This document shows, in pieces, positions 1-64,000 of a stretch of 64,000 nucleotides of DNA. The notes beneath the pieces were generated by a model. That model searched no databases. It was not told the DNA's origin and was given only the letters and a program-made list of their open reading frames with translations. This stretch comes from Polytrichum commune (Eukaryota > Streptophyta > Polytrichopsida > Polytrichales > Polytrichaceae): positions 42,562,440 through 42,626,439 of the forward strand of contig OX485807.1 in assembly GCA_950295325.1 (NCBI GenBank), read 5' to 3'. Positions within the stretch are counted from its first letter, which is position 1; each line of letters starts with the position of its first letter. The position numbers and the translations under genes were made by a program.

Positions 1-55
1 ACTTCCATCCGTAACTTGTAACCACTTATACTAACCCACTTCATTATATATATTT

Positions 56-418
56 ATGGTCATTGTTCAGACCCCAATGTACACGAATGTGGGCCGGGCA
101 TCATCGACTTCGTCATTGGATAGGCGAACACTGAAGACAGCTTCTTGCGAGTCTGATCGTTGTTTGGCCCTACGGAAGAGTGCAAGACGTTCGGTTTCCC
201 AAACGCATTCGTATTCCACTTATTCGGAAGGGGGTCGGCAAATATGGGCAAATGGCGCATATTCGGGGTCAACAAATAAACAAGGTTACAGCCGCGGACC
301 CGAGATCTTTAGAGCCATGGAGGCCATGAAAGCAAAGGAACGTGAAACGGCCGTAAATGCTAATAATAGTATTGCAAAAGCAAAAGTAGTGAGTCGTAAT
401 CATGATCCGAACGTATAG
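56..418 (+). CDS. possible terminal exon of an unknown gene
   Basis: An open frame runs from the left edge area to a TAG at 416-418. A possible 3' splice site (TTGTTCAG) ends at about position 70, so the first residues of the frame may be intron. The peptide is rich in Ser, Arg and Ala, has basic patches and ends in a charged helix-like stretch (EAMKAKERETA). AATAAA-like signals follow near 515-521, which suits the end of a transcript. I recognise no domain. It could be a real last exon of a gene that starts left of the window, or a chance ORF. The overlapping minus-strand frame is less protein-like. Confidence 0.35.
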   Translation: MVIVQTPMYTNVGRASSTSSLDRRTLKTASCESDRCLALRKSARRSVSQTHSYSTYSEGGRQIWANGAYSGSTNKQGYSRGPEIFRAMEAMKAKERETAVNANNSIAKAKVVSRNHDPNV

Positions 419-2290
419 GCTATATTAACATACATGTAGTTGTGGAATTATGTTTCTAGGACTTTCGCCTAATATTGGATATTCCACTTGCATTTTGTAC
501 TTCAACCCCTATTCAATAAATATGATATTGATTTTCCATATGCAAATGTTTTCATATATCCCATTTTCTTATTGTTAATGTGTAGTTCCATGCATTTGAG
601 TCTCTTATTTGTTTCCAAAATTGGGAACATAGCATATTTTTAGTGTTTTCATTCCTATAAATGTGAAAGCCACGTCCTTAAATAGTCTCAAAATTAACAA
701 AAAGTCTCCAAATAACGAATATAGTGTTAAGTTGAATTTATCGCCCGTGAACTTGAAAACCTATCTTGATTGTCCTAATTACATTGTTTCTATATTGATT
801 CTCTATACTTCTTGATTACAAAATACTCACAACATCTTCATTGTAAAACCTCAAAACATACTAACCTATGCTACAAATTACCCTTTCACACGTGTGTGGG
901 CCCACATCCTCGTACAAATACACAACAGTGATTGAGAAAAATGACATAAGTTCATTGCATAGTAAGAAAGTAATACAATGCCATAGCTTCTCTATTATTG
1001 TGTCTCCATGCCTAAGCATATGTCTGCAAACTGAAAACTGAAAATTAAGTCTAAAGTTCATTGCCCTATATTGATTGGTAAGAGATCTAGAAAGAGCAGG
1101 AATATGGTAATTCAAATCTACTATTGTAATGACGTGTCAATCTATCTGTCACTGAATGGTCACGTGGACCCTATGAATGTCAAGTTGGCAATTCATTGGA
1201 CACTACTTCTTGTTGAATATATAAATCATATGTTCAAGAGAGAGTAGGTACCCTTATGAGACTCGCTCTGGTTCATTAGATTTGGATCCGTGAGAAAACT
1301 ACGGTTGCAAGCTTTTGACAAATGTGACCTTCAATGTTGAATAGACGTACATGCCGCTTCAAAGTTACATACAAGCAGCTTGCATTCAAGATCCTCCTGT
1401 AGCATAGTGTTGTGCTAGATACTTATTTGCATGTCTCTGGCTCACTGGATAGCACAATGTGAAGTTAAGATTGACAGGAGATTCCTTGAATTCAGTCATT
1501 AATTTTTCCTTTCTCACATGAGGTCCTATTGGTGCAATTTGCTTCTTTTGATGGTAACTTATGTCAAATTTGTTAGTTTGTTGTTTGTAATGGATACGTA
1601 CTAGTTCTCATGCGGGGCTGGTATCATTTTTCAGTTTCAATTTTTCTCATATCATCTAGAATGGGCCTATCAAATCTACCTAATCAGCGTAATGTCAGAT
1701 GTGATAGATTCAAGATTATCGAAATGGTAGCTATTATCTCTGGACATCATCTCCTGTCACATTTTGATAAGTCTCAAGTCTTATGGCAAGATCTCATTAC
1801 ACATTTTGATAGTCTTACTACATATGCTGCACGTGACTTGTAAGAGGTTTTGAGACTTGTGATTTGGACTCAATTCACTCGTAATTCTGCACATATCATT
1901 CAAGCAAAACAGGTACAAATATGGACTTTAGGACTGATAAGGGGCGGTGTGTCCAAGTTTGGATCTACTGCACCAAATTCCTGATTCAATGTAGCCTACA
2001 ATAATTCTCACTCACAACATGAACACGATAGATTGTGGAAACCTAGAAGCTCATATGTACAGAAGGTATAGATTTGTTGCCTGCATTGATTTACTCCACA
2101 TTATTTATCTGCCTGCCTAAACTAAATTTAGGAATTCAATGTCATACAAATCAAGCTGTCTCTGAGGCAAACGTCTCTATTTCTGAAGTACCAATATAAG
2201 TCAAATGTTCTACAACTGTGTCATATATTCTACAACCTACATAGTTCCCCAATAACACAAGATTTAGATCATCTGCTGTTGAGTTTTGTC
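419..2290. other. no gene seen; AT-rich intergenic DNA
   Basis: There is no ORF with protein-like composition on either strand and no clear terminal repeats. The small ORFs at 861-1115 and 1610-1843 have random-looking composition and no splice-site support. Confidence 0.6.
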
Positions 2291-3636
2291 ATTAAAATAA
2301 GCTATCAATTTTCACAAGGATCTCTCAGAATGTAAAAACCTTGATAGAGTTGCGAGAGTCCTCATTGATGTCAAGTTGACATTCGCAAATTTCTCGAAAA
2401 CTTGAGCACCATCATAAAACCTTGGCAAACAGTTTAGCACTTACTCGTGCTTAAAGTGCAGTTAATGCACTAAATGACACGATCTGATGTGACACTGTAA
2501 GGGGCATGTGCATGACAGTTCCAAGAATATGTCAAAATTTTGCCAAATGTTCATACCTCTGACATAATAGTCATTTTTTGATCCCCCAAATACCTTTGAC
2601 TGTGAGCACCAATCAGCAGTTGATGGGGCAAGAAAAACCTGCAGCTTTAAAAAGCATGCACCAATTTATTTCAAGTAGACAATCTTTTCTATGGTAGGAA
2701 ATCTCCAATTTTCTCAGTGAACTTGTTCATGTGTGCCAAAAATGAAATGAAACTTCAGCATCGAACATCTTTGTTCGCCTTTGCATCGAGGACCCGAAGT
2801 CACTCAACTTTTGAACATCCTGATAGGTCCAGTCGACCATAAACCATATCAATTGTCCAATAACCGTGGTTACTTATCTTAAAATTTGAGAACCATCATA
2901 AGTTGAGGGCCTTCGTTGAAGTCAAATTGCCGGTCAATATTCTCACATTCTGTCTCAACTTTGAACATTGTGATAGGTCCATCAGACCCTAAAATGTATC
3001 AAATGATCAAAGACCAAGGTTGCTTTGCTAAAAATTAAGCACCATGGTGTAGTGAGTTGTTTTCATTGAAGTCGAGTTGCAGACCAATAATTCTCACATT
3101 CTGTCTCAGCATTGAACGTCATGATAGGTCCAATAGACCATAACATGTATCAATCGTCCAATAACCATTGTTGCTTCTCTAAAACTTAGTGGCCGTAGCA
3201 AGGAATCCGCAGCAGCGGCAGCAGCAAGAAAGAAGAGATAAAACACAAGAGCGAGGCGTAGGCGAAGAAACAAACGGGGAAGACAGAAAATGAGAGGATT
3301 ACGAAGATACTAGGATTGGTAGATTTGGAACAACATGGACGGAGTCTCCAAGGTAGCAAAAAACGACGTGGCCTCACGAGAGGCCAGAAGCTCATTTCAA
3401 CATTTCAACCCATAGAGTTCTTCTCGAAAATGAAGCACCGTGAGAAGTCTCGCAACTCTATCTTGCGAGACTCACCTTCATGGAGGTCAAGTTGGTCCGG
3501 AGGTTCAAATAACCTTCCCAAATTTGAACATCTTGATATGTATACATTAGGTGTCTTACATATCAAGCTGGCTAATGATCATGGTGACTTCTCTAAAAAT
3601 GAAGTACCGTGATTTATGTTGGGTCCTTGAAAGAGG
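2290..3636 (-). pseudogene. decayed leucine-rich repeat units downstream of the LRR gene
   Basis: Read on the minus strand, this stretch still shows the roughly 72-nt periodic pattern of the intact LRR gene: the plus-strand equivalents of 'gatag(g)t', 'ctt(c)at(c)gaagtcaa' and 'tttgaacat' recur. At about 2900-2960 the translation contains LSQC and GNLTSTKALNL, close to the intact unit GNLTTMKTLNL. Stops and frameshifts break all frames. A GC-rich unrelated insert lies at about 3190-3300. I infer that the LRR domain once extended further and that its 3' end decayed after an early stop, or that a second LRR gene died here. Confidence 0.6.
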
Positions 3637-5470
3637 TCAGGTGGCAGTCGCTCCCATCTCGTCACAAACCAATATCGCATTAACAAGCATCCTCATTTGC
3701 TGCTCATTTTTCACGATTTGGTGATTAACAGAAGATGTAGGTAACTCCCTCAAACCTGAGCAACCGAATAGGTTGAGTGTCCTCATCGAGGTCAAGGTGC
3801 CCAATGAATTTGGTAACTCTCGCAAACTCGAACAATGTGATAAATTGAGATTCTTCAAGGAAACCAAATTGCCGACTGATGCATGCATCCCTCTCAAACT
3901 TGAGCAACGCGATAAGTTCAATGTCATCAAAGAAGTCAAGCTGCCAAATGACTTTGGTAGCTCCTCGAGTCCGATACAATTCGACAAGTTGAGTGTGTTC
4001 ACCGAGGTCAACTTCCCCAAAGTCTCAGGAAATGTCTTCAAACTCGAGCACCAAGATAAGTTCATTTTCCTCAAGCCCGTGATATCGCCCAAGGATGTTG
4101 GTAGGTTCTCTAAAACTGAGCACCGTGATAGGTTGAGTGTTGTCAAAGAAGCCAAGTTGCCTAATGTCTCCGGTAATTCCTTCAAACTTGAGCATCGTGA
4201 TAGGTCAATTGTTGTCAAACGTACTAAATTGCCTAATGACTTTGGCAACTCTTCCAAACTTGAGCATTGGGAAAGGTTGAGGGTCTTCATTGTTGTCAAG
4301 TTTCCCAATCCCATAGGTACTACCTTCAAGCTCAAGCACCCGATAAGGTTGAGTGTCGTCAAACGTGTTAAAATGGTCAATGATGATGGCAACTCCTCCA
4401 AACCTGAACATTGTGATAAGTGGAGCCTCTCCAAAGATTGCAAGTTGCCGAATAACTTTGGTAGCTCCTTCAACTTTCTACAATTCGATATTTTGAGTCT
4501 CTTCAAAGAGGTCATATACAATGTTAGTGGTAAACTTGACAGATGGACATCACTTTGGATGGTGCCAATGTTAAGCTCTTCTACATTTGTCAAAGCACAT
4601 AGGTCATCGATAATATCTTGTAAGCACAAACATTCATGTATATTCTGAACCTGTGCAAATTACACACTCAGGTTAGAAAGTCCTTGAAAAACAGTTTGTC
4701 AAACACTGTATACAACCACAATTACCAACCTATATACAAGTTGTGCATGATATTACCTTTCTCTTGTTGAGATTATCCAATAGGTCAGCTTCCACAGAGT
4801 CAAGTGACATTTCTAGCTTCTGATTGCCACCTTGAAGGCATGCGACGCACTCCAATTTTGCCAAGGCCATGACACAGTGGGGCAAATTCTCGTAATTGGT
4901 CATTCGTAAATTCGTGATCACTGAGGTCAAGTCTTTGGAAAAAATCACTTCAGGCACTGTGTATGATGATGTTCCAACAATACCCCTTATGTTTGTAGCC
5001 ACTTCATGACTGGAGTCTTTGCAATTTCCTTTCCTGATTGATAAAATTGCATGACTTGGTTCCGGATCCGCTGGATCAAGAGTTATTACTGGTTGGGTGT
5101 GAAATCTCCAACCATCTGGACATTGCCAGCTCTGTAAAGGAAGTACTTTGAGGTCGAGATGTACTTTGAAATCCTTCCCTTGAAGGACCAACTTCTTGAT
5201 CACTTGCTTGACTTTGTCATGAAAAAATAAAATTTGAGAGGAAGGTAGAGTTCCTACGCTGAAATCAGTGGCACCTGATCTCAGGAAGTTGTGGTCAACA
5301 AAGACCTCTTCTTGTGGATGCTTGGATGGACCAAAATTAATATTCTTGTGAAGCCTTGGTGATTTATTATCATCCATAGTCCGATGCTTGGGCCCTCGAG
5401 GCAGCAGGTTTTGGACACCTTGAATTGAGCCACAAATCAATAGCAAACATTTGTGGTAAGTACATAACAT
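3637..5470 (-). CDS. two-exon leucine-rich repeat protein (NB-ARC domain not seen)
   Basis: Exon 2 (3637-4650) codes for about ten LRRs of 23-24 residues with the consensus GNLxSLxxLNLSxCSSLxELPxSL, followed by a short tail ending MGATAT. Exon 1 (4757 to about 5440-5470) codes for about 230 residues of an unfamiliar domain (DLKVLPLQSWQCPDGW and similar). The intron 4651-4756 has GTAATA and TTTGCACAG borders and keeps the frame (phase 0). The start could be the ATG at 5470 or the one at 5377 (MDDNKSPRL); upstream exons cannot be excluded. This LRR style is found in plant NLR-type resistance proteins, but no P-loop, kinase-2, GLPL or TIR motif is visible, so the protein may be a truncated NLR or an LRR-only protein. 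An immune function is inference. Decayed LRR units follow the stop codon. Confidence 0.65.
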
Positions 5471-6014
5471 TTTGAGTATTCAAGTGCATCAAACCTTATT
5501 TCAAATTAGCAAGAGGATTCCCAATTTTAGGAATGGTCATGGACTTTCTGATGGAATATAAATAGTACATCAATTCTTACAACAAACACTCTTGCACAGT
5601 TGCCTTGATATGTATGAGAAGTATGTAGGAAACACACAAGTCCTTGGGTTCATGCACCCAATCCATGGCAGCAGCACACTTCATGCTATTTGTACCAGAA
5701 ACATACTGTGTAATAATGTACCCACAATAACATACCCTTGGATCAATTTCGACACTTCTGTGTCAAAATTTTCTAATATCACGAATTTAGACAATATGAA
5801 ATATGGTTGTTTGTGTATTTTTGGACTTTCAAAACTATGACTAACTTGGAGTTCCATGGTAACTTCGTAAAGAGCCCCAAAGCTTATCATGAAAGGTTCT
5901 TTCTTTTCCAAAACCGTTCGTCTTCAAATTTTATCTAAATAAGGACACACTTCATGCATTTTATATATAATTGTATACAAAACTGACTCATACTTGCTGT
6001 ATTACAAGAAATAA
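5471..6014. other. spacer between two minus-strand genes
   Basis: This lies between the stop of the 13-exon gene and the first visible exon of the LRR gene. No protein-like ORF is seen. It probably holds the 3' UTR of the upstream gene and the promoter of the LRR gene. Small ORFs at 5592-5840 and 5681-5911 have no support. Confidence 0.5.
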
Positions 6015-9000
6015 TCATAGTTGATCAAAGGTGGAGTATTGGCTGAGAATGCACTGTTCAGAACCTACAGAACATATATGATGAACATGAGGAATAGAAA
6101 TTTGGAAAATCAATCCTCAGGTGCTGCAAGGTTATGACATGATTATACCTGCAAAAGTTCGTTTATGTTGTCTTGGCACATGCACGTTGCTCTGACCAAT
6201 ATCCTTCAATTTTGAGTTGATACTTGGATGACCCTCCCTGGACACACGAAAACCATCATGGGTTCAAAAATCCATCCAACATAAGTATGTGCAAAATTTT
6301 GATTCAACATCACCAATCTTGACTTTGATGTCACAATTATTCTTATATATTTGGATCCTTACATAAGGTAGTGGTCACTGACAATATCAGTGGGACATTG
6401 TGTATCATCTTCACTATCGAATGTGGTTGAGCATCTGGTGTTGTTGTTTGAATTTCGCATTTTGGCTCGTGGTTGTGAGGAACTCATTGCTTCATGTGGG
6501 TCAAGACTCCCCAAGTCCTGCAAAAATACATATATATATATATATATATGGAAAAAGTGGTTTCAATTAAATGTATAAATTAAAGCCAAAACAATGTGCT
6601 CTCTTATCAACGCCATACATGTATGTATGTATGTGTATATATATATATATAAACCAAACAATAGAGTTATGTGTAAAATCTTTGGGTGACCCTCCTCGTT
6701 AGTTGCCTAAAAGATGAGTTTGAGAGCTTATGCTCTACAAACACATGAGACCTAGGCAACTTGTCTTACATTTGTGAAAATTGCCTTGCATTATTCAAAA
6801 TTTTCAAGATCTAATGTTATAGTAGATTTGCAAGGGAATTGACTGATTCAAGATGAGCTACCTAGGTCTCATATGTTGGAAGTGAATTGACCCAAGTTAT
6901 ATTAAAACTTAAATTAACATGCTAATAGAGTGAGACCGGGTTATAAATACATGATTTTGACCTCATCATACTAAGATCAGTGAGCTAATCTAGCCTTGCA
7001 TTGGCCGAGCTAGGATTTGGGTGGTGGGCCCATGAATCAAACCCCAGAATTCTCCTAAAGTTATCATATGACAACAATGAATGAAAACGGTAGATTGGAT
7101 GGTACCAACACATTAGTTATCAAAAAGAATCACACCTAAGGCCCCCTTTTGCACACTTACCTAAACTAATTTTAGCCTTTTTAAATGTACATACTAGAGA
7201 AAAACAATACCCTCCCTTATGTAGACTATCTACAGTGATGCCTCAAATAACACCCCTTATTACACTCATGTTAGTTCGTACGTGGTATGAAGAGTCACCC
7301 CCCCCCCCAAGGAATTGGACCAATAGGTTGAGAACCTCAAACCTTTATAAAGACTTCATCCACATTTAAGGAACCGCCAATTGCATCTTCAGATGTCCCT
7401 CCTTCACCTGCACAGCTCCAAAAATTCACTAGAAGTTATTAGCTTTAGAACTTGGTATTAGGAATTTGAAAAGAAAAAGATAGTTGAACGCTCAATTCAA
7501 TGTCAAGGAAAACTTACTTTCTCCGCCTGAAAAAGAATTGTTAGCACCTTGAAGTGCATCTCGCTTAGGCCAAGTGAGCCTTAGTGGCCCTTTCTTTGGT
7601 CCAGGATCCCATTCATCCCCAGTCAGCAAGTCCGGACTACAATCAAATCACAACCTATAATGTTAGAGATTTGAATGTTGATATAAAATACTCTGAAATA
7701 AAATCACAAAGCCCACCACCCCCATGTACCTATTTTTGGACCTAAAATATCTTAACAGATTTTTCTTAGAATACCCACAACATTAACTATGAGGTAAGTG
7801 GATCTTTAAAGGGACACTTCTAACAAGGCCCCTCAATTATATCACCTATTGAACCTAGAATGGTTAAGAAACTTTGAGGATGAAGTCCACACATGTCTTT
7901 TGGTGTCCTTTCATAGATCCACACCTATCTATACACCACTCAATCAAAAGGTGTCCATTTAAGATGAGTAACCAAATTAGGCCCACTTATTACCTTACAT
8001 CAAAAGTTGTTGCTGAACTATAAAATTTCAGTCACAAGTCTAGAAGCTTACATGGTGGGAACAAGTTGGTGTAGTTTGTCTTGGTGAAGTCGGTTAGCTT
8101 GAAGAGTCGACGAACTAGGATGGGGAAAATCATTTTTCCTTATGAAGGTGAATTCCTCCTCTGAAAGTTGTTGCAGAACATTGAAGATGTCATCAAAGTC
8201 TTTCAGGGTTGGATTTATGGCCATGGCCATAATAAGATCTTGTGAAGCCTCGGGAAACTTTGTAAGCATACATTTGACAAGGGCTCGTTCTTGCAAAGTA
8301 CAAGGTTCCCCGTCGTTTAGGTCAGCCGCTATGTTAAAGTCTTGTAAAGAGCTCCCAAAGTTCCCCAAGAAAAGCTTGATCCCCCCTCGAATTCTGTAAC
8401 AATATGAAATTATTAAGATGGAACTTTCAAGCATGGGTGTTGTGGAGTATATGTTTTCTATAAAAGCCATCAAATTGTTAAACCAGAATGTTTAGTGACC
8501 AAAGTTGAAAATAAGATTTTGATAGAGTAGCGCACCTGAAGACGATATCAATATGCTCGTAATGCATATTCCAGAGTATAATTTCATTTAGATCATAGAG
8601 TCCTCTTTGCCAAAACATTTGGCATGTAGTCGAGGATCTCATGAGGGTTTCCCAGGATGCAAAAGTGATACTTTCGTGGGTTTTGAACATTGCAATGTGT
8701 TGAAGGTAGTTGAGAACTCGTTGTCGATAATCAATCATTTCTAGCTCTACATTGCTGCAAACCCAATTTTTTCTAGCTTGTTAGTTATTCAAGGGGATCA
8801 ATCTTTGTAAGATATTAAGAACCACCTACAAAAAAATTCAAGGAAATAAAATCTATAAAGCAATTAACATAAATATAGAGTACTATAAATTTATATTAAA
8901 AAATTAATAGGCATGTTCTAAGAATATTCATCAAATATATGAAAATTTGCATGAATATGCGCATTACTTCATAGCCCCCTCCCCAAAAATATCCCTTTAT

Positions 9001-12000
9001 CGCATGTGGTTCATATCCCTACAAAGAAATTATTCCCCCGAGCTTAGTTAAAGTAACCAAGTTCTGCAGTTTCAAGATGCAATGACTTGATATTATGATC
9101 ATATATGATCGAATGGAAATGATGATGTTATTATATATTCACATGCTTATGTGCTCCGAACATGATACAATACATAATCTTTCTTTAAACCGAGTCCTAA
9201 ATAATTATTTACCTTCTCCAGTAGTCAATGAGCTCGTGATGCTTGTTGTGAAGTTCACCTTTCACATCAAGGAATGTAAACCCAGACTTGTTGTCTGTTG
9301 AAATTTTCCTTCTGCATTTCAGGGAAAACAACATCAGCTCGATGCATATTACAAGCATGATGATCATGGCATGAAATCGCAAAATCCAGGTAGAAAAGGT
9401 GTGCAAGCAGATAAATTATTAACCTGTCCAGAACATCTGACTGACACTTTTCCAGTTGGAAAAATGTGATCACTGTCGTCTTTGAAGATGTCCATACTGA
9501 TGCAATTTGGTGCCACCGATTTGCTAGAGCCTCTGAGAACACTGCAAATTTATCAAACAATAAACCCATATTACTTCAATTAGTCAGATCAAAACATCTT
9601 GTATGACTTGATGTTGCAAAATCAAATAAGATGTCATTCCAAATTTTCAGTAACTCGTAACTTTATTATCAAATTTTAGAATCAAGTCTTGATGTTGGAA
9701 GTTGTAATGTACCCTGCAGAGGTGACGCCTTTAGGGGAGGTAAAATGTGAGTAGCTTCACTCCTCACCAAAACCGAGGAACCATTAACCTTCACAACTTT
9801 GGCAGCATGGATAAGTGAACCTTCTTCAAAAGTCATTCCTTCTGTGTTTACCACGAGTTGTTCTAGGCATCCCTGATCCTATAACACACAAAGATGCTCC
9901 AAGTTAGCGAAAGATAGGATCATTTTTGGAACCGCAAATTTGTCGCAGATTTGTGGCAATTCCTAATCAAGAAACTGCTAAGGTTGTTGAACGCCATGAT
10001 GAGTGTTGGTCTAGTATCGTCTTTATCGTCATTTACCAAGTGAAAGTTTAGGAATTTGGGGTCTTGTAATATTCTATTGGAAAGGTCTTCAAAATACCTT
10101 TCTAACGGTCCATTACACGCCCCAAAATACAGTCGCAAAAATGGAAAAGAAAAATGTGCACTTGTTTAGCTACTGCATATCAAGGTGGTCAAAAGTACTA
10201 CAATGCAAAAATGACTGCAAATCTTTTTCACATAGTATTCCACTAGTGTGTGATTGGTTTGACATATAGTGGAGATTTATAACAAAGCTACATTCAAATC
10301 AATCCTTAACACTAGTATTTAGCTTAAATTTTCCCTTATTTGTCGTACTAAACCATATATCCAATAGAACCGTATATTGAAGTATCATTAACCAAATAAT
10401 GTCAAATTAGCATAAAGTTGCAAACCTGGGTTGGAGGTCCTATACTTCTCAAGGTTGTAGCAAAGTGCTCTGTTGCTACTTTGGTTTGCGCTCCATTCAA
10501 ATGTAATCCAGACATAGTGATGTTTGTGTCTGAATGACAATCAAAACTCCAACATTAAATATTGTTATCTACTTAGTAAAAAAATAAATATCTATCTATA
10601 CCGTAATGTTCCAAATAATTTTGGTGAGTTTTCCCAAAACAATAGATACAAGAATGTCATACTAGACCTTCAACATGAGCTTTCCAAGCTTGTAATATCT
10701 AACTTCACTATAACCATACACATGTCACTAGTATGAAACACTCAGGATCTTCAATCCTCAATTAAACAAAGCCAGTGTGCCGGGATACCATAGTATCACA
10801 AAATGGAGAATTGAACCATAATATGAAGTACTAAGGGAAGTATAGGATGTAATTAACTTTGAGCTAAACAATATTGAATCAGGCCATGAAACTTACTTCC
10901 TTGTTGCCACCTTGCCTCAACGTTGATTGGTACATCACCTTTTCGAAGGTTATGAAGATGGATCTCCTCATCTGCAGCCACACTATGAAAGATTGAGAAA
11001 ATTCCACATGATTCATAATTATGAATAGAGATGATAATATAAGTATTGATTTGGTTATCAAATCCCACAGAAATCAAGATGACATACAAACAATTTGGGC
11101 AATGAAAACAAAACAAAACCAATATCCATGATTAGTATATTGTGCTCAAAACTAAGGTGGAACTGATTTACCTATAATTCATTATAACAGTTTTGACAAC
11201 CTTTGAAGTTGAAACTAGTTGTTGATAGCCAAATTGGTACGTTACTATGGACAAGTTGAAATAGATGGTTGTTGCCCCATGCCATGCCATGTCACTTTTT
11301 TGTGGACGGGGCATGACGCAACAAAAACGAGACTTGTGATTCACCCTTGATTCATCATGATAATGTTTTGACGATCTTTTAAACAATCAAAACAAGTTGT
11401 TGGAAGTGTACTTAGTAAATCGTTTTGGACAAATCAAAACAAACGGTGGTTGCATCCTACCTTGTCATATCACCTTTTCCATGGGTAGGGCAAGGCAAGG
11501 CAAGGCAAAGCGGGGTAACGCAGGGCAAACTAGTTGTTGAAAGCAAATTTGCCAATATGTCATTGTGAACATGTTGAAATGGATGGTTGTTGTGTCTTGC
11601 ATGCCATGTCACCTTTTTTTGTGGGCAGCACACGACACAACAAAACGAGTATGATTCACCCATAAATCATCATAATCATTTTGACAACCTTTAAACATGT
11701 GAAACCAATCATGGGCAATAAACTTGGTACGTCACTTTAGACAAGTTAAAACAGACAGTAAGACTTGCCCTGCCATGTCTGTCACCTTCTTTGTGGACAG
11801 GGCAAGGCAAGTTCAAGTTAGTCATAAATTAAAAAGAAGTATACATGTGAGTGTAAAGTTTGTGAAGCTTGTACCTTTGGAATATAGAATACCCCATGTC
11901 CCCAATTGAAGAGTGCATGATTTGTCGACCTCCACGCAATCTTTGAGAAGCTTCACCGCCTTGGCCAGAACCACAGGATGAGTAGACAACAGTCCTTGCA

Positions 12001-12820
12001 AAACAACAGAGGATTTCCATTGCTGTATTTTGCGGCGTGCAAGGTTGTGAAGCTGCTCCTTGACACGGCCCACAAAGGGCTTGGGAATGCTGCCAGGAAG
12101 GTAGAATGTTGCCATAAACATGGAACTCGAAGAGTTTGAGGAAGGGGTTGAATCCATACGAGCATAGGGAAAATTATCCGGCTCTAATGGATTATTAAAT
12201 GTGACTCCAGATGACCCAGAATTTGATGCTGCCTCATTATAGCTCCAAGTCGAAGGTGTTGCGTCGACGTGCTCTAAGTTGGACTCAATATTGAAGCTTC
12301 TAATTGGAGCGTCATGGCCGAATGTGTTGGAGTTCTCAAAAATAATGTTGTCCTCCACATATTGAGATGTGAAATCCATCAATGATACTCTTTCCTCACT
12401 ATCATGATGAGTTTCTAATACATCTATAATCTCATCATGTGTTGGGCCAATAGTATTTGCATTCGAAGCGCTAGCCGGCTCGTCATTTATACTACTGTGA
12501 CCTCTCGGTTGAACAATATCTGATGGTCTGACTAGTCCATTCACAATGGGTGATCTCATGGATTCCGCGAGATTTTGGTTAACCACTAGATCTTCTTGCT
12601 CCACAAAATTCCGGTTTGGGGGGTATAATACACTATTATTGGGCCAATTTATATCTTGATCTAGTCCCACTTCTTTCCTAATACAAGGGCAAAAAATGGC
12701 AAAAAAAGTCCAAACTCTGCGTCTGCCTACGTCCCAAATAGCAGCTGCTAGGATGCCGACAACTAGAGCCACCACCACTGCAGGCACCCAAATGTTGATC
12801 TTCTCACTAGGTGAAGACAT
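6015..12820 (-). CDS. 13-exon gene: 848-residue membrane-anchored protein with TPR-like region, family unknown
   Basis: Exons, in transcription order: 12820-11875, 10971-10897, 10529-10426, 9878-9713, 9541-9424, 9311-9213, 8754-8536, 8393-8052, 7636-7518, 7407-7343, 6517-6363, 6237-6149, 6064-6015. All introns have GT..AG borders, all phases agree, and the lengths sum to 2547 nt (848 residues plus TGA). Residues 1-50 show a single membrane segment (VPAVVVALVVGILAAAIW) followed by basic residues and CPC. The next 250 residues are acidic and low in complexity. A middle region has the motif MSGLHLNGAQ. A helical region follows with TPR-like pairs (LGNFGSSLQDFNIAADL and KFPEASQDLIMAMAINP). The C-terminal 130 residues are polar. 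I recognise no named family, so the function is unknown. A TPR-like domain on a membrane anchor would fit a scaffold role, but that is inference. A broken copy lies at 30.7-47.1 kb. Confidence 0.75.
6527..6655. repeat. (TA)n microsatellites
   Basis: Two runs of alternating TA/CATA (about 6527-6550 and 6618-6652) lie in an intron of the 13-exon gene. Confidence 0.8.
9977..10272. other. intronic segment present here but missing from the copy at 31 kb
   Basis: Intron 3 of the 13-exon gene contains about 296 bp that are absent from the paralogous intron near 30975. The borders share only AAC and there is no target-site duplication, so a microhomology deletion in the copy is more likely than an insertion here. 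A 72-residue minus-strand ORF crosses this segment. Including it would disturb the splice phases, so I do not annotate it as an exon. Confidence 0.5.
11200..11825. repeat. degenerate tandem repeats with stem-loop potential in intron 1
   Basis: About four diverged units of roughly 180-190 bp are seen at about 11210, 11400, 11570 and 11755. Each has a GTTGTTG or similar lead-in, then a CCATGCCATGTCACC-like segment, then a TTTTGTGG(A/G)C(A/G)GGGCA-like segment. The two arms are partly complementary (for example CTTGCCCTG with CAGGGCAAG). The same array occurs in the copy at 46170-46800. Confidence 0.65.
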
Positions 12821-14245
12821 TTGGTCACTAGAAAGAAACTCGGTTTAACTCTTTTCACAAAATTTGGGCTTGCAAAAACATCAAAGTGATAATTATGCTT
12901 TGGATTTTCTTGATACATTTAGACTTTAACTTATAATAACAGGGTGTATCATGCCATGAGCACATAGTGTGTCAATGGGTGCCTGACTTTGCAATTTGAA
13001 TATTTATATTTTGACATTTTTAATCTAAAAATTTATAACACTATGTACTAGAAGTTCCATGTGCTTAATGGAACTAAACTACCAACGAGAACTAAACAAA
13101 GTGACCATATGAAACCAAATAAGTTTAACTCCCACTCTTAAAATAAGGCATGGGACTTGAGCTATGTAGATGAGGAGAGGTGAGCTCACCAAGAGACAAG
13201 AGTTACATCATCTCCACCAACATGGCCCCCTCACGCGACCCCCTATCACCGTGAAATTCTGTGGTGAAGATGGATATTGTGCCATATTTGGCACAATATT
13301 GCAACAATCCATCCGTCAACAGCTAGCCCATCTCAAACTTGTTGAGAACAGTACTGAACAAAGTTGGTTGCTACAAAACCCACGCTAGCCAAAGACACTA
13401 CATTTCCAAATAAAATCTGTCAAAATATGCAGGAGAATACTTCTAACTCTCAAAAAGATACACTCATTCTAAGTAGTATTTGTTGCTTGATAAATCACAC
13501 TAACCCTCAAGGACTAGAGTTTTTTTAGTCTACCTGTTTCACTGTAAACGTTGACGAAGGCGTTCTTCATGGTTAAATCAACTGCAAATCTAGAAAAATA
13601 TGCAAGGCTACCAAAAAAACTACATATATACACACGTCTCAACAATGGATTTCTCTACCTACTCACACATACTCATAGCCATCCTTGACATATGTACAGG
13701 ACTAAATCTCTCTGTCAACTGCGAAACCACCACAAAATCTGCACTACTTATTAACACCTAACATGTGTTAGATGTTCAACGCACACTTGAAACTTAATTA
13801 GACAACATTCTCTCCTGCTACGCTTGCCTACCCTACCCTACCCATCACAGAAGGTGGTTTATAGTGCCTCAACCCCATCACACAAGGTGCAGGACAAGGC
13901 ACCCTCTCACGCATATGAAAGAGAAAAAGCATTTCTAAATCTTAAAGTTATAGCTTTGTAGCAAGCAATAAATGGAACCAGGCCACTGCTAAATTCAAAT
14001 CACCATGGGCTCATGAAGAATGCCTATGGCTTGAGAGCTTGCTTTTGCAGCGTGCAGGTCCATAACTTTCTGGAACTTGGAAGACTTGTAACAAAGTATG
14101 TATGAAAGGAAACTTGCTTGAAGATGACGACGATGACAACAACAACAACAACAACAACAAAAATTTCATTCTTCTGTGCTGGTGTGGATATAAGTATGAT
14201 CGACAGAGGGATGTTCAATTCGATTAAATTAAGAAATTAAATTTC
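12821..14245. other. upstream region of the 13-exon gene; no further gene seen
   Basis: This probably includes the promoter and 5' leader of the 13-exon gene just above 12820. The ORF at 13170-13388 has no support. A (CAA)n microsatellite lies at about 14136-14161. Confidence 0.5.
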
Positions 14246-14249
14246 ATGC

Positions 14250-14405
14250 ACTGGTCGGCCAGCCAAATTGGGCACAAGCAAGTTCCTGGCAGATCAAAGG
14301 GAATCCTCGCCCCTGCATGAAGGGAATCCTGGCCTCTGCATGAAGGGAATCCTGGCCCCTGCATGACGGGAATCCTGGCCCCTGCATGACGGGCGTCTAC
14401 TCAGT
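14250..14405. repeat. 23-bp minisatellite, about four to five units
   Basis: The unit is GGGAATCCTGGCCCCTGCAT plus GAC or GAA, in near-perfect copies from about 14299 to 14392. The preceding bases (CGGCCAGCCAAATTGGGCAC, then a CCTGGCAGATCAAA segment) match the start of the related ORF at about 15223-15270, where a single diverged unit codes for EEILALDD. The array therefore looks like an expansion of part of a coding fragment. Confidence 0.75.
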
Positions 14406-14819
14406 GTGTATGTTTGACAAATTTCATGTCATGTGAAGTTTTCAAAAACAAAAATGAATGTCAATTGACATTTGCATTTTTTTCAAAAACATCATCTCAA
14501 TGTCACATGCCTAGTAGTACATGTCATTTCAATTTCTTAAGTGTCAATTGGAACGTGCTTTTTTTCTTCACAAGTCACACTACATGTCAAAATCTAAATT
14601 GTTGTGTCAATAGACGTGCATTTTGTTTTTGTGCAAGTTTTTGCGTGTCAAATGTCAAATGAACCGGTTGAGTTGGAAAAATAACTGATTGAAGTTGGAC
14701 TTCAGGAGAATTACTGATCATTGTAGAGGAATCTATTGAATTGGAATGTATTGAATTGGGATTAGAGTTTTTGCGTGTCAAATGTCAAAACTTGCAAAAA
14801 CTATGTCAAAAATACACAC

Positions 14820-15525
14820 TGCCTCCACTTTGAGCTTCACCAACCAGCTGGTCCACCAATTGTGGACGATTTTAATATTGACCCAGTATTCTTCTGTGTT
14901 GGTGTGGAATCTGGATATAACTTCTGATCGACAGAGGGATGTTCGATTCACGGCTCGAGGAGAACCGGCGGTTAGTTACAGATGAACCGGTTGAGTTGGA
15001 GAAATAACTTGTTGAAGTTGGAGACTTCAGGAGAATTACCGATCATTGTAGAGGAATCTATAGAATATACCTCAAATGAATAAAGCAGCAAAACTGGAAG
15101 ATGTCAACTTGTAACCGGTTGGATTTAGAATCACTAGCATCTTGACCGACTATGCCCAAAAACTTCCTGGGCACTGATTCGATTTATTAAATTAAGAAAT
15201 TAAAAGATCATGCACTTTTTTTAGTCGGCCAGCCAAATTGGGCACATGCAAATTCCTGGCAGATCAAATATTTGAGGAAATTCTGGCCCTGGATGACGGG
15301 CCTCCACTTGAGCTTCATCAACCAGCTGGTCCACAAATTGTGACGGATTTCAATATTCCAGTATTCACTTGTGCAGACACAAGTACCGACTGGACTGGGC
15401 AAAATTATGCCGACAATCTTAATTTTTACCATTCGCACCAACTCTTCAATTTTCCATTGAAACAAAACACTATTTCATCTTCTCAGGGAGACACGAGTGC
15501 TGGGCCGATGTTGAGGGACGAATAG
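14820..15525 (+). pseudogene. duplicated coding fragment of unknown gene
   Basis: The frame 15238-15525 (open further 5' to about 15217) codes for about 95 residues including LADQIFEEILALDDGPPLEL and ends in a TAG. Two shorter, broken relatives lie at about 14250-14300 and 14820-14890 (GAGCTTCACCAACCAGCTGG matched at 15310). A MITE-like element (14950-15175) separates the copies. I do not recognise the protein. It may be the last exon of a real gene, but the repeated, broken context favours a gene fragment. Confidence 0.4.
14950..15175. mobile_element. CCGGTT-rich MITE-like element, 226 bp, 5-bp GATTC duplication
   Basis: GATTC occurs on both sides (14945-14949 and 15176-15180). A paralogous stretch at about 14207-14236 shows the unoccupied sequence (GATGTTCAATTCGATTAAAT), which places the borders. 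The interior has AACCGGTTGAG near its start and TAACCGGTTGG near its end. Relatives lie at about 17450-17690, 27632-27867 and 47150-47270. Confidence 0.65.
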
Positions 15526-15529
15526 CTGA

Positions 15530-16520
15530 GTTTAATTTATCAAGTATCACCTCTAAGTATACTGAATATGATATTTAGTGTCACCAATTCTAATTGTCTT
15601 GCTCAATACTAATTGTAAACCGCGGTATAGTGTCCCCAACGATAAATGTTAACCCAACATTATTTGTCATTTCTTGTAAATTTTCTGGGGGATTACAGAT
15701 TTGCAGTGTTGCAATTATTATCATTTACAAAGTGATTTTTTCATCCAAATTTCAATCATCCATGACAATATTTCAGACCTCAGACAAGTAACCAACTAAT
15801 TCAATTATTAGTTAACTAGTCGCCTTTCATAACTACAATTGTTCGCGATTTGACCGCCAAAAAATGTAGTTAATTATAATTATATCTAGTCAACTAAAGT
15901 TGAGCTCAACCTGTTCATGGAATTTTGTTGTAGTGTTGTAGTGTCACTAGTGTGTTATTTGTGTTGGTGGTGTACATGGAAGTTGTTCTAGAGCCCAACA
16001 ATGTGAGTGATCTTATAAAGGCATTTCTTGATGATCCTCGATGGCCTGAGCATATTAAAGACCCTCAACTAAAGCAAATCAAGAGGTGAAATTCTTCGAA
16101 TATATTATAATACTTGGAATTTGTCTAGTTAACTATAGTTGTTCTTAAATCTAATTCAAAATTTTCCTAGTTAACTATAGTTATCCCCTAACATGTATTG
16201 AAAACAAATCTAGTTAACTATAGTTATTTTGGTAGTTGTCCAAGGTATGCAATATTTCATCACAAGTTGCTGACAAAAGAAGATAGGGTTTTGGCCAATG
16301 GATGAACTCATCCATCAACCATGACGCTATTTGGGCATTTATTCATAATAACTGTCATCCGAAAAGATACCATAGTGACACTAAATACCATATTTAGTGT
16401 AGTTCACATCCAATATGAGGTTCTTGAGGTCGCAATATAAAGGTTGCAAGGTGGGACCATACATGTTGAAGCATCTTGATAATGATACGCATGCATCTAA
16501 TGTTTCATGTTCTATTTTCC
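15530..16520. other. no gene seen; short repeated AGTTAACTATAGTTGT motif
   Basis: The motif TAGTTAACTATAGTT and close variants recur between about 15800 and 16230. No ORF is supported. The motif is self-complementary around GTTAAC. Confidence 0.5.
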
Positions 16521-17165
16521 CCAGTTCATAACCTTTATGAATGTTTTAGATTAACATTTACCCTAGATTGGAACCTCTACTGCCAATCGTCCATTGTTTA
16601 AGTCCTCTAGATGCCTTTATTGAAGACAACTCAATGTCTCATCGTGAAGATATCCACCTAAAAAGCTTAAATACAATAAGGGCACATAATTTCCCAAATG
16701 TAACATCATCTTTGCTCGAAGAGGAAAAAATACCAAATGCAAATGCATTCGATTAGTGCTCTTTTGAGAGGTCCTTACGAGCCTACTTACTTGATGTTTC
16801 AGTGGGCACTCCCAATTGTGTTTTATATTGAACCTATAATAGTATCAGATTCTATATTCTTAGCACATTGTCTAACCTCATAGTTACATGTGCCTTTATA
16901 AAGTCTATATGTAACTATCTACAAGCCTTGCCAGTTCAACTCAAATATAGGTGCCCACTTAAGAAAAGTGACGACATAAGACCAACATACCTTTAGTTGG
17001 AGAGAGGGAATTATCATGTACAAGCATAACTTCTCATTCATCCAAAATAAATGCCCTTAAACAATATGTAGCCTGGGGGCTACTTTTAAATTTTAACTGG
17101 ACATTGAAATTAACCTCAAAGACCTCAAATTAGTCTACTCAAGATCATGTGAGATGAATCAGCAA
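16520..17165. repeat. duplicated block, copy at 48136-48795
   Basis: The two blocks match closely for about 650 bp, including the ORF relic EPLLPIVHCLSPLDAFIEDN. They lie in the same order and orientation as the matching 9.7-12.2 kb and 30.7-47.1 kb blocks, so they are probably parts of one larger duplication. Confidence 0.75.
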
Positions 17166-17229
17166 CAAACCTATAGGAGTCAAGTTATTATTTTGGATGG
17201 ATGAGAGACACGCTCCCATATGATACTAA

Positions 17230-17247
17230 TCCCCCCCCCCCCCCTTA
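17230..17247. repeat. poly-C tract
   Basis: A run of about 16 C. Similar tracts lie near 7300 and 28365, and mark the ends of the element at 31562-45839. Confidence 0.8.
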
Positions 17248-17449
17248 TAGTTGACTCGTATCAACCCAATATTATTGTAGAGCATGGTAATTGACCTTGA
17301 GGGGTATCACAACAAGTCATTTTTATGGTATCTTTGTGGTATTAGGGGATGAAGTCCCTGTTGTAGGAGACGAACGTTCCATTGCAATTGCCACAAAGGG
17401 GATTCGATTATTAATTCTTCAAGCATTTTCTTTGTCATGGACCCAACCA

Positions 17450-17690
17450 AGGCTCAGGGAGAACTGGCGGTTTATTGTGGATGAACCGGTTGGGTTTGAG
17501 AAATAACCGGTTGAAGTTGGAGACTTCAAGAGAATTACCGATTTTTTAAGAGGAATCTATAGAGAATATACCTCAAATGAATGAAAGCAAAACCGGAAGA
17601 TGTCAACATGTAACCGGTTGGATTTAGAATCACTAGCATCTTCACCCACAATGCCCAAAAACTTCCCAGGGTATGGACCAAACATCCGGT
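17450..17690. mobile_element. CCGGTT-rich MITE-like element, second copy
   Basis: Same family as 14950-15175, with AACCGGTTGAAG and TAACCGGTTGG in the same order. ATGGACC occurs on both sides (about 17438 and 17674) and could be a target duplication or part of the ends. Confidence 0.55.
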
Positions 17691-17699
17691 TTAGATACT

Positions 17700-20330
17700 T
17701 AGTGAGGAGACTGGAGCACGATTTCTAATACTAAATTTTAATACCAATTCATGTGAACATAATGTATTGTTATAAAATAAGTTCTTTGTATTTTTGTGGA
17801 TTAGAAGCTCACAAGGACATGGGATACTTGAGGAGGAAGAGGTCACTTCAATTAGCATGATACACCAACTTCAAGGCCATAATAAATCGCATTAATAGTG
17901 TAGACATTTCATAACATTATTCAGATCCATAACAATGTTCCGTGCGACTAAAAGTATTCCATAAAATATTTTTCACATGCAGACTAAATGTGGTAAATAT
18001 TGTGTGGAATATTCTCAGTTCCATAGAACATTGTTATGGATCTGAATAATGTTATGTTCTTTGTTTTTGAAAAGAAAAGCGATTATATGTACGTCCTACG
18101 ATTGACACCTCTAACCCTTTTTTGGGTTAATTGCACGTTTGAGGGATTCATTTTGCTAAGAACGTGGTATGACCTTAGTGATGTGGCTAACCTTAAGGTA
18201 AGCGGTCGTTGAAGTGACACTTGCATGTTTTTTTTGGTAAATTTTGGGTTCATTAACATTTTCTTTTTTACTTGCAAGACTATACCTAGGTGAGTAGATG
18301 GATAGGAAACATACTCATCGAAAACCCAAAAAAAATGTTCATTATAAATGATCAAAAGTGCACTACACCATTAGGTCGTTTGGCGTCTCATAGTGGGGGT
18401 TCCACTGATGTTGGGTTGTTAGTTGAATTCCACCACAAATTCAACCTTTTACTTGTTGATACCTTAAGGATGAAATATAGATGTCATTATTAGGTTAGTG
18501 ACGCTAAGGATTTCTTACCTTAAGGTTGCCCACATCATGCCATCTCAAAGTCCCATGTTTGTCATGAAGATTCCCATTTTGCAAAGACTATACAAGTGCA
18601 AGACATCCTGTCAAATTTGAAAGAGAATAATACACCAAAATGCTTGTTGAAGCTCATACAAGCTTCAGTGTGGATGCAAGTTTTCTTGCACATAATCACT
18701 GTCAATCGTTTAATTTCTCAATCAAGTAGTAATCACTTCAAACCAAAAATGCCATCAAGGTCGAGTATGAGAGATATCCACCATGTGGTCAATGAACTTT
18801 GACCCCAATCACAATAGGCATATGAATTCCAAATTTAGATATTCAAATTCTCACATGCACATATTCTAATATTTCACACTTATATATCTAGTTGATACTA
18901 ACACATTCACACCACCATCCTTTTTGTACTCTTGAAAAACATTTTTTTCATAAACTGCTCCAATTTTTAAATCTTTAGTATTGTGCCCTTTGGATATTTT
19001 CATATTACATCAAAATCTTGAGATTATTCTTTATTAATGTGCACAATGTAGTTGATTGTGACATGAACTTGACTACTCAAAATAAATTGCAAATCTAATA
19101 TCTCGATTGGGTAGTCTAAAATCACAAGGTTCGATACAACAAATCCAACGACAACACATAAGGACCTCATTGTATACCTACCTATGGTACATTACAAATA
19201 TTACTATACATGTTTTGGTATTCACTAGAGCCCTACAACCTACCATAGCATTGTATGATGGCCAGGTTGTGATTGGCAATATATGTCAAGCAATGTCATG
19301 ATACACCACACTTCATTCTCATTGTTAGGGACTTTTTGCACGCTATTTTTAAGATATCATTCTATAAGAACGCCACAATTACAACAACCTTAGATGTGGG
19401 CCAAATGGATTGGCACCAAATAGCATGGGTATTTCATGTAATTGTCTATTTCATTCAAGATCAAGATTGCACAATTTCTGATTGATATATTTCCTACCAT
19501 TTCCAAGATAACCTTGTGGATGTAGGGTGCTCATGTCCACCACAAGGCCACTAACATTCTATGTTCTAGTTTTTATAACTTGTGGCTAGACCCTCTAATG
19601 TTCAATAAATGGTATGAAAGAACCTACATGTGGGTATTAGAACCAATGAATTTTTTATATTTGGTGGATATCTCAAGGTGGTCATATAGGTCCCCCTCTA
19701 TCATGTTGACTATTCAGCTTAGAATGGGTAGCATATTTTGAGCATGTAGTCCAATCTCTTACAAATTTTATGGTGTTCGTTCTTAGATCGACACCTAATT
19801 AAATACCACTCAAATACACGTGTCTGGATTATTACTATGTTGGATTTAGGCACGTCCACCTTACATCTCACCAAAGAATCGTTCAATAGTAGCAACCCAC
19901 TTGGAGCTCTAATTAATGAGAATCAGTGTTCGCAAATCAACAATACATTCTGCTCAAGTGTCAACAAGCGACTCAAAAGAGCCTGATCAGTGGTGTGTAA
20001 AATGATGTTGATGATAGACTTGCCTACCACCATCTCTTCAAAATCTTGATAAAGTTACAATCAGCAACATGAAACCGCAACATTTTCTTTTCGGTACCTA
20101 CTCTTTCTGCATTTTGGGCACTGCAGAAACGTGAATACAATCTTGACTCTAAAGAACAGTTGCCACTTATATGTCTACATTTGCAATTTGATTTCTCCAA
20201 AGCTACAGATATCCTGTTTGAAAACCTACACATGTGTACAAGTTGCTATAACAGATCTCAAATTTCGCACACATGGTGGGAGTATGTCATGTGGTTTCAT
20301 ACATCCATGTTTACAAGTCTTTCAAACTTC
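17700..20330. other. gene-poor DNA with repeat relics
   Basis: No supported ORF. The stretch 19650-19880 belongs to a dispersed family also seen near 56520-56720 and, in shorter form, near 7850-8000, 22270-22390 and 60060-60140 (shared phrases TTGACTATT(C/G)AGC, TTAGATC(C/G)ACAC, GGTGTCCA). Confidence 0.5.
17910..18054. mobile_element. fold-back element with 31-bp perfect inverted repeats
   Basis: The arm at 17910-17940 (starting CATAACATTATTCAGATCC) is the exact reverse complement of 18024-18054. The spacer is 83 bp. No convincing target duplication is visible. It could be a MITE or a hairpin locus. Confidence 0.65.
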
Positions 20331-20332
20331 AT

Positions 20333-23300
20333 TTAATAAACTACTGAAATTTGTTGATTATTTTTACAGCAAATATCATGTATTGCATCCCTGAGTCTCA
20401 CAAAATCGTCAGTCTTGTTGAAAATCTGGTGGGAAATTCGTACATAAGAATTTACCCAGACAGTAGTAGTATCTTGTGGAGACATGTTGCCATCAAGTGT
20501 CGTCTTTGCAACTCCTGCATAGTAGACATGGATATCGACATGATATTCCTCCCTTAGACGTTTCCTCAGACCTAACAACTCCACCTGGATTATCACTTCA
20601 CATTGTTAAAATCAAGAACCAAAAAAATATTTGATTCATTCATGCATGTGGTGAATTTCTGGCTGCTCCTGCATATAGTTTTCCAAGCCGTGCAAACCAA
20701 TCCAACACCTTCAGCTTCAGAAGCCAAGTCTCCTCACAAGCATTCTATTACATGTAAGCTATAACTCAGTGTGCTTCTCCAAAATGAGCACAAACAAAGA
20801 AATTAATAACGTAGGTGCTATTTGTTTGCTGAGAAGAATCCACTCCATTGAAACCTCCATACCGACTCCAAGCATGCACCGAAACCTTACCAAACATGGA
20901 AAATGTTGTATGCAAAACAAGCTACTCCCAACCAAAACTCCGATTAAATTAAAGGATAACTCTATTGTTTGCAACACAACCAATAGAAAATCATAGGGGA
21001 CCATCTCACGACAAAAAGCCCCATTCAATCTGAATGAAGAGCAACCTACTTTGGTTCATTGAGAGCCAAACTCATTTTTCCACCTCTTAGCATGCCAAAA
21101 TGAGCTTGACACTCAATGACCCGGTATGTATAGAATGCTATTTGATCAAACCTCCACACTATCTTCAAGAATGCACCTCACAAAACATGGAACTTGGTGT
21201 TGTATGCAAAACAAGCAACTCTCGACCAAAAGACTTGTTGAATTGAAGGATAACTCCATTATCAGAGGTTTGCTCACGACTTCCTCCGAGTACATGGCAG
21301 AAAAAATATGTTACTTAGATGATACCTGTGAATTGATGTCCAAATCGGGAGGTAAAGCCACCATAGCCATTGCTGCACACATCTCCGGTGGTGTACCCAA
21401 ATACGTACCCCAAGCACTTGCCAGCATCTCCGCCATGGCTACAACATTCTGGTGATTCCTTGCACTATAGGCGTCCACACTGCCGCCTGCGACATCCTTC
21501 ACAAAATTAATCGCCACAGGAACCGCGACCAGAGCACTGTAATCGCGAGTGCCGACCCACGAACACTCGGCTGCGATTCCCGTGTTATACAGATGCGAGA
21601 TGATGGGATGGTGGAGACGGGAGAGGTGTTGCGGCTTGCAGTAAAAAAAAGCCGCCGTTGCAGGCGCAAACATCCACTTGTGCAAATTACTCGTGTAATA
21701 ATCCGCATCAATCTCGTGCATGTCGAGCTCCAGGTTTCCGATGCCGTGGGCTCCATCGACGAAAATTTGTTGCACGCCATAGCTGCGGCACAGCTTCACA
21801 ATTTGGCAGAGGGGTAAAATCATAGTGGGCATCGAGACAATGTGGTCGATGACTGCCAACCGAATTTGCCCTGTTGGATTTTCTGCCTTCTCCCGCTTCA
21901 ACGCGTCTTTGAAAGTTTGAAGAATCTGTTCACTTGAGCGGACTGGGAAGGGTAGGGTCACCTCAAAGATTCGTGCACCCACCCTCAAACAATACGCCTG
22001 TATACACAACACATGTTTCTGAAATGCTCCTCGGCTGTGAACCTTCACCTTAAGGTAGACGGATCTTAAATAGTTACAACTCCACTTTGCAAACTCTAAA
22101 TTTTTACTGATCTGTGAATGTGGATGGAGAAACCGGGTTGACTCCCAAAGAAATTTGGGGCCCGCTTGAATTGATATGTATAAATTTCCCAAGGTGATGG
22201 CCATGGAGCCATAACTCGGTTACATAGCCTCCCCCCGCCCCCCTGCCAATTATGTTAACTTTTGAATCTGAATTGGTTAACAAATGTCTTTTAAACACCT
22301 GTCTTTTTGGTGTACTTTCTTAGATCCACACACCACTCAAATATGGGTGTCCACTTAAGATAAGTAAATTATCTAGGCCCGCATCCCACACTTGCAAATT
22401 TTAGGCACCAGGTGCACAATCATGATTAAAAACATAACAGAACTTGTGGACTTCTGAACAGATACCAGTCTGCATTGCCATGTCAAAAAAGCAATGCTCA
22501 AACCATGAATTTTTGTAAGGACAATCCTAAAGGACTGCAAGCTGCTTCCGTAGCCGAAAAGCAATCCTCACACCATGAATCTTTCTGGGTACACTCCTGA
22601 AAGAACACAAATTTCTACTGTAGCTGGAAAAGCAGTGCTCAACCTATGAAACTTTCAAGGTACAATCCTGAAGGAATGCAAATTGCTACCAGTTGTGACA
22701 TGCAATTAGGTGCTGCATTCTTAGTGAGTGAATCACACATTCTTGTGCAGAAGAAAGAAGGAAAGAAAGATGACTCCAATGTTGCCACCACCATGACTTA
22801 TGGTGTTGCTTCATCTTTAAGTTGGTCTAAGTTTATAAGTAATTCCAAAACGGGCATCATGAGAATGAGAGGGCTTCAAAGACTTTTGCCTCCTTTCAAA
22901 GGTGAACACCTTGAACAGGTATGGACAAGTTGTCCTGACACCTATTCCCCCAAAAGGCAAGTCGCTAGGTCCCCACATGGTTGGTTGCAAATATGGTTCA
23001 CCCAGATACCCCCACTATGATGGGATGGACCATAGGGCACACCAGAAATCGCATGTTAGGAAGGTCACCCATCCGAATGCTATTCCGGCGACCTCAAAGT
23101 TCCCATGGGGTCCATGGCCTCAAGTTTAATACACTGCTCACACACGTCAAATGTCGGATGTTTCAAAACGTTTGGCATTTCAAAAGTAGCCTTGCGTGTA
23201 CAAATGCAAAACAAAAAAATTTGAGACATCCCACATTCCAAAATGTCCAAGTTCAGGTAAAGTGTTCCGGTAGTAATTCATGACTCAAACACAAGGATGA

Positions 23301-23988
23301 GAAACCAATGAAGTTGTCACCAATCGCAAGCCGGAATTTGCAACGAGGAAGGTAACTTGGTCTTTCGTGTTATTGGGTTTTGAGGGTCGTCAAATGTTTC
23401 AAAAAACATATGACAACAGTGTAAAACACTGTGATCGGACATTGAACGTTCTCAGTCCTCCAACGTTAAAGTGCACAAAAAGGTGGCTCCCCAACTTGCG
23501 GGAGGGTCCTTGACATTCCAAAACGTCCGAAATGTCAAAGCCACCCTTCATTCTTGTGCACAAAAGGCAAAGAGATGAGAGGAAGGGAAGTTACGAACCT
23601 TGAAGGCCTTCTTTACAGCGCCGTAGTTGAAATTCAGAGTCAAAATTGAATCTCCTTTGGAGAACAGGCCTTCAGCAAATGCCCACATGACATCCAGTGC
23701 CACCATGGAAGCCGCCGCTGTGACATTTTCTAAGAGAACCACTTCCTCCACAGGCACGTGGATGAGGTCCGCAACCTCCTTGCGAGCTTGGTACAAATGT
23801 TCCTCAAGTGGTCCAAAGTAGCATTCGTCCGGTTGCCGAAGCCACCAGCGACACCAATCCGCTTGCGCGGCCAAAACCGACGCAGGACAGCTCCCAAAGC
23901 TGCCATTGTTCAACCGCACCAATCCTGGCTTGTGATGTGCAAATTCTCTCACAATCCTATCTTCGGAACCTGTTTTTGAGCTGCTCAA
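20333..23988 (-). CDS. LCD-like: L-cysteine desulfhydrase-like PLP enzyme (aminotransferase class V fold)
   Basis: Exons are 23988-23599, 21997-21326 and 20584-20333, all phase 0 with GT..AG borders, giving about 437 residues. The protein starts MSSSKTGSEDRIVREFAHH and shows LNNGSFGSCP, a PLP-pocket region (LENVTAAAS), FVDGAHGIGNLELD with the cofactor Asp, and SNLHKW with the Schiff-base Lys. The end carries YVRISHQIFNKTDDFVRLRDAI, typical of the family. This matches plant proteins related to isopenicillin-N-epimerase, of which Arabidopsis At3g62130 is described as L-cysteine desulfhydrase (cysteine to H2S, pyruvate and ammonia). Substrate specificity here is inferred. The length is normal and the key residues are present, so the gene looks functional. 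Intron 1 (1.6 kb) and intron 2 (0.7 kb) hold small repeats. A Tourist MITE lies 257 bp upstream of the ATG. Confidence 0.85.
20865..21270. repeat. tandem duplication inside intron 2 of the LCD-like gene
   Basis: The stretches at about 20875-20960 and 21165-21265 share CAAAACATGGAA-, TTGTATGCAAAACAAGC- and AAGGATAACTC-type segments in the same order, about 295 bp apart. Confidence 0.65.
22485..22690. repeat. about three 75-bp tandem repeats in intron 1 of the LCD-like gene
   Basis: Units share AAAGCA(A)TGCTCA, CCATGAAT(T/C)TTT, ACA(A/C)TCCTGAA and TGTAGC segments. Confidence 0.6.
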
Positions 23989-24244
23989 ACATCAATTCTA
24001 AGCAACATTATTTTGGAGCTGCTGCCAAATTAGGTCTAAGCATTTTCAAGACTATAAATTCTAATAAATATAGATGGCGACCCTTGCTTTAGAAGAAAAA
24101 TCGCTTCTACTAAGTTCTGAGAACATCCATTTTTTTTTAACATTATAAAACTTCTCCAATTCATATTGATGGATTTTGATATTGATGGATCCCCCGATGC
24201 CCTGATCACACCAAACTGAAAGTGCATTTTCTATAGGTGAATTA

Positions 24245-24758
24245 GGGCCGCTTTACACTTAGAGGCCGGGCCAATTCGTTGTGTAAGAGGCTTGAAATCC
24301 TCATTTGTGATTGGTCAAAAGGCTCAAATCGGCCCCAACCCCTTTACATCTAGAGGCCGGGCCGATTTGGTGGTATGATTTTTTAAATTAAAAAATGTAT
24401 GTTATGACACGGCCCGAGCTCGTTGAATTGGGTGCACCCAAAATGGAAGGCCAATGTCATATTCCACTAAAAAAATCTTCTTAAATAAAGTATAATTTTT
24501 TAAAGTGAACTAGATCCATTGGATTATGTGGAATCTAAAGGCTCTATCTTAGATTATGCTACATCCGTTGGATTAGGCTAATTTTTTTGAATCAGCTTGG
24601 CTTCTTGGCCCGAGGGCCTTTACATATGGGAAAATTGGCCCCCGGTATAATCTTATTATAATGTGTAGTAGAGGCCGGCCTCCAACCCAAAAAAGGCTGA
24701 AATTTTGTGCAATCGGCCTCAAGGGAAATTGGCCCGGCCTCTAGGTGTAAAGCGGCCC
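24245..24758. mobile_element. Tourist-like MITE (PIF/Harbinger type), 514 bp
   Basis: TTA duplications flank it (24242-24244 and 24759-24761). The left end GGGCCGCTTTACAC matches the reverse complement of the right end, and the inverted repeat continues for about 30 bp (AGAGGCCGGGCC). No ORF for a transposase is present. It sits upstream of the LCD-like gene. Confidence 0.85.
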
Positions 24759-24761
24759 TTA

Positions 24762-25180
24762 GTCTCCCTCGATGACTTTCATGGTGGGCCATCACTGTCC
24801 AACCTATATGATGGCGCCGGAGATGGTCATAACCTCCACTCTGACGTCCACGTTTTGACGCATGGGGTCCACCAACAAAAACTTGTGGTGTGTCCACATG
24901 GCTCACCTTTGCTGCACCTCAGCTGTTTTTAACCACAGGGAGGTAGGACAGCCATGCGAGCAGCTTTACCTCACAGCAAAAATGTTGAGCAAGCTAAGAT
25001 GTTGGTGTGAACAACTTGACATCTGGCCATGGGGGCATCCCAACTATTTCACATCCAGAAGTTGATGGAAAGTTGGTGTGATTGGGGCATCAGTGCCCTC
25101 TCTCTTTACAAGAATGTTTCTCTTCTTGGTGAAACAACAAAACGTCAATTCAGTAGAACTTTTCAATAAATAATTTAGAA
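24762..25180. other. spacer; nothing recognised
   Basis: No supported ORF or terminal repeats. Confidence 0.5.
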
Positions 25181-25184
25181 CAGA

Positions 25185-26290
25185 GTGATTGCCCACTCAC
25201 CCCAGGCTCACGAGTCGCTCATCCTCTTCCTTCAAAGACTCCGATTCTCCCACACGATCATCTGCTATAGAGCTGCTGCTGCAACATCATTTTTAAGAAG
25301 CATTATGAGAAACTTCTTTCATATTAGGTGTCAGCATTTGAAGACTGTAAAGCTCAATGGGTCTGGATGGTGAACTCTGCTTTACACAACTTGCTTCTAC
25401 ATTTTAACAGTATAAACCTTTTTCTAATCAATGCATTCCTTGCAATGCCCTCAACGCCTTCTTTCAAGAACATCGCTTTGCTTGGTGAAGCAACAAATCA
25501 TCAAATCAATAGTACCATTCAGCAAGTGATGTAGAAACAGCAAAGGAATGGGGAGAGTTGCTCCCCAGGGCCCGCAATTTGGGACCCCTGCTCCTGATAG
25601 GGTCAATCCTAAAGCCCCCTACCTCTTGGGTGTAAATTCAGACACAAATGGTATCAATGGATTCCTCTCAATGCCCTCAATGCACTCGATGCCTTCTTCC
25701 CAAGAATGTCGCTCTTTGCTGCTAAACAATTCAGTAGAACCAGTTCAGAAGTGATGGGTATCAATGGATTCGTCTCAATGCCCTCAATGCCTTCTCCCCA
25801 CGCATGTTCCTCTTGTTTGTTGAAACAACAAATCATCAACACAGTAGAACCATTCAAGAAGGGATGTGGAAACAGCAACTGTGATTTCTAAAAGGAAATG
25901 GGAGAGTGGAAACCTAGGACTCTCAATTTCGGACCCCTGCTTTAGAGAAGTTGCTTCTATTAAAGAACCCATCCCCCCAACTCTTGGCTGTAAATTCAGC
26001 CACAAATGGTACCTATCAATGGATCCTCTTGATTCCCTCTGTCTTCCCAAGCATGCTGCTCTTCGTTGGTGAAACAACAAAATCATCAATTGAGTAGATT
26101 CACCATTCAAGAAGTGATGTGTATCAAAGGATCCTCGATGGAATTCCCCTCAATGCCCTCAATGCCTGATTCCCAAGCATGTCGCTCTTCGTTATTGCGA
26201 AACAACAAATCATGAATTCAGACCAGCCATTCAAGAAGTGTTGCAGAAACAGCAAACTGCGATTTTCTTAAGGGAAAGGGGAGACAGACA
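25185..26290. repeat. degenerate tandem repeats including a copy of the end of the neighbouring gene
   Basis: Units of about 110-150 bp share TCAATGCCCTCAATGCC, a (C/G)AAGAA(C/T)(G/A)T(C/T)GCTCTT-like segment, GTGAAACAACAAATCATCAA and ACCATTCA(A/G)(C/G)AAGTGATG. At least five units are seen. The stretch at 25196-25250 (GAGTCGCTCATCCTCTTCCT) repeats the last codons and stop region of the gene ending at 26342, so the block arose together with a partial duplication of that gene's 3' end. Confidence 0.7.
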
Positions 26291-26341
26291 GAGTGACCAA
26301 TCCACCTACTCACCCCAACCTCCTCGCAACTTCATCGGGGC

Positions 26342-26839
26342 TCATGAGTCGCTCATCCTCTTCCTTCGCAGGATACGATTCTCCCTGACCATCATGTCCT
26401 CGCGCGAGGGGAAATCTGTCATCCCAAAGCGCTGGTACGCCCAAGCGAGGCTCTGCCCTCTTCCCCGCTGCTGACTCTCCCCCACGAAGCTCCCCGGACA
26501 CACGCGCCCCCGCTGCATGTCCCGCCGCATCCTCCACGCCAACCGGTCCCGCGCGGCAGTCCTGGGGCTGGGATGCCGCGACAGCCGCATGGCATCCATC
26601 ACCTGCCGCAGAAACTTCTCCCCCTCGCACTTCCTCTCTCGCTCCTCCTGCTCCCTCACCCTCTCCTCCTCTTCCTCCTCCTGCTGCCGCCGCTCCTCCG
26701 ACGTCTCCTTGCCCGCAGCCGCCATTGCCATGGCCGCACTCCGGGCGCTCCCAAACTGCGCAACATCCGCCTCTCGCCAACTCACGTAGTCCCACTCCTC
26801 GCCCGCCTTCCTCCTCCGCCTCGATCGGTCCGCCGCCAT
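26342..26839 (-). CDS. Arg/Glu-rich basic protein with coiled coil, function unknown
   Basis: The frame starts MAADRSRRRRKAGEEWDYVS and runs 165 residues to a TGA at 26342. A Glu/Arg run (about residues 46-75) predicts a coiled coil. After it comes a more ordered segment with MDAMRLSRHPSPRTAARDRL and the end SLAWAYQRFGMTDFPSRED. The DNA is GC- and CpG-rich, unlike the AT-rich surroundings, and looks like a gene with a CpG-dense start. The frame is open further 5', but that part is low-complexity Pro/Thr/Ser from the minisatellite, so I chose the ATG at 26839. The basic character suggests nucleic-acid or ribosome contact, which is only a guess. The antisense ORF at 26573-26992 is a shadow. Confidence 0.55.
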   Translation of the reverse strand: MAADRSRRRRKAGEEWDYVSWREADVAQFGSARSAAMAMAAAGKETSEERRQQEEEEEERVREQEERERKCEGEKFLRQVMDAMRLSRHPSPRTAARDRLAWRMRRDMQRGRVCPGSFVGESQQRGRGQSLAWAYQRFGMTDFPSREDMMVRENRILRRKRMSDS

Positions 26840-26879
26840 CGCACCGCGCTTCGAGCATCGGGATGGGGGGTTGGGGGGT

Positions 26880-27425
26880 CGATCGACCGATGGAAGCAAG
26901 TGTGTGTGCGCGCGCACAAAAGGCAATTGAAGGCAATCGGATGGATGGAGACAAATGTGTGTGAATGTGTGCAATTTTTTTTGTGGAATTGAAGGTAGTT
27001 GGGAGTTTTGGATCCACAGAAGCAAGTGCGAGGGAGTTCTTTGATATTGAAGGCAGTTGGGGGTTTGGGATCGATGGAAGCAAGTGTATGTGCGCGTGTG
27101 TGTGCGTCTGTGTGTACTTCTTGTTTGTGAAATTGAAGGCAATTGGGCTGTGGGTCGAATGAAGGAAGTGTCTTTGTATGCAATTTTGGGGAAATTGGGG
27201 GTTCTGGATGGATGGAAGCAAGTGTGGGCGTGTGCAATTTCGGCGAAATGGAAGGTAATGGGGTTCTGGATCAATGGAAGCAAGTGTGTGTGGGTGTGTG
27301 GGTGTGTGTGTGAGTAAGTTTTGGAAAATTGAAGGCAATTAGGCTCTGGATCGATAGAAGAGAGAGAGTGTGTGTGTATGGGTCGAGGGAATCAAGTGCA
27401 AGTGTGCGTGGATGTGGGGAAAGTT
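26880..27425. repeat. degenerate minisatellite with GT-rich units upstream of the Arg/Glu-rich gene
   Basis: About eight units of 60-75 bp share GATCGATGGAAGCAAGTGTG, a GTGTGTG(C/T)G run and AATTGAAGGCAATTGGG. They occupy the 5' leader/promoter position. Long ORFs on both strands here (for example 26965-27162) come from the repeats. Confidence 0.75.
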
Positions 27426-27631
27426 CGTATTTGTCCAAGGAAGGCAATAATATTAGGGACAAGCATCAATGTCGAGACGAAGAATGTTTCTGCCGAACTT
27501 CATCGCATGAGTGAGGGGGCGGGGACGCCACGTGGCGCAACCATACGGGCCCCTGTGGCCACGCAGCTCATCAATACCAGTCACCGACCCCGTCTGTCTT
27601 ACCTGTGGCAACTGGAATTTGGAATAACTTA

Positions 27632-27867
27632 GGGCCGGTTCAATGGACGGGGAGAACCGGCTGCTAGTTCCAGATGAACCGGTTGAGTTACAGGAACAAC
27701 CGGTTGAAATTCGAGACTTCAGAAAAATTACCCATCATTTCAGAAGAATTTATAGAATATACCCCAATTTAATAAAGAAAAAACAAATGGTGTAACCGGT
27801 TGGATTTGGAAACACTAGGATATCAACCAATTATGCCCAAAATTTCCCCGGACATTGGACCAGTTTA
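27632..27867. mobile_element. CCGGTT-rich MITE-like element, third copy
   Basis: The ends GCCGGTTCAATGGACGGGGA and (reverse complement) CTGGTCCAATGTCCGGGGA form an imperfect terminal inverted repeat. The interior matches the 14950-15175 family (AACCGGTTGA, TAACCGGTTGG). Confidence 0.65.
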
Positions 27868-27869
27868 GA

Positions 27870-28415
27870 TTGTGGTGAAGAAGTGCATTGGTCAAGAATT
27901 TAGGGGAATGGAGCAACATGATTGGTTACGAGATGGCTTCTTCATCAGTTGCAGTTTACACTGCGGTCAAGACTTGTCCGGTGGAGAATTTCAAAAATGA
28001 ATGAAAAAATGACATGGTTGTCAACCCAGCAGCACTTTTTGCTAGGAGATTGCTCTGGAGGTTAAGTTTCTTGGGCAATTTCAAACCCTTGGACATGAAA
28101 CTTCGCCTCCTGAGAATTTCAAACTTGAGGCTTTTTTTTATTATTGTTTTTCCATCTTGTCCACCATACCAATTGTTGCCTCAAATAACCTTGTCTTGGA
28201 CTAAAATTCTTAACCGACAAGTGAACTTGTTCACCATAGTCTACACTAGCCCTTAATAATGCATTGGCTCATATGATGCCACTTCACATGTAAGGCAAAG
28301 GTATCAAAACCTATACCACACCTATACCCGCCTCCTAGCTGTCAACCCCTCCAAACCCAAGTCCCCCCCCCCCCCCCAATTATCTAGGTGCCCTCATAGT
28401 GATGGTTGTATGTTT
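27870..28415. other. spacer with poly-C tract at about 28363-28378
   Basis: No supported ORF. The poly-C run resembles the ends of the element at 31562-45839, but no partner end was found. Confidence 0.5.
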
Positions 28416-28427
28416 AGGGGAGTACAC

Positions 28428-28674
28428 GGCTGGGGATTCGTGGCACTCAAGTAAAATCATCCATCCAAGATATCGTGGATGAAGTGGCTCCAATTAAAAA
28501 AAAGCCCCCCTATGGGGTTGAGGGCCGATTCATTCGAATGTGACGTCACTAGACTAATTCGGGGCCTTTGACTCTATTTCCGGAATCAATTGCCCAAAAA
28601 TAGCCATTTAGATGATTCTTGTGTTTTTTTCATCCGCACGGATGATTTTACTTGAGTGCCACGAATCCCCGGCC
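28428..28674. mobile_element. Mutator-like MITE, 247 bp, 10-bp target duplication
   Basis: GGGAGTACAC flanks both ends (28418-28427 and 28675-28684). The terminal inverted repeats are about 35 bp: GGCTGGGGATTCGTGG on the left, and GGCCGGGGATTCGTGG as the reverse complement on the right, continuing CACTCAAGTAAAATCATCC. A 9-10 bp duplication points to the Mutator superfamily. Confidence 0.8.
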
Positions 28675-28764
28675 GGGAGTACACCACCCCATACCAAAAG
28701 GTAGATATACAAAAAATGGTGAAAATAATATGGTTCGGCTAGAAAGAGTGGTTTAGGGCTAGAA

Positions 28765-30690
28765 AGAATAGACCTTCCATTCTACAACAGAGTGCAAATC
28801 ACTTCTTTTGTGAAGGACTATTTAGAAAGAGTAAATTTTTAAAACTTACAATTGCAGTAATTGCAGCGATTAAGGATTGGGAGGATGCAGTGGCCCCAAG
28901 CAGATAATCAGCCTTCTCTTCAAGGGCAACATGTACTACAGTACGTTAAGGGCAGGTTCGGCACAAAATAATTCTAAAAATAGATGCCGAAAATTTTGGA
29001 AAATTATTGACATTTTTTGCCGAATATCAAATTAATTATTTTTCAAAATTGCCGAAAAGTAAGAAATTTTTACTTCTCACTAGAGTTTTACTTACAATGG
29101 AAGCATATGTGAATTTTGAAAGAGAGAAGGTGCTCCTTTTGTAATCAAGCTCACTTACATTAGTCCACAAAGAATATGGGTTAAGAAGTAGCAAGACTCT
29201 AGGTGAGGCTTTTCAAATGTGTTGTACACAAATTTTTGGAGTCCAATTGAGCATAGAAGATGAAGTTTTATAGAATTTTGTCCAACTAACAAAAGTTGAG
29301 ATATCATCATATCAATCCTTCTTCCACCTCCAACAAGTTTTGTGTCAAAATAAGTCTTTATGCAAAAGATATGGACAAAACATTGCAGCCGTGTAAAGAT
29401 CAAAAAATTAAAATGCGTTCATAACAGTTTTTCGGAGCTCATTTGTGCATAGAAGATCAACTTTTTTGGAATTTTGTTGGTCTAAGAAAAGTTTAGAAAT
29501 CAAGTAATCTTTCACCTCCAAGAAATTTTATGTCATTTGAAGACTCTATGCAAAAGTTATGCGTGTTATAAAAATGAAGTCTAACTCGGTGCTTCACCTC
29601 AAAGTTTACATATCCCATATGCATTGTTGAACACAACTCCACTCTACTTGCATAAAGCACAGAGCATTCTCAACTCTTCACTCACATCTTACTTGTCATT
29701 CAATGCAAGAGAGATGTACAAGATATACGCTTAAATAGAAAATTAAAAATGAATTTAGGCTGAATTTTTAAAAATTAAAAGAGAAAATTGCCGAAAATAT
29801 GAATATACTATTTTAAGGTGTCGAACCTACTTTTTGAACTTTAATTAATTATTCGGCTAACATGTGCCGAAGCTGTCCTTAACGTACGGTAGTCTTCTAA
29901 GCTCCATGTGTTTGTCACATGAGAACCCTGCTTACTTAACCTTCTCTCATTCATAGGAGAGATTTCCAAGTCTACCATCGATGTTCTTCAGAAAGCAATG
30001 CTTCACTTCTTCTCTACTTTCCTTTCCAACCTCCTCTTCTGCAATATCGATACAACCAACATAATCATCATCACCACATTTTGCATGCCATCATCATGCA
30101 AGCATAAAACCAGTTCTTCGTTCTGCTTTCATCCCTCAGGACAGCTCATACTGAGCATGTGGTGAGAGACCAAGAGGGATAAGAGTAGTAAACAAGAACA
30201 AAATATTTTCTCCAAAATTTTGTAATTAACCAAGAATTACCTTCATATCAGCAAGCATTTGAGGCATCTTCTGCATGAGTTCCACAGTTCGTGCACGCCT
30301 GGAAAGTGGAGGTAACTAGATGTGAGTCCACATATTATATGTTTACATGTGTTAGCTCGTCATAAATGCACATTGTGTTTTGCAAACCACAAATATACAA
30401 ATCATTCCCCCTACTTACACATAATCAAAAGCAAATGATTCTGAGAACATATACAGCCGTAACAGGTTTACTAAAAATCACTCATAAAAAATTGAACCAA
30501 CAACACTTTAGGAACCGCAATTGTGGAGCATATACAAGACACATCACATACCTCTAAATTCATATATCAACACAATTTCACATTGCTTCAACCAGATCAA
30601 TACCTACCAAACCTAGGGTTGCAATTTTGACATTTTGTTTCTACTCTTTGTAGTTGCAAAACCTAGTAAAAGGTTGAACGATAAGTTGTA
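28765..30690 (-). pseudogene. partial copy of the mitochondrial ribosomal protein gene region
   Basis: The segments 28765-28938 and 29890-30690 match 57145-58120 closely, including the exon coding for ELMQKMPQMLADMK (here about 30242-30298). Exons 1 and 2 of the parent gene are absent. The copy is split by a 951-bp transposon and joined at about 30690 to a copy of another gene, so it cannot make the protein. Confidence 0.75.
28939..29889. mobile_element. Tc1/mariner-like non-autonomous element, 951 bp
   Basis: TA duplications flank it (28937-28938, 29890-29891). The termini are CAGTACGTTAAGGGCAGG and (reverse complement) CCGTACGTTAAGGACAGC, an imperfect inverted repeat of about 26 bp. The paralogous site at 57313-57326 (ATGTACTAGTCTTC) is empty, which proves the borders. 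TGCCGAA and its complement recur near both ends, as expected for transposase-binding repeats. No transposase ORF is present. Confidence 0.88.
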
Positions 30691-31839
30691 AGATAAGTTG
30701 GAAATTGGAATATACCTTGCAGAGGTGACGCCTTTAGGGGAGGTAAAATGTGAGTAGCTTCACTCCTCACCAAAACTGAGGAACCATTAACCTTCACAAC
30801 TTTGGCAGCATGGATAAGTGAACCTTCTTCAAAAGTCATTCCTTCTGTGTTTACCACGAGTTGATCTAGGCATCCCTGATCCTATAACACACAAAGATGC
30901 TCCAAGTTAGCGAAAGATAGGATCATTTTTGGAACCGCAAATTTGTCGCAGATTTGTGGCAATTCCTAATCAAGAAACAAAGCTACATTCAAATCAATCC
31001 TTAACACTAGTAATTAGCTTAAATCTTCCATTATATGTCATACTAAACCATATATCCAATAGAAGTGTATATTGAAGCATCATTAACCAAATAATGTCAA
31101 GTTAGCATAAAGTTGTAAACCTGGGTTGGAGGTCCTATACTTCTCAAGGTTGTAGCAAAGTACTCTGTTGCTACTTTGATTTGCGCTCCGTTCAAATGTA
31201 ATCCAGACATAGTGATGTTTGTCTCTGAATGACAATCAAAACCCCAACATTAAATATTGTTATCTACTTTGTAAAAACATAAATATCTATCTATACCGTA
31301 TTGTTCCAAATAATTTTGGTGGGTTTTTCCAAAACAATAGATACATGACACCTTCAACATGAGCTTTCCAAAATTGTAATATCTAACTTCACTATAACCA
31401 TACACATGTTACTAGTATGAAACACTCATGATCTTCAATCCTTGATTAAACAAAGCCAGTGTGGGATACCATAGTATCACAAAATGGAGAATTGAACCAT
31501 AATATGAAGTACTAAGGGAAGTATAGGATGTAATTAACTTTGAGCTAAACAATATTGAATCCTCGGGGGGGGGGGGGGCAGTGTGTTAGAAAGTTAAGGA
31601 TATAGGTGCGAACAACCACTATTTTATAGGGGGGTATTACTTTCAATTTTTTTTTTCACATGCTATCATTATGTATATTTATACTTTGGGTTAATAGAAA
31701 ATTGGCTTGCATTACTTATAATTCCAAATTCCCTATTATTCCATACCCTATAGTACTTTAAAGATGTCCAGTGCCATTTTTGATACCCTATATTACTCTT
31801 AAGTCCAATTCACTACTAGGAAAACATGCGAAATATGAC

Positions 31840-32720
31840 TAGGTTTTGTGACTAAAAACGGGCATAAATGATCTTATGACTACTACCCATTTTAGTCATC
31901 AACCCAGTCATAACGGACAAGTCAGATTATGAAATATGACTACAGTCATATCTGCGGGCATACGTTCCCAATGGTGCGTTCCCAAAATATTTTTGGGTTC
32001 TCGATTCTGGGCAGCCCGTCCATTATAGTCACAAATATGTGACTCGTATTAGTCATAATTATTTGACTGCATTTAGTCAGCTTCTTCAACTCAATGACTA
32101 AAATGTCATGAAACGTGGTTCTCATAACATGACTGCCAGTGGTTGCAGAATATGATCGTGATGACTACAATTAGTCATTGATGTAGTTTTGAAATTCTTA
32201 AGGCTCGTCATCCATTCACATGTGTTGGTAAACATTCGAGATGTCGTGACTATATCCAGTAGTGTCGGATGACTACAACTAGTCACATTTTAAAACAAAA
32301 TACTGGTTTCTGACTGATTCTCGATTGTTTTCAGTCCAGAAAAAACGACTACTCATAGTCATCTACTTAAAAAATTTGCATATGCTTCCTGATCACTGGT
32401 CATCATTTCCAGTGACGTTACTACTTCGTATGTAAAATGGTAGTCAGAACTTTAGATACATTCAGGATCACGCACAACGATATGACGATATAGATGCGAC
32501 ATATGAGAACAATGTTGACAAAAATTGCAAAAAATCAACCTTTGTTTATATAGTCATTGCTTTCAAACATGTGACTAGAGCTAATGACTACATGTAGTCA
32601 GCTTGGGTCACATAACATACTCATCAGACCCAAAAAACTCACTGAACACTAAATGACTACATATAGTTTGCTAAATTCAATCGATCACTACAATCACAGT
32701 GAAGCTCTAATATCCACATT
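31840..32720. promoter_or_regulatory. left subterminal repeat region of the CACTA element
   Basis: Dense TGACTA and TAGTCA motifs on both strands (for example TGACTACAACTAGTCA at about 32272), often spaced as palindromic pairs. In En/Spm such subterminal repeats bind the TNPA protein; that role is inferred here. Confidence 0.7.
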
Positions 32721-32819
32721 GTTCTAACCAAATTGAATCGTGCCCTATTTTAGCCTAATTAAGTTCACATGGATGCTTTAGGAATTAGGTGGGCCACAAT
32801 ATAAAGCTGCCTACTGCTT

Positions 32820-35800
32820 GTCCCATTTTCGTGATCGGTGGGTCGTCCAAATCTACGCTGCAATAGAGAAGGTACTCGTCGAGTTTGTTCTTTGCACTTC
32901 CACTGAGACACACCCTTCTAGAATTGTGACCCCATGCAACTTGGACCCTTCCAGGTTAACCACTTTTCCAATACCAACCACCTCTTCTTCTTCCCCATCT
33001 GCAACACCCATGATCTTAACAACGTCGCCCTTGCAAAATTTCGAGGTCGATGAGCTTTCATCATTTTGTCCGCTTATCTGCAATAACACAAACACTTGTA
33101 AATAAAGGAATGAGGACTGCCATTAAGACTATTCATGCACTTTAAGAAAACACCAAATGTGCAGTGCGTTGGGTCCCCTTACCTTTGATGTGTTTTTCTC
33201 CTGGTGAGCCCCCATTTTGTCTTCTTTCTTATCTGGGGCCAAGACAACATGACTGCTTGATTGCTTCTGTTTTGCAGCTTGTCCCCGTGTCTTCCTCTGC
33301 TCAACAACTGGGGATTCCTTCGAATACCGGCTTTGCTCCCCCTCGTCCAAGGACCCCTTCTCTTTTCTCCTCCGCTCGCTGGTGGTACCCTTCTCAGGCC
33401 GGGGTATTATCTGCTCACCCCCCATGATTTCCAGCTTTTGACTCTTAGTGATCCTCCTTTTCTTCTCACCAGGTGGACGAGGCTTCGGGAGGGACGTCAA
33501 AGCAACGTCGTCCACATCTTCCTTCCCTTTGCTGACTTCTTCCATCTGCATGCCCTCTCTTCCATCAGAGATTTCTTTGGAATCCTTAGATCAACCATAG
33601 TCAGTCATGCAGTGGCAGTCAATGTTAAAGGGAATTTTCTGACTAAAGCTAGTCACAAATAGTCTAGAATGTGACTAATATTAGTCATAGTCTCCATAAA
33701 CTTCACTAGCACTAGTCATAAGCAACTCGAAACTTTGAGGTTCATAGGCAACGAGCACAAAAACACCTAAACTTAAACTGTGATTAACCATTGATTATGT
33801 GTCTCAGACCTCTGCAACATACCTTTTCACTGCAGACAACGTCGTCAATTTTCAGCTCATTCTTCATTTTCTCCCCTCCACTGTCATTTCCACGTTCAGG
33901 GACAATATTATTTTTGTCCACGTTCTCTGCTGAGCTGCTTGCAGCTCCACCTTCCACCTGTACATTTGGAGGAGGTACTGCGTCTGCTTGTGGAATCTTC
34001 AAGGCAGTTAATATCAACTTCAAGCTTTTCTCTAACCCATCCATGCGTCTGTGTATGTCTCTATCCAGCACCATTTTCGAGTGCATGCTGGACGGCGAGC
34101 TGCGATCAAATCTGCTTCCTCCTGGTGACATGGAGGAGACATGGCTGCCACCTGCCTTCCTAGTTACAGCCTCTTTTTCCTTTCGCATGGACAAGTCAAA
34201 TTCTTGCCGTGTTAGAGTCCTCTCCAATTCAATGGCCTGCACCAACATAGTCTTCCCTTGCAAAGTGGATCATTGAATCCTATCATGAAATATTAAGGTA
34301 ACATTGACTGCCTCAAACAAAGGTTGATGGTCCAAAACTTACCAGATTGTGTGCAAGCCCATCTGAGTCCCGAGCTGAGATCGATGGCCTCTTCAACTGT
34401 GTCCGGTTTTTTCTTAGCTTCTCCGCCTCCTTTACCTTCTTCTCCTCCACAATCAGCTTTGAGAGGCTCACCCAATGGTCTTGATGAATGTGCTTAGGCT
34501 TTGTCCTCCCAGCTAATAATGCCTTCTTCAGCTGATATCTCTTAGTCTTCAACTGGTTTTTCAACAACGAGTGGAATGCTTCCTCGGTGACTCGCCCAAG
34601 TCCCCCCTCGTAATCAAAGGTGTTGTCAACACGTTGCTTGATGGAGAGCAACATTGTTGTGCTGTGCATGTGGTAGTTGTCGACGCTGAAGTCCACATCT
34701 TGTGCGTGGCCCCGCAGGCACGTCATCCACAACGGCCTGTTTTGTCCGCAGGGATGGCCCTTCATGTCAACCTCCACTGTGTATCTCTTCTTGTCACGGT
34801 GTTCTCTTTCCCGAACTCCCAATTGCTGCTGCAGCTCCACCTTTCGTCTGCGACTGCGTAGCTCAGAGTCCTCTTTCCGCCATCACCGTGTCTTGCTCGA
34901 GCCTTTCACTTCCATGTCCTTGCCCATGTTGCGCACTGCCTCCAGAGTATTGTGCATGCGCGTGTTGTCCACCTTGTCGTCGACGTTGTGAACTCAACAA
35001 CTCCAACTTCTGCAACTCCAATTTTTTGATCTCCAGGTCAAGTGACATGGTTGCATCCACGTGGGCATCACCTTCTGAATCGGGAGCGCGATCATCAATA
35101 TTTGATGATGGAATTGCCACATCGTCGACTGGAGGTTCCTCTTCGTAAAAATCATGCTCCATTGAATCGCCTGGCCATGATGCCTGCGACATCTTCACGG
35201 CAGGTGTACTCGTGGGGCGTGGTGTAGATTGGGTGACGCGCTTTGGAACCCTGAACTCAGGGGTGGATTGGGAAGGACATTTTCTTACAATCCACTGTAC
35301 TGGTTCTGACGTCTTCAGCTCCTGGACATGACATAAACATTGAATTTTGGGGAGTAGTTTGATTTTGGGGAGATGCTGATTACAACTAGTCATAGTTGTA
35401 GCAGTTGTGACTATAGGTAGTCATATGTTTGGTATACATGACTACAACTAGTCATACTGCAGACAGATATGACTATATGTAGTCAGATTTTTGGTATATA
35501 TGACTACAACTAGTCATATTGCAGACACATGTGACTACAGATATTAGAGTTTGGTATTGCATGAAACTACAACTCACATTGCCTACAGAAACAATGTATC
35601 CCAAGATGTGCCTTGATCAGTGTTACCTTTCCCTTAACTCGTAGAGACAGTGTGGCTGGCTTTTCCCCCTCCTCTGACTCCGTATTCATGTCGTCTTCAG
35701 AAGGCTCCGAATCAGCAACACCCTTTTCCTCGCAGACTGACCTATTTATCCTCGCAGATCTCCTCGTACTTGAAGGTGGGTTGGAAGGCTGTGTACACCG

Positions 35801-36442
35801 CACAGATTGCCGAGTGGACCTCCGCTTATGTGGAATTGGAGCCTCCCTGGAGTCCACATACATGTCAGACATCACATTTGCCATGCGATTCAAGACATGA
35901 CTCGAAATTTGTGGCAATCTAGCAACTCCCTGGAATACGTCTTCCACATGTTCGTCCAGCAAGTTCGCCACCAACATCATTATCTCCGGTACAGAGGGTG
36001 GATCATGATTAGGCATTTGTCCCATTAACAACCTATGCTGCAGCTAGAGGAGGAGTTGATAAACAAAATTAGGGTTTAGTGAATACTCAGAAGAGCTGGA
36101 GCTGCGTCGCTTTTTCCCTCTCTCAGGTGCTTTCGGAGGCTTCGAGCGCTTTGCACCCGCCACCCCTGCAGCCAAGTTGGTGATGCCCAACTCTCGAAAT
36201 CGAGCGAGATTGCGCTCGATGTTTGCTTTTCGCTGTGCCTCGTAGGCGTTTGGCACTTCGCGCTTAAGGGCAGCTGCCCTCGACCTCACCGCCTGCGCCT
36301 CCGCCTCGGAGTCCTCGCTACTGGAGCCAATTTTGTTGTCGCCGCCGCTGTTGCTGCTCGACTGCTCCGCTTCGGACGTTGCCGACTCCTTACTCTTCGA
36401 GCTGCTGCTCTTGCTCTCCGTCGACCACTTGGACTTCGCCAT
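32820..36442 (-). CDS. tnpA-like protein with Transposase_24 domain (CACTA), disrupted
   Basis: Exon 1 (36442-35627) starts MAKSKWSTESKSSSSKSKES and is Ser/Glu/Lys rich. It continues in the same frame through one TAG (36044-36046) into a segment with RMANVMSDMYVDSREA. Exon 2 (35321-34343) holds a Glu/Leu coiled coil, then the Ptta/En-Spm Transposase_24 pattern (KNQLKTKRYQLKKALLAG, HIHQDHWVSLSKLI, EKLRKNRTQLKRPS). It needs one base removed near 34875-34880 to join its two frames, and 979 nt with a consistent phase supports a single insertion. Further exons lie at about 34263-33830, 33551-33180 and 33090-32820 (GVTILEGCVSVEV end). In CACTA elements this protein type binds subterminal repeats and aids excision. 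The gene is now broken. Confidence 0.75.
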
Positions 36443-37203
36443 GGCGGCCGCACACCCCCTTGCCGCGAAGACGACGTGAAGGTACCGCTTCGGCCGTGGA
36501 TGTCGCCATTTCTCTGCCTCCCTGCAACTATAAGGTAAGACCTACACAATGGCACCAAAAGAAATGGTTTAGTCTTGGCTGCGGGGATGTAGAAGCGAGT
36601 GACAACGCAATAAGACGGAATTAGGGTTTCATCGTTAATTGGGGGGGGGTGCTCATTGATTACTGAATTTTGTAGTCATACTAGTCGTCACAGACACATG
36701 GCTGTCTATTTAGTGTCAGACTTGTGACTTGTGTGACTGCATGACTAAAGGTAGTCATATTTAGGACTACATGACTAAATCTAGTCAGATATAGGGACAA
36801 AGTGACTACAGGTAGTTATATCACTACTAGAAAATGATGTCCAAATCAACAAGTAACCAACTATTTTTGGTTGAACTGTGTACGTCAATGACCATTTCAA
36901 CAAAATTCTAATATTTTGTTAATTTGAACAAAATGAGTGTTCTTATTTATGTTAGATTACGTATTGTACCTTTTCTTCGACAAATTAATGGGCTTTTAGA
37001 TTTGGATATGCTGATGTGACGATATTCAAAGGAAATAATTATTTTATTTTATTTTTTGTATTTACATAAAGGTATAAAGTTCTAACCCTGTACCACATGC
37101 GCTGATGTTTTTCATCCATCAATTTTTTAATTTTTTCCTAAGGTTTAATACCATTTGTATGGAAATGATCATCAAAATATGAAAATATGAACTTCTGAAA
37201 AAT

Positions 37204-37655
37204 TACATAAATAGCGGTTTTTACAAAAAACATACTCAGAGGTATAATGTTTTTACATAAATAGCAGTTTTTGCAAAAAAACATACTCAGAGGTATAATG
37301 TTTTTACATAAATAGCAGTTTTTGCAAAAAACAAACTCAAAGGTAAAATGTTTTTACATAAATAGCAGTTTTGCAAAAAACATATTCAAAGATAAAATGT
37401 TTTTACATAAATAGCAGTTTTTGCAAAAAACATACTCAGAGGTAAAATGTTTTTACATAAATAGCGGTTTTTGCAAAAAACATACTCAGAGGTATAATGT
37501 TTTTACATAACTAGCGGTTTTTGCAAAAAAACATACTCAGAGGTATGATGTTTTTACATAAATAACGGTTTTTGCAAAAAACATACTCAGAGGTATAATG
37601 TTTTTACATAAATAACAGTTTTTGCAAAAAACATACTCAGAGTTAAACATACGCA
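37204..37655. repeat. 50-bp tandem array, nine units
   Basis: Units begin TAAATAGC(A/G)GTTTTTGCAA and contain ACATACTCAGAGGTATAATG, then TTTTTACA. The GTTTTTGCAAAAAAC core is self-complementary. The array lies in the inner CACTA element, 3' of the dioxygenase gene. Confidence 0.85.
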
Positions 37656-38073
37656 AATAAGAATAGCGGTTTTTAGTAATTAAAAAGGTATTAATCTTCA
37701 AGTAGGGTGTACAAATAATATATGTGTAAAATATATTCAATCAACTGAAATAATATAATTTCAACAAGTCAAAAGTCTTTATTTACTATCTTCAAGCTCA
37801 TAAAAGTAACAAAATAAAAAAATACTATACAATTAATATTTGGAATTATCTTAAGTTTATGTGAACACTATGTTTAAAAATAAAGATAAGTGAAGATTGA
37901 CTCTCAAAACAAAACAAATATCATAGTTTGAAACTTAAATTTAGATTGTACTATCGTTTATTTGATAAATTTTTAAATATCTATATTCAAGAAGAAATTT
38001 CACCAATGTCTTTTGTATCTTGATTACAAACAAAATATTCAATTTTTTTAATAAATAGTATTATGACCCAAGT

Positions 38074-39193
38074 TTAGTACTTTTCTACTAGTACCAAAAA
38101 TCCCAATTTTTTTAATGCTTTTAAACCTACTTTTAAAACAATGGGCTTTACTAAGACGGCAACTCTATATTGCTTATACCCCGTATTTTCAGTTGTACCA
38201 TGGTTTATTTTTGAAGCATCAAAACATATTAAAGTCCCACGCGTTGGACGAAAAAATAATCCATAGTCCTTCATACGGAATTGTGCCCGTTCAATTCGAA
38301 AGTGGTCTGGAATCTCTGCAAAATATGTTGAATTCAATTACAACATCAGAAACTAGTGAATCCAACAATTTTTTAAAAACTTCTAGTATAACATACGATG
38401 ACATAATTTTATACTAGTTTTAAAATAAATTATGTGATTGAAAATTACCTTTATGAACCCAAAATATAAATCCGGAACCTCCATCTTTGTCATCTATATG
38501 GTCAGAAGACCAACAGTTCTCTGTCACGCTCATCGTTGTGAATGGAGTATATCCAATACGACCCCACAGAGTCCCCAATTTTTTCCGAACTAAATTTTTC
38601 AAATCTTAAATTTAAGATGACATTTGATTATTCAACACGTCGAATACTCTAGTCGTTGTTCGTGCACTTAGTGTGTTTAAATCTGCAGCTGAAATTTTCA
38701 TATTTTTTTCTTTACCTTTTCTATTAGTTTGCTTATATATGCCAAATCCTTCAGCGTAGCAATTTCTCCATCCAAAAACAATCATATCCCCACCACTCTT
38801 TTCCTTACCTCTTTCTACTATTCCTCCTGTAGTATATAGTATATTACATTCATTGGTCAATATGTTTATCAATTCATTTGAAAAAAAATTGAAATCAATA
38901 ATTACCACTACTTTTTCATTTTCAACCAAAATTGCAGAAGTAGTAATTTCAGTGAAGACATCTAAAAAATCCACCTTTTTAGATACATAGATCACATGGC
39001 GAATTCCAATTGGAATTGAAATTCCTTGTGATCTAAACTTTTGTATTACAACCTCATTCGGGGTTGTAACATTTTTAGTATCATATAATATGGATTTAAC
39101 AACCATTTTAATATGTTTTTTAGATTTATAATGAAACTCAAACTGTGCTTGAGATTTCATTATTCTATTACATACATCACACTTATACTCCAT
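38074..39193 (-). CDS. C2H2 zinc finger plus 2-oxoglutarate/Fe(II) dioxygenase-like protein, transposon-borne
   Basis: The ORF 39193-38612 starts MEYKCDVCNRIMKSQ, a U1/JAZ-type C2H2 finger (C-x2-C-x12-H-x5-H), then about 150 residues including GGDMIVFGWRNCYAEGFGIY. The same frame continues, after two TAA codons 9 nt apart (38612-38606), with SSDHIDDKDGGSGFIFW (H-x-D iron site). It then crosses a clean 133-bp intron (38448-38316, GTAATT..TTTGCAG) into RPTRGTLICFDASKINHGTT (distal iron His) and KQYRVAV (2OG-binding Arg). The stop is at 38074. The HxD, H and R elements in order and the spacing fit the double-stranded beta-helix dioxygenase fold. The GWR and HxDxKD style recalls TET/JBP-like enzymes linked to transposons in fungi and algae, which is inference. 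The two TAA codons mean decay or a short unrecognised intron. Confidence 0.7.
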
Positions 39194-39594
39194 AATAAGT
39201 CAACTATTAAGGTATCAGTTTGATTTTTTTATAAATGAATAAACCAATAAATATGAAATAAATAAAACAAATAAAACAAATGTAGAAATATAACAAGTTG
39301 AATAAAAAACCCCTTTGTATAGCATCAATAATCATTTCAATCAAGTAAAGTAAAATAAATAAAATAAAAAATTCTTTACCGGACTTTTACATTTATCGGA
39401 TTTTTACATTTATCACAATATGTATTTTTATGTCCTTGATGATCTGCTCTTGGTTAAACTGAACAGGAAAATCATGATCTATGCACTCAAGTCCAAGAGT
39501 GTTTCATCACCTGTTTTGGAATCATCAAGTCCTCCCTCTTTCATTTCCTTGGTAATTTTCTCTCGCTCAATTGAATCACCATTGAATAGAGTAG

Positions 39595-39740
39595 GAAAAT
39601 ACCGAATCAACAAAACCAAATTAACTAAAAGACCGAATCAACAGAACCAAATCAACAACCCCAAATTGATTTCTGACCGAGTCAACTCGACCTAATCAAC
39701 AACCGCAATCAACAATTTTCAGTTGAATTTCTGTTGGTTT
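39595..39740. promoter_or_regulatory. right subterminal repeats of the inner CACTA element
   Basis: At least five copies of (G)AATCAACA/ACCAAATCAACA-type motifs are clustered next to the right terminus. Related TCAACA/TTGGTTGAA motifs lie within 70 bp of the left end. They probably bind the transposition protein. Confidence 0.65.
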
Positions 39741-40024
39741 GGTTACAAAAATTCTAGTAGTGTATGTGAGCAAGCATGACTAAATGTAGTCAGACTTGGA
39801 ACTGCATGACTCAATGCAGTCAGATTTAGTGACCACGTGACTAATAGTAGTCCACGTAACATGAATGGCTATATCCACAACATTTCACTGCATTGAGTTT
39901 ACTCTTGGCTGCTCCTCCCTAAAATAGAATGTATTGTAGCAGTTTATTCCTAAAGGTCAATGTATTGTTGCATGTTCTTAAAAAAATTGTGATTATGTTG
40001 TCTAGGTGGACCACATTTTAGCCG

Positions 40025-40222
40025 ATGGATCCGACATCACGGGAGGAAATTTTGCAATTGCAACTGTGAGACATCGAAGAGAAAGAAGCAGACCGGCAAG
40101 GTCTAACAAGTTACCCTTGCCCATGTAAGAAATACATGGGTACAAGAATATTGGATCGGAAAACCATCCGCAAACCTCTACGGAAGTACAAGCGAGATCC
40201 AGAATTTAAAAGATCAATCCTG
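40025..40222 (+). CDS. transposase-associated N-terminal domain exon (CACTA), with premature TGA
   Basis: It starts MDPTSREEILQLQL, meets a TGA at 40067-40069, then continues DIEEKEADRQGL and YPCPCKKYMGTR.. TIRKPLRKYKRDPEF up to a good donor (CTG, then GTATGC). The Cys pair followed by a T-x-K/E-x-LxxYxRDP pattern resembles the transposon-associated domain at the start of TNP2-type proteins. The TGA probably replaced CGA (C to T at CpG). The next exon is uncertain: either the SET ORF or the TNP2 core. Confidence 0.55.
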
Positions 40223-40470
40223 GTATGCTATCGTTACTATTTTATGATATGTTGGATGTGAATAATATGGGAAACTAATGCAACTGCCTTACTTTGTTGG
40301 AATGAAACGTGTAGAAAACACAGAGTCCTATTCTACTGGCCGCAACAACTACTGCATTAAAGTTAGTAATTTTAGCTACTCTACCGCTTCGAAGGAGCGG
40401 AGAGAGTAGTTCGGTTCCCAATCAGCAAGTGTCCGTGGATACTGTCCACACATATAGCTACCATGGATAG

Positions 40471-40911
40471 TGGCGCATAGGCCCCATCCCAAAACTCAAA
40501 CCCTTCACATTTTGGGATAGAAAGTGGGAGGTTAGGGTGTCCACACATCCCCACATGGGATGGGGCCTATATGCCATGGAAGCAGCCAAAGCCGGCAATG
40601 AGTTACTGCCATTTGTTGGGAAACAACTATCAATGGCAGAATTCAAGAGTATGTGTCAAACAAACCACCGATTTCTGAAGTATGCAATACACGTGAAGAA
40701 AAATGTTTATCAGGATGGAGATGTATTGAATGCAAATGTTGCAGGGTTCATTAACAGCTCTATTGGAAGAGAGCATTTAGGAAATGTACTTTGGGAATAC
40801 ATGTCATTGCCTACTCCTTGGAATCCAAAAACTTGGGGGTATATCATGACTATAGCAACACGTGACATTGACGTGGGAGAGGAACTATTCACATATTACC
40901 CTCTAAACTGA
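40471..40911 (+). CDS. SET-domain ORF inside the CACTA transposon
   Basis: The frame is open from 40471 (after TAG at 40468-40470, which could be an AG acceptor) to a TGA at 40909. It reads KWEVRVSTHPHMGWGLYAME (start of SET with GxG), NHRFLKYAIHV, ANVAGFINSSIGR at the position of the usual N-H-S-C motif, then IMTIATRDIDVGEELFTYY, which matches the conserved ATRDIxxGEEL-x-xxY end with its Tyr. About 146 residues, close to a minimal SET core, without visible pre-SET or post-SET Cys clusters. SET proteins are usually protein-lysine methyltransferases. Here NHSC is degenerate (NSS), so activity is doubtful. It shares the strand of TNP2 and lies 346 bp before its core. It may be a separate gene or an exon of a longer transposon protein. 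Confidence 0.72.
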   Translation, partial: WRIGPIPKLKPFTFWDRKWEVRVSTHPHMGWGLYAMEAAKAGNELLPFVGKQLSMAEFKSMCQTNHRFLKYAIHVKKNVYQDGDVLNANVAGFINSSIGREHLGNVLWEYMSLPTPWNPKTWGYIMTIATRDIDVGEELFTYYPLN

Positions 40912-41257
40912 CAGGACGTCCGTTTTGTAGCAATGATCTCAGTAACCCATGTGACTAAATTGTTGTAATCCTTAAGTGCTCAATGACTGCTGAGTCTGAT
41001 AGTTCACTCTTAGGGGTAGTTGTAGTCATTGTTTTTGCGTTGATGACTAACTCCTAGTCATTTTTTTTACAGAGATGACTAAATTGTTCTCACTCATTTT
41101 GCACAAATGAGTAAATCGATGTCACTATTATAGTATGGACGACTAAATTGCAAACAGTGTTACCAAATAGATGACACAAGTATTTAGATTCATTTTCTAT
41201 TGTTACATTATCGTAAGCAATGCAAGTAACGTCACGTACCTATAAATAATTGGGGGG

Positions 41258-44200
41258 TTGTTATTATGTTGTATGAAGTCTGGAATATTGTACGAAACTG
41301 GGCAAGATTGCCAAGACCTCCACGAACGTCATGAAGCGCAGGGGAAAATCCCGTCCATGCAAACCGACTCTGAGGAATTTGAGCTTACACGGATGGTCAC
41401 AGAGTGCTTTGCACGATACGACAACATCCCTCCCGCTACCTATGATGGAATTGATGAGGACGAAAATGACAGTGCTTTGGAAGACGATGACCTCAATAAC
41501 GTAGATCTTACGACAGTCATTGAGGAATCAAACATTCCCCTATACGAAGGCTCGCAAACAAGGCTGTTGGTTGTAGTGCTTCTCCAATTCAATTGTTTCA
41601 CGGTATTTGGAGTTTCAAACACTTATGCAGATGAAATCTTGAACGTGATCACCAAACTTCTCCCCAAGGGTAATAAACTGCCAAAATCCCACTGGGAAGG
41701 GAAGAAATTCCTACGGAATTTGGGGCTCTCCTACAACTCCATCCATGCATGTAGAAACGGGTGTTGTTTATTTCGACGTGAGTTAGCAGAGGCCTTGAGC
41801 TGTCCGAAATGTGGGGAGATGTGATATATATCAGACAATAATACAAGGGCAGCGAAGATACTAAGGCATTTTCCACTTATACCCCGTCTGTTGCAAATGT
41901 TTCGATGTGCCCGACTTGCACAGTTAACCAAGTGGCACACATCAAGGAAAGAAGTGGACGGTAATATGGAGAGTGTTCCAGACTCTAAAGCTTGGAAACA
42001 CATCAATGTTGTGTATCCGGCATTTGCCTCTGAGGAGAGGAACATACGACTAGGGATGGCCCTAGATGGTGTGAACCCTTACTCAACCCAATCATTAAGT
42101 TACTCAACGTGGCCAGTAATAATGTTGAATTACAACCTTCCTCCCTGGCTCATCACGAAACGTTTCTTTCTAATGTTGGTTCTTCTAATCCCTGGAAAAG
42201 AAAGCGTCACTTCGGAAAACATAGATGTCTATTTGGCCCCACTTATTGAAGAGTTGCAGCAACTGTGGCATGGTGTGAATGCCGTCGATGTATCGACTGA
42301 CGGTGAAAACAAGCATTTTGTCCTCAAAGCAATTTTGATGTGGTGCATTCACGATTATCCTGCGTATGGTCTTGTCTCTAGGCAAGTGACAAAGGGTTAC
42401 AAAGGATGCACTGAATGTGGCCCTAATGTTAGTACTCGTCGATCAACTGCACTGGGCAAAAATTTATATTTGGGTCATCGGAGATACCTAACAAGGAATC
42501 ACCCGTATCGACGACTCCAAAGAGCATTTGATGGCAAAGAAGAAAATAGAGCGCTACCTTGCCCTCTTACTAGTCGAGACATTGTGCGCCACGCTAATGC
42601 AAGGGAGAAATGGCTAAATGCCTCCAACGAAAACAGACATGGGGGGGTCGACGATCCAATGCACACAACTGGAGTGAAGAGGTTGTCCAGCTTGTTTCAT
42701 CTTCCGTATTGGCAGGTCAGTGTACCATAGCCATTTCCAGACCTTACACTAATTTACATTATTTCTGCTATTTGACTGTAAAACACTATATGTGATCAAT
42801 ACATGATTATCTGCACTCAGCGCATGACTATATGTAGTGCAGAAATTAGTGGTGCTAGTCACATGTTTGGATCCCCTGACTCGGTAAATAAAATATGACT
42901 AGTGCATAGTCATGAACACCAAACCCACGACTACATTTGTACGAATACACACAAAATGCCGTAGTGAGGAGATGTGCATAATTGCTCTAACATGAGTCGA
43001 GCACTGCTTGCAGGCTCTTATGATCCGTCATGTGTTGGATCCAATGCATTGCGAAAAAAACTTGTGCGAAAACATCATGAAGACAATATGGGGATTGAAA
43101 GATACATTGAAAGTAAGACTAGACCTTAAGGAGGCATCGATACGTCCCGAGCTCCACCCGAAACCTGGTGGAAATGACACCATCATACTACCAGTTGCTC
43201 CCTATATGCTGTCAAAGGTGGAGAAGTCAAAATTTATCAAAACTATCCGCAACCTGAAGACCCCCAGCAACTACGTGGGGCAGTTGTCGAAGAGGATAAC
43301 CGTTGATGGAGACCTTCGTGGGCTTAAGTCACATGACTACCACATAATGATGCAGCAAATTCTTCCTTTATGTGTGCGAACACTCCTAACAAAGGAAGTT
43401 CGTGCGGCAATAATTCGTACAAGTAGGATCTTTGTGCGATTATGTGCAAAGTCTGTGAATCCATCTACAATGGAAGACCTGATGAAAGAAACTGCAGTTA
43501 CTATGTGTATGTTGGAGAAGGTTTTCCCGCCGGCATTTTTTGATGTCATGTCACATCTGCCGATTCACTTAGTGCAACAATTAGACATTTGTGGTCCGGT
43601 TCACACACGTTGGACGTACCTTGTTGAACGGTATATGAAAACGTTGAAGGGCTACGTACGGCAACGAGCACAACCGGAGGGGTCGATGGCAAGAGGGTAT
43701 ATCATGGAGGAGACACTTGGATTTTGCACCGAGTACATGCAAAACTGCACTGTGACATCACGCCGTGTATGGGACGACAAAGAGGAGCCAAGTACAAATG
43801 ACGAAGTGTTACAAGGGAAGGGGAGACGGCGCGTATTGTATCCGCAACTGCAACAGTGGATTCATGAGTTCGTGCTCAACAACGTTGAAATACTTGAAGA
43901 TTACAGAAAGTATGCACCTAAGCAATATGATTGTTAGGTAGTAATACATGGCAAACAGAGCACTATGTCTAGTCATCGTTTTTCATTTTAGGATTAGCTA
44001 TGAAGACGAGACATATGAAACAGTCAGAAAAGTGAAGAAGACTACTAGGTATAGTCACAGTTATGAAGAAGATGACCAACATAGTTGTACATGTTGTAGT
44101 ATTCTAACAGTGTATGGAAAGTAACGGTCTTGAGGTGATGTGTATATTGCAGGCGGTATGCCACTGAAATGACTAGACGAGAAGAGGCCAGAAAAGCCGT

Positions 44201-44909
44201 TCAAAGATGAAGCAAGGGAAGACGCGGAGATTATCCCATTGATGTACGACAAGAATCCTTCAGTACGTGGTTCCAAAACGCAGTGACCGAAGACACTGCG
44301 AGGGGGAATGATGTGTCCGAGGATGTACATGCACTGTTGTTGCCTCCTAGACGAGAAGCAAAGACATACAAGGCGATGTATGCATATGGCAATCATATAC
44401 GAGTACGGGGAGCAGAAGCATCTATGTCCACATGTGACAGTGGAGTAGCAGCTACGTTTCTCCAATCTTGTCATTCTAGTTCTAGTGACAAGAACATGAG
44501 AACAACAAATCTAGAGTATGTAGGGTGGGTGGACGAAATTATCAGCGTAGACTACGGGAAATATGAAGTAGTGGTGTTGTATTGCACATGGGCACAAGCC
44601 AACAAGAGGGGAGCTCGGGCTACAATGAAGTGCGACGAATATGGATTCACATTGTTCAGATTTGATCGACTGATTCTATATTCAGCGGGATCTTTTGCAT
44701 TTCCTCTTCACGTACAACAAGTATTTTTTGTAGACGACGAGGAGAACAGTGAATGGAAGATTGTTTTGCGACGACAGCCACGTGGTGCAAGAGTCGAGTC
44801 AAGCGACGGCAGAAGGCATGAAATGCAAAGTGTGCAGTTAGGTAGAGTAGAGGAGCATGCAGGCCTGCAGCCCAACATGCAGTACCATGGACAAGGAATC
44901 GGACAATAA
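41258..44909 (+). CDS. TNP2-type CACTA transposase with C-terminal DUF4218 and DUF4216 regions, disrupted
   Basis: Exon 1 (about 41258-42715) shows an acidic lead, KLPKSHWEGKKFLRNLGLSY and HACRNGCCLF, then a TGA at 41822-41824. The same frame continues with RHFPLIPRLLQMF, GMALDGVNPYSTQSLSYSTW, LIPGKESVTSENIDVYLAPL and IHDYPAYGLVS, the Transposase_21 (TNP2) core with its Asp residues. Exon 2 (from 43014, acceptor TTGCAG) reads RHVLDPMHCEKNLCENIM and then a DUF4218-like part (THWTY-like HTRWTYLVERYMKTLKGYVR) to a TAG at 43935-43937. A later frame (44200-44909) carries the DUF4216-like GWVDEIISVDYGKYEVVVLY. TNP2 catalyses cut-and-paste transposition in the nucleus. The internal stops mean this copy is inactive unless rescued in trans. 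Confidence 0.85.
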
Positions 44910-45479
44910 TGATTTTAGCAGATGGAAGAGACTTACCACCCGAGATGTAAACAAAAAGTTGGTTGTTGTAGAGAAGGATCTAGAGGTGGGATATGACCAA
45001 CTATCAAACACACTATGAATGGTAGTCATTTATGTCATTGCCAAGATATACAATTGGACTTGCCTTCCAACCAACTTCAGCGTTACCGATTGAATAAAGA
45101 ACATGCGTGTGCAGTGGCTCAAACGAAAATCCACATCGACAAGTATTTGAACAATGTGCAAAGAGAATTGTAGTGGTTGTAGATAGTTTGAGTTTGCAAT
45201 TGCAAAAATTTCCATAACATCTGAAGTCAAAAACAGATGGGAAAATGCTTCCAAGAAAAAAAGATTGGAATGAAAAACACTTCAAATAACACTCATATAA
45301 GTTCACAAAAATTTAAATAATTTTAAAAAAATACTATAACCCTAAGGAGAAAACCTTAAAGGAACAAAATAAAATCACGAGAAGAGATAAACTGAAGGAA
45401 AGAAAGAAGAAGTGAAAGAATAAATTGAACATAAACAAAGGAAAAAGATTGCATTAAAACCATGAATGCCCCACTCCTA

Positions 45480-45744
45480 AATCCCCCTACAATTGGCTGC
45501 CCAAAACTATAGTCACCTAACTACTAATTCTAGTCATATGGCTGCCCATGAGAAAAACAATTGGGAGAACACGTTCCCTACGTAGTTCCCATTCAGGCCC
45601 CCTGAAAATACGACTAAAATCATAGTCATGTGATGACTATAGTCATTTCTAGTCACCAAAGTGGTCACTGATGACTGCATTCTAACCAGTAGTCATATCC
45701 GGTCATAAGGCCCTAGTCATATTTCGCATGTTTTCCTAGTAGTG
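45480..45744. promoter_or_regulatory. right subterminal repeat region of the CACTA element
   Basis: Repeated TAGTCA/TGACTA motifs (for example CATAGTCATGTGATGACTAT at about 45622) end in the terminal inverted repeat. Confidence 0.7.
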
Positions 45745-46169
45745 ATTATAAAATTTTGCCCCCATATTTTTAAAATACCCTATCATTTGTTCGCACGTAT
45801 ATTGCTACTCCAACCAATGACTACCCCCCCCCCCCCGAGATTGAATCAGGCCATGAAACTTACTTCCTTGTTGCCACCTTGCCTCAACGTTGATTGGTAC
45901 ATCACCTTCTCGAAAGTTGTCAAGATGGATCTCCTCAACTACAGCCACACTATGAAAACTGAGAAAATTCCACATGATTCATAATTATGAATAGAGATGA
46001 TAATATAAGTATTGATTTGGTTATCAAATCCCACAAAAATCAAGATGACATACAAACAATTTGGGCAATGAAAACAAAACAAAACCAATATCCATGATTA
46101 GTATATTGTGCTCAAAACTAAGGTGGAACTCTTTCGTAAGCAGAACAAATGTGATTTACCTATAATCCA

Positions 46170-46800
46170 TATAACAGTTTTGACAACCTTTGAAGTTGAA
46201 ACTAGTTGTTGGTAGCCAAATTGGTACGTTAGTATAGACAAGTTGAAATATATGGTTGTTGCCCCATGCCATGCCATGTCACCTTTTTGTGGACGGGGCA
46301 TGACGCAACAAAAACGAGACTTGTGATTCACCCTTGATTCATCATAATGTTTTGACGATCTTTTAAACAATCAAAGCAAGTTGTTGGAAGCGCACTTAGT
46401 GAATCGTTTTGGACAAATAAAAAAAACGGTTGTTGCATCCTACCTTATCATGTCACCTTTACCATGGGTAGGGCAAGGCAAGGCAAGGCAAAGCGGGGTA
46501 ACGCAGGGCAAACTAGTTGTTGAAAGCAAATTTGCCAGTATGTCATTGTGAACATGTTGAAATAGATGGTTGTTGTGTCTTGCCATGCCATGTCACCTTT
46601 TTTTGTGGGCAGCACACGACACAACAAAACGAGTATGATTCACCCATAAATCATCATAATGATTTTGACAACCTTTAAACATGTGAAACCAGTCATAGGC
46701 AACAAACTTGGTACGTCACTTTGGACAAATTAAAACAAGCAGTAAGACTTGCCCTGCCATGTCTATCACCTTCTTTGTGGGCAAGGCAAGGCAGGTTGAA
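46170..46800. repeat. copy of the intron-1 stem-loop repeat array
   Basis: Nearly identical to 11200-11825, in the intron of the broken gene copy. Confidence 0.75.
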
Positions 46801-47149
46801 GTTAGTTATAAATTAAAAAGGAGTAAACATGTGAGTGTAAAGTTTGTGAAGCTTGTACCTTTGGAATATAGAATACCAAATGTCCCCAGTTGAAGAGTGC
46901 ATGATTTGTCGACCTCTACGCAATCTTTGAGAAACTTCACCGCCTCGGCCAGAACCACAGGATGAGTAGACAACAACCCTTGCAAAACAACAGAGGATTT
47001 CCATTGTTGTATTTTGCGGCGTGCAAGGTTGTGAAGCTGCTCCTTGACACGGCCCACAAAGGGCTTGGGAAAACTGCCAGGTTGGTAGAATGTTGCCCAC
47101 AAACATGGAACTGGAAGAGTTTGAAGAAGGGGTTGAATCCATACGAGCA

Positions 47150-47275
47150 GTTAAATGGTTGAAGTTTAAAACTCTGGGAAAATTACCTATCACTTTAGAG
47201 GATTTTATAGAATATACCCCTAAACCCTTATCTCATTGTCAACAATTAAATTACATCAATAGTAAAAAAAATAAA
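47150..47275. mobile_element. CCGGTT-family MITE fragment
   Basis: A diverged stretch resembling the middle of the 14950-15175 family (GAAAATTACC and TTATAGAATATACCCC). It lies exactly at the break in the copied exon 1, so its insertion or recombination may have caused the truncation. Confidence 0.45.
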
Positions 47276-47299
47276 GCATTTGTAACTCCAAACAATGAG

Positions 47300-48130
47300 T
47301 GAGATTAAAAACAATTTCTAGTGTAGTAGGTATGTGTAACATACCTTGCTAATAGATCATAAAAACATATCATTTATTGAGTAAAGCTCACCTCCCAACC
47401 TAGAGACACACCTCAAAACATAATGTGTGTTCTCCTTCCCCTGAGCCATATTTATACATAGTAACTATGAGATACTTTTAGAAGTCTCAAGTCATTCTAT
47501 ACATAGACTTAAATCACTTAAATCACTTTTTCTTTCACTTTTATCTTTTAAGTATTTCTATGCTTAAATCACTTTTTCTTTTTCTTTTCATAGATAAGAA
47601 TCATCCAACTTCTCATCCTTCTCGTCCCTTGATTTCCCATTCATCCACGCTTCTTAGTCTTGAACGTTCATCCCTGCAATTTATTTCCATCCTCAACAGT
47701 ACGTTTCCCAATTAGTCCATTATAGTGTGGAGGGGACTCTATAATTCAAGAATAGTAATAGTATTCAATATAAAGGATGTCTAATTGAGTAACTTAAGTA
47801 TAAGATTTTCTTTTTCAAAAGTGGAATTCAAATGATATTGGGACAATGTTATAAATTTTTGTGACTTGGATTCGACCCATCGTAATGTCCATCATAAAGA
47901 AGCAACCTAAATTGCATGTACCAAATGTAGAAAATAAGTTAATGAACATAAATCCTTACTTTTTGTGACCAAGAAATAATCATTTTAAACATGTTTACTT
48001 GGTCTATAACTTTTGATCATCTTTCAAGAAGATTATTTTATGAAGAGAGCCACAAAGCTCAAGAGTATCATCATAGGTAGACAAAAAACCTAAAATGCAT
48101 AGTTTGTAATAAGGCAGGCCTTGCTTTATG
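47300..48130. other. AT-rich spacer; no gene seen
   Basis: No supported ORF. It replaces the 12.2-16.5 kb segment of the parent region in the colinear duplication. Confidence 0.5.
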
Positions 48131-48135
48131 GATCA

Positions 48136-48795
48136 TGTGTTCTATTTCCCCCAGTTCATAACCTTTATGAATGTTTTAGATTAACATTTACCCTGATTGG
48201 AACCTCTACTGCCAATCGTCCATTGTTTATGTCCTCTAGATGCCTTTATTGAAGACAACTCAATGTCTCCTCGTGAAGATATCCACCTAAAAATCTTAAA
48301 TACAATAAAGGCACATAGTTTCCCAAATATAACATCATCTTTGCTGGAAGATGAAAACATACCAAATGCAAATGCATTCGATTGGTGCTCTTTTGAGAGG
48401 TCCTTACAAGCCTAGTTACTTGATGTTTCAGTGGGCACTCCCAATTGTGTTTTATACAAAACCTATAATAGTATCAGATTCTATATTCTTAGCACATAGT
48501 CTAACCTCATAGTTACATGTGCCTTTATAAAGTCCATATGTAAACTATCTACAAGCCTTGCCAGTTCAACTCAAATATAGGTGCCCACTTAAGAAGAGTG
48601 ACGACATAAGACCAACATACCTTTGTTGGAGAGGGGGAATTATCATGTACATGCACAACTTCTCATTTATCCAAAATAAATGCCCTTAAACAATATGTAG
48701 CATGGGGGCTACTTTTAAATTTTAACTGGACATTGAAATTAACATCAAAGACCTCAAATTAGTCTACTCAAGATCATGTGAGATGAATCAGCACA
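48136..48795. repeat. duplicated block, copy of 16520-17165
   Basis: High identity over about 650 bp, same orientation (MEPLLPIVHCL relic at 48197). Confidence 0.75.
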
Positions 48796-48799
48796 TGAA

Positions 48800-49270
48800 T
48801 TAATGCTACCCACTAAGCTATGACACACTTGATTTTTGTGCTTGAAGTGGCCAAATTAGGAAGCAACATGTGGTTGTGAGGTGTTAACCAACTTGTATTG
48901 TGGGTATTCTATAATTAAAAAACAACTCCACAACATTTTATTTTACATGTCACCACTTTAGAGACATGACACAACCAATATTGGCATTAAACTTGGTTTT
49001 CATTGGCAAATGACTCATGTAGAATCCGCTAATGACGTTGTCCACTTACACAACATTGAACAACAAAAGAGTTCCCCTACACTTACACTACATTAGGAAG
49101 TAGGGAATCTTTGATTTTGGAACCTAGATCAACACTTTCCTCAACTCCGATTTCAACAATTTTAAATTCTTTGGTCGTGATTCGCAATTGCTAATGTGCT
49201 CAAGCTTCTAATGCTCGAATCCATAGATGGATGATTCCATAGAGCTAGAGGTGTCCACATTAGCCTCGTC
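48800..49270. repeat. dispersed repeat, copy at 55770-56240
   Basis: The two copies share a long series of segments: AATATTGGCATTAAACT, CCACTTACACAACATTGAA, GATTCGCAATTGCTAA and CTAGAGGTGTCC. Confidence 0.75.
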
Positions 49271-49319
49271 TACCTTACCCCTAGTCTAGTGCACCAATAG
49301 TGGTTATTCATCATTTTTG

Positions 49320-50110
49320 GTTTCACTACCTTACATGCCAGGGTCTTGGCCTATAATCACTCACCTAGAGTAGAGGCACCTATAACCGATCACTTAAGAG
49401 ATTTTACCCCAGATGTGGAGAAATATAAGGCAATGCAACATTATCCCATGTATGAAGATAGAAATCAAGAAGAATACAATTGTTTTCATATATTATTCCT
49501 TGAATTGAATTATTATGATTTTTTGAAGCCAAAAGTTGGCTTGAACATATTACTAATGTCTAGAGTATGCCATAACCGCTCATTCCTCCTCACTCTAGCA
49601 CTTAAAAGCATGACACATGTCATGGAATTATTGGTTCCAACCTCATTAAAATTTAATACCAACCATATCAAAATTTAATCCTAGCTTGATGGAGATTCTG
49701 GTACCCTATATATTGCTAATGGAGTCCTAATTAGCGATAGGTGCCTCCACTATAATATTAATCCGAGGTTAGTGTAGTAGCTTGGGAGCTATCAAGGCCG
49801 GTGTATGGCCACATGCACGGTTGTTTTGTCAAAAAGGTGATGGCAATTTTACACCACTAAGCATGTCATGTTCACTTACTTATGAGGGGTGGGCTTCATC
49901 CTTGGCCTCTTCATAGAAAAGAAGCACCCATAACCAATCATTTGAGAAATTATGCGCCAGCTCTGGAGAAGTATAAGGCGGTGTAATTTTTTCCCATGTA
50001 GGAAGATAGAAATAAGGAGGAATGCAATTTTTTGGGTAATTTTATCCTTAAACTAAAATTACTGTGAACTTTTGAAGCCAAAATTTGGCCTGAACTTATT
50101 ACCGATGTCT
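49320..50110 (+). pseudogene. two diverged copies of an unknown ORF fragment
   Basis: The frame 49346-49678 contains ITDHLRDFTPDVEKYKAMQH and EDRNQEEYN. A broken relative at about 49930-50110 reads TNHLRNYAPALEKYKAV with stops. The unit may come from an old transposon gene, but I do not recognise it. Confidence 0.45.
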
Positions 50111-51005
50111 AGACTTGCCATAATTGCTCATTTTAACTGTTCACTCCCCTTCCCTTTATCATTTTTCTTTTAATTTTTAATTTTTTAAAATGAGCGGTTA
50201 TGGCACATGTCCTAGTACTAGCACTCAATTTTTAAAAAATTAAAATATCATATAGTAAAATTATCATCACATTTCAAATCATATTGATATCTCCATGGTT
50301 GGGATTATCAATCTATTATATTATTCTAAAATCTAAGTATTTGAATATATTAAAGATGTTGGTGTAAACTGTTCTTTCGTACACATGTATGTATGTAAGT
50401 ATGCATAGAAAACATGAAAGTAGAGGGATCATAAATAAAATATTTGTAATCCCCTTAATTTAATTTATTAATATACATTATTAAAATTAGACAATGTTAT
50501 TAAAAACTCAAGCACTCAATTGATTGTTCTTATTCAATTCAATGATATGTCAACCCTACAAAATTATAATATTTTATGTTTACACCAATAAACAACGAGC
50601 CAAACCAACAACAATGTTTGGTTGATGTGGCAAATGTCACGGATGCATGACCACTTGAAGGTAAGAAGGTGAAAAATTCATGTTGATATCATCAAGCGCC
50701 ATGGCAATAAGAGCCATCCTAATCTGGAATCGGGGCATGCGACATTCCAAACCAATGTTGGTATGATATATGGGTGAATGCATCCAACAATCGACATCCA
50801 ATAATGGTATCTAAGAACCTTTCTGTGGGTATCAAAATTATAATATATGTCAAACATTGACATTTGATGGGTATGTTAGGGTGAGAAAATCTTTGTACGT
50901 CCGACTCATTATTTGGGTCAATATATACCATCCTAAACCATATTGATCCTAGAGCAATTTTTGTGTAGATATGAAGATTCTTGGGTGATGTATAGACTTG
51001 AATGG
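50111..51005. other. AT-rich intergenic DNA; nothing firm
   Basis: The minus-strand ORF 50719-51045 has no domain or splice support and partly overlaps a MITE. Confidence 0.5.
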
Positions 51006-51007
51006 TA

Positions 51008-51498
51008 CACCCTAAACTCCATAATATCAACCCCCATAATTTCACACACTCTCTGATAATTCAAAACCCTAGGGAATGGATGTTCGTAGTTTAAATCTCA
51101 CTCCTTATTGTCACATTTCTCTCCCTTATATCACGAAATTTGTCATTAATGCAAACCACCAAAGAAGTCAACCCACACCCTCGCATTGTGCCATGTGTCA
51201 ACATGTGAAGAGTCACCTCCTTATTCTTTTTTTCTTTTCTTTTTTCTTCTCATGCCACTTGTTGAATGTTGGTGCATGTGTCCACCACATCACCCAGGAA
51301 GGCCAAGTGGAGTAGACCACATAGCGTAGGTGACAGGAACATGAATACAAATTGTCCTCACATCTCCTTTGTGTTATTCCATAATGTCACATGCTACACT
51401 AATTCTATAATATCATGGATCCATGTTAACACTACAAAACTCCGTAATATCACGTGCACTTTGGTTGCCACATGTGTGATACTACGGAGTTTAGAGTG
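51008..51498. mobile_element. TA-flanked MITE-like element, 491 bp
   Basis: TA lies on both sides (51006-51007, 51499-51500). The left end CACCCTAAACTCCATAATAT pairs with the right end (reverse complement CACTCTAAACTCCGTAGTAT). ATAATATCA and TAATGTCAC segments repeat inside. It is Tc1/mariner- or Stowaway-like by target site. It lies about 540 bp upstream of the PRCC-family ATG. Confidence 0.7.
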
Positions 51499-51991
51499 TA
51501 TTTAAAACAAAAGTTCCGTCAGATACCCAGACCCTAAATTCGTATTAAAAAAAGTGAAAATTTCTCATAATAGATACCCGAATGGTCACTTGTTCGGCCA
51601 TGATCATCGTTGTCTCGATGGCACGTTAATGGAATTCGAGACCCATTTGAGAGATGGGAGCTGCTCATCACGCTTGTTTACTTACGAACAGTGCAATTTG
51701 CGTGGAGGAATATACAGATTGAAGGATTTGTGACAGGTTTGGATTGGCAAACATCCGATTGGAAGAGATCGTCATCGATTTCCACAAGGATTGGGCCCAA
51801 CCACAGTGAGTTGTGAACAACAGAATTGCTAGGGTTCGAGCGAGTAGAAAGGCGAGGGGTGATAATCCGAAGGATGCGTGGCGAGGGTTGGATAGCCAGA
51901 GCGGGTAACTTAGGTCATATTCAATTCTCATCAAAGATTGAGATTATTGAGTGCGTTAGAGAGACAGAGAGAGGGTTTACTGAGAACATCC

Positions 51992-52004
51992 TTTAGGGTT
52001 TAGG
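51992..52004 (+). promoter_or_regulatory. telo-box in the 5' leader of the PRCC-family gene
   Basis: TTTAGGGTTTAGG lies about 40 bp before the ATG. Telo-boxes (AAACCCTA) are frequent near transcription starts of plant ribosomal and RNA-processing genes. Confidence 0.6.
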
Positions 52005-52040
52005 TTGCGACTCTGTGTTGTTCGTATAATCTTGTGAGAG

Positions 52041-54572
52041 ATGGACTCTCTTCTTGCAAGTTACGGTAGTGATGAGGACAAAGACAATGAGGAAGCATCC
52101 GAGGTGGTAGCACCCGAAATTCCCCGAAAGCTCTCCCTGTTCGGTCGCCTTCCACCTCCAAAGAAATCTGGAAACTCTAACCCTAACTCTTCGGGGCCAT
52201 CATCACCACCATCTTTTTCTTCTTCAACTTCTTCGACGCCGTCTTTGTTCGCCAAGCTCCCTCCCCCGAAACTTGAACCGAAATTGGAACCGAAATTGGA
52301 GATTGAAGCTCATCCTTCTGTATCATCGAGGCCTTCGTTGTTCGGAGCACTTCCACCTCCCAAGCTTGAACCCGGCCTTGCAAACCCTAAAACCAAGAAG
52401 CAGACAATTTCATTCCGACCACCGGTGGACATCTCTGTTCTTGATGATGAGGATGACTGGGAGCCATCTAAAAAGAAGAGGGCTAAACCTGAACCAAGCT
52501 CAAATGTGGGAAATGTGGGAGGAGGAGGTGGTTTAAGTGCTCTTTTACCACCACCGAAGCATACATTGGGTGTAGGCGCATCTTTAGGAAGTGGTAGCAC
52601 TTCTGGCACTTCACAGCGTGCAGCTGTTGCTGTTGATGTTGATAAAGCAGGCGTTCAGGATGTGGAATTGGATGTGAAACCTCAAGTTGCCCATGCAAAG
52701 ACACCTGCAGCAGCCATTGATAACCGAGCGGAATCATCATCTGCGTTTCAGGGCCAAATGCAGTATGATAATTCTGCATATGCTGTGGACAATAGTTCTG
52801 CATTTCCTCCTCAGGTGTGCAATAACATCTTAAACCCTGTTTCTTGCTCGTGTTTGCAAAAGTGAAAATTTTCTCAACACTCCCTCCCTTCTAGTTATGT
52901 GTTCTGGATTGGTGACTGCAAAAGAGAAGCAATGCCTCAAATTTTGCTCCAAAGAAATTGTGGATATAATCCTGGAAGTGTTCCCCAAATTTCTCAAGAG
53001 AGTTAGCGAGAGCTATCTGAATTTTGGTCCAAAGATTGTGGATATAATCCTGGAAGTGGTCCCCATATTCTTTAAGAGAGTTAGAGAGAACTATCTGAAG
53101 ACTGTGCAATAACATCTTACTCTGTTTTTTTGGTCTTGTTTACACATGTTGCTCAACACTCCCTCCCTCTTAATTTTCTAATCTGGATTGGTGACTGCAA
53201 AACAGAAGCATTGCCCCAAATTTTGGTTTAAAGACATTGTGGGTATAATCCTTGAAGTGGTTTTTAAATTCTTCAAGAGTTAGAGAGAGTTATCTGAAGA
53301 TTGTGGAGGTAGTGTTAGCACTTTAGAAAGAAATTAAGGGGGCTGCAGAATGTGTAGTGAGTGGTTGCTTGTGAACAGATCCTAAGACATTGTGGGTTAA
53401 TCCTGAAAGTGGTCCCCAAATTCTTCAAGACCTAAGCTATTTGATGGTTCTAGAGGTAGTGGAAGCACTTCAAAAAGAAATGAAGGGGCTGCAGTATGTC
53501 TGGTGAGTGGTTGCTTGTGAATAGATCCAAAGACATTATGGTCATAATCCTGGAAATGATTTGCAAAATTTTCAAGAGTTTAGAGTTATCTGAAGATTGT
53601 GGAGGTAGTCGTAGCACTTTAGAAAGAAACAAAGGTGGCTACAGAATGTGTAGAGTTTTAGTAAAGGGTTGATATCTGGAAGGTGCTCTTAAAGTTTGAA
53701 TGGTTCTAGTACTGAATTTTTTTTCAAGCACATACTTTGATTTGTCATACATGTTGAGGCCAAGCTGTTTTGGCAAATTAATGAGAATTTGTGGTTTACC
53801 AGGTTCAGTACACGAATGAGCCGTATGGATGGGCAGCACCCCAAGGAGCATACGCAGCACCCCAGGAGCCCTACAGGACAAGCCACCAATATGAAGAGCA
53901 AAATTGGCAGCAACAAGCGAGTGCAGCAGCTTATACAAATTACTCAACCCCTGCTGCAGCTCCTGTTGTTCCTGAAGATCCACTTGCACAAGTTCTGCAA
54001 GCAGAGCGGCGAAGAGGGAGGGAGGACAGAATGCCAGCTCCTACTGTGGTGGAGGTCAAACAAGCTGATTTGACAGGTTCTAAATTGCGGGAAGATCAAT
54101 TGCGGACGACTGGCATAGCATTTGGACCATCTTACCAGGTAAGAGTCTGCAGTCTTCATCTGAAAGGAAGTGCTTGGGGGAAGGTTTTTGGAAAGAACAT
54201 ACCGATGGGTGTATGGCTTTCATTTAAGAATGGCACAGTGGAATCTTTATTATGGCAATACCTCTTGAGGTATCTTGGGTGTGAGTTTAAGCAGAATTCG
54301 AATTGAAGCAGTAGAATAATCTCAGCATGGAATTTGATGCCTCCAAACTGATTGACAAAGATATTTATCCCATAAGTTTTGTTCATTTGTTCTTCTTTTG
54401 CCTTTTGCAGCCAGTTTCCTCAAGTAAAGACAAGCCATCCAAGATACATCGAAGGAAGCACCAGATTGGATCTCTATTGCATGATGCAAAGGCAAGAGAG
54501 ATGGAGCTAATGGAGCGGCGAGCCAGAGGTAGCCTGACAAAGGCTGAAACACAAGCTAAATATGGCTGGTAG
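52041..54572 (+). CDS. PRCC-like: PRCC-family protein (proline-rich, PRCC C-terminal domain)
   Basis: Exons are 52041-52814, 53803-54138 and 54411-54572, all phase 0 with clean GT..AG borders, giving 423 residues. The protein starts MDSLLASYGSDEDKDNEEA, followed by the repeated SLFGRLPPPK, SLFAKLPPPK and SLFGALPPPK motifs and an acidic LDDEDDWEPSKKKRAKP patch. The middle is Gln/Ala/Tyr rich. The C-terminal third has QADLTGSKLREDQLRTTGIA and ends RKHQIGSLLHDAKAREMELM and ETQAKYGW, the signature end of the PRCC domain. Human PRCC is nuclear and linked to pre-mRNA splicing and MAD2B; a nuclear RNA-processing role here is inferred. Length and motif order suggest an intact gene. A telo-box lies in the leader. 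Intron 1 holds tandem repeats. Confidence 0.9.
52895..53640. repeat. degenerate tandem repeats in intron 1 of the PRCC-family gene
   Basis: Units share CTGGATTGGTGACTGCAAAA, TGGATATAATCCTGGAAGTG, CCCCAAATTCTT(T/C)AAGAG and TTATCTGAAGA. There are about five partial units, apparently made by repeated duplication around an older exon-exon-like segment. Confidence 0.7.
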
Positions 54573-55760
54573 GGCAAGATAATTGTGTATAACTGACATG
54601 AAATTGCCACCAGTTCTTGCTCCTGTCCTTCATTGAACCCATCTAATATAGCTTCTGTAGCAAATGTGAACCTAGTTCTCAAGGAGTGGGTTGTTTGTCC
54701 ACTGTTATTTTCTTGTCTTTCCAGTGTTGCAGAGGCAGTAAGGAACCTTGATAGACAACCACTATGAGTACAGTTTCAGTGATGACTGCAAGTGCAGATG
54801 AAATAGGCTCAGATGAAGCATGTACTGGCAAAAGCTGAATTGTAGCTAATCGGCGAGTCAAGATGATCTACAAATGAAGATTGGAGAGGGAAGCTTTTAT
54901 GTGCAGCTTGCACATCTCAAAATTGGTGGTCTGTAACTGACTTTGTCTACTTAGTACTCAAAGCAAGCATCTCCGTCATCTTTGTATAGAGGTGTTCCAT
55001 TAGCTGCTGGATTCTTGATTCTGTAAGTAGACTTGTTCTTGTTCTCGTTCTTATTTTTGCTTCTCTGAATCTTTTGTACACATCTACTAACAAGAGTTAC
55101 GAAGTAGAAACGTGGACCGCATCATTGACCCTTGAATGTTTTCGCTCATGGCGGGTGGCTGAAACCCAAGGCCTTAACCCGGAACTCACAGGAACTCCGA
55201 GGTTAAGCTGGCTTTGGCCAGAATTGATTTCAGTAGACTATTTTGTTGGACTGAAGGAGTCTCTATGGATGTAGAAAATCTACAACTCTGAATTCTTCGA
55301 ATTGTTAGTAGATCAACATCAAAAGTAATGATACCTCTTACAAGATTTCCAACTTCAAAAATCTGGAGCATGCAGATTGGAAACAACCACAAAAGACCAA
55401 GTTTGTCCCTGATGTCAACAGGCCATTCTTGTTCCCTAGCTGTCAGGAGCACATGCATGTTGACACTCAAGAATGTACAAAATGATGAAATAGGTCTTCT
55501 GTTTTATGGATGTTCATATTTGATTCAAGCATGTTCTTGTTGCAAGTGTGCAAGTTACTATTTCAGAAGTTTAAGTTCCTATTAAGGTATATGAGGCTAA
55601 TTTGTTTAGCTTCCTTAATTGAACACCTATTTTTGGCTCCTAATTGGTAGTACAGTCACTTTAATTCGGTGGGTGAGTAATACATGGTGATTAGGTGTTG
55701 TCTTGATGATATTTGGGTTAGTTATTACCATGGCAAAAGTCAAACTACACACACCATCCT
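54573..55760. other. downstream region of the PRCC-family gene; 3' UTR and spacer
   Basis: The 3' UTR probably begins at 54573. A possible UTR intron ends at about 54723 (TTTCCAG). No other ORF is supported. Confidence 0.4.
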
Positions 55761-55769
55761 CCATAATGA

Positions 55770-56720
55770 GGAGTGCTATTCACCGAGCTATGACATGCTT
55801 GATTCTTATGCCTGAGGTGGCCAAATTAGGAGGCGGCATGTGGCTGAGGTGTAGACCAACTTGTATTGTGGATGTTCTATAATGCAAAAACAACTTGGCA
55901 ACATTTTATCTTACATGTGAACACTTTCGAGACAGTGACAACCAATATTGGCATTAAACTAGGTTTACATTGGCAAATGACCCATGTAGGATCTGCTAAT
56001 GATGTTGTCCACTTACACAACATTGAATGACAAAAGAGTTCCCCCCATAACACCACATTGAGAAGTAGAGAACCTTTGATCTTGTAGCCTAGAACAACAC
56101 CTTCCTCAACTCGGAATTCAATGATTTCAAATTCTTTGATCTTGATTCGCAATTGCTAACGTGCTCAAGATTCTAATGCTCAAATCCATCGGATGGATGA
56201 TTCTACAATGCTAGAGGTGTCCGTATTAGCATCATCTACATTATTTACAAGGCACAACATCACAATTATTAATATGCATGCAATGAAATAATGTAAAAAG
56301 CTTGACTATAAACTCGATCATGCACCTCAAACAAACATGTGTCATTCGAGAAACTTTTCTCTCTACACCCACTTCTCATCAGATATGTAACGCATAATCA
56401 GTGCAAGATGGTTAGCAAATCCAAAGATTGTGCATGCAGACATTTGCCTCATAATTTTCGGAGCTCATATGAGTATCTTCTATATTATCAAAGTGAAGAT
56501 CCTCAGACTCATTTAAGTTATATAGAGGTCCCCCCAATCATGTTGACTATTGAGCCTAATTTGGTTAGCATATTTGGAGTGCATAGTCCAATCTCTTTTG
56601 GACACTTTTTTTGGGTGTCCGTCTTAGATCCACACAGAACCACATACCATTCAAATATAGGTGTCCAGATTGTTGTGTTAGAATTAGGCACGTCCACCTT
56701 ATAATCAAATTTATTGATTC
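55770..56720. repeat. dispersed repeats shared with 48800-49270 and 19650-19880
   Basis: 55770-56240 matches 48800-49270, and 56520-56720 matches 19650-19880. No gene is seen up to about 57140. Confidence 0.65.
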
Positions 56721-57230
56721 AAAGTTAACAATTCCTACAGTTCTGAAAGTCGCACTAAAAGCAATAAAGGCCAAGGTAGGATCTGATTTCCATCCTTCTT
56801 AAGATTTCAACATATTTCAACAGGACGCTAGTATATGTTTTCCATGAGGGCATCCTCCACGAGATAGGATGGATTTACATATGATGCAATTGTGACGTAT
56901 CTGTGCACAAACTTCTGGAAGATCCACAACTTGTGGTGACTTCAGAAAAACAGCATCCAATGAGCACTATGCATGGATTCCAGAATTGTACTTGAACCAT
57001 ACAATCCCAAACCTTGAGGACAATAAACTGTAGGAGAAATAGCAAAATTGTAAGAGAAACTAAAAATAAGCAGATCATACTTCCGACTCAGATTGGGTAT
57101 GCTCTGTAAGTATTTATCACATCCATGGAAGGGTACAAATATTAAAGAATAGACCTTCCATTCTACAACAGGGTGCAAATCACTTCTTTGGTGAAGGACT
57201 ATTTAGAAAGAGTAAATTTTTTAAACTTAC

Positions 57231-58664
57231 AATTGCAGTAATTGCAGCGATTAAGGATTGGGAGGATGCAGTGGCCCCAAGCAGATAATCAGCCTTCTCT
57301 TCAAGGGCAACATGTACTAGTCTTCTAAGCTCCATGTGTTTGTCACATGAGAACCCTGCTTACTTAACCTTCTCTCATTCATAGGAGAGATTTCCAAGTC
57401 TACCATCGATGTTCTTCACAAAGCAATGCTTCACTTCTTCTCTACTTTCCTTTCCAACCTCCTCTTCTGCAATATTGATACAACCAACATAATCATCATC
57501 ACCACATTTTGCATGCCATCATCATGCAAGCATAAAACCAGTTCTTCGTTCTGCTTTCATCCCTCAGGACAGCTCATACTGAGCATGTGGCAAGAGACCA
57601 AGAGGGATAACAGTAGTAAACAAGAACAAAACATTTTCTCCAAAATTTTGTAATTAACCAAGAATTACCTTCATATCAGCAAGCATTTGAGGCATCTTCT
57701 GCATGAGTTCCACAGTTCGTGCACGCCTGGAAATGGAAGTAACTAGATGTGAGTCCACATATTATATGTGTTAGCTCGTCATAAATGCACATTGTGTTTT
57801 GCAAACCACAAATATACAAATCATTCCTCCTACTTACACATAATCAAAAGCAAATGATTCTGAGAACATATACAGCGGTAACAGGTTTACTAAAAATCAC
57901 TTGTAAAAATTTGAACCAACAACACTTTATAAACCACTATTGTGGAGCATATACAGGACACATCACAAACTTCTAAATTCATATATCAACACTATTTCAC
58001 ATTGCTTCAACCAGATCAATACCTACCAAACCTAGGGTTGCAAATTTGACATTTTGTTTCTACGCTTTGTAGTTGCAAAACCTTGTAAAAGGTTGAATGA
58101 TAAGTTCAATTGATGTTGAATGAATCACTAGCTAGCTCTTAGGTTTGCACTGGAAAGATACTTAACCCTGGAGTGCATGTACCAACATTGACTGACTCAT
58201 CATTAAACAGTATTCAATTGCATTTTGTGATGCAATTCCAGTTGACTTACTTGAGTGCAGCTTCCCGATCGACTTTGTGACCTTTAATCTTGGTCTTCTC
58301 AGGTCTTCGCGGAGCATCATAGGGCCACTCACTACAACACAGCAACTATCGAAATGAAAAACTGAAATCTTAAACAATCAATTACGAGCAGGTACTCAAA
58401 AGAGTTCAGGGTTCAGGATTTTAGGGTTCAGAATTCAGGGTTTTAGGGCTTTGGGTTTAAGGACAACTCAAAAATGTAAAAGGAAAGATCTATAGAAAGA
58501 TTTTGAAGTCGACTATACCCGCCAGCGAGAAGAGTTTCTTTCCGGATTTTGGCACGGTGACGAGCACTGATCATCGAAGGAGTCCATCGCCCTTTCGTCC
58601 AGTAGCCGTGCACACCCTTTGCAAGCTCACCGGCCCATTTCGCTAACCCTGATGCCATTGCCAA
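57231..58664 (-). CDS. mitochondrial large-subunit ribosomal protein-like (mL59-like plant type)
   Basis: Exon 1 (58664-58519) starts MAMASGLAKWAGELAKGVHG and continues YWTKGRWTPSMISARHRAKI. Exon 2 (58331-58251) gives GEWPYDAPRRPEKTKIKGHK. Exon 3 (57726-57669) gives RARTVELMQKMPQMLADMK. Phases agree and borders are GT..AG. This matches my memory of the small plant protein annotated as a 39S ribosomal protein (Arabidopsis At5g39600 type), a basic mitoribosomal subunit. The last exon is unclear: either a short exon near 57357-57318 ending in TAG, or an exon at 57231 to about 57335 (ELRRLVHVALEEKADYLLGA) before a GTAAGT donor with more exons beyond, or read-through to an early stop. A telo-box and a G-box lie upstream. 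Part of the gene was copied to 28.8-30.7 kb. Confidence 0.7.
58398..58460 (-). promoter_or_regulatory. cluster of telo-box-like AACCCT motifs in intron 1
   Basis: On the gene strand the start of intron 1 reads AAACCC, AAAACCCTGAATTC, GAACCCTAAAATCC and GAACCCTGAACTC. This resembles degenerate telomere-type repeats or a telo-box cluster. Confidence 0.5.
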
Positions 58665-58975
58665 AATTCTAAAGAAGGTAAATTAGAATTTTCTTCAAAT
58701 GAACATGTACGAAGGCCTCTTCCTCATATGCCTCTTGAATCCCCAAGCTTCTTAATCCTTGAACCTTGGAGAATCAGTTATTCAATGCCATATCCACGCA
58801 CACACTGCAATGGTGATCAATAAGCTCCTCATTTACACGAGATTCGGTAGAGGAAATCAACCAAAGAATGTCTCAATCACAGATTCTCTACAAGCCTCTA
58901 CAAATCTGAGCGCCGAATGTGGAAATCTAGAGCTTCGCAGTAGCCGGTGTTTGATCGATGATTCACGGCGGAAGG

Positions 58976-59000
58976 GGTTTAGGGTTTGTATTCCACGTGG
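58976..59000. promoter_or_regulatory. telo-box and palindromic G-box upstream of the mitoribosomal protein gene
   Basis: GGTTTAGGGTTT (58976-58987) is followed by CCACGTGG (58993-59000), about 315-335 bp upstream of the minus-strand ATG. Both are known plant promoter motifs. Function here is inferred from position. Confidence 0.5.
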
Positions 59001-59550
59001 CATCATTTAATTGGCTCAGAAAATATGTTCCTGTAGCCCATTTAAGGTAGATGGGCGTTATTTGATAACCTTTTGCTGTTTGCTGCCCACTTTATAGTTG
59101 GGGCGGGATTGAGGGTCAGCCCAAACTCTAAAAATTTGGCCCCATAAGATCGCTTAGTTTCTTCAAATCTGGTTCAAGGGTTTTAAATTAGGGTTGGGTC
59201 TGAATACCCACTCATCCCATGTGGTGTCTTAGGTGGCATAATTTGGCGGCAAACCTTTGGGTCAGCTTGAAGAAATCAAGATGAGCTTTTCCATGGCCCG
59301 AACTCTCAACATGGGGCAGATTGCGCTCATCCGTTGGAAAATGAACATCTCTACTATTGGTCCATAAAATGTTAATTCTCTTCACTGCACTTTCCCCTCA
59401 AGAACATCGGGACCTAAAATAGGGCCTCATCACTTTACATGTGATAAGGTTGGGCCCGCAAAAAGTTGATGTAGTTGGGCCAGATTTAGGGCTCATTTGC
59501 ACATGAATTGGGCCAATGCTCGGGAGGTCCCAAGCCATGTATAAGTGGGC
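59001..59550. other. intergenic; nothing recognised
   Basis: No supported ORF. Confidence 0.5.
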
Positions 59551-59554
59551 CTAA

Positions 59555-59891
59555 GGGCCACTTCACACACAAGCCAAGGTCTATGACCATGAAATTGTGA
59601 GGGCCCTTGATACTCATCCAAAGGCCGTATCGCTTACACAATGTGCTAAATTTTGCGTTAGGCCTACCTATTGGAGGTGGGCCTGACACAAATCCAACAT
59701 ACCATAAAATACTATTTATAATATGCCGTGTAGGAATCCATGTAGACTTTTCATCCATGATAATTTCTTTGGGCCCTTAGGCCTCCACCTTCTAGTGTGA
59801 AGTGAACTTGGACAGTCTCGGCTTTTTCAATCAATGAGAGATCTTAGAATGCAATGACCACATGCCTTCAATCTTGTGTGTGAAGTGGCCC
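59555..59891. mobile_element. Tourist-like MITE, 337 bp
   Basis: TAA lies on both sides (59552-59554, 59892-59894). The ends GGGCCACTTCACACACAAG and its exact reverse complement form the terminal inverted repeat. Confidence 0.85.
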
Positions 59892-59894
59892 TAA

Positions 59895-61545
59895 GTTACT
59901 TGGATTTGCGAGATTGAAATGTTTGTGGGTTTGCAAATTCATCTCAAGAACCCATGATCAATCTTGAAAAGTTTTGAAGCTAATATAAAAAAACATATAA
60001 ATTATTAGAGCCCACTAACAATGAGCCATGAGAAGACCACATAGGTACCTTTGTCCCTTCCCCTCAATAATTTTGATTATTGAACCTAGAATGGTTAAAT
60101 AGTTTTAAGCATGTAGTCCAATTTCTTTTAAGTACATGTCTTTTTGGTGTCTAATCTCAGTGGGGTCATTGGCGAAAATCATAGAAACAATCTGTGATAA
60201 AAAAAGAAGGATTTAATATATTCATCGTAGATAAATTTTGCAAAAAATGTAGATATAATATAGGGGGTTTTTAAATAATGAAACATGTTTACATGTAAAA
60301 CACCATCACATATAATGGCCTCTTGTATCTGGTTAGTACATGTAAAATAGCGTGAAAACAATTATTAGGGGTAGCGGGTCTAGGGTAGGGTTGTGCTAGT
60401 GGATGAAAAGAGGTAATTTTCCGTTGTAATAAGAGAAATGTCCTTCATGAGAAAAAGTGTCCCTTATAGAACCAAAAAAAAAAGGGGGTGTAAGAAACAA
60501 ATGGACAACAGTTGGGCTCCGAGAAAGAAAAAAAATGGGGTATAGTCAAGAAAATTGGTTACTTGGGGTACAAGGAAAAAAAATGCAATATAAGTAAAAT
60601 AGTAATTTTTAAATGATTCCTCAAAAAATTATAAATATTGATAGGATGTATTAGAATACAAGCATTTACCTTTATTTTGAAAAATACCATACCTTTATTA
60701 TCTTTTATGCAAGGTCAATAGCCCCCTAAATAAATAAATCCTAAGCACACGTGTATGCAAGATATAAGAGGGAGTGAACCCCCCCGAGTGTCTGATTAAG
60801 ATAAGTAACTAAATTAGGCCCACCCACCTTAGTTTCATCCTTTAGATGATGGTGGGTGTCAATGTCAACTCCTTGAGGCCTAGTCAAACATATTTCAGTT
60901 TCCCACCGGTCAAACTCGAGTTTTTACATAATAGGTTGAAGTTTTTTGGTTTTATTTTCCATTTGCATTTTAAGTCCAACTAACAAAGTGAAGTTCTTTG
61001 AGAAGGCTTCTTCCAATGGATTTTGAACTTTTGAAAATTACATAGAATGTAAAATTCAATTGCTTTTTGAAGTCTATAAACAACGTTAAAGGTTTAATAT
61101 AAACAAGCTCATAATACACTTGAATCGAGGCTTTCAAATTTCATTTTATAATTCCTTAACTTATGTACACCAAACAAGCCATACAAGAATTGGAGCTTGT
61201 ATACATATACAACTTCATTTCATTTGTCAATGAATCTAAACTGGACAATTATAGCATCTAGAACCAAACTCTAAGGTAAAAGTGTTAGAAATAAAATATG
61301 CCTTAATTTCCGTGCATAAACTTGTATATTCAATACCTCTCAAAACTTGGTGAACGACACATTAGGTGATTTAGGAACATTGAAAGCTGAACAACATTTG
61401 AGCTTTCAATGTGAGAAAAAGATATCAAAGAAGACACGACCAAATGGTAGAAGCTTAGCAAGAAAAGGATTACAAACATTGAACCCAACTCAAAATATTA
61501 TCATTAGACAATAAATGTCAAAACATGCACTGCTAGATGGTAGAA
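59895..61545. other. AT-rich intergenic DNA; no gene seen
   Basis: Short relics of the dispersed TTAGATC/GGTGTCCA family occur near 60060-60140 and 60790-60850. No supported ORF. Confidence 0.5.
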
Positions 61546-61550
61546 GCTTA

Positions 61551-61659
61551 GGGTGAGTTTCCATGTAGGCCACTCGCCCACTACATTCTAGTGGAAATGT
61601 AAATTCCACCAAGTTCCATTGGAATCTAGTGGGTAGGCGGCCTACGCAGAACCTCACCC
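61551..61659. mobile_element. very short Tourist-like MITE, 109 bp
   Basis: TTA lies on both sides (61548-61550, 61660-61662). The left end GGGTGAGTTTCCATGTAGGCC is paired with the right end (reverse complement GGGTGAGGTTCTGCGTAGGCC), and most of the element can fold (CCCACTA with TAGTGGG). Confidence 0.8.
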
Positions 61660-61664
61660 TTACA

Positions 61665-63050
61665 AGAGCATGGTATAATAACTCTTAGAAGTCTACGAAG
61701 CCATTTTAAGGTCACATTAAGTGTATTTCTACATATTTCATACATATATCAAATGATGATTTTGAGAATACATTACAAAGTTTGTAATCACAATGAGCCG
61801 ATTTCATGCACGTACTAAGTTAGTGTTTTCTTAGAGCTTGCATGAGGAAGAAACATAATAAATTGCAAAGCTATATATACATACATATACTTCATATTTC
61901 TTGTATGGTTGAAATGAACATATGAAAATATGAAAATTCAATACCAAGTACAGAAACCTCTTCACAAATTTGCAACGCGTATGTGCTTGTTGTGTGAGTA
62001 ACATGGGTGCAAATTCAATTGCTAAACCGTACCTATACCATGGTGTACAAAAGCAATCTAAATATGCGTTCTAACTTATGCTCTTATTCTATTAAGTTTG
62101 CTAGTAATGTTGAGGACATTGACGACGTTGCCTAAGTCATTCAGTGTTCAGGCAAGCTAAGATCGTAGGAGAGACAAGTGTGCATCATATATTTAAACCT
62201 TGATAGAATGTTAGAAATTCTTGCTAAAATGTAAACAACCTGAACATTCATAGTTGCATTTCCAAAAATTACGAAGGAGACCTTCATGAATCCTATGTAG
62301 AATGACTACAACAAGCTCTCAGTCATTTTTTGACAAGTCAAATTTTAGCTACCAAGTGGATTTTAAAACAATCTTCGGGTTGTCATGAATATTCCTTTTG
62401 TTTAGGAACATTCGGTGGGCGTTCCCCCTCGATATCTCACTTTCAGCATGGCCACATTACACTTGCTCAAACTACTGAGAAGTTGAAGATTGGACAAGCT
62501 CTCAGAAAGTTGGAGCTTTAGATGACAGCTTGTGACTTAAATCCAAGACTTAAACTCCGAGTATTGCAAGTTTGAGCTTTCAACTCGAGCTCTAGTGTAA
62601 CCTTTGTGCACATCAACCACATGTGCTTACCTTGACAGGTTTGCAACTATCATTTGATTATCTGCTGTAAATATGTATTTAAATATGTACGTAACGTTTC
62701 TGTAGGAAGAGATTTTGCATCGGATGTACTCACAGGAATTGGTGACCTTGGCTAAACCGGAGATGGCAAAGAATCTGTTTATTTGAAGAATTGGAGTAAT
62801 AGCATATTTGTCACTTCCAATCTCAAATCAACCACTCTGTTTCAAATTTACACACTATTCTTTGTTTGATGCAAACATGACTCCAAAGATGTACACTACA
62901 TATTGCCATACATCAGTCGGCTAGTCCAAGAAGGATATTAATGCAACAGTGACATATATTGCTCAGCCTGTCTGTTTATTAATTTTGTAAGGTTCATTTG
63001 TGAAGGAAATGATATTTTCTTAACGTGATTGGTAGAGCTCAAAAAGCGAA
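61665..63050. other. no firm gene; one weak plus-strand ORF
   Basis: The ORF 62330-62521 (ISHFQHGHITLAQTTEKLKI near its end) reads like protein but has no domain or clear splice partner. Confidence 0.4.
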
Positions 63051-63059
63051 CAACTGCAC

Positions 63060-63266
63060 TTAAACAAGTATGCAATTACAAGTGATAAAAAGAGCTGATA
63101 TAATTATCTGGAATTTGAGTCTGTCATCTGGCATGGGAGTGTACCTGATCACCTGCAAGAATGTTGCATACCATCTTTCAATTTGAGGGCTTCCAAAAGC
63201 ACAAGCTCTCCTCAGCCCAACTGCACAAGACAAGCTCACCTCATCGAGGGTCATGCTTCTTGCCAT
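63060..63266 (-). CDS. possible exon of an unknown gene
   Basis: The frame starts MARSMTLDEVSLSCAVGLRR and includes ACAFGSPQIERWYATFLQ before a candidate donor (GTGATC). There is also an AG (CTTGTGCAG) just before GLRRACAF, so the true exon could be only the middle part. I recognise no family. Confidence 0.25.
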   Translation of the reverse strand: MARSMTLDEVSLSCAVGLRRACAFGSPQIERWYATFLQVIRYTPMPDDRLKFQIIISALFITCNCILV

Positions 63267-63386
63267 TAAGTTTTTGAAGAAAGGTCTTCATTAAACATCC
63301 AGTTCTTTAGATATCAAAGTGAACTGACCGAGCTCAAGCACTATATGGGTGTGGGGCATATGTCATCATTTCCTGGTGACCTTGCC

Positions 63387-63461
63387 ACTGCTATGCACTG
63401 CTTTGAGCCTTGCATAATATTGTCAGCAGTGCATAATATTATCAAAGCAGTGCATAGCAGT
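63387..63461. repeat. 20-bp perfect inverted repeat with 35-bp loop
   Basis: ACTGCTATGCACTGCTTTGA (63387-63406) is the exact reverse complement of 63442-63461. GCATAATATT repeats three times in and after the loop. Confidence 0.7.
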
Positions 63462-63469
63462 GCATAATA

Positions 63470-64000
63470 TTAATTCATCGTCAGCAGGTTCTGCGTTTGA
63501 GACGCTACTAGAATAACAATCTGAATTAATTTTGAATCATATAGAGGACTGTTGATTTTGAGATGAGAAAAAAAGGAAGGTTACAAACCTCAGTGGTGAC
63601 TTGATACATAAGATGAGAGCATCACATAAAGCTAAGTGCCACAACCAACAAAAGTGGTTAACTGCAAATTCACAGTGAATTTGCACTAAATAAGTCAGCC
63701 CAGAAAGTCAAAAGGGATGTTGAAAAAAAAACCAATGTAAAAATGTATGTAATCAGAGAAGGTGCACCAATGCTGCACAAGTCACACATGATCCTCAAGA
63801 TCACTCAAACATAATATTGTACACAAGGCTATATCTGACATGCTTGGTCGCAGGCTACATCCGAGGTCCATCAGCGTGCAATATTAGCCTTTCAATGGAT
63901 CAGGTCTACGATCAGAGCATTTTTAACTGTCAGAAATGTCCATGAACAATCAAGAAAGTAAAGCACTTTCAAACAAGAGTCACTGCTTGCACAAATCTAG
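63470..64000. other. right edge; nothing recognised
   Basis: No ORF over 60 residues and no terminal repeats seen. Confidence 0.5.

Follow-up and report, generated by a model that had tools for sequence, protein, structure and literature searches.

A decayed TET/JBP-like gene with an N-terminal zinc finger, carried by CACTA and LINE elements of a land plant

Genes of the TET/JBP superfamily are known as cargo of mobile DNA in fungi, where Kojima (2025) described them in 11 lineages of DNA transposons, EnSpm included; the sections of that paper available to us discuss the lack of TET-carrying retrotransposons and name plants only in other connections (PMC12730594). In Chlamydomonas, the enzyme CMD1 modifies 5-methylcytosine (5mC) in a vitamin-C-dependent manner (7cy4-7cy8; PMC7854593). 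Active demethylation in plants is ascribed to ROS1-type glycosylases and not to TET enzymes in the accessible part of a review, which leaves it open if further members of TET_JBP depend on different cofactors (PMC11065753). Among the literature matches listed (titles and abstract openings, mostly of non-subscription papers), none dealt with a TET-like gene carried by a plant transposon or a LINE. A land plant as host and a LINE as carrier appear to be new; transposon-borne TET genes as such are known from fungal DNA transposons.

Here we describe such a gene in a stretch of 64,000 nucleotides from Polytrichum commune (the window). We hold with moderate confidence that the window contains a dead copy of a transposon-borne TET/JBP-superfamily gene, nearest to CMD1 and with a U1-type finger at its N-terminus, whose product would once have modified 5mC so that its carriers escaped silencing, and which would have passed from a LINE to a CACTA element.

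The features of the locus are given in Table 1. The spliced gene on the minus strand comprises 328 codons and a stop (329 with the stop), and two of the 328 are in-frame TAA codons. A preliminary description of the locus had reported an N-terminal U1-type finger, an H-x-D site and a distal His in NHGT, and all of them are present as placed (H232-I-D234 and N-H287-G-T in this copy). The single clean intron reported there is likewise present; its GT start is retained in 13 of 14 copies of the gene and its AG end also in 13 of 14. The finger follows the pattern CxxC-x12-H-x5-H and matches the Pfam families zf-met (E 1e-7, residues 3-27) and zf-C2H2_jaz (E 4.2e-7). We refer to the window gene together with its 13 other copies in the genome as family 1. 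The two nearby TAA codons, which had raised the suspicion of decay, are both in frame, and no unbroken full-frame copy was found among the 14 as extracted.

Table 1. Features of the locus in the window, and the open frame of a second gene family elsewhere in the genome.
Feature	Position	Strand	Remarks
Outer CACTA element, 13.9 kb	31811..45744	.	termini start CACTACTAGGAAAACATGCGAAATATGACT; target-site duplication (TSD) ATT
Inner CACTA-ended element, 2941 bp	36822..39762	.	TSD TAT at 36819-36821 and 39763-39765
50-bp tandem array	37203..37674	.	inside inner element; native to this genome's LINE family
Exon 2, ends at stop	38074..38315	-	distal H287 and Arg299
Arg299	38166-38164	-	exon 2; private to window copy
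Distal H287	38202-38200	-	exon 2
Intron, 133 nt, GT-AG	38316..38448	-	
Exon 1	38449..39193	-	zinc finger, RGK motif, H232-x-D234, W245
W245	38461-38459	-	exon 1
H232-x-D234	38500-38492	-	exon 1
Two in-frame TAA codons	38606..38614	-	decay; at 38614-38612 and 38608-38606
Zinc finger	39187-39113	-	exon 1
SET-domain ORF, outer CACTA	40471..40911	+	E 1.8e-7; between inner element and tnp2 gene
tnp2 transposase stretch, outer CACTA	41825..42730	+	Transposase_21, E 9.9e-73
DUF4218 part of CACTA transposase gene	42996..43937	+	E 3.3e-38
DUF4216 part of CACTA transposase gene	44211..44909	+	E 9.7e-7; 29.7 vs 30.6 bits, just below cut-off
Family-2 open frame	L019:2850-4064 (C4:8187000-8193500)		flanks L036, L037

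Among the Pfam oxygenase families, Tet_JBP (PF12851) and then the Tet-like family PF20515 lead the ranking for the window gene. With the exact splice, Tet_JBP matched at E 7.6e-8 and PF20515 at 3.5e-4; when an X stood for the junction, the values were 1.6e-7 and 5.5e-5. All of these matches lie below the Pfam cut-off. AlkB, JmjC and 2OG-FeII_Oxy were absent among the seven Pfam families listed up to E 10, where the HMMER filters discard most matches above about 0.1. The HMM search proposed in the preliminary description therefore speaks for Tet_JBP, with no AlkB or 2OG-FeII_Oxy match listed, but the best score in family 1 (32.2 bits) stays below the curated cut-off of 34.9. In alignment A1, which holds 6 of the 14 family-1 copies and one member of a second family (L019), Tet_JBP matched six of the seven sequences at E<0.01, the seventh, without a match, being L019. 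A search of the whole genome with the Tet_JBP model returned one match, under the cut-off.

The best solved structure for family 1 was algal CMD1 (7cy4) with a profile E of 1.2e-4, and one family-1 member lacking the Arg matched CMD1 on its own with E 1.3e-4. The next structures followed at 0.019 and 0.72, so that CMD1 is the only strong match. The further alignments cover 4 of the 14 family-1 copies (A5) or open-frame stretches only (A2-A4 and A6). Judged by these profiles, family 1 is a TET/JBP relative with CMD1 as its nearest solved structure. Together with the copies in other transposons described below, the Pfam and CMD1 matches bear out the earlier proposal of a transposon-borne gene that joins a finger to a TET/JBP-like domain.

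The 14 copies were found in a genome of 408 Mb, assembled into 64 contigs. Seven large contigs measure 42-78 Mb, and the copies are spread over six of them, with none on C2. They stand in three contexts: eight share outer-CACTA sequence (the window copy, L008, L010, L012, L013, L015, L016 and L017), four lie in a LINE (L005, L007, L011 and L014) and two, L006 and L009, have a context unlike either and only the gene in common with the other copies. In this third group, the shared part consists of the coding sequence with its intron and a few bases past start and stop, and our impression is that the ORF pieces beside the two copies resemble fragments of host genes.

The inner element of the window begins with CACTACTAGAAA and finishes with ATTCTAGTAGTG, has TAT on either side, and pairs 11 of 12 terminal bases in its inverted-repeat termini. 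In the ORF list no transposase ORF is visible within it. Its first 279 bases recur at at least 7 places with at least 93% identity, the window counted, and its first 78 to 132 bases at at least 33 further scored places with 72-80%; 40 of 110 candidates were scored, which makes these counts lower bounds, as are those of the other genome searches (40 of 3160 and 117 of 1916 candidates scored). This recurrence across the genome assigns the inner terminus to a dispersed CACTA family. Given the 13 other gene copies and at least 33 further places with at least the first 78 bases of the element, neither gene nor element is a product of chance.

The CACTA ends and the TAT duplication of this 2.9-kb element had been recognised before, whereas its nesting in a 13.9-kb CACTA element had been missed. 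The outer element, whose terminal sequence is CACTACTAGGAAAAC..., is flanked by an ATT duplication. Three of its relatives lack the inner element (L021, L022 and L023). L021 has both flanks side by side within a short repeat array; the same array borders the right flank in L022 and L023. All six right ends of the inner element that we found continue into the flank of the outer one. From the insert-free relatives, the outer sequence around 8 of 14 copies and the six right ends, we conclude that the inner element inserted into the outer one, after which the compound multiplied; there is no sign of the 2.9-kb element having moved alone with the gene. A stretch at C2:56709255-56711305 has the inner right end and the outer flank with no gene match, and represents a gene-less remnant of the compound.

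The outer element also contains a SET-domain ORF. Compared with the older relative L021, its differences at codon positions 1, 2 and 3 number 2, 1 and 10 of 81, which we read as a sign of purifying selection. Comparisons with young copies, by contrast, gave 13, 3 and 4 (B10, around L010) and 5, 2 and 0 (B12, around L012) and no sign of selection. The outer CACTA lineage may once have had a working histone methyltransferase gene.

The LINE that carries four copies has matches to RVT_1 (E 1.8e-21), an endonuclease (3.8e-7) and RNase H (2.9e-13). All four LINE copies have a (TCTA)n tail in common and differ in their flanks; the one in L005 is 5'-truncated, and a target duplication looked for there was not found. 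The gene occupies the 3' part of the LINE in antisense orientation, after the last ORF of the element and before the tail. Three sister LINEs (L038, L039 and L040, all those fetched) are without the gene, and in them a 50-bp array joins straight onto the 3' end that succeeds the gene in L007. The array inside the inner CACTA element is this same LINE array. Since an array native to the LINE is present in the CACTA element, the gene was probably gained by the LINE, and a small CACTA element then took gene and array from such a LINE. Transfer in the reverse direction would require a separate route by which the other LINEs acquired the array.

A protein search with the window gene led to two more places with 27-28% identity and thereby to a second family, with at least nine places in the genome. 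Family 2 has a single-exon frame of 404 codons, probably starting at residue 25, with two putative zinc fingers (Pfam matches below the cut-offs) and a TET-like core. Two copies, L019 and L030, are fully open, which makes this family directly testable. Its flanks are long and 97-98% identical over the eight places fetched, and family 2 is hence a dispersed repeat. The profiles of the two families match each other in hhalign with E 1.7e-9 and a probability of 96%. On its own, family 2 matched neither Tet_JBP (searched with L019) nor CMD1 (searched with one protein and with alignment A3). Differences at codon positions 1, 2 and 3 are 2.5, 3.9 and 2.7%. AlphaFold2, run for family 2 only and on shallow alignments, returned a mean pLDDT of 30.3 for the protein (6 rows) and 34.6 for its core (5 rows), so that the double-stranded beta-helix typical of TET/JBP enzymes is a putative fold here.

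In a 22.5-kb stretch of family 2, inverted repeats of about 200 bp have their outer ends 16.8 kb apart; a clear target duplication around them was not seen. An ORF of 632 amino acids in this stretch had no Pfam match, and we take its look to be DDE-like. Elsewhere, a decayed sequence at L020:3017-3409 (C2:1128016-1128408) matches PF20515 with E 1.1e-19, which exceeds the cut-off, in contrast to the matches of both families; by this match it is a third TET-like relic.

Decay is advanced in family 1, and Pfam recognises the finger in just three of the seven members of A1. In pairwise comparison, the copies differ by 7.6, 7.0 and 7.0% at the first, second and third codon position and by 6.0% in the intron. 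With codon positions differing equally, the protein shows no sign of selection once amplification had taken place. Fixed differences between the contexts, counted by hand, are 8, 5 and 11 at the three positions, too few to decide on earlier selection. Divergence is 6.8% within the CACTA group, 6.2% within the LINE group, 6.8% between them and 7.6-7.8% to the third group. C-to-T and G-to-A changes have hit 6.5-6.6% of C and G and other changes 0.3-0.9%; as a share of sites, these changes amount to 6.7% in CHH, 6.6% in CHG and 4.9% in CG. Past methylation in every sequence context would leave such a pattern, so the copies were probably silenced in the end. In steps of 500 bases, positions 37000-40500 of the window differ from the surroundings of L010 and L012 by 4.4-8.3% in the TET region and mostly by 1.6-4.6% elsewhere. 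Between the LINE copies (L007 with L028 against L014 with L029), the TET region differs by 5.8-7.9% and the remainder by 1.0-5.4%.

Neutral divergence is what one would see if a TET-like gene, of host or foreign origin, had been caught by chance by the LINE and the CACTA element and multiplied as a passenger without aiding them. The antisense position in the LINE, the inner element that nested once and was thereafter carried by the outer CACTA, and the faster divergence of the gene region than of its carriers agree with this as well. However, each of the two divergent TET-like families resides in dispersed repeats, and the presence of the family-1 gene in at least two carrier classes means that chance capture must recur. 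None of the copies recovered could be identified as a host gene, in searches that give minimum counts and with L006, L009 and L020 in unassigned contexts. We consider a mere passenger to be a serious possibility, though clearly less probable than a gene that helped its carriers.

If the gene did help them, the intact protein would dock on nucleic acid via its finger, flip out 5-methylcytosine and modify the base by Fe(II) chemistry. This modification would keep the carriers expressed, and they would be copied before silencing set in. The gene would have moved from the LINE to the small CACTA element and from there into the large, SET-carrying one, after which the compound multiplied.

The active site bears on this reading. 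Residue equivalences with CMD1 are based on alignments, and its numbering is that of PMC7854593. His345, Asp347 and His397 of the CMD1 triad correspond to H232, D234 and H287 in family 1 and to H289, D291 and H343 in family 2. Likewise, Asp350 and Trp358 correspond to D237 and W245 (D294 and W302 in family 2), Ser335, Thr337 and Thr399 to S222, T224 and T289 (S279, T281 and T345), and Ile356 and Phe371 to I243 and F261 (I300 and F317). In family 1, H232 is retained in 14/14 copies, D234 in 12/14, H287 in 12/13, W245 in 14/14 and D237 in 12/14; L005, which covers neither H287 nor codon 299, is excluded from the counts at these two positions. T289 is replaced by Ile in L017. In family 2, the triad is present in all eight aligned copies, and W302 in all three family-2 members of A6. 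The position of Val342 is Ser or Cys in the families. Clear counterparts of CMD1 His249, Phe416 and Arg418 were not found by alignment. R128 is a candidate for Arg244, with no His five residues on, and Lys and Ile stand in the places of Phe416 and Arg418, given Gly299 in register with Arg410.

The Arg named in the preliminary description is indeed present in the window copy, but it is private to this copy. Of the 13 copies that cover codon 299, 11 read GGA (Gly), L017 reads GAA (Glu) and the window alone reads AGA (Arg). This comparison identifies the Arg as the product of a G-to-A mutation, the type of decay seen most often here. Against Tet_JBP, the window copy scores 31.2 bits, compared with 21.9 and 26.2 for two other copies, and its match extends further than theirs, across Arg299. 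All eight aligned copies of family 2 have Gly at the same position. In CMD1, Trp358 occupies the place of the Arg that binds 2-oxoglutarate (2OG), Ser335, Thr337 and Thr399 contact vitamin C, and both threonines are required for activity (PMC7854593). With Gly in place of the clamp Arg in both families and the Trp of CMD1 retained, ordinary use of 2OG by these proteins is doubtful. A plain 2OG-dependent TET enzyme is hence not what the family predicts, the Arg being a mutation of decay.

Loss of the 2OG clamp in both families would also suit a protein that kept the oxygenase fold, lost catalysis and countered silencing by binding DNA, and the zinc finger of family 1 and the putative ones of family 2 could serve such a role. 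Plant VANC proteins are thought to act by binding rather than by chemistry. But the triad, unneeded without catalysis, is retained in most family-1 copies and in 8/8 of family 2, which makes this alternative improbable in our view. A pseudogene of an ordinary host 2OG-Fe(II) enzyme (AlkB, JmjC or DOXC) taken up by a transposon can be set aside as highly improbable: HxD...H is common to the whole oxygenase superfamily and thus not specific to TET/JBP, but Pfam puts the two TET families first, with no AlkB, JmjC or 2OG-FeII_Oxy among the families listed up to E 10, and 11 of the 13 further copies lie in CACTA or LINE contexts, the opposite of a host enzyme without copies in other transposons, which the preliminary description had named as the outcome that would speak against it.

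WRKY genes mark plants. Our search for them yielded 34 exon matches, distributed over C1, C2, C4, C5 (the contig of the window) and C6, and zero in 14 control genomes, in agreement with the land-plant host named earlier. The modest WRKY number and the seven large contigs would suit a moss. On the basis of the WRKY matches, which include the window's own contig, and of gene copies on every large contig but C2, we reject a fungal contaminant. With regard to a viral origin, a scan of viral_contigs with A1 gave 194 pattern-matching stretches and no confirmed relative; PHROGs gave nothing for one family-1 copy, and the family-2 matches there had E 0.019 and 0.16.

Overall, a TET/JBP-superfamily gene on land-plant transposons, a LINE among them, extends the fungal story of transposon-borne TET genes to plants and to retrotransposons, and it bears on alternative cofactors of TET_JBP proteins. 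It suggests that the mobile DNA of plants, like that of fungi, acquired tools against its own silencing marks. Ascorbate is abundant in plants. A bolder and rather unlikely proposal is that land-plant mobile elements carry CMD1-type enzymes that modify 5mC with ascorbate or another non-2OG co-substrate, having exchanged the gene between a LINE and DNA transposons and employed it to counter silencing; such plants may then contain, or once have contained, a 5gmC-like base.

The outer element resembles plant CACTA (En/Spm) elements with tnp2 in its CACTA termini, 3-bp target duplication, Transposase_21, DUF4218 and DUF4216, and differs from them by its SET ORF and the nested TET-like element. To our knowledge, VANDAL elements have no oxygenase domain. 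What they have in common with the elements described here is a proposed countering of their own silencing (PMC12730594). The HxD...H triad is common to HsTET2, NgTET1 and family 1. Asn1387 of HsTET2 and Asp234 of NgTET1 touch the base and have their counterparts in Asp350 of CMD1 and D237 of family 1, whereas their Arg 1896 and Arg 289, which bind the C5-carboxylate of 2OG, are replaced by Gly in the families here (PMC7854593). With CMD1, both families have ten identical active-site and pocket residues in the alignment. They differ from it in having Gly where Arg410 of CMD1 points away, and CMD1 is not described as transposon-borne in the available text of the paper (PMC7854593). The fungal TET/JBP transposons of the PU, AG and PE types are alike in that an oxygenase sits on several transposon lineages, EnSpm/CACTA included, and has passed between them; compared with what is accessible of their description (PMC12730594), the present case stands apart by its land-plant host, the N-terminal finger, the LINE carrier, Gly at the canonical Arg and an inner element without a transposase.
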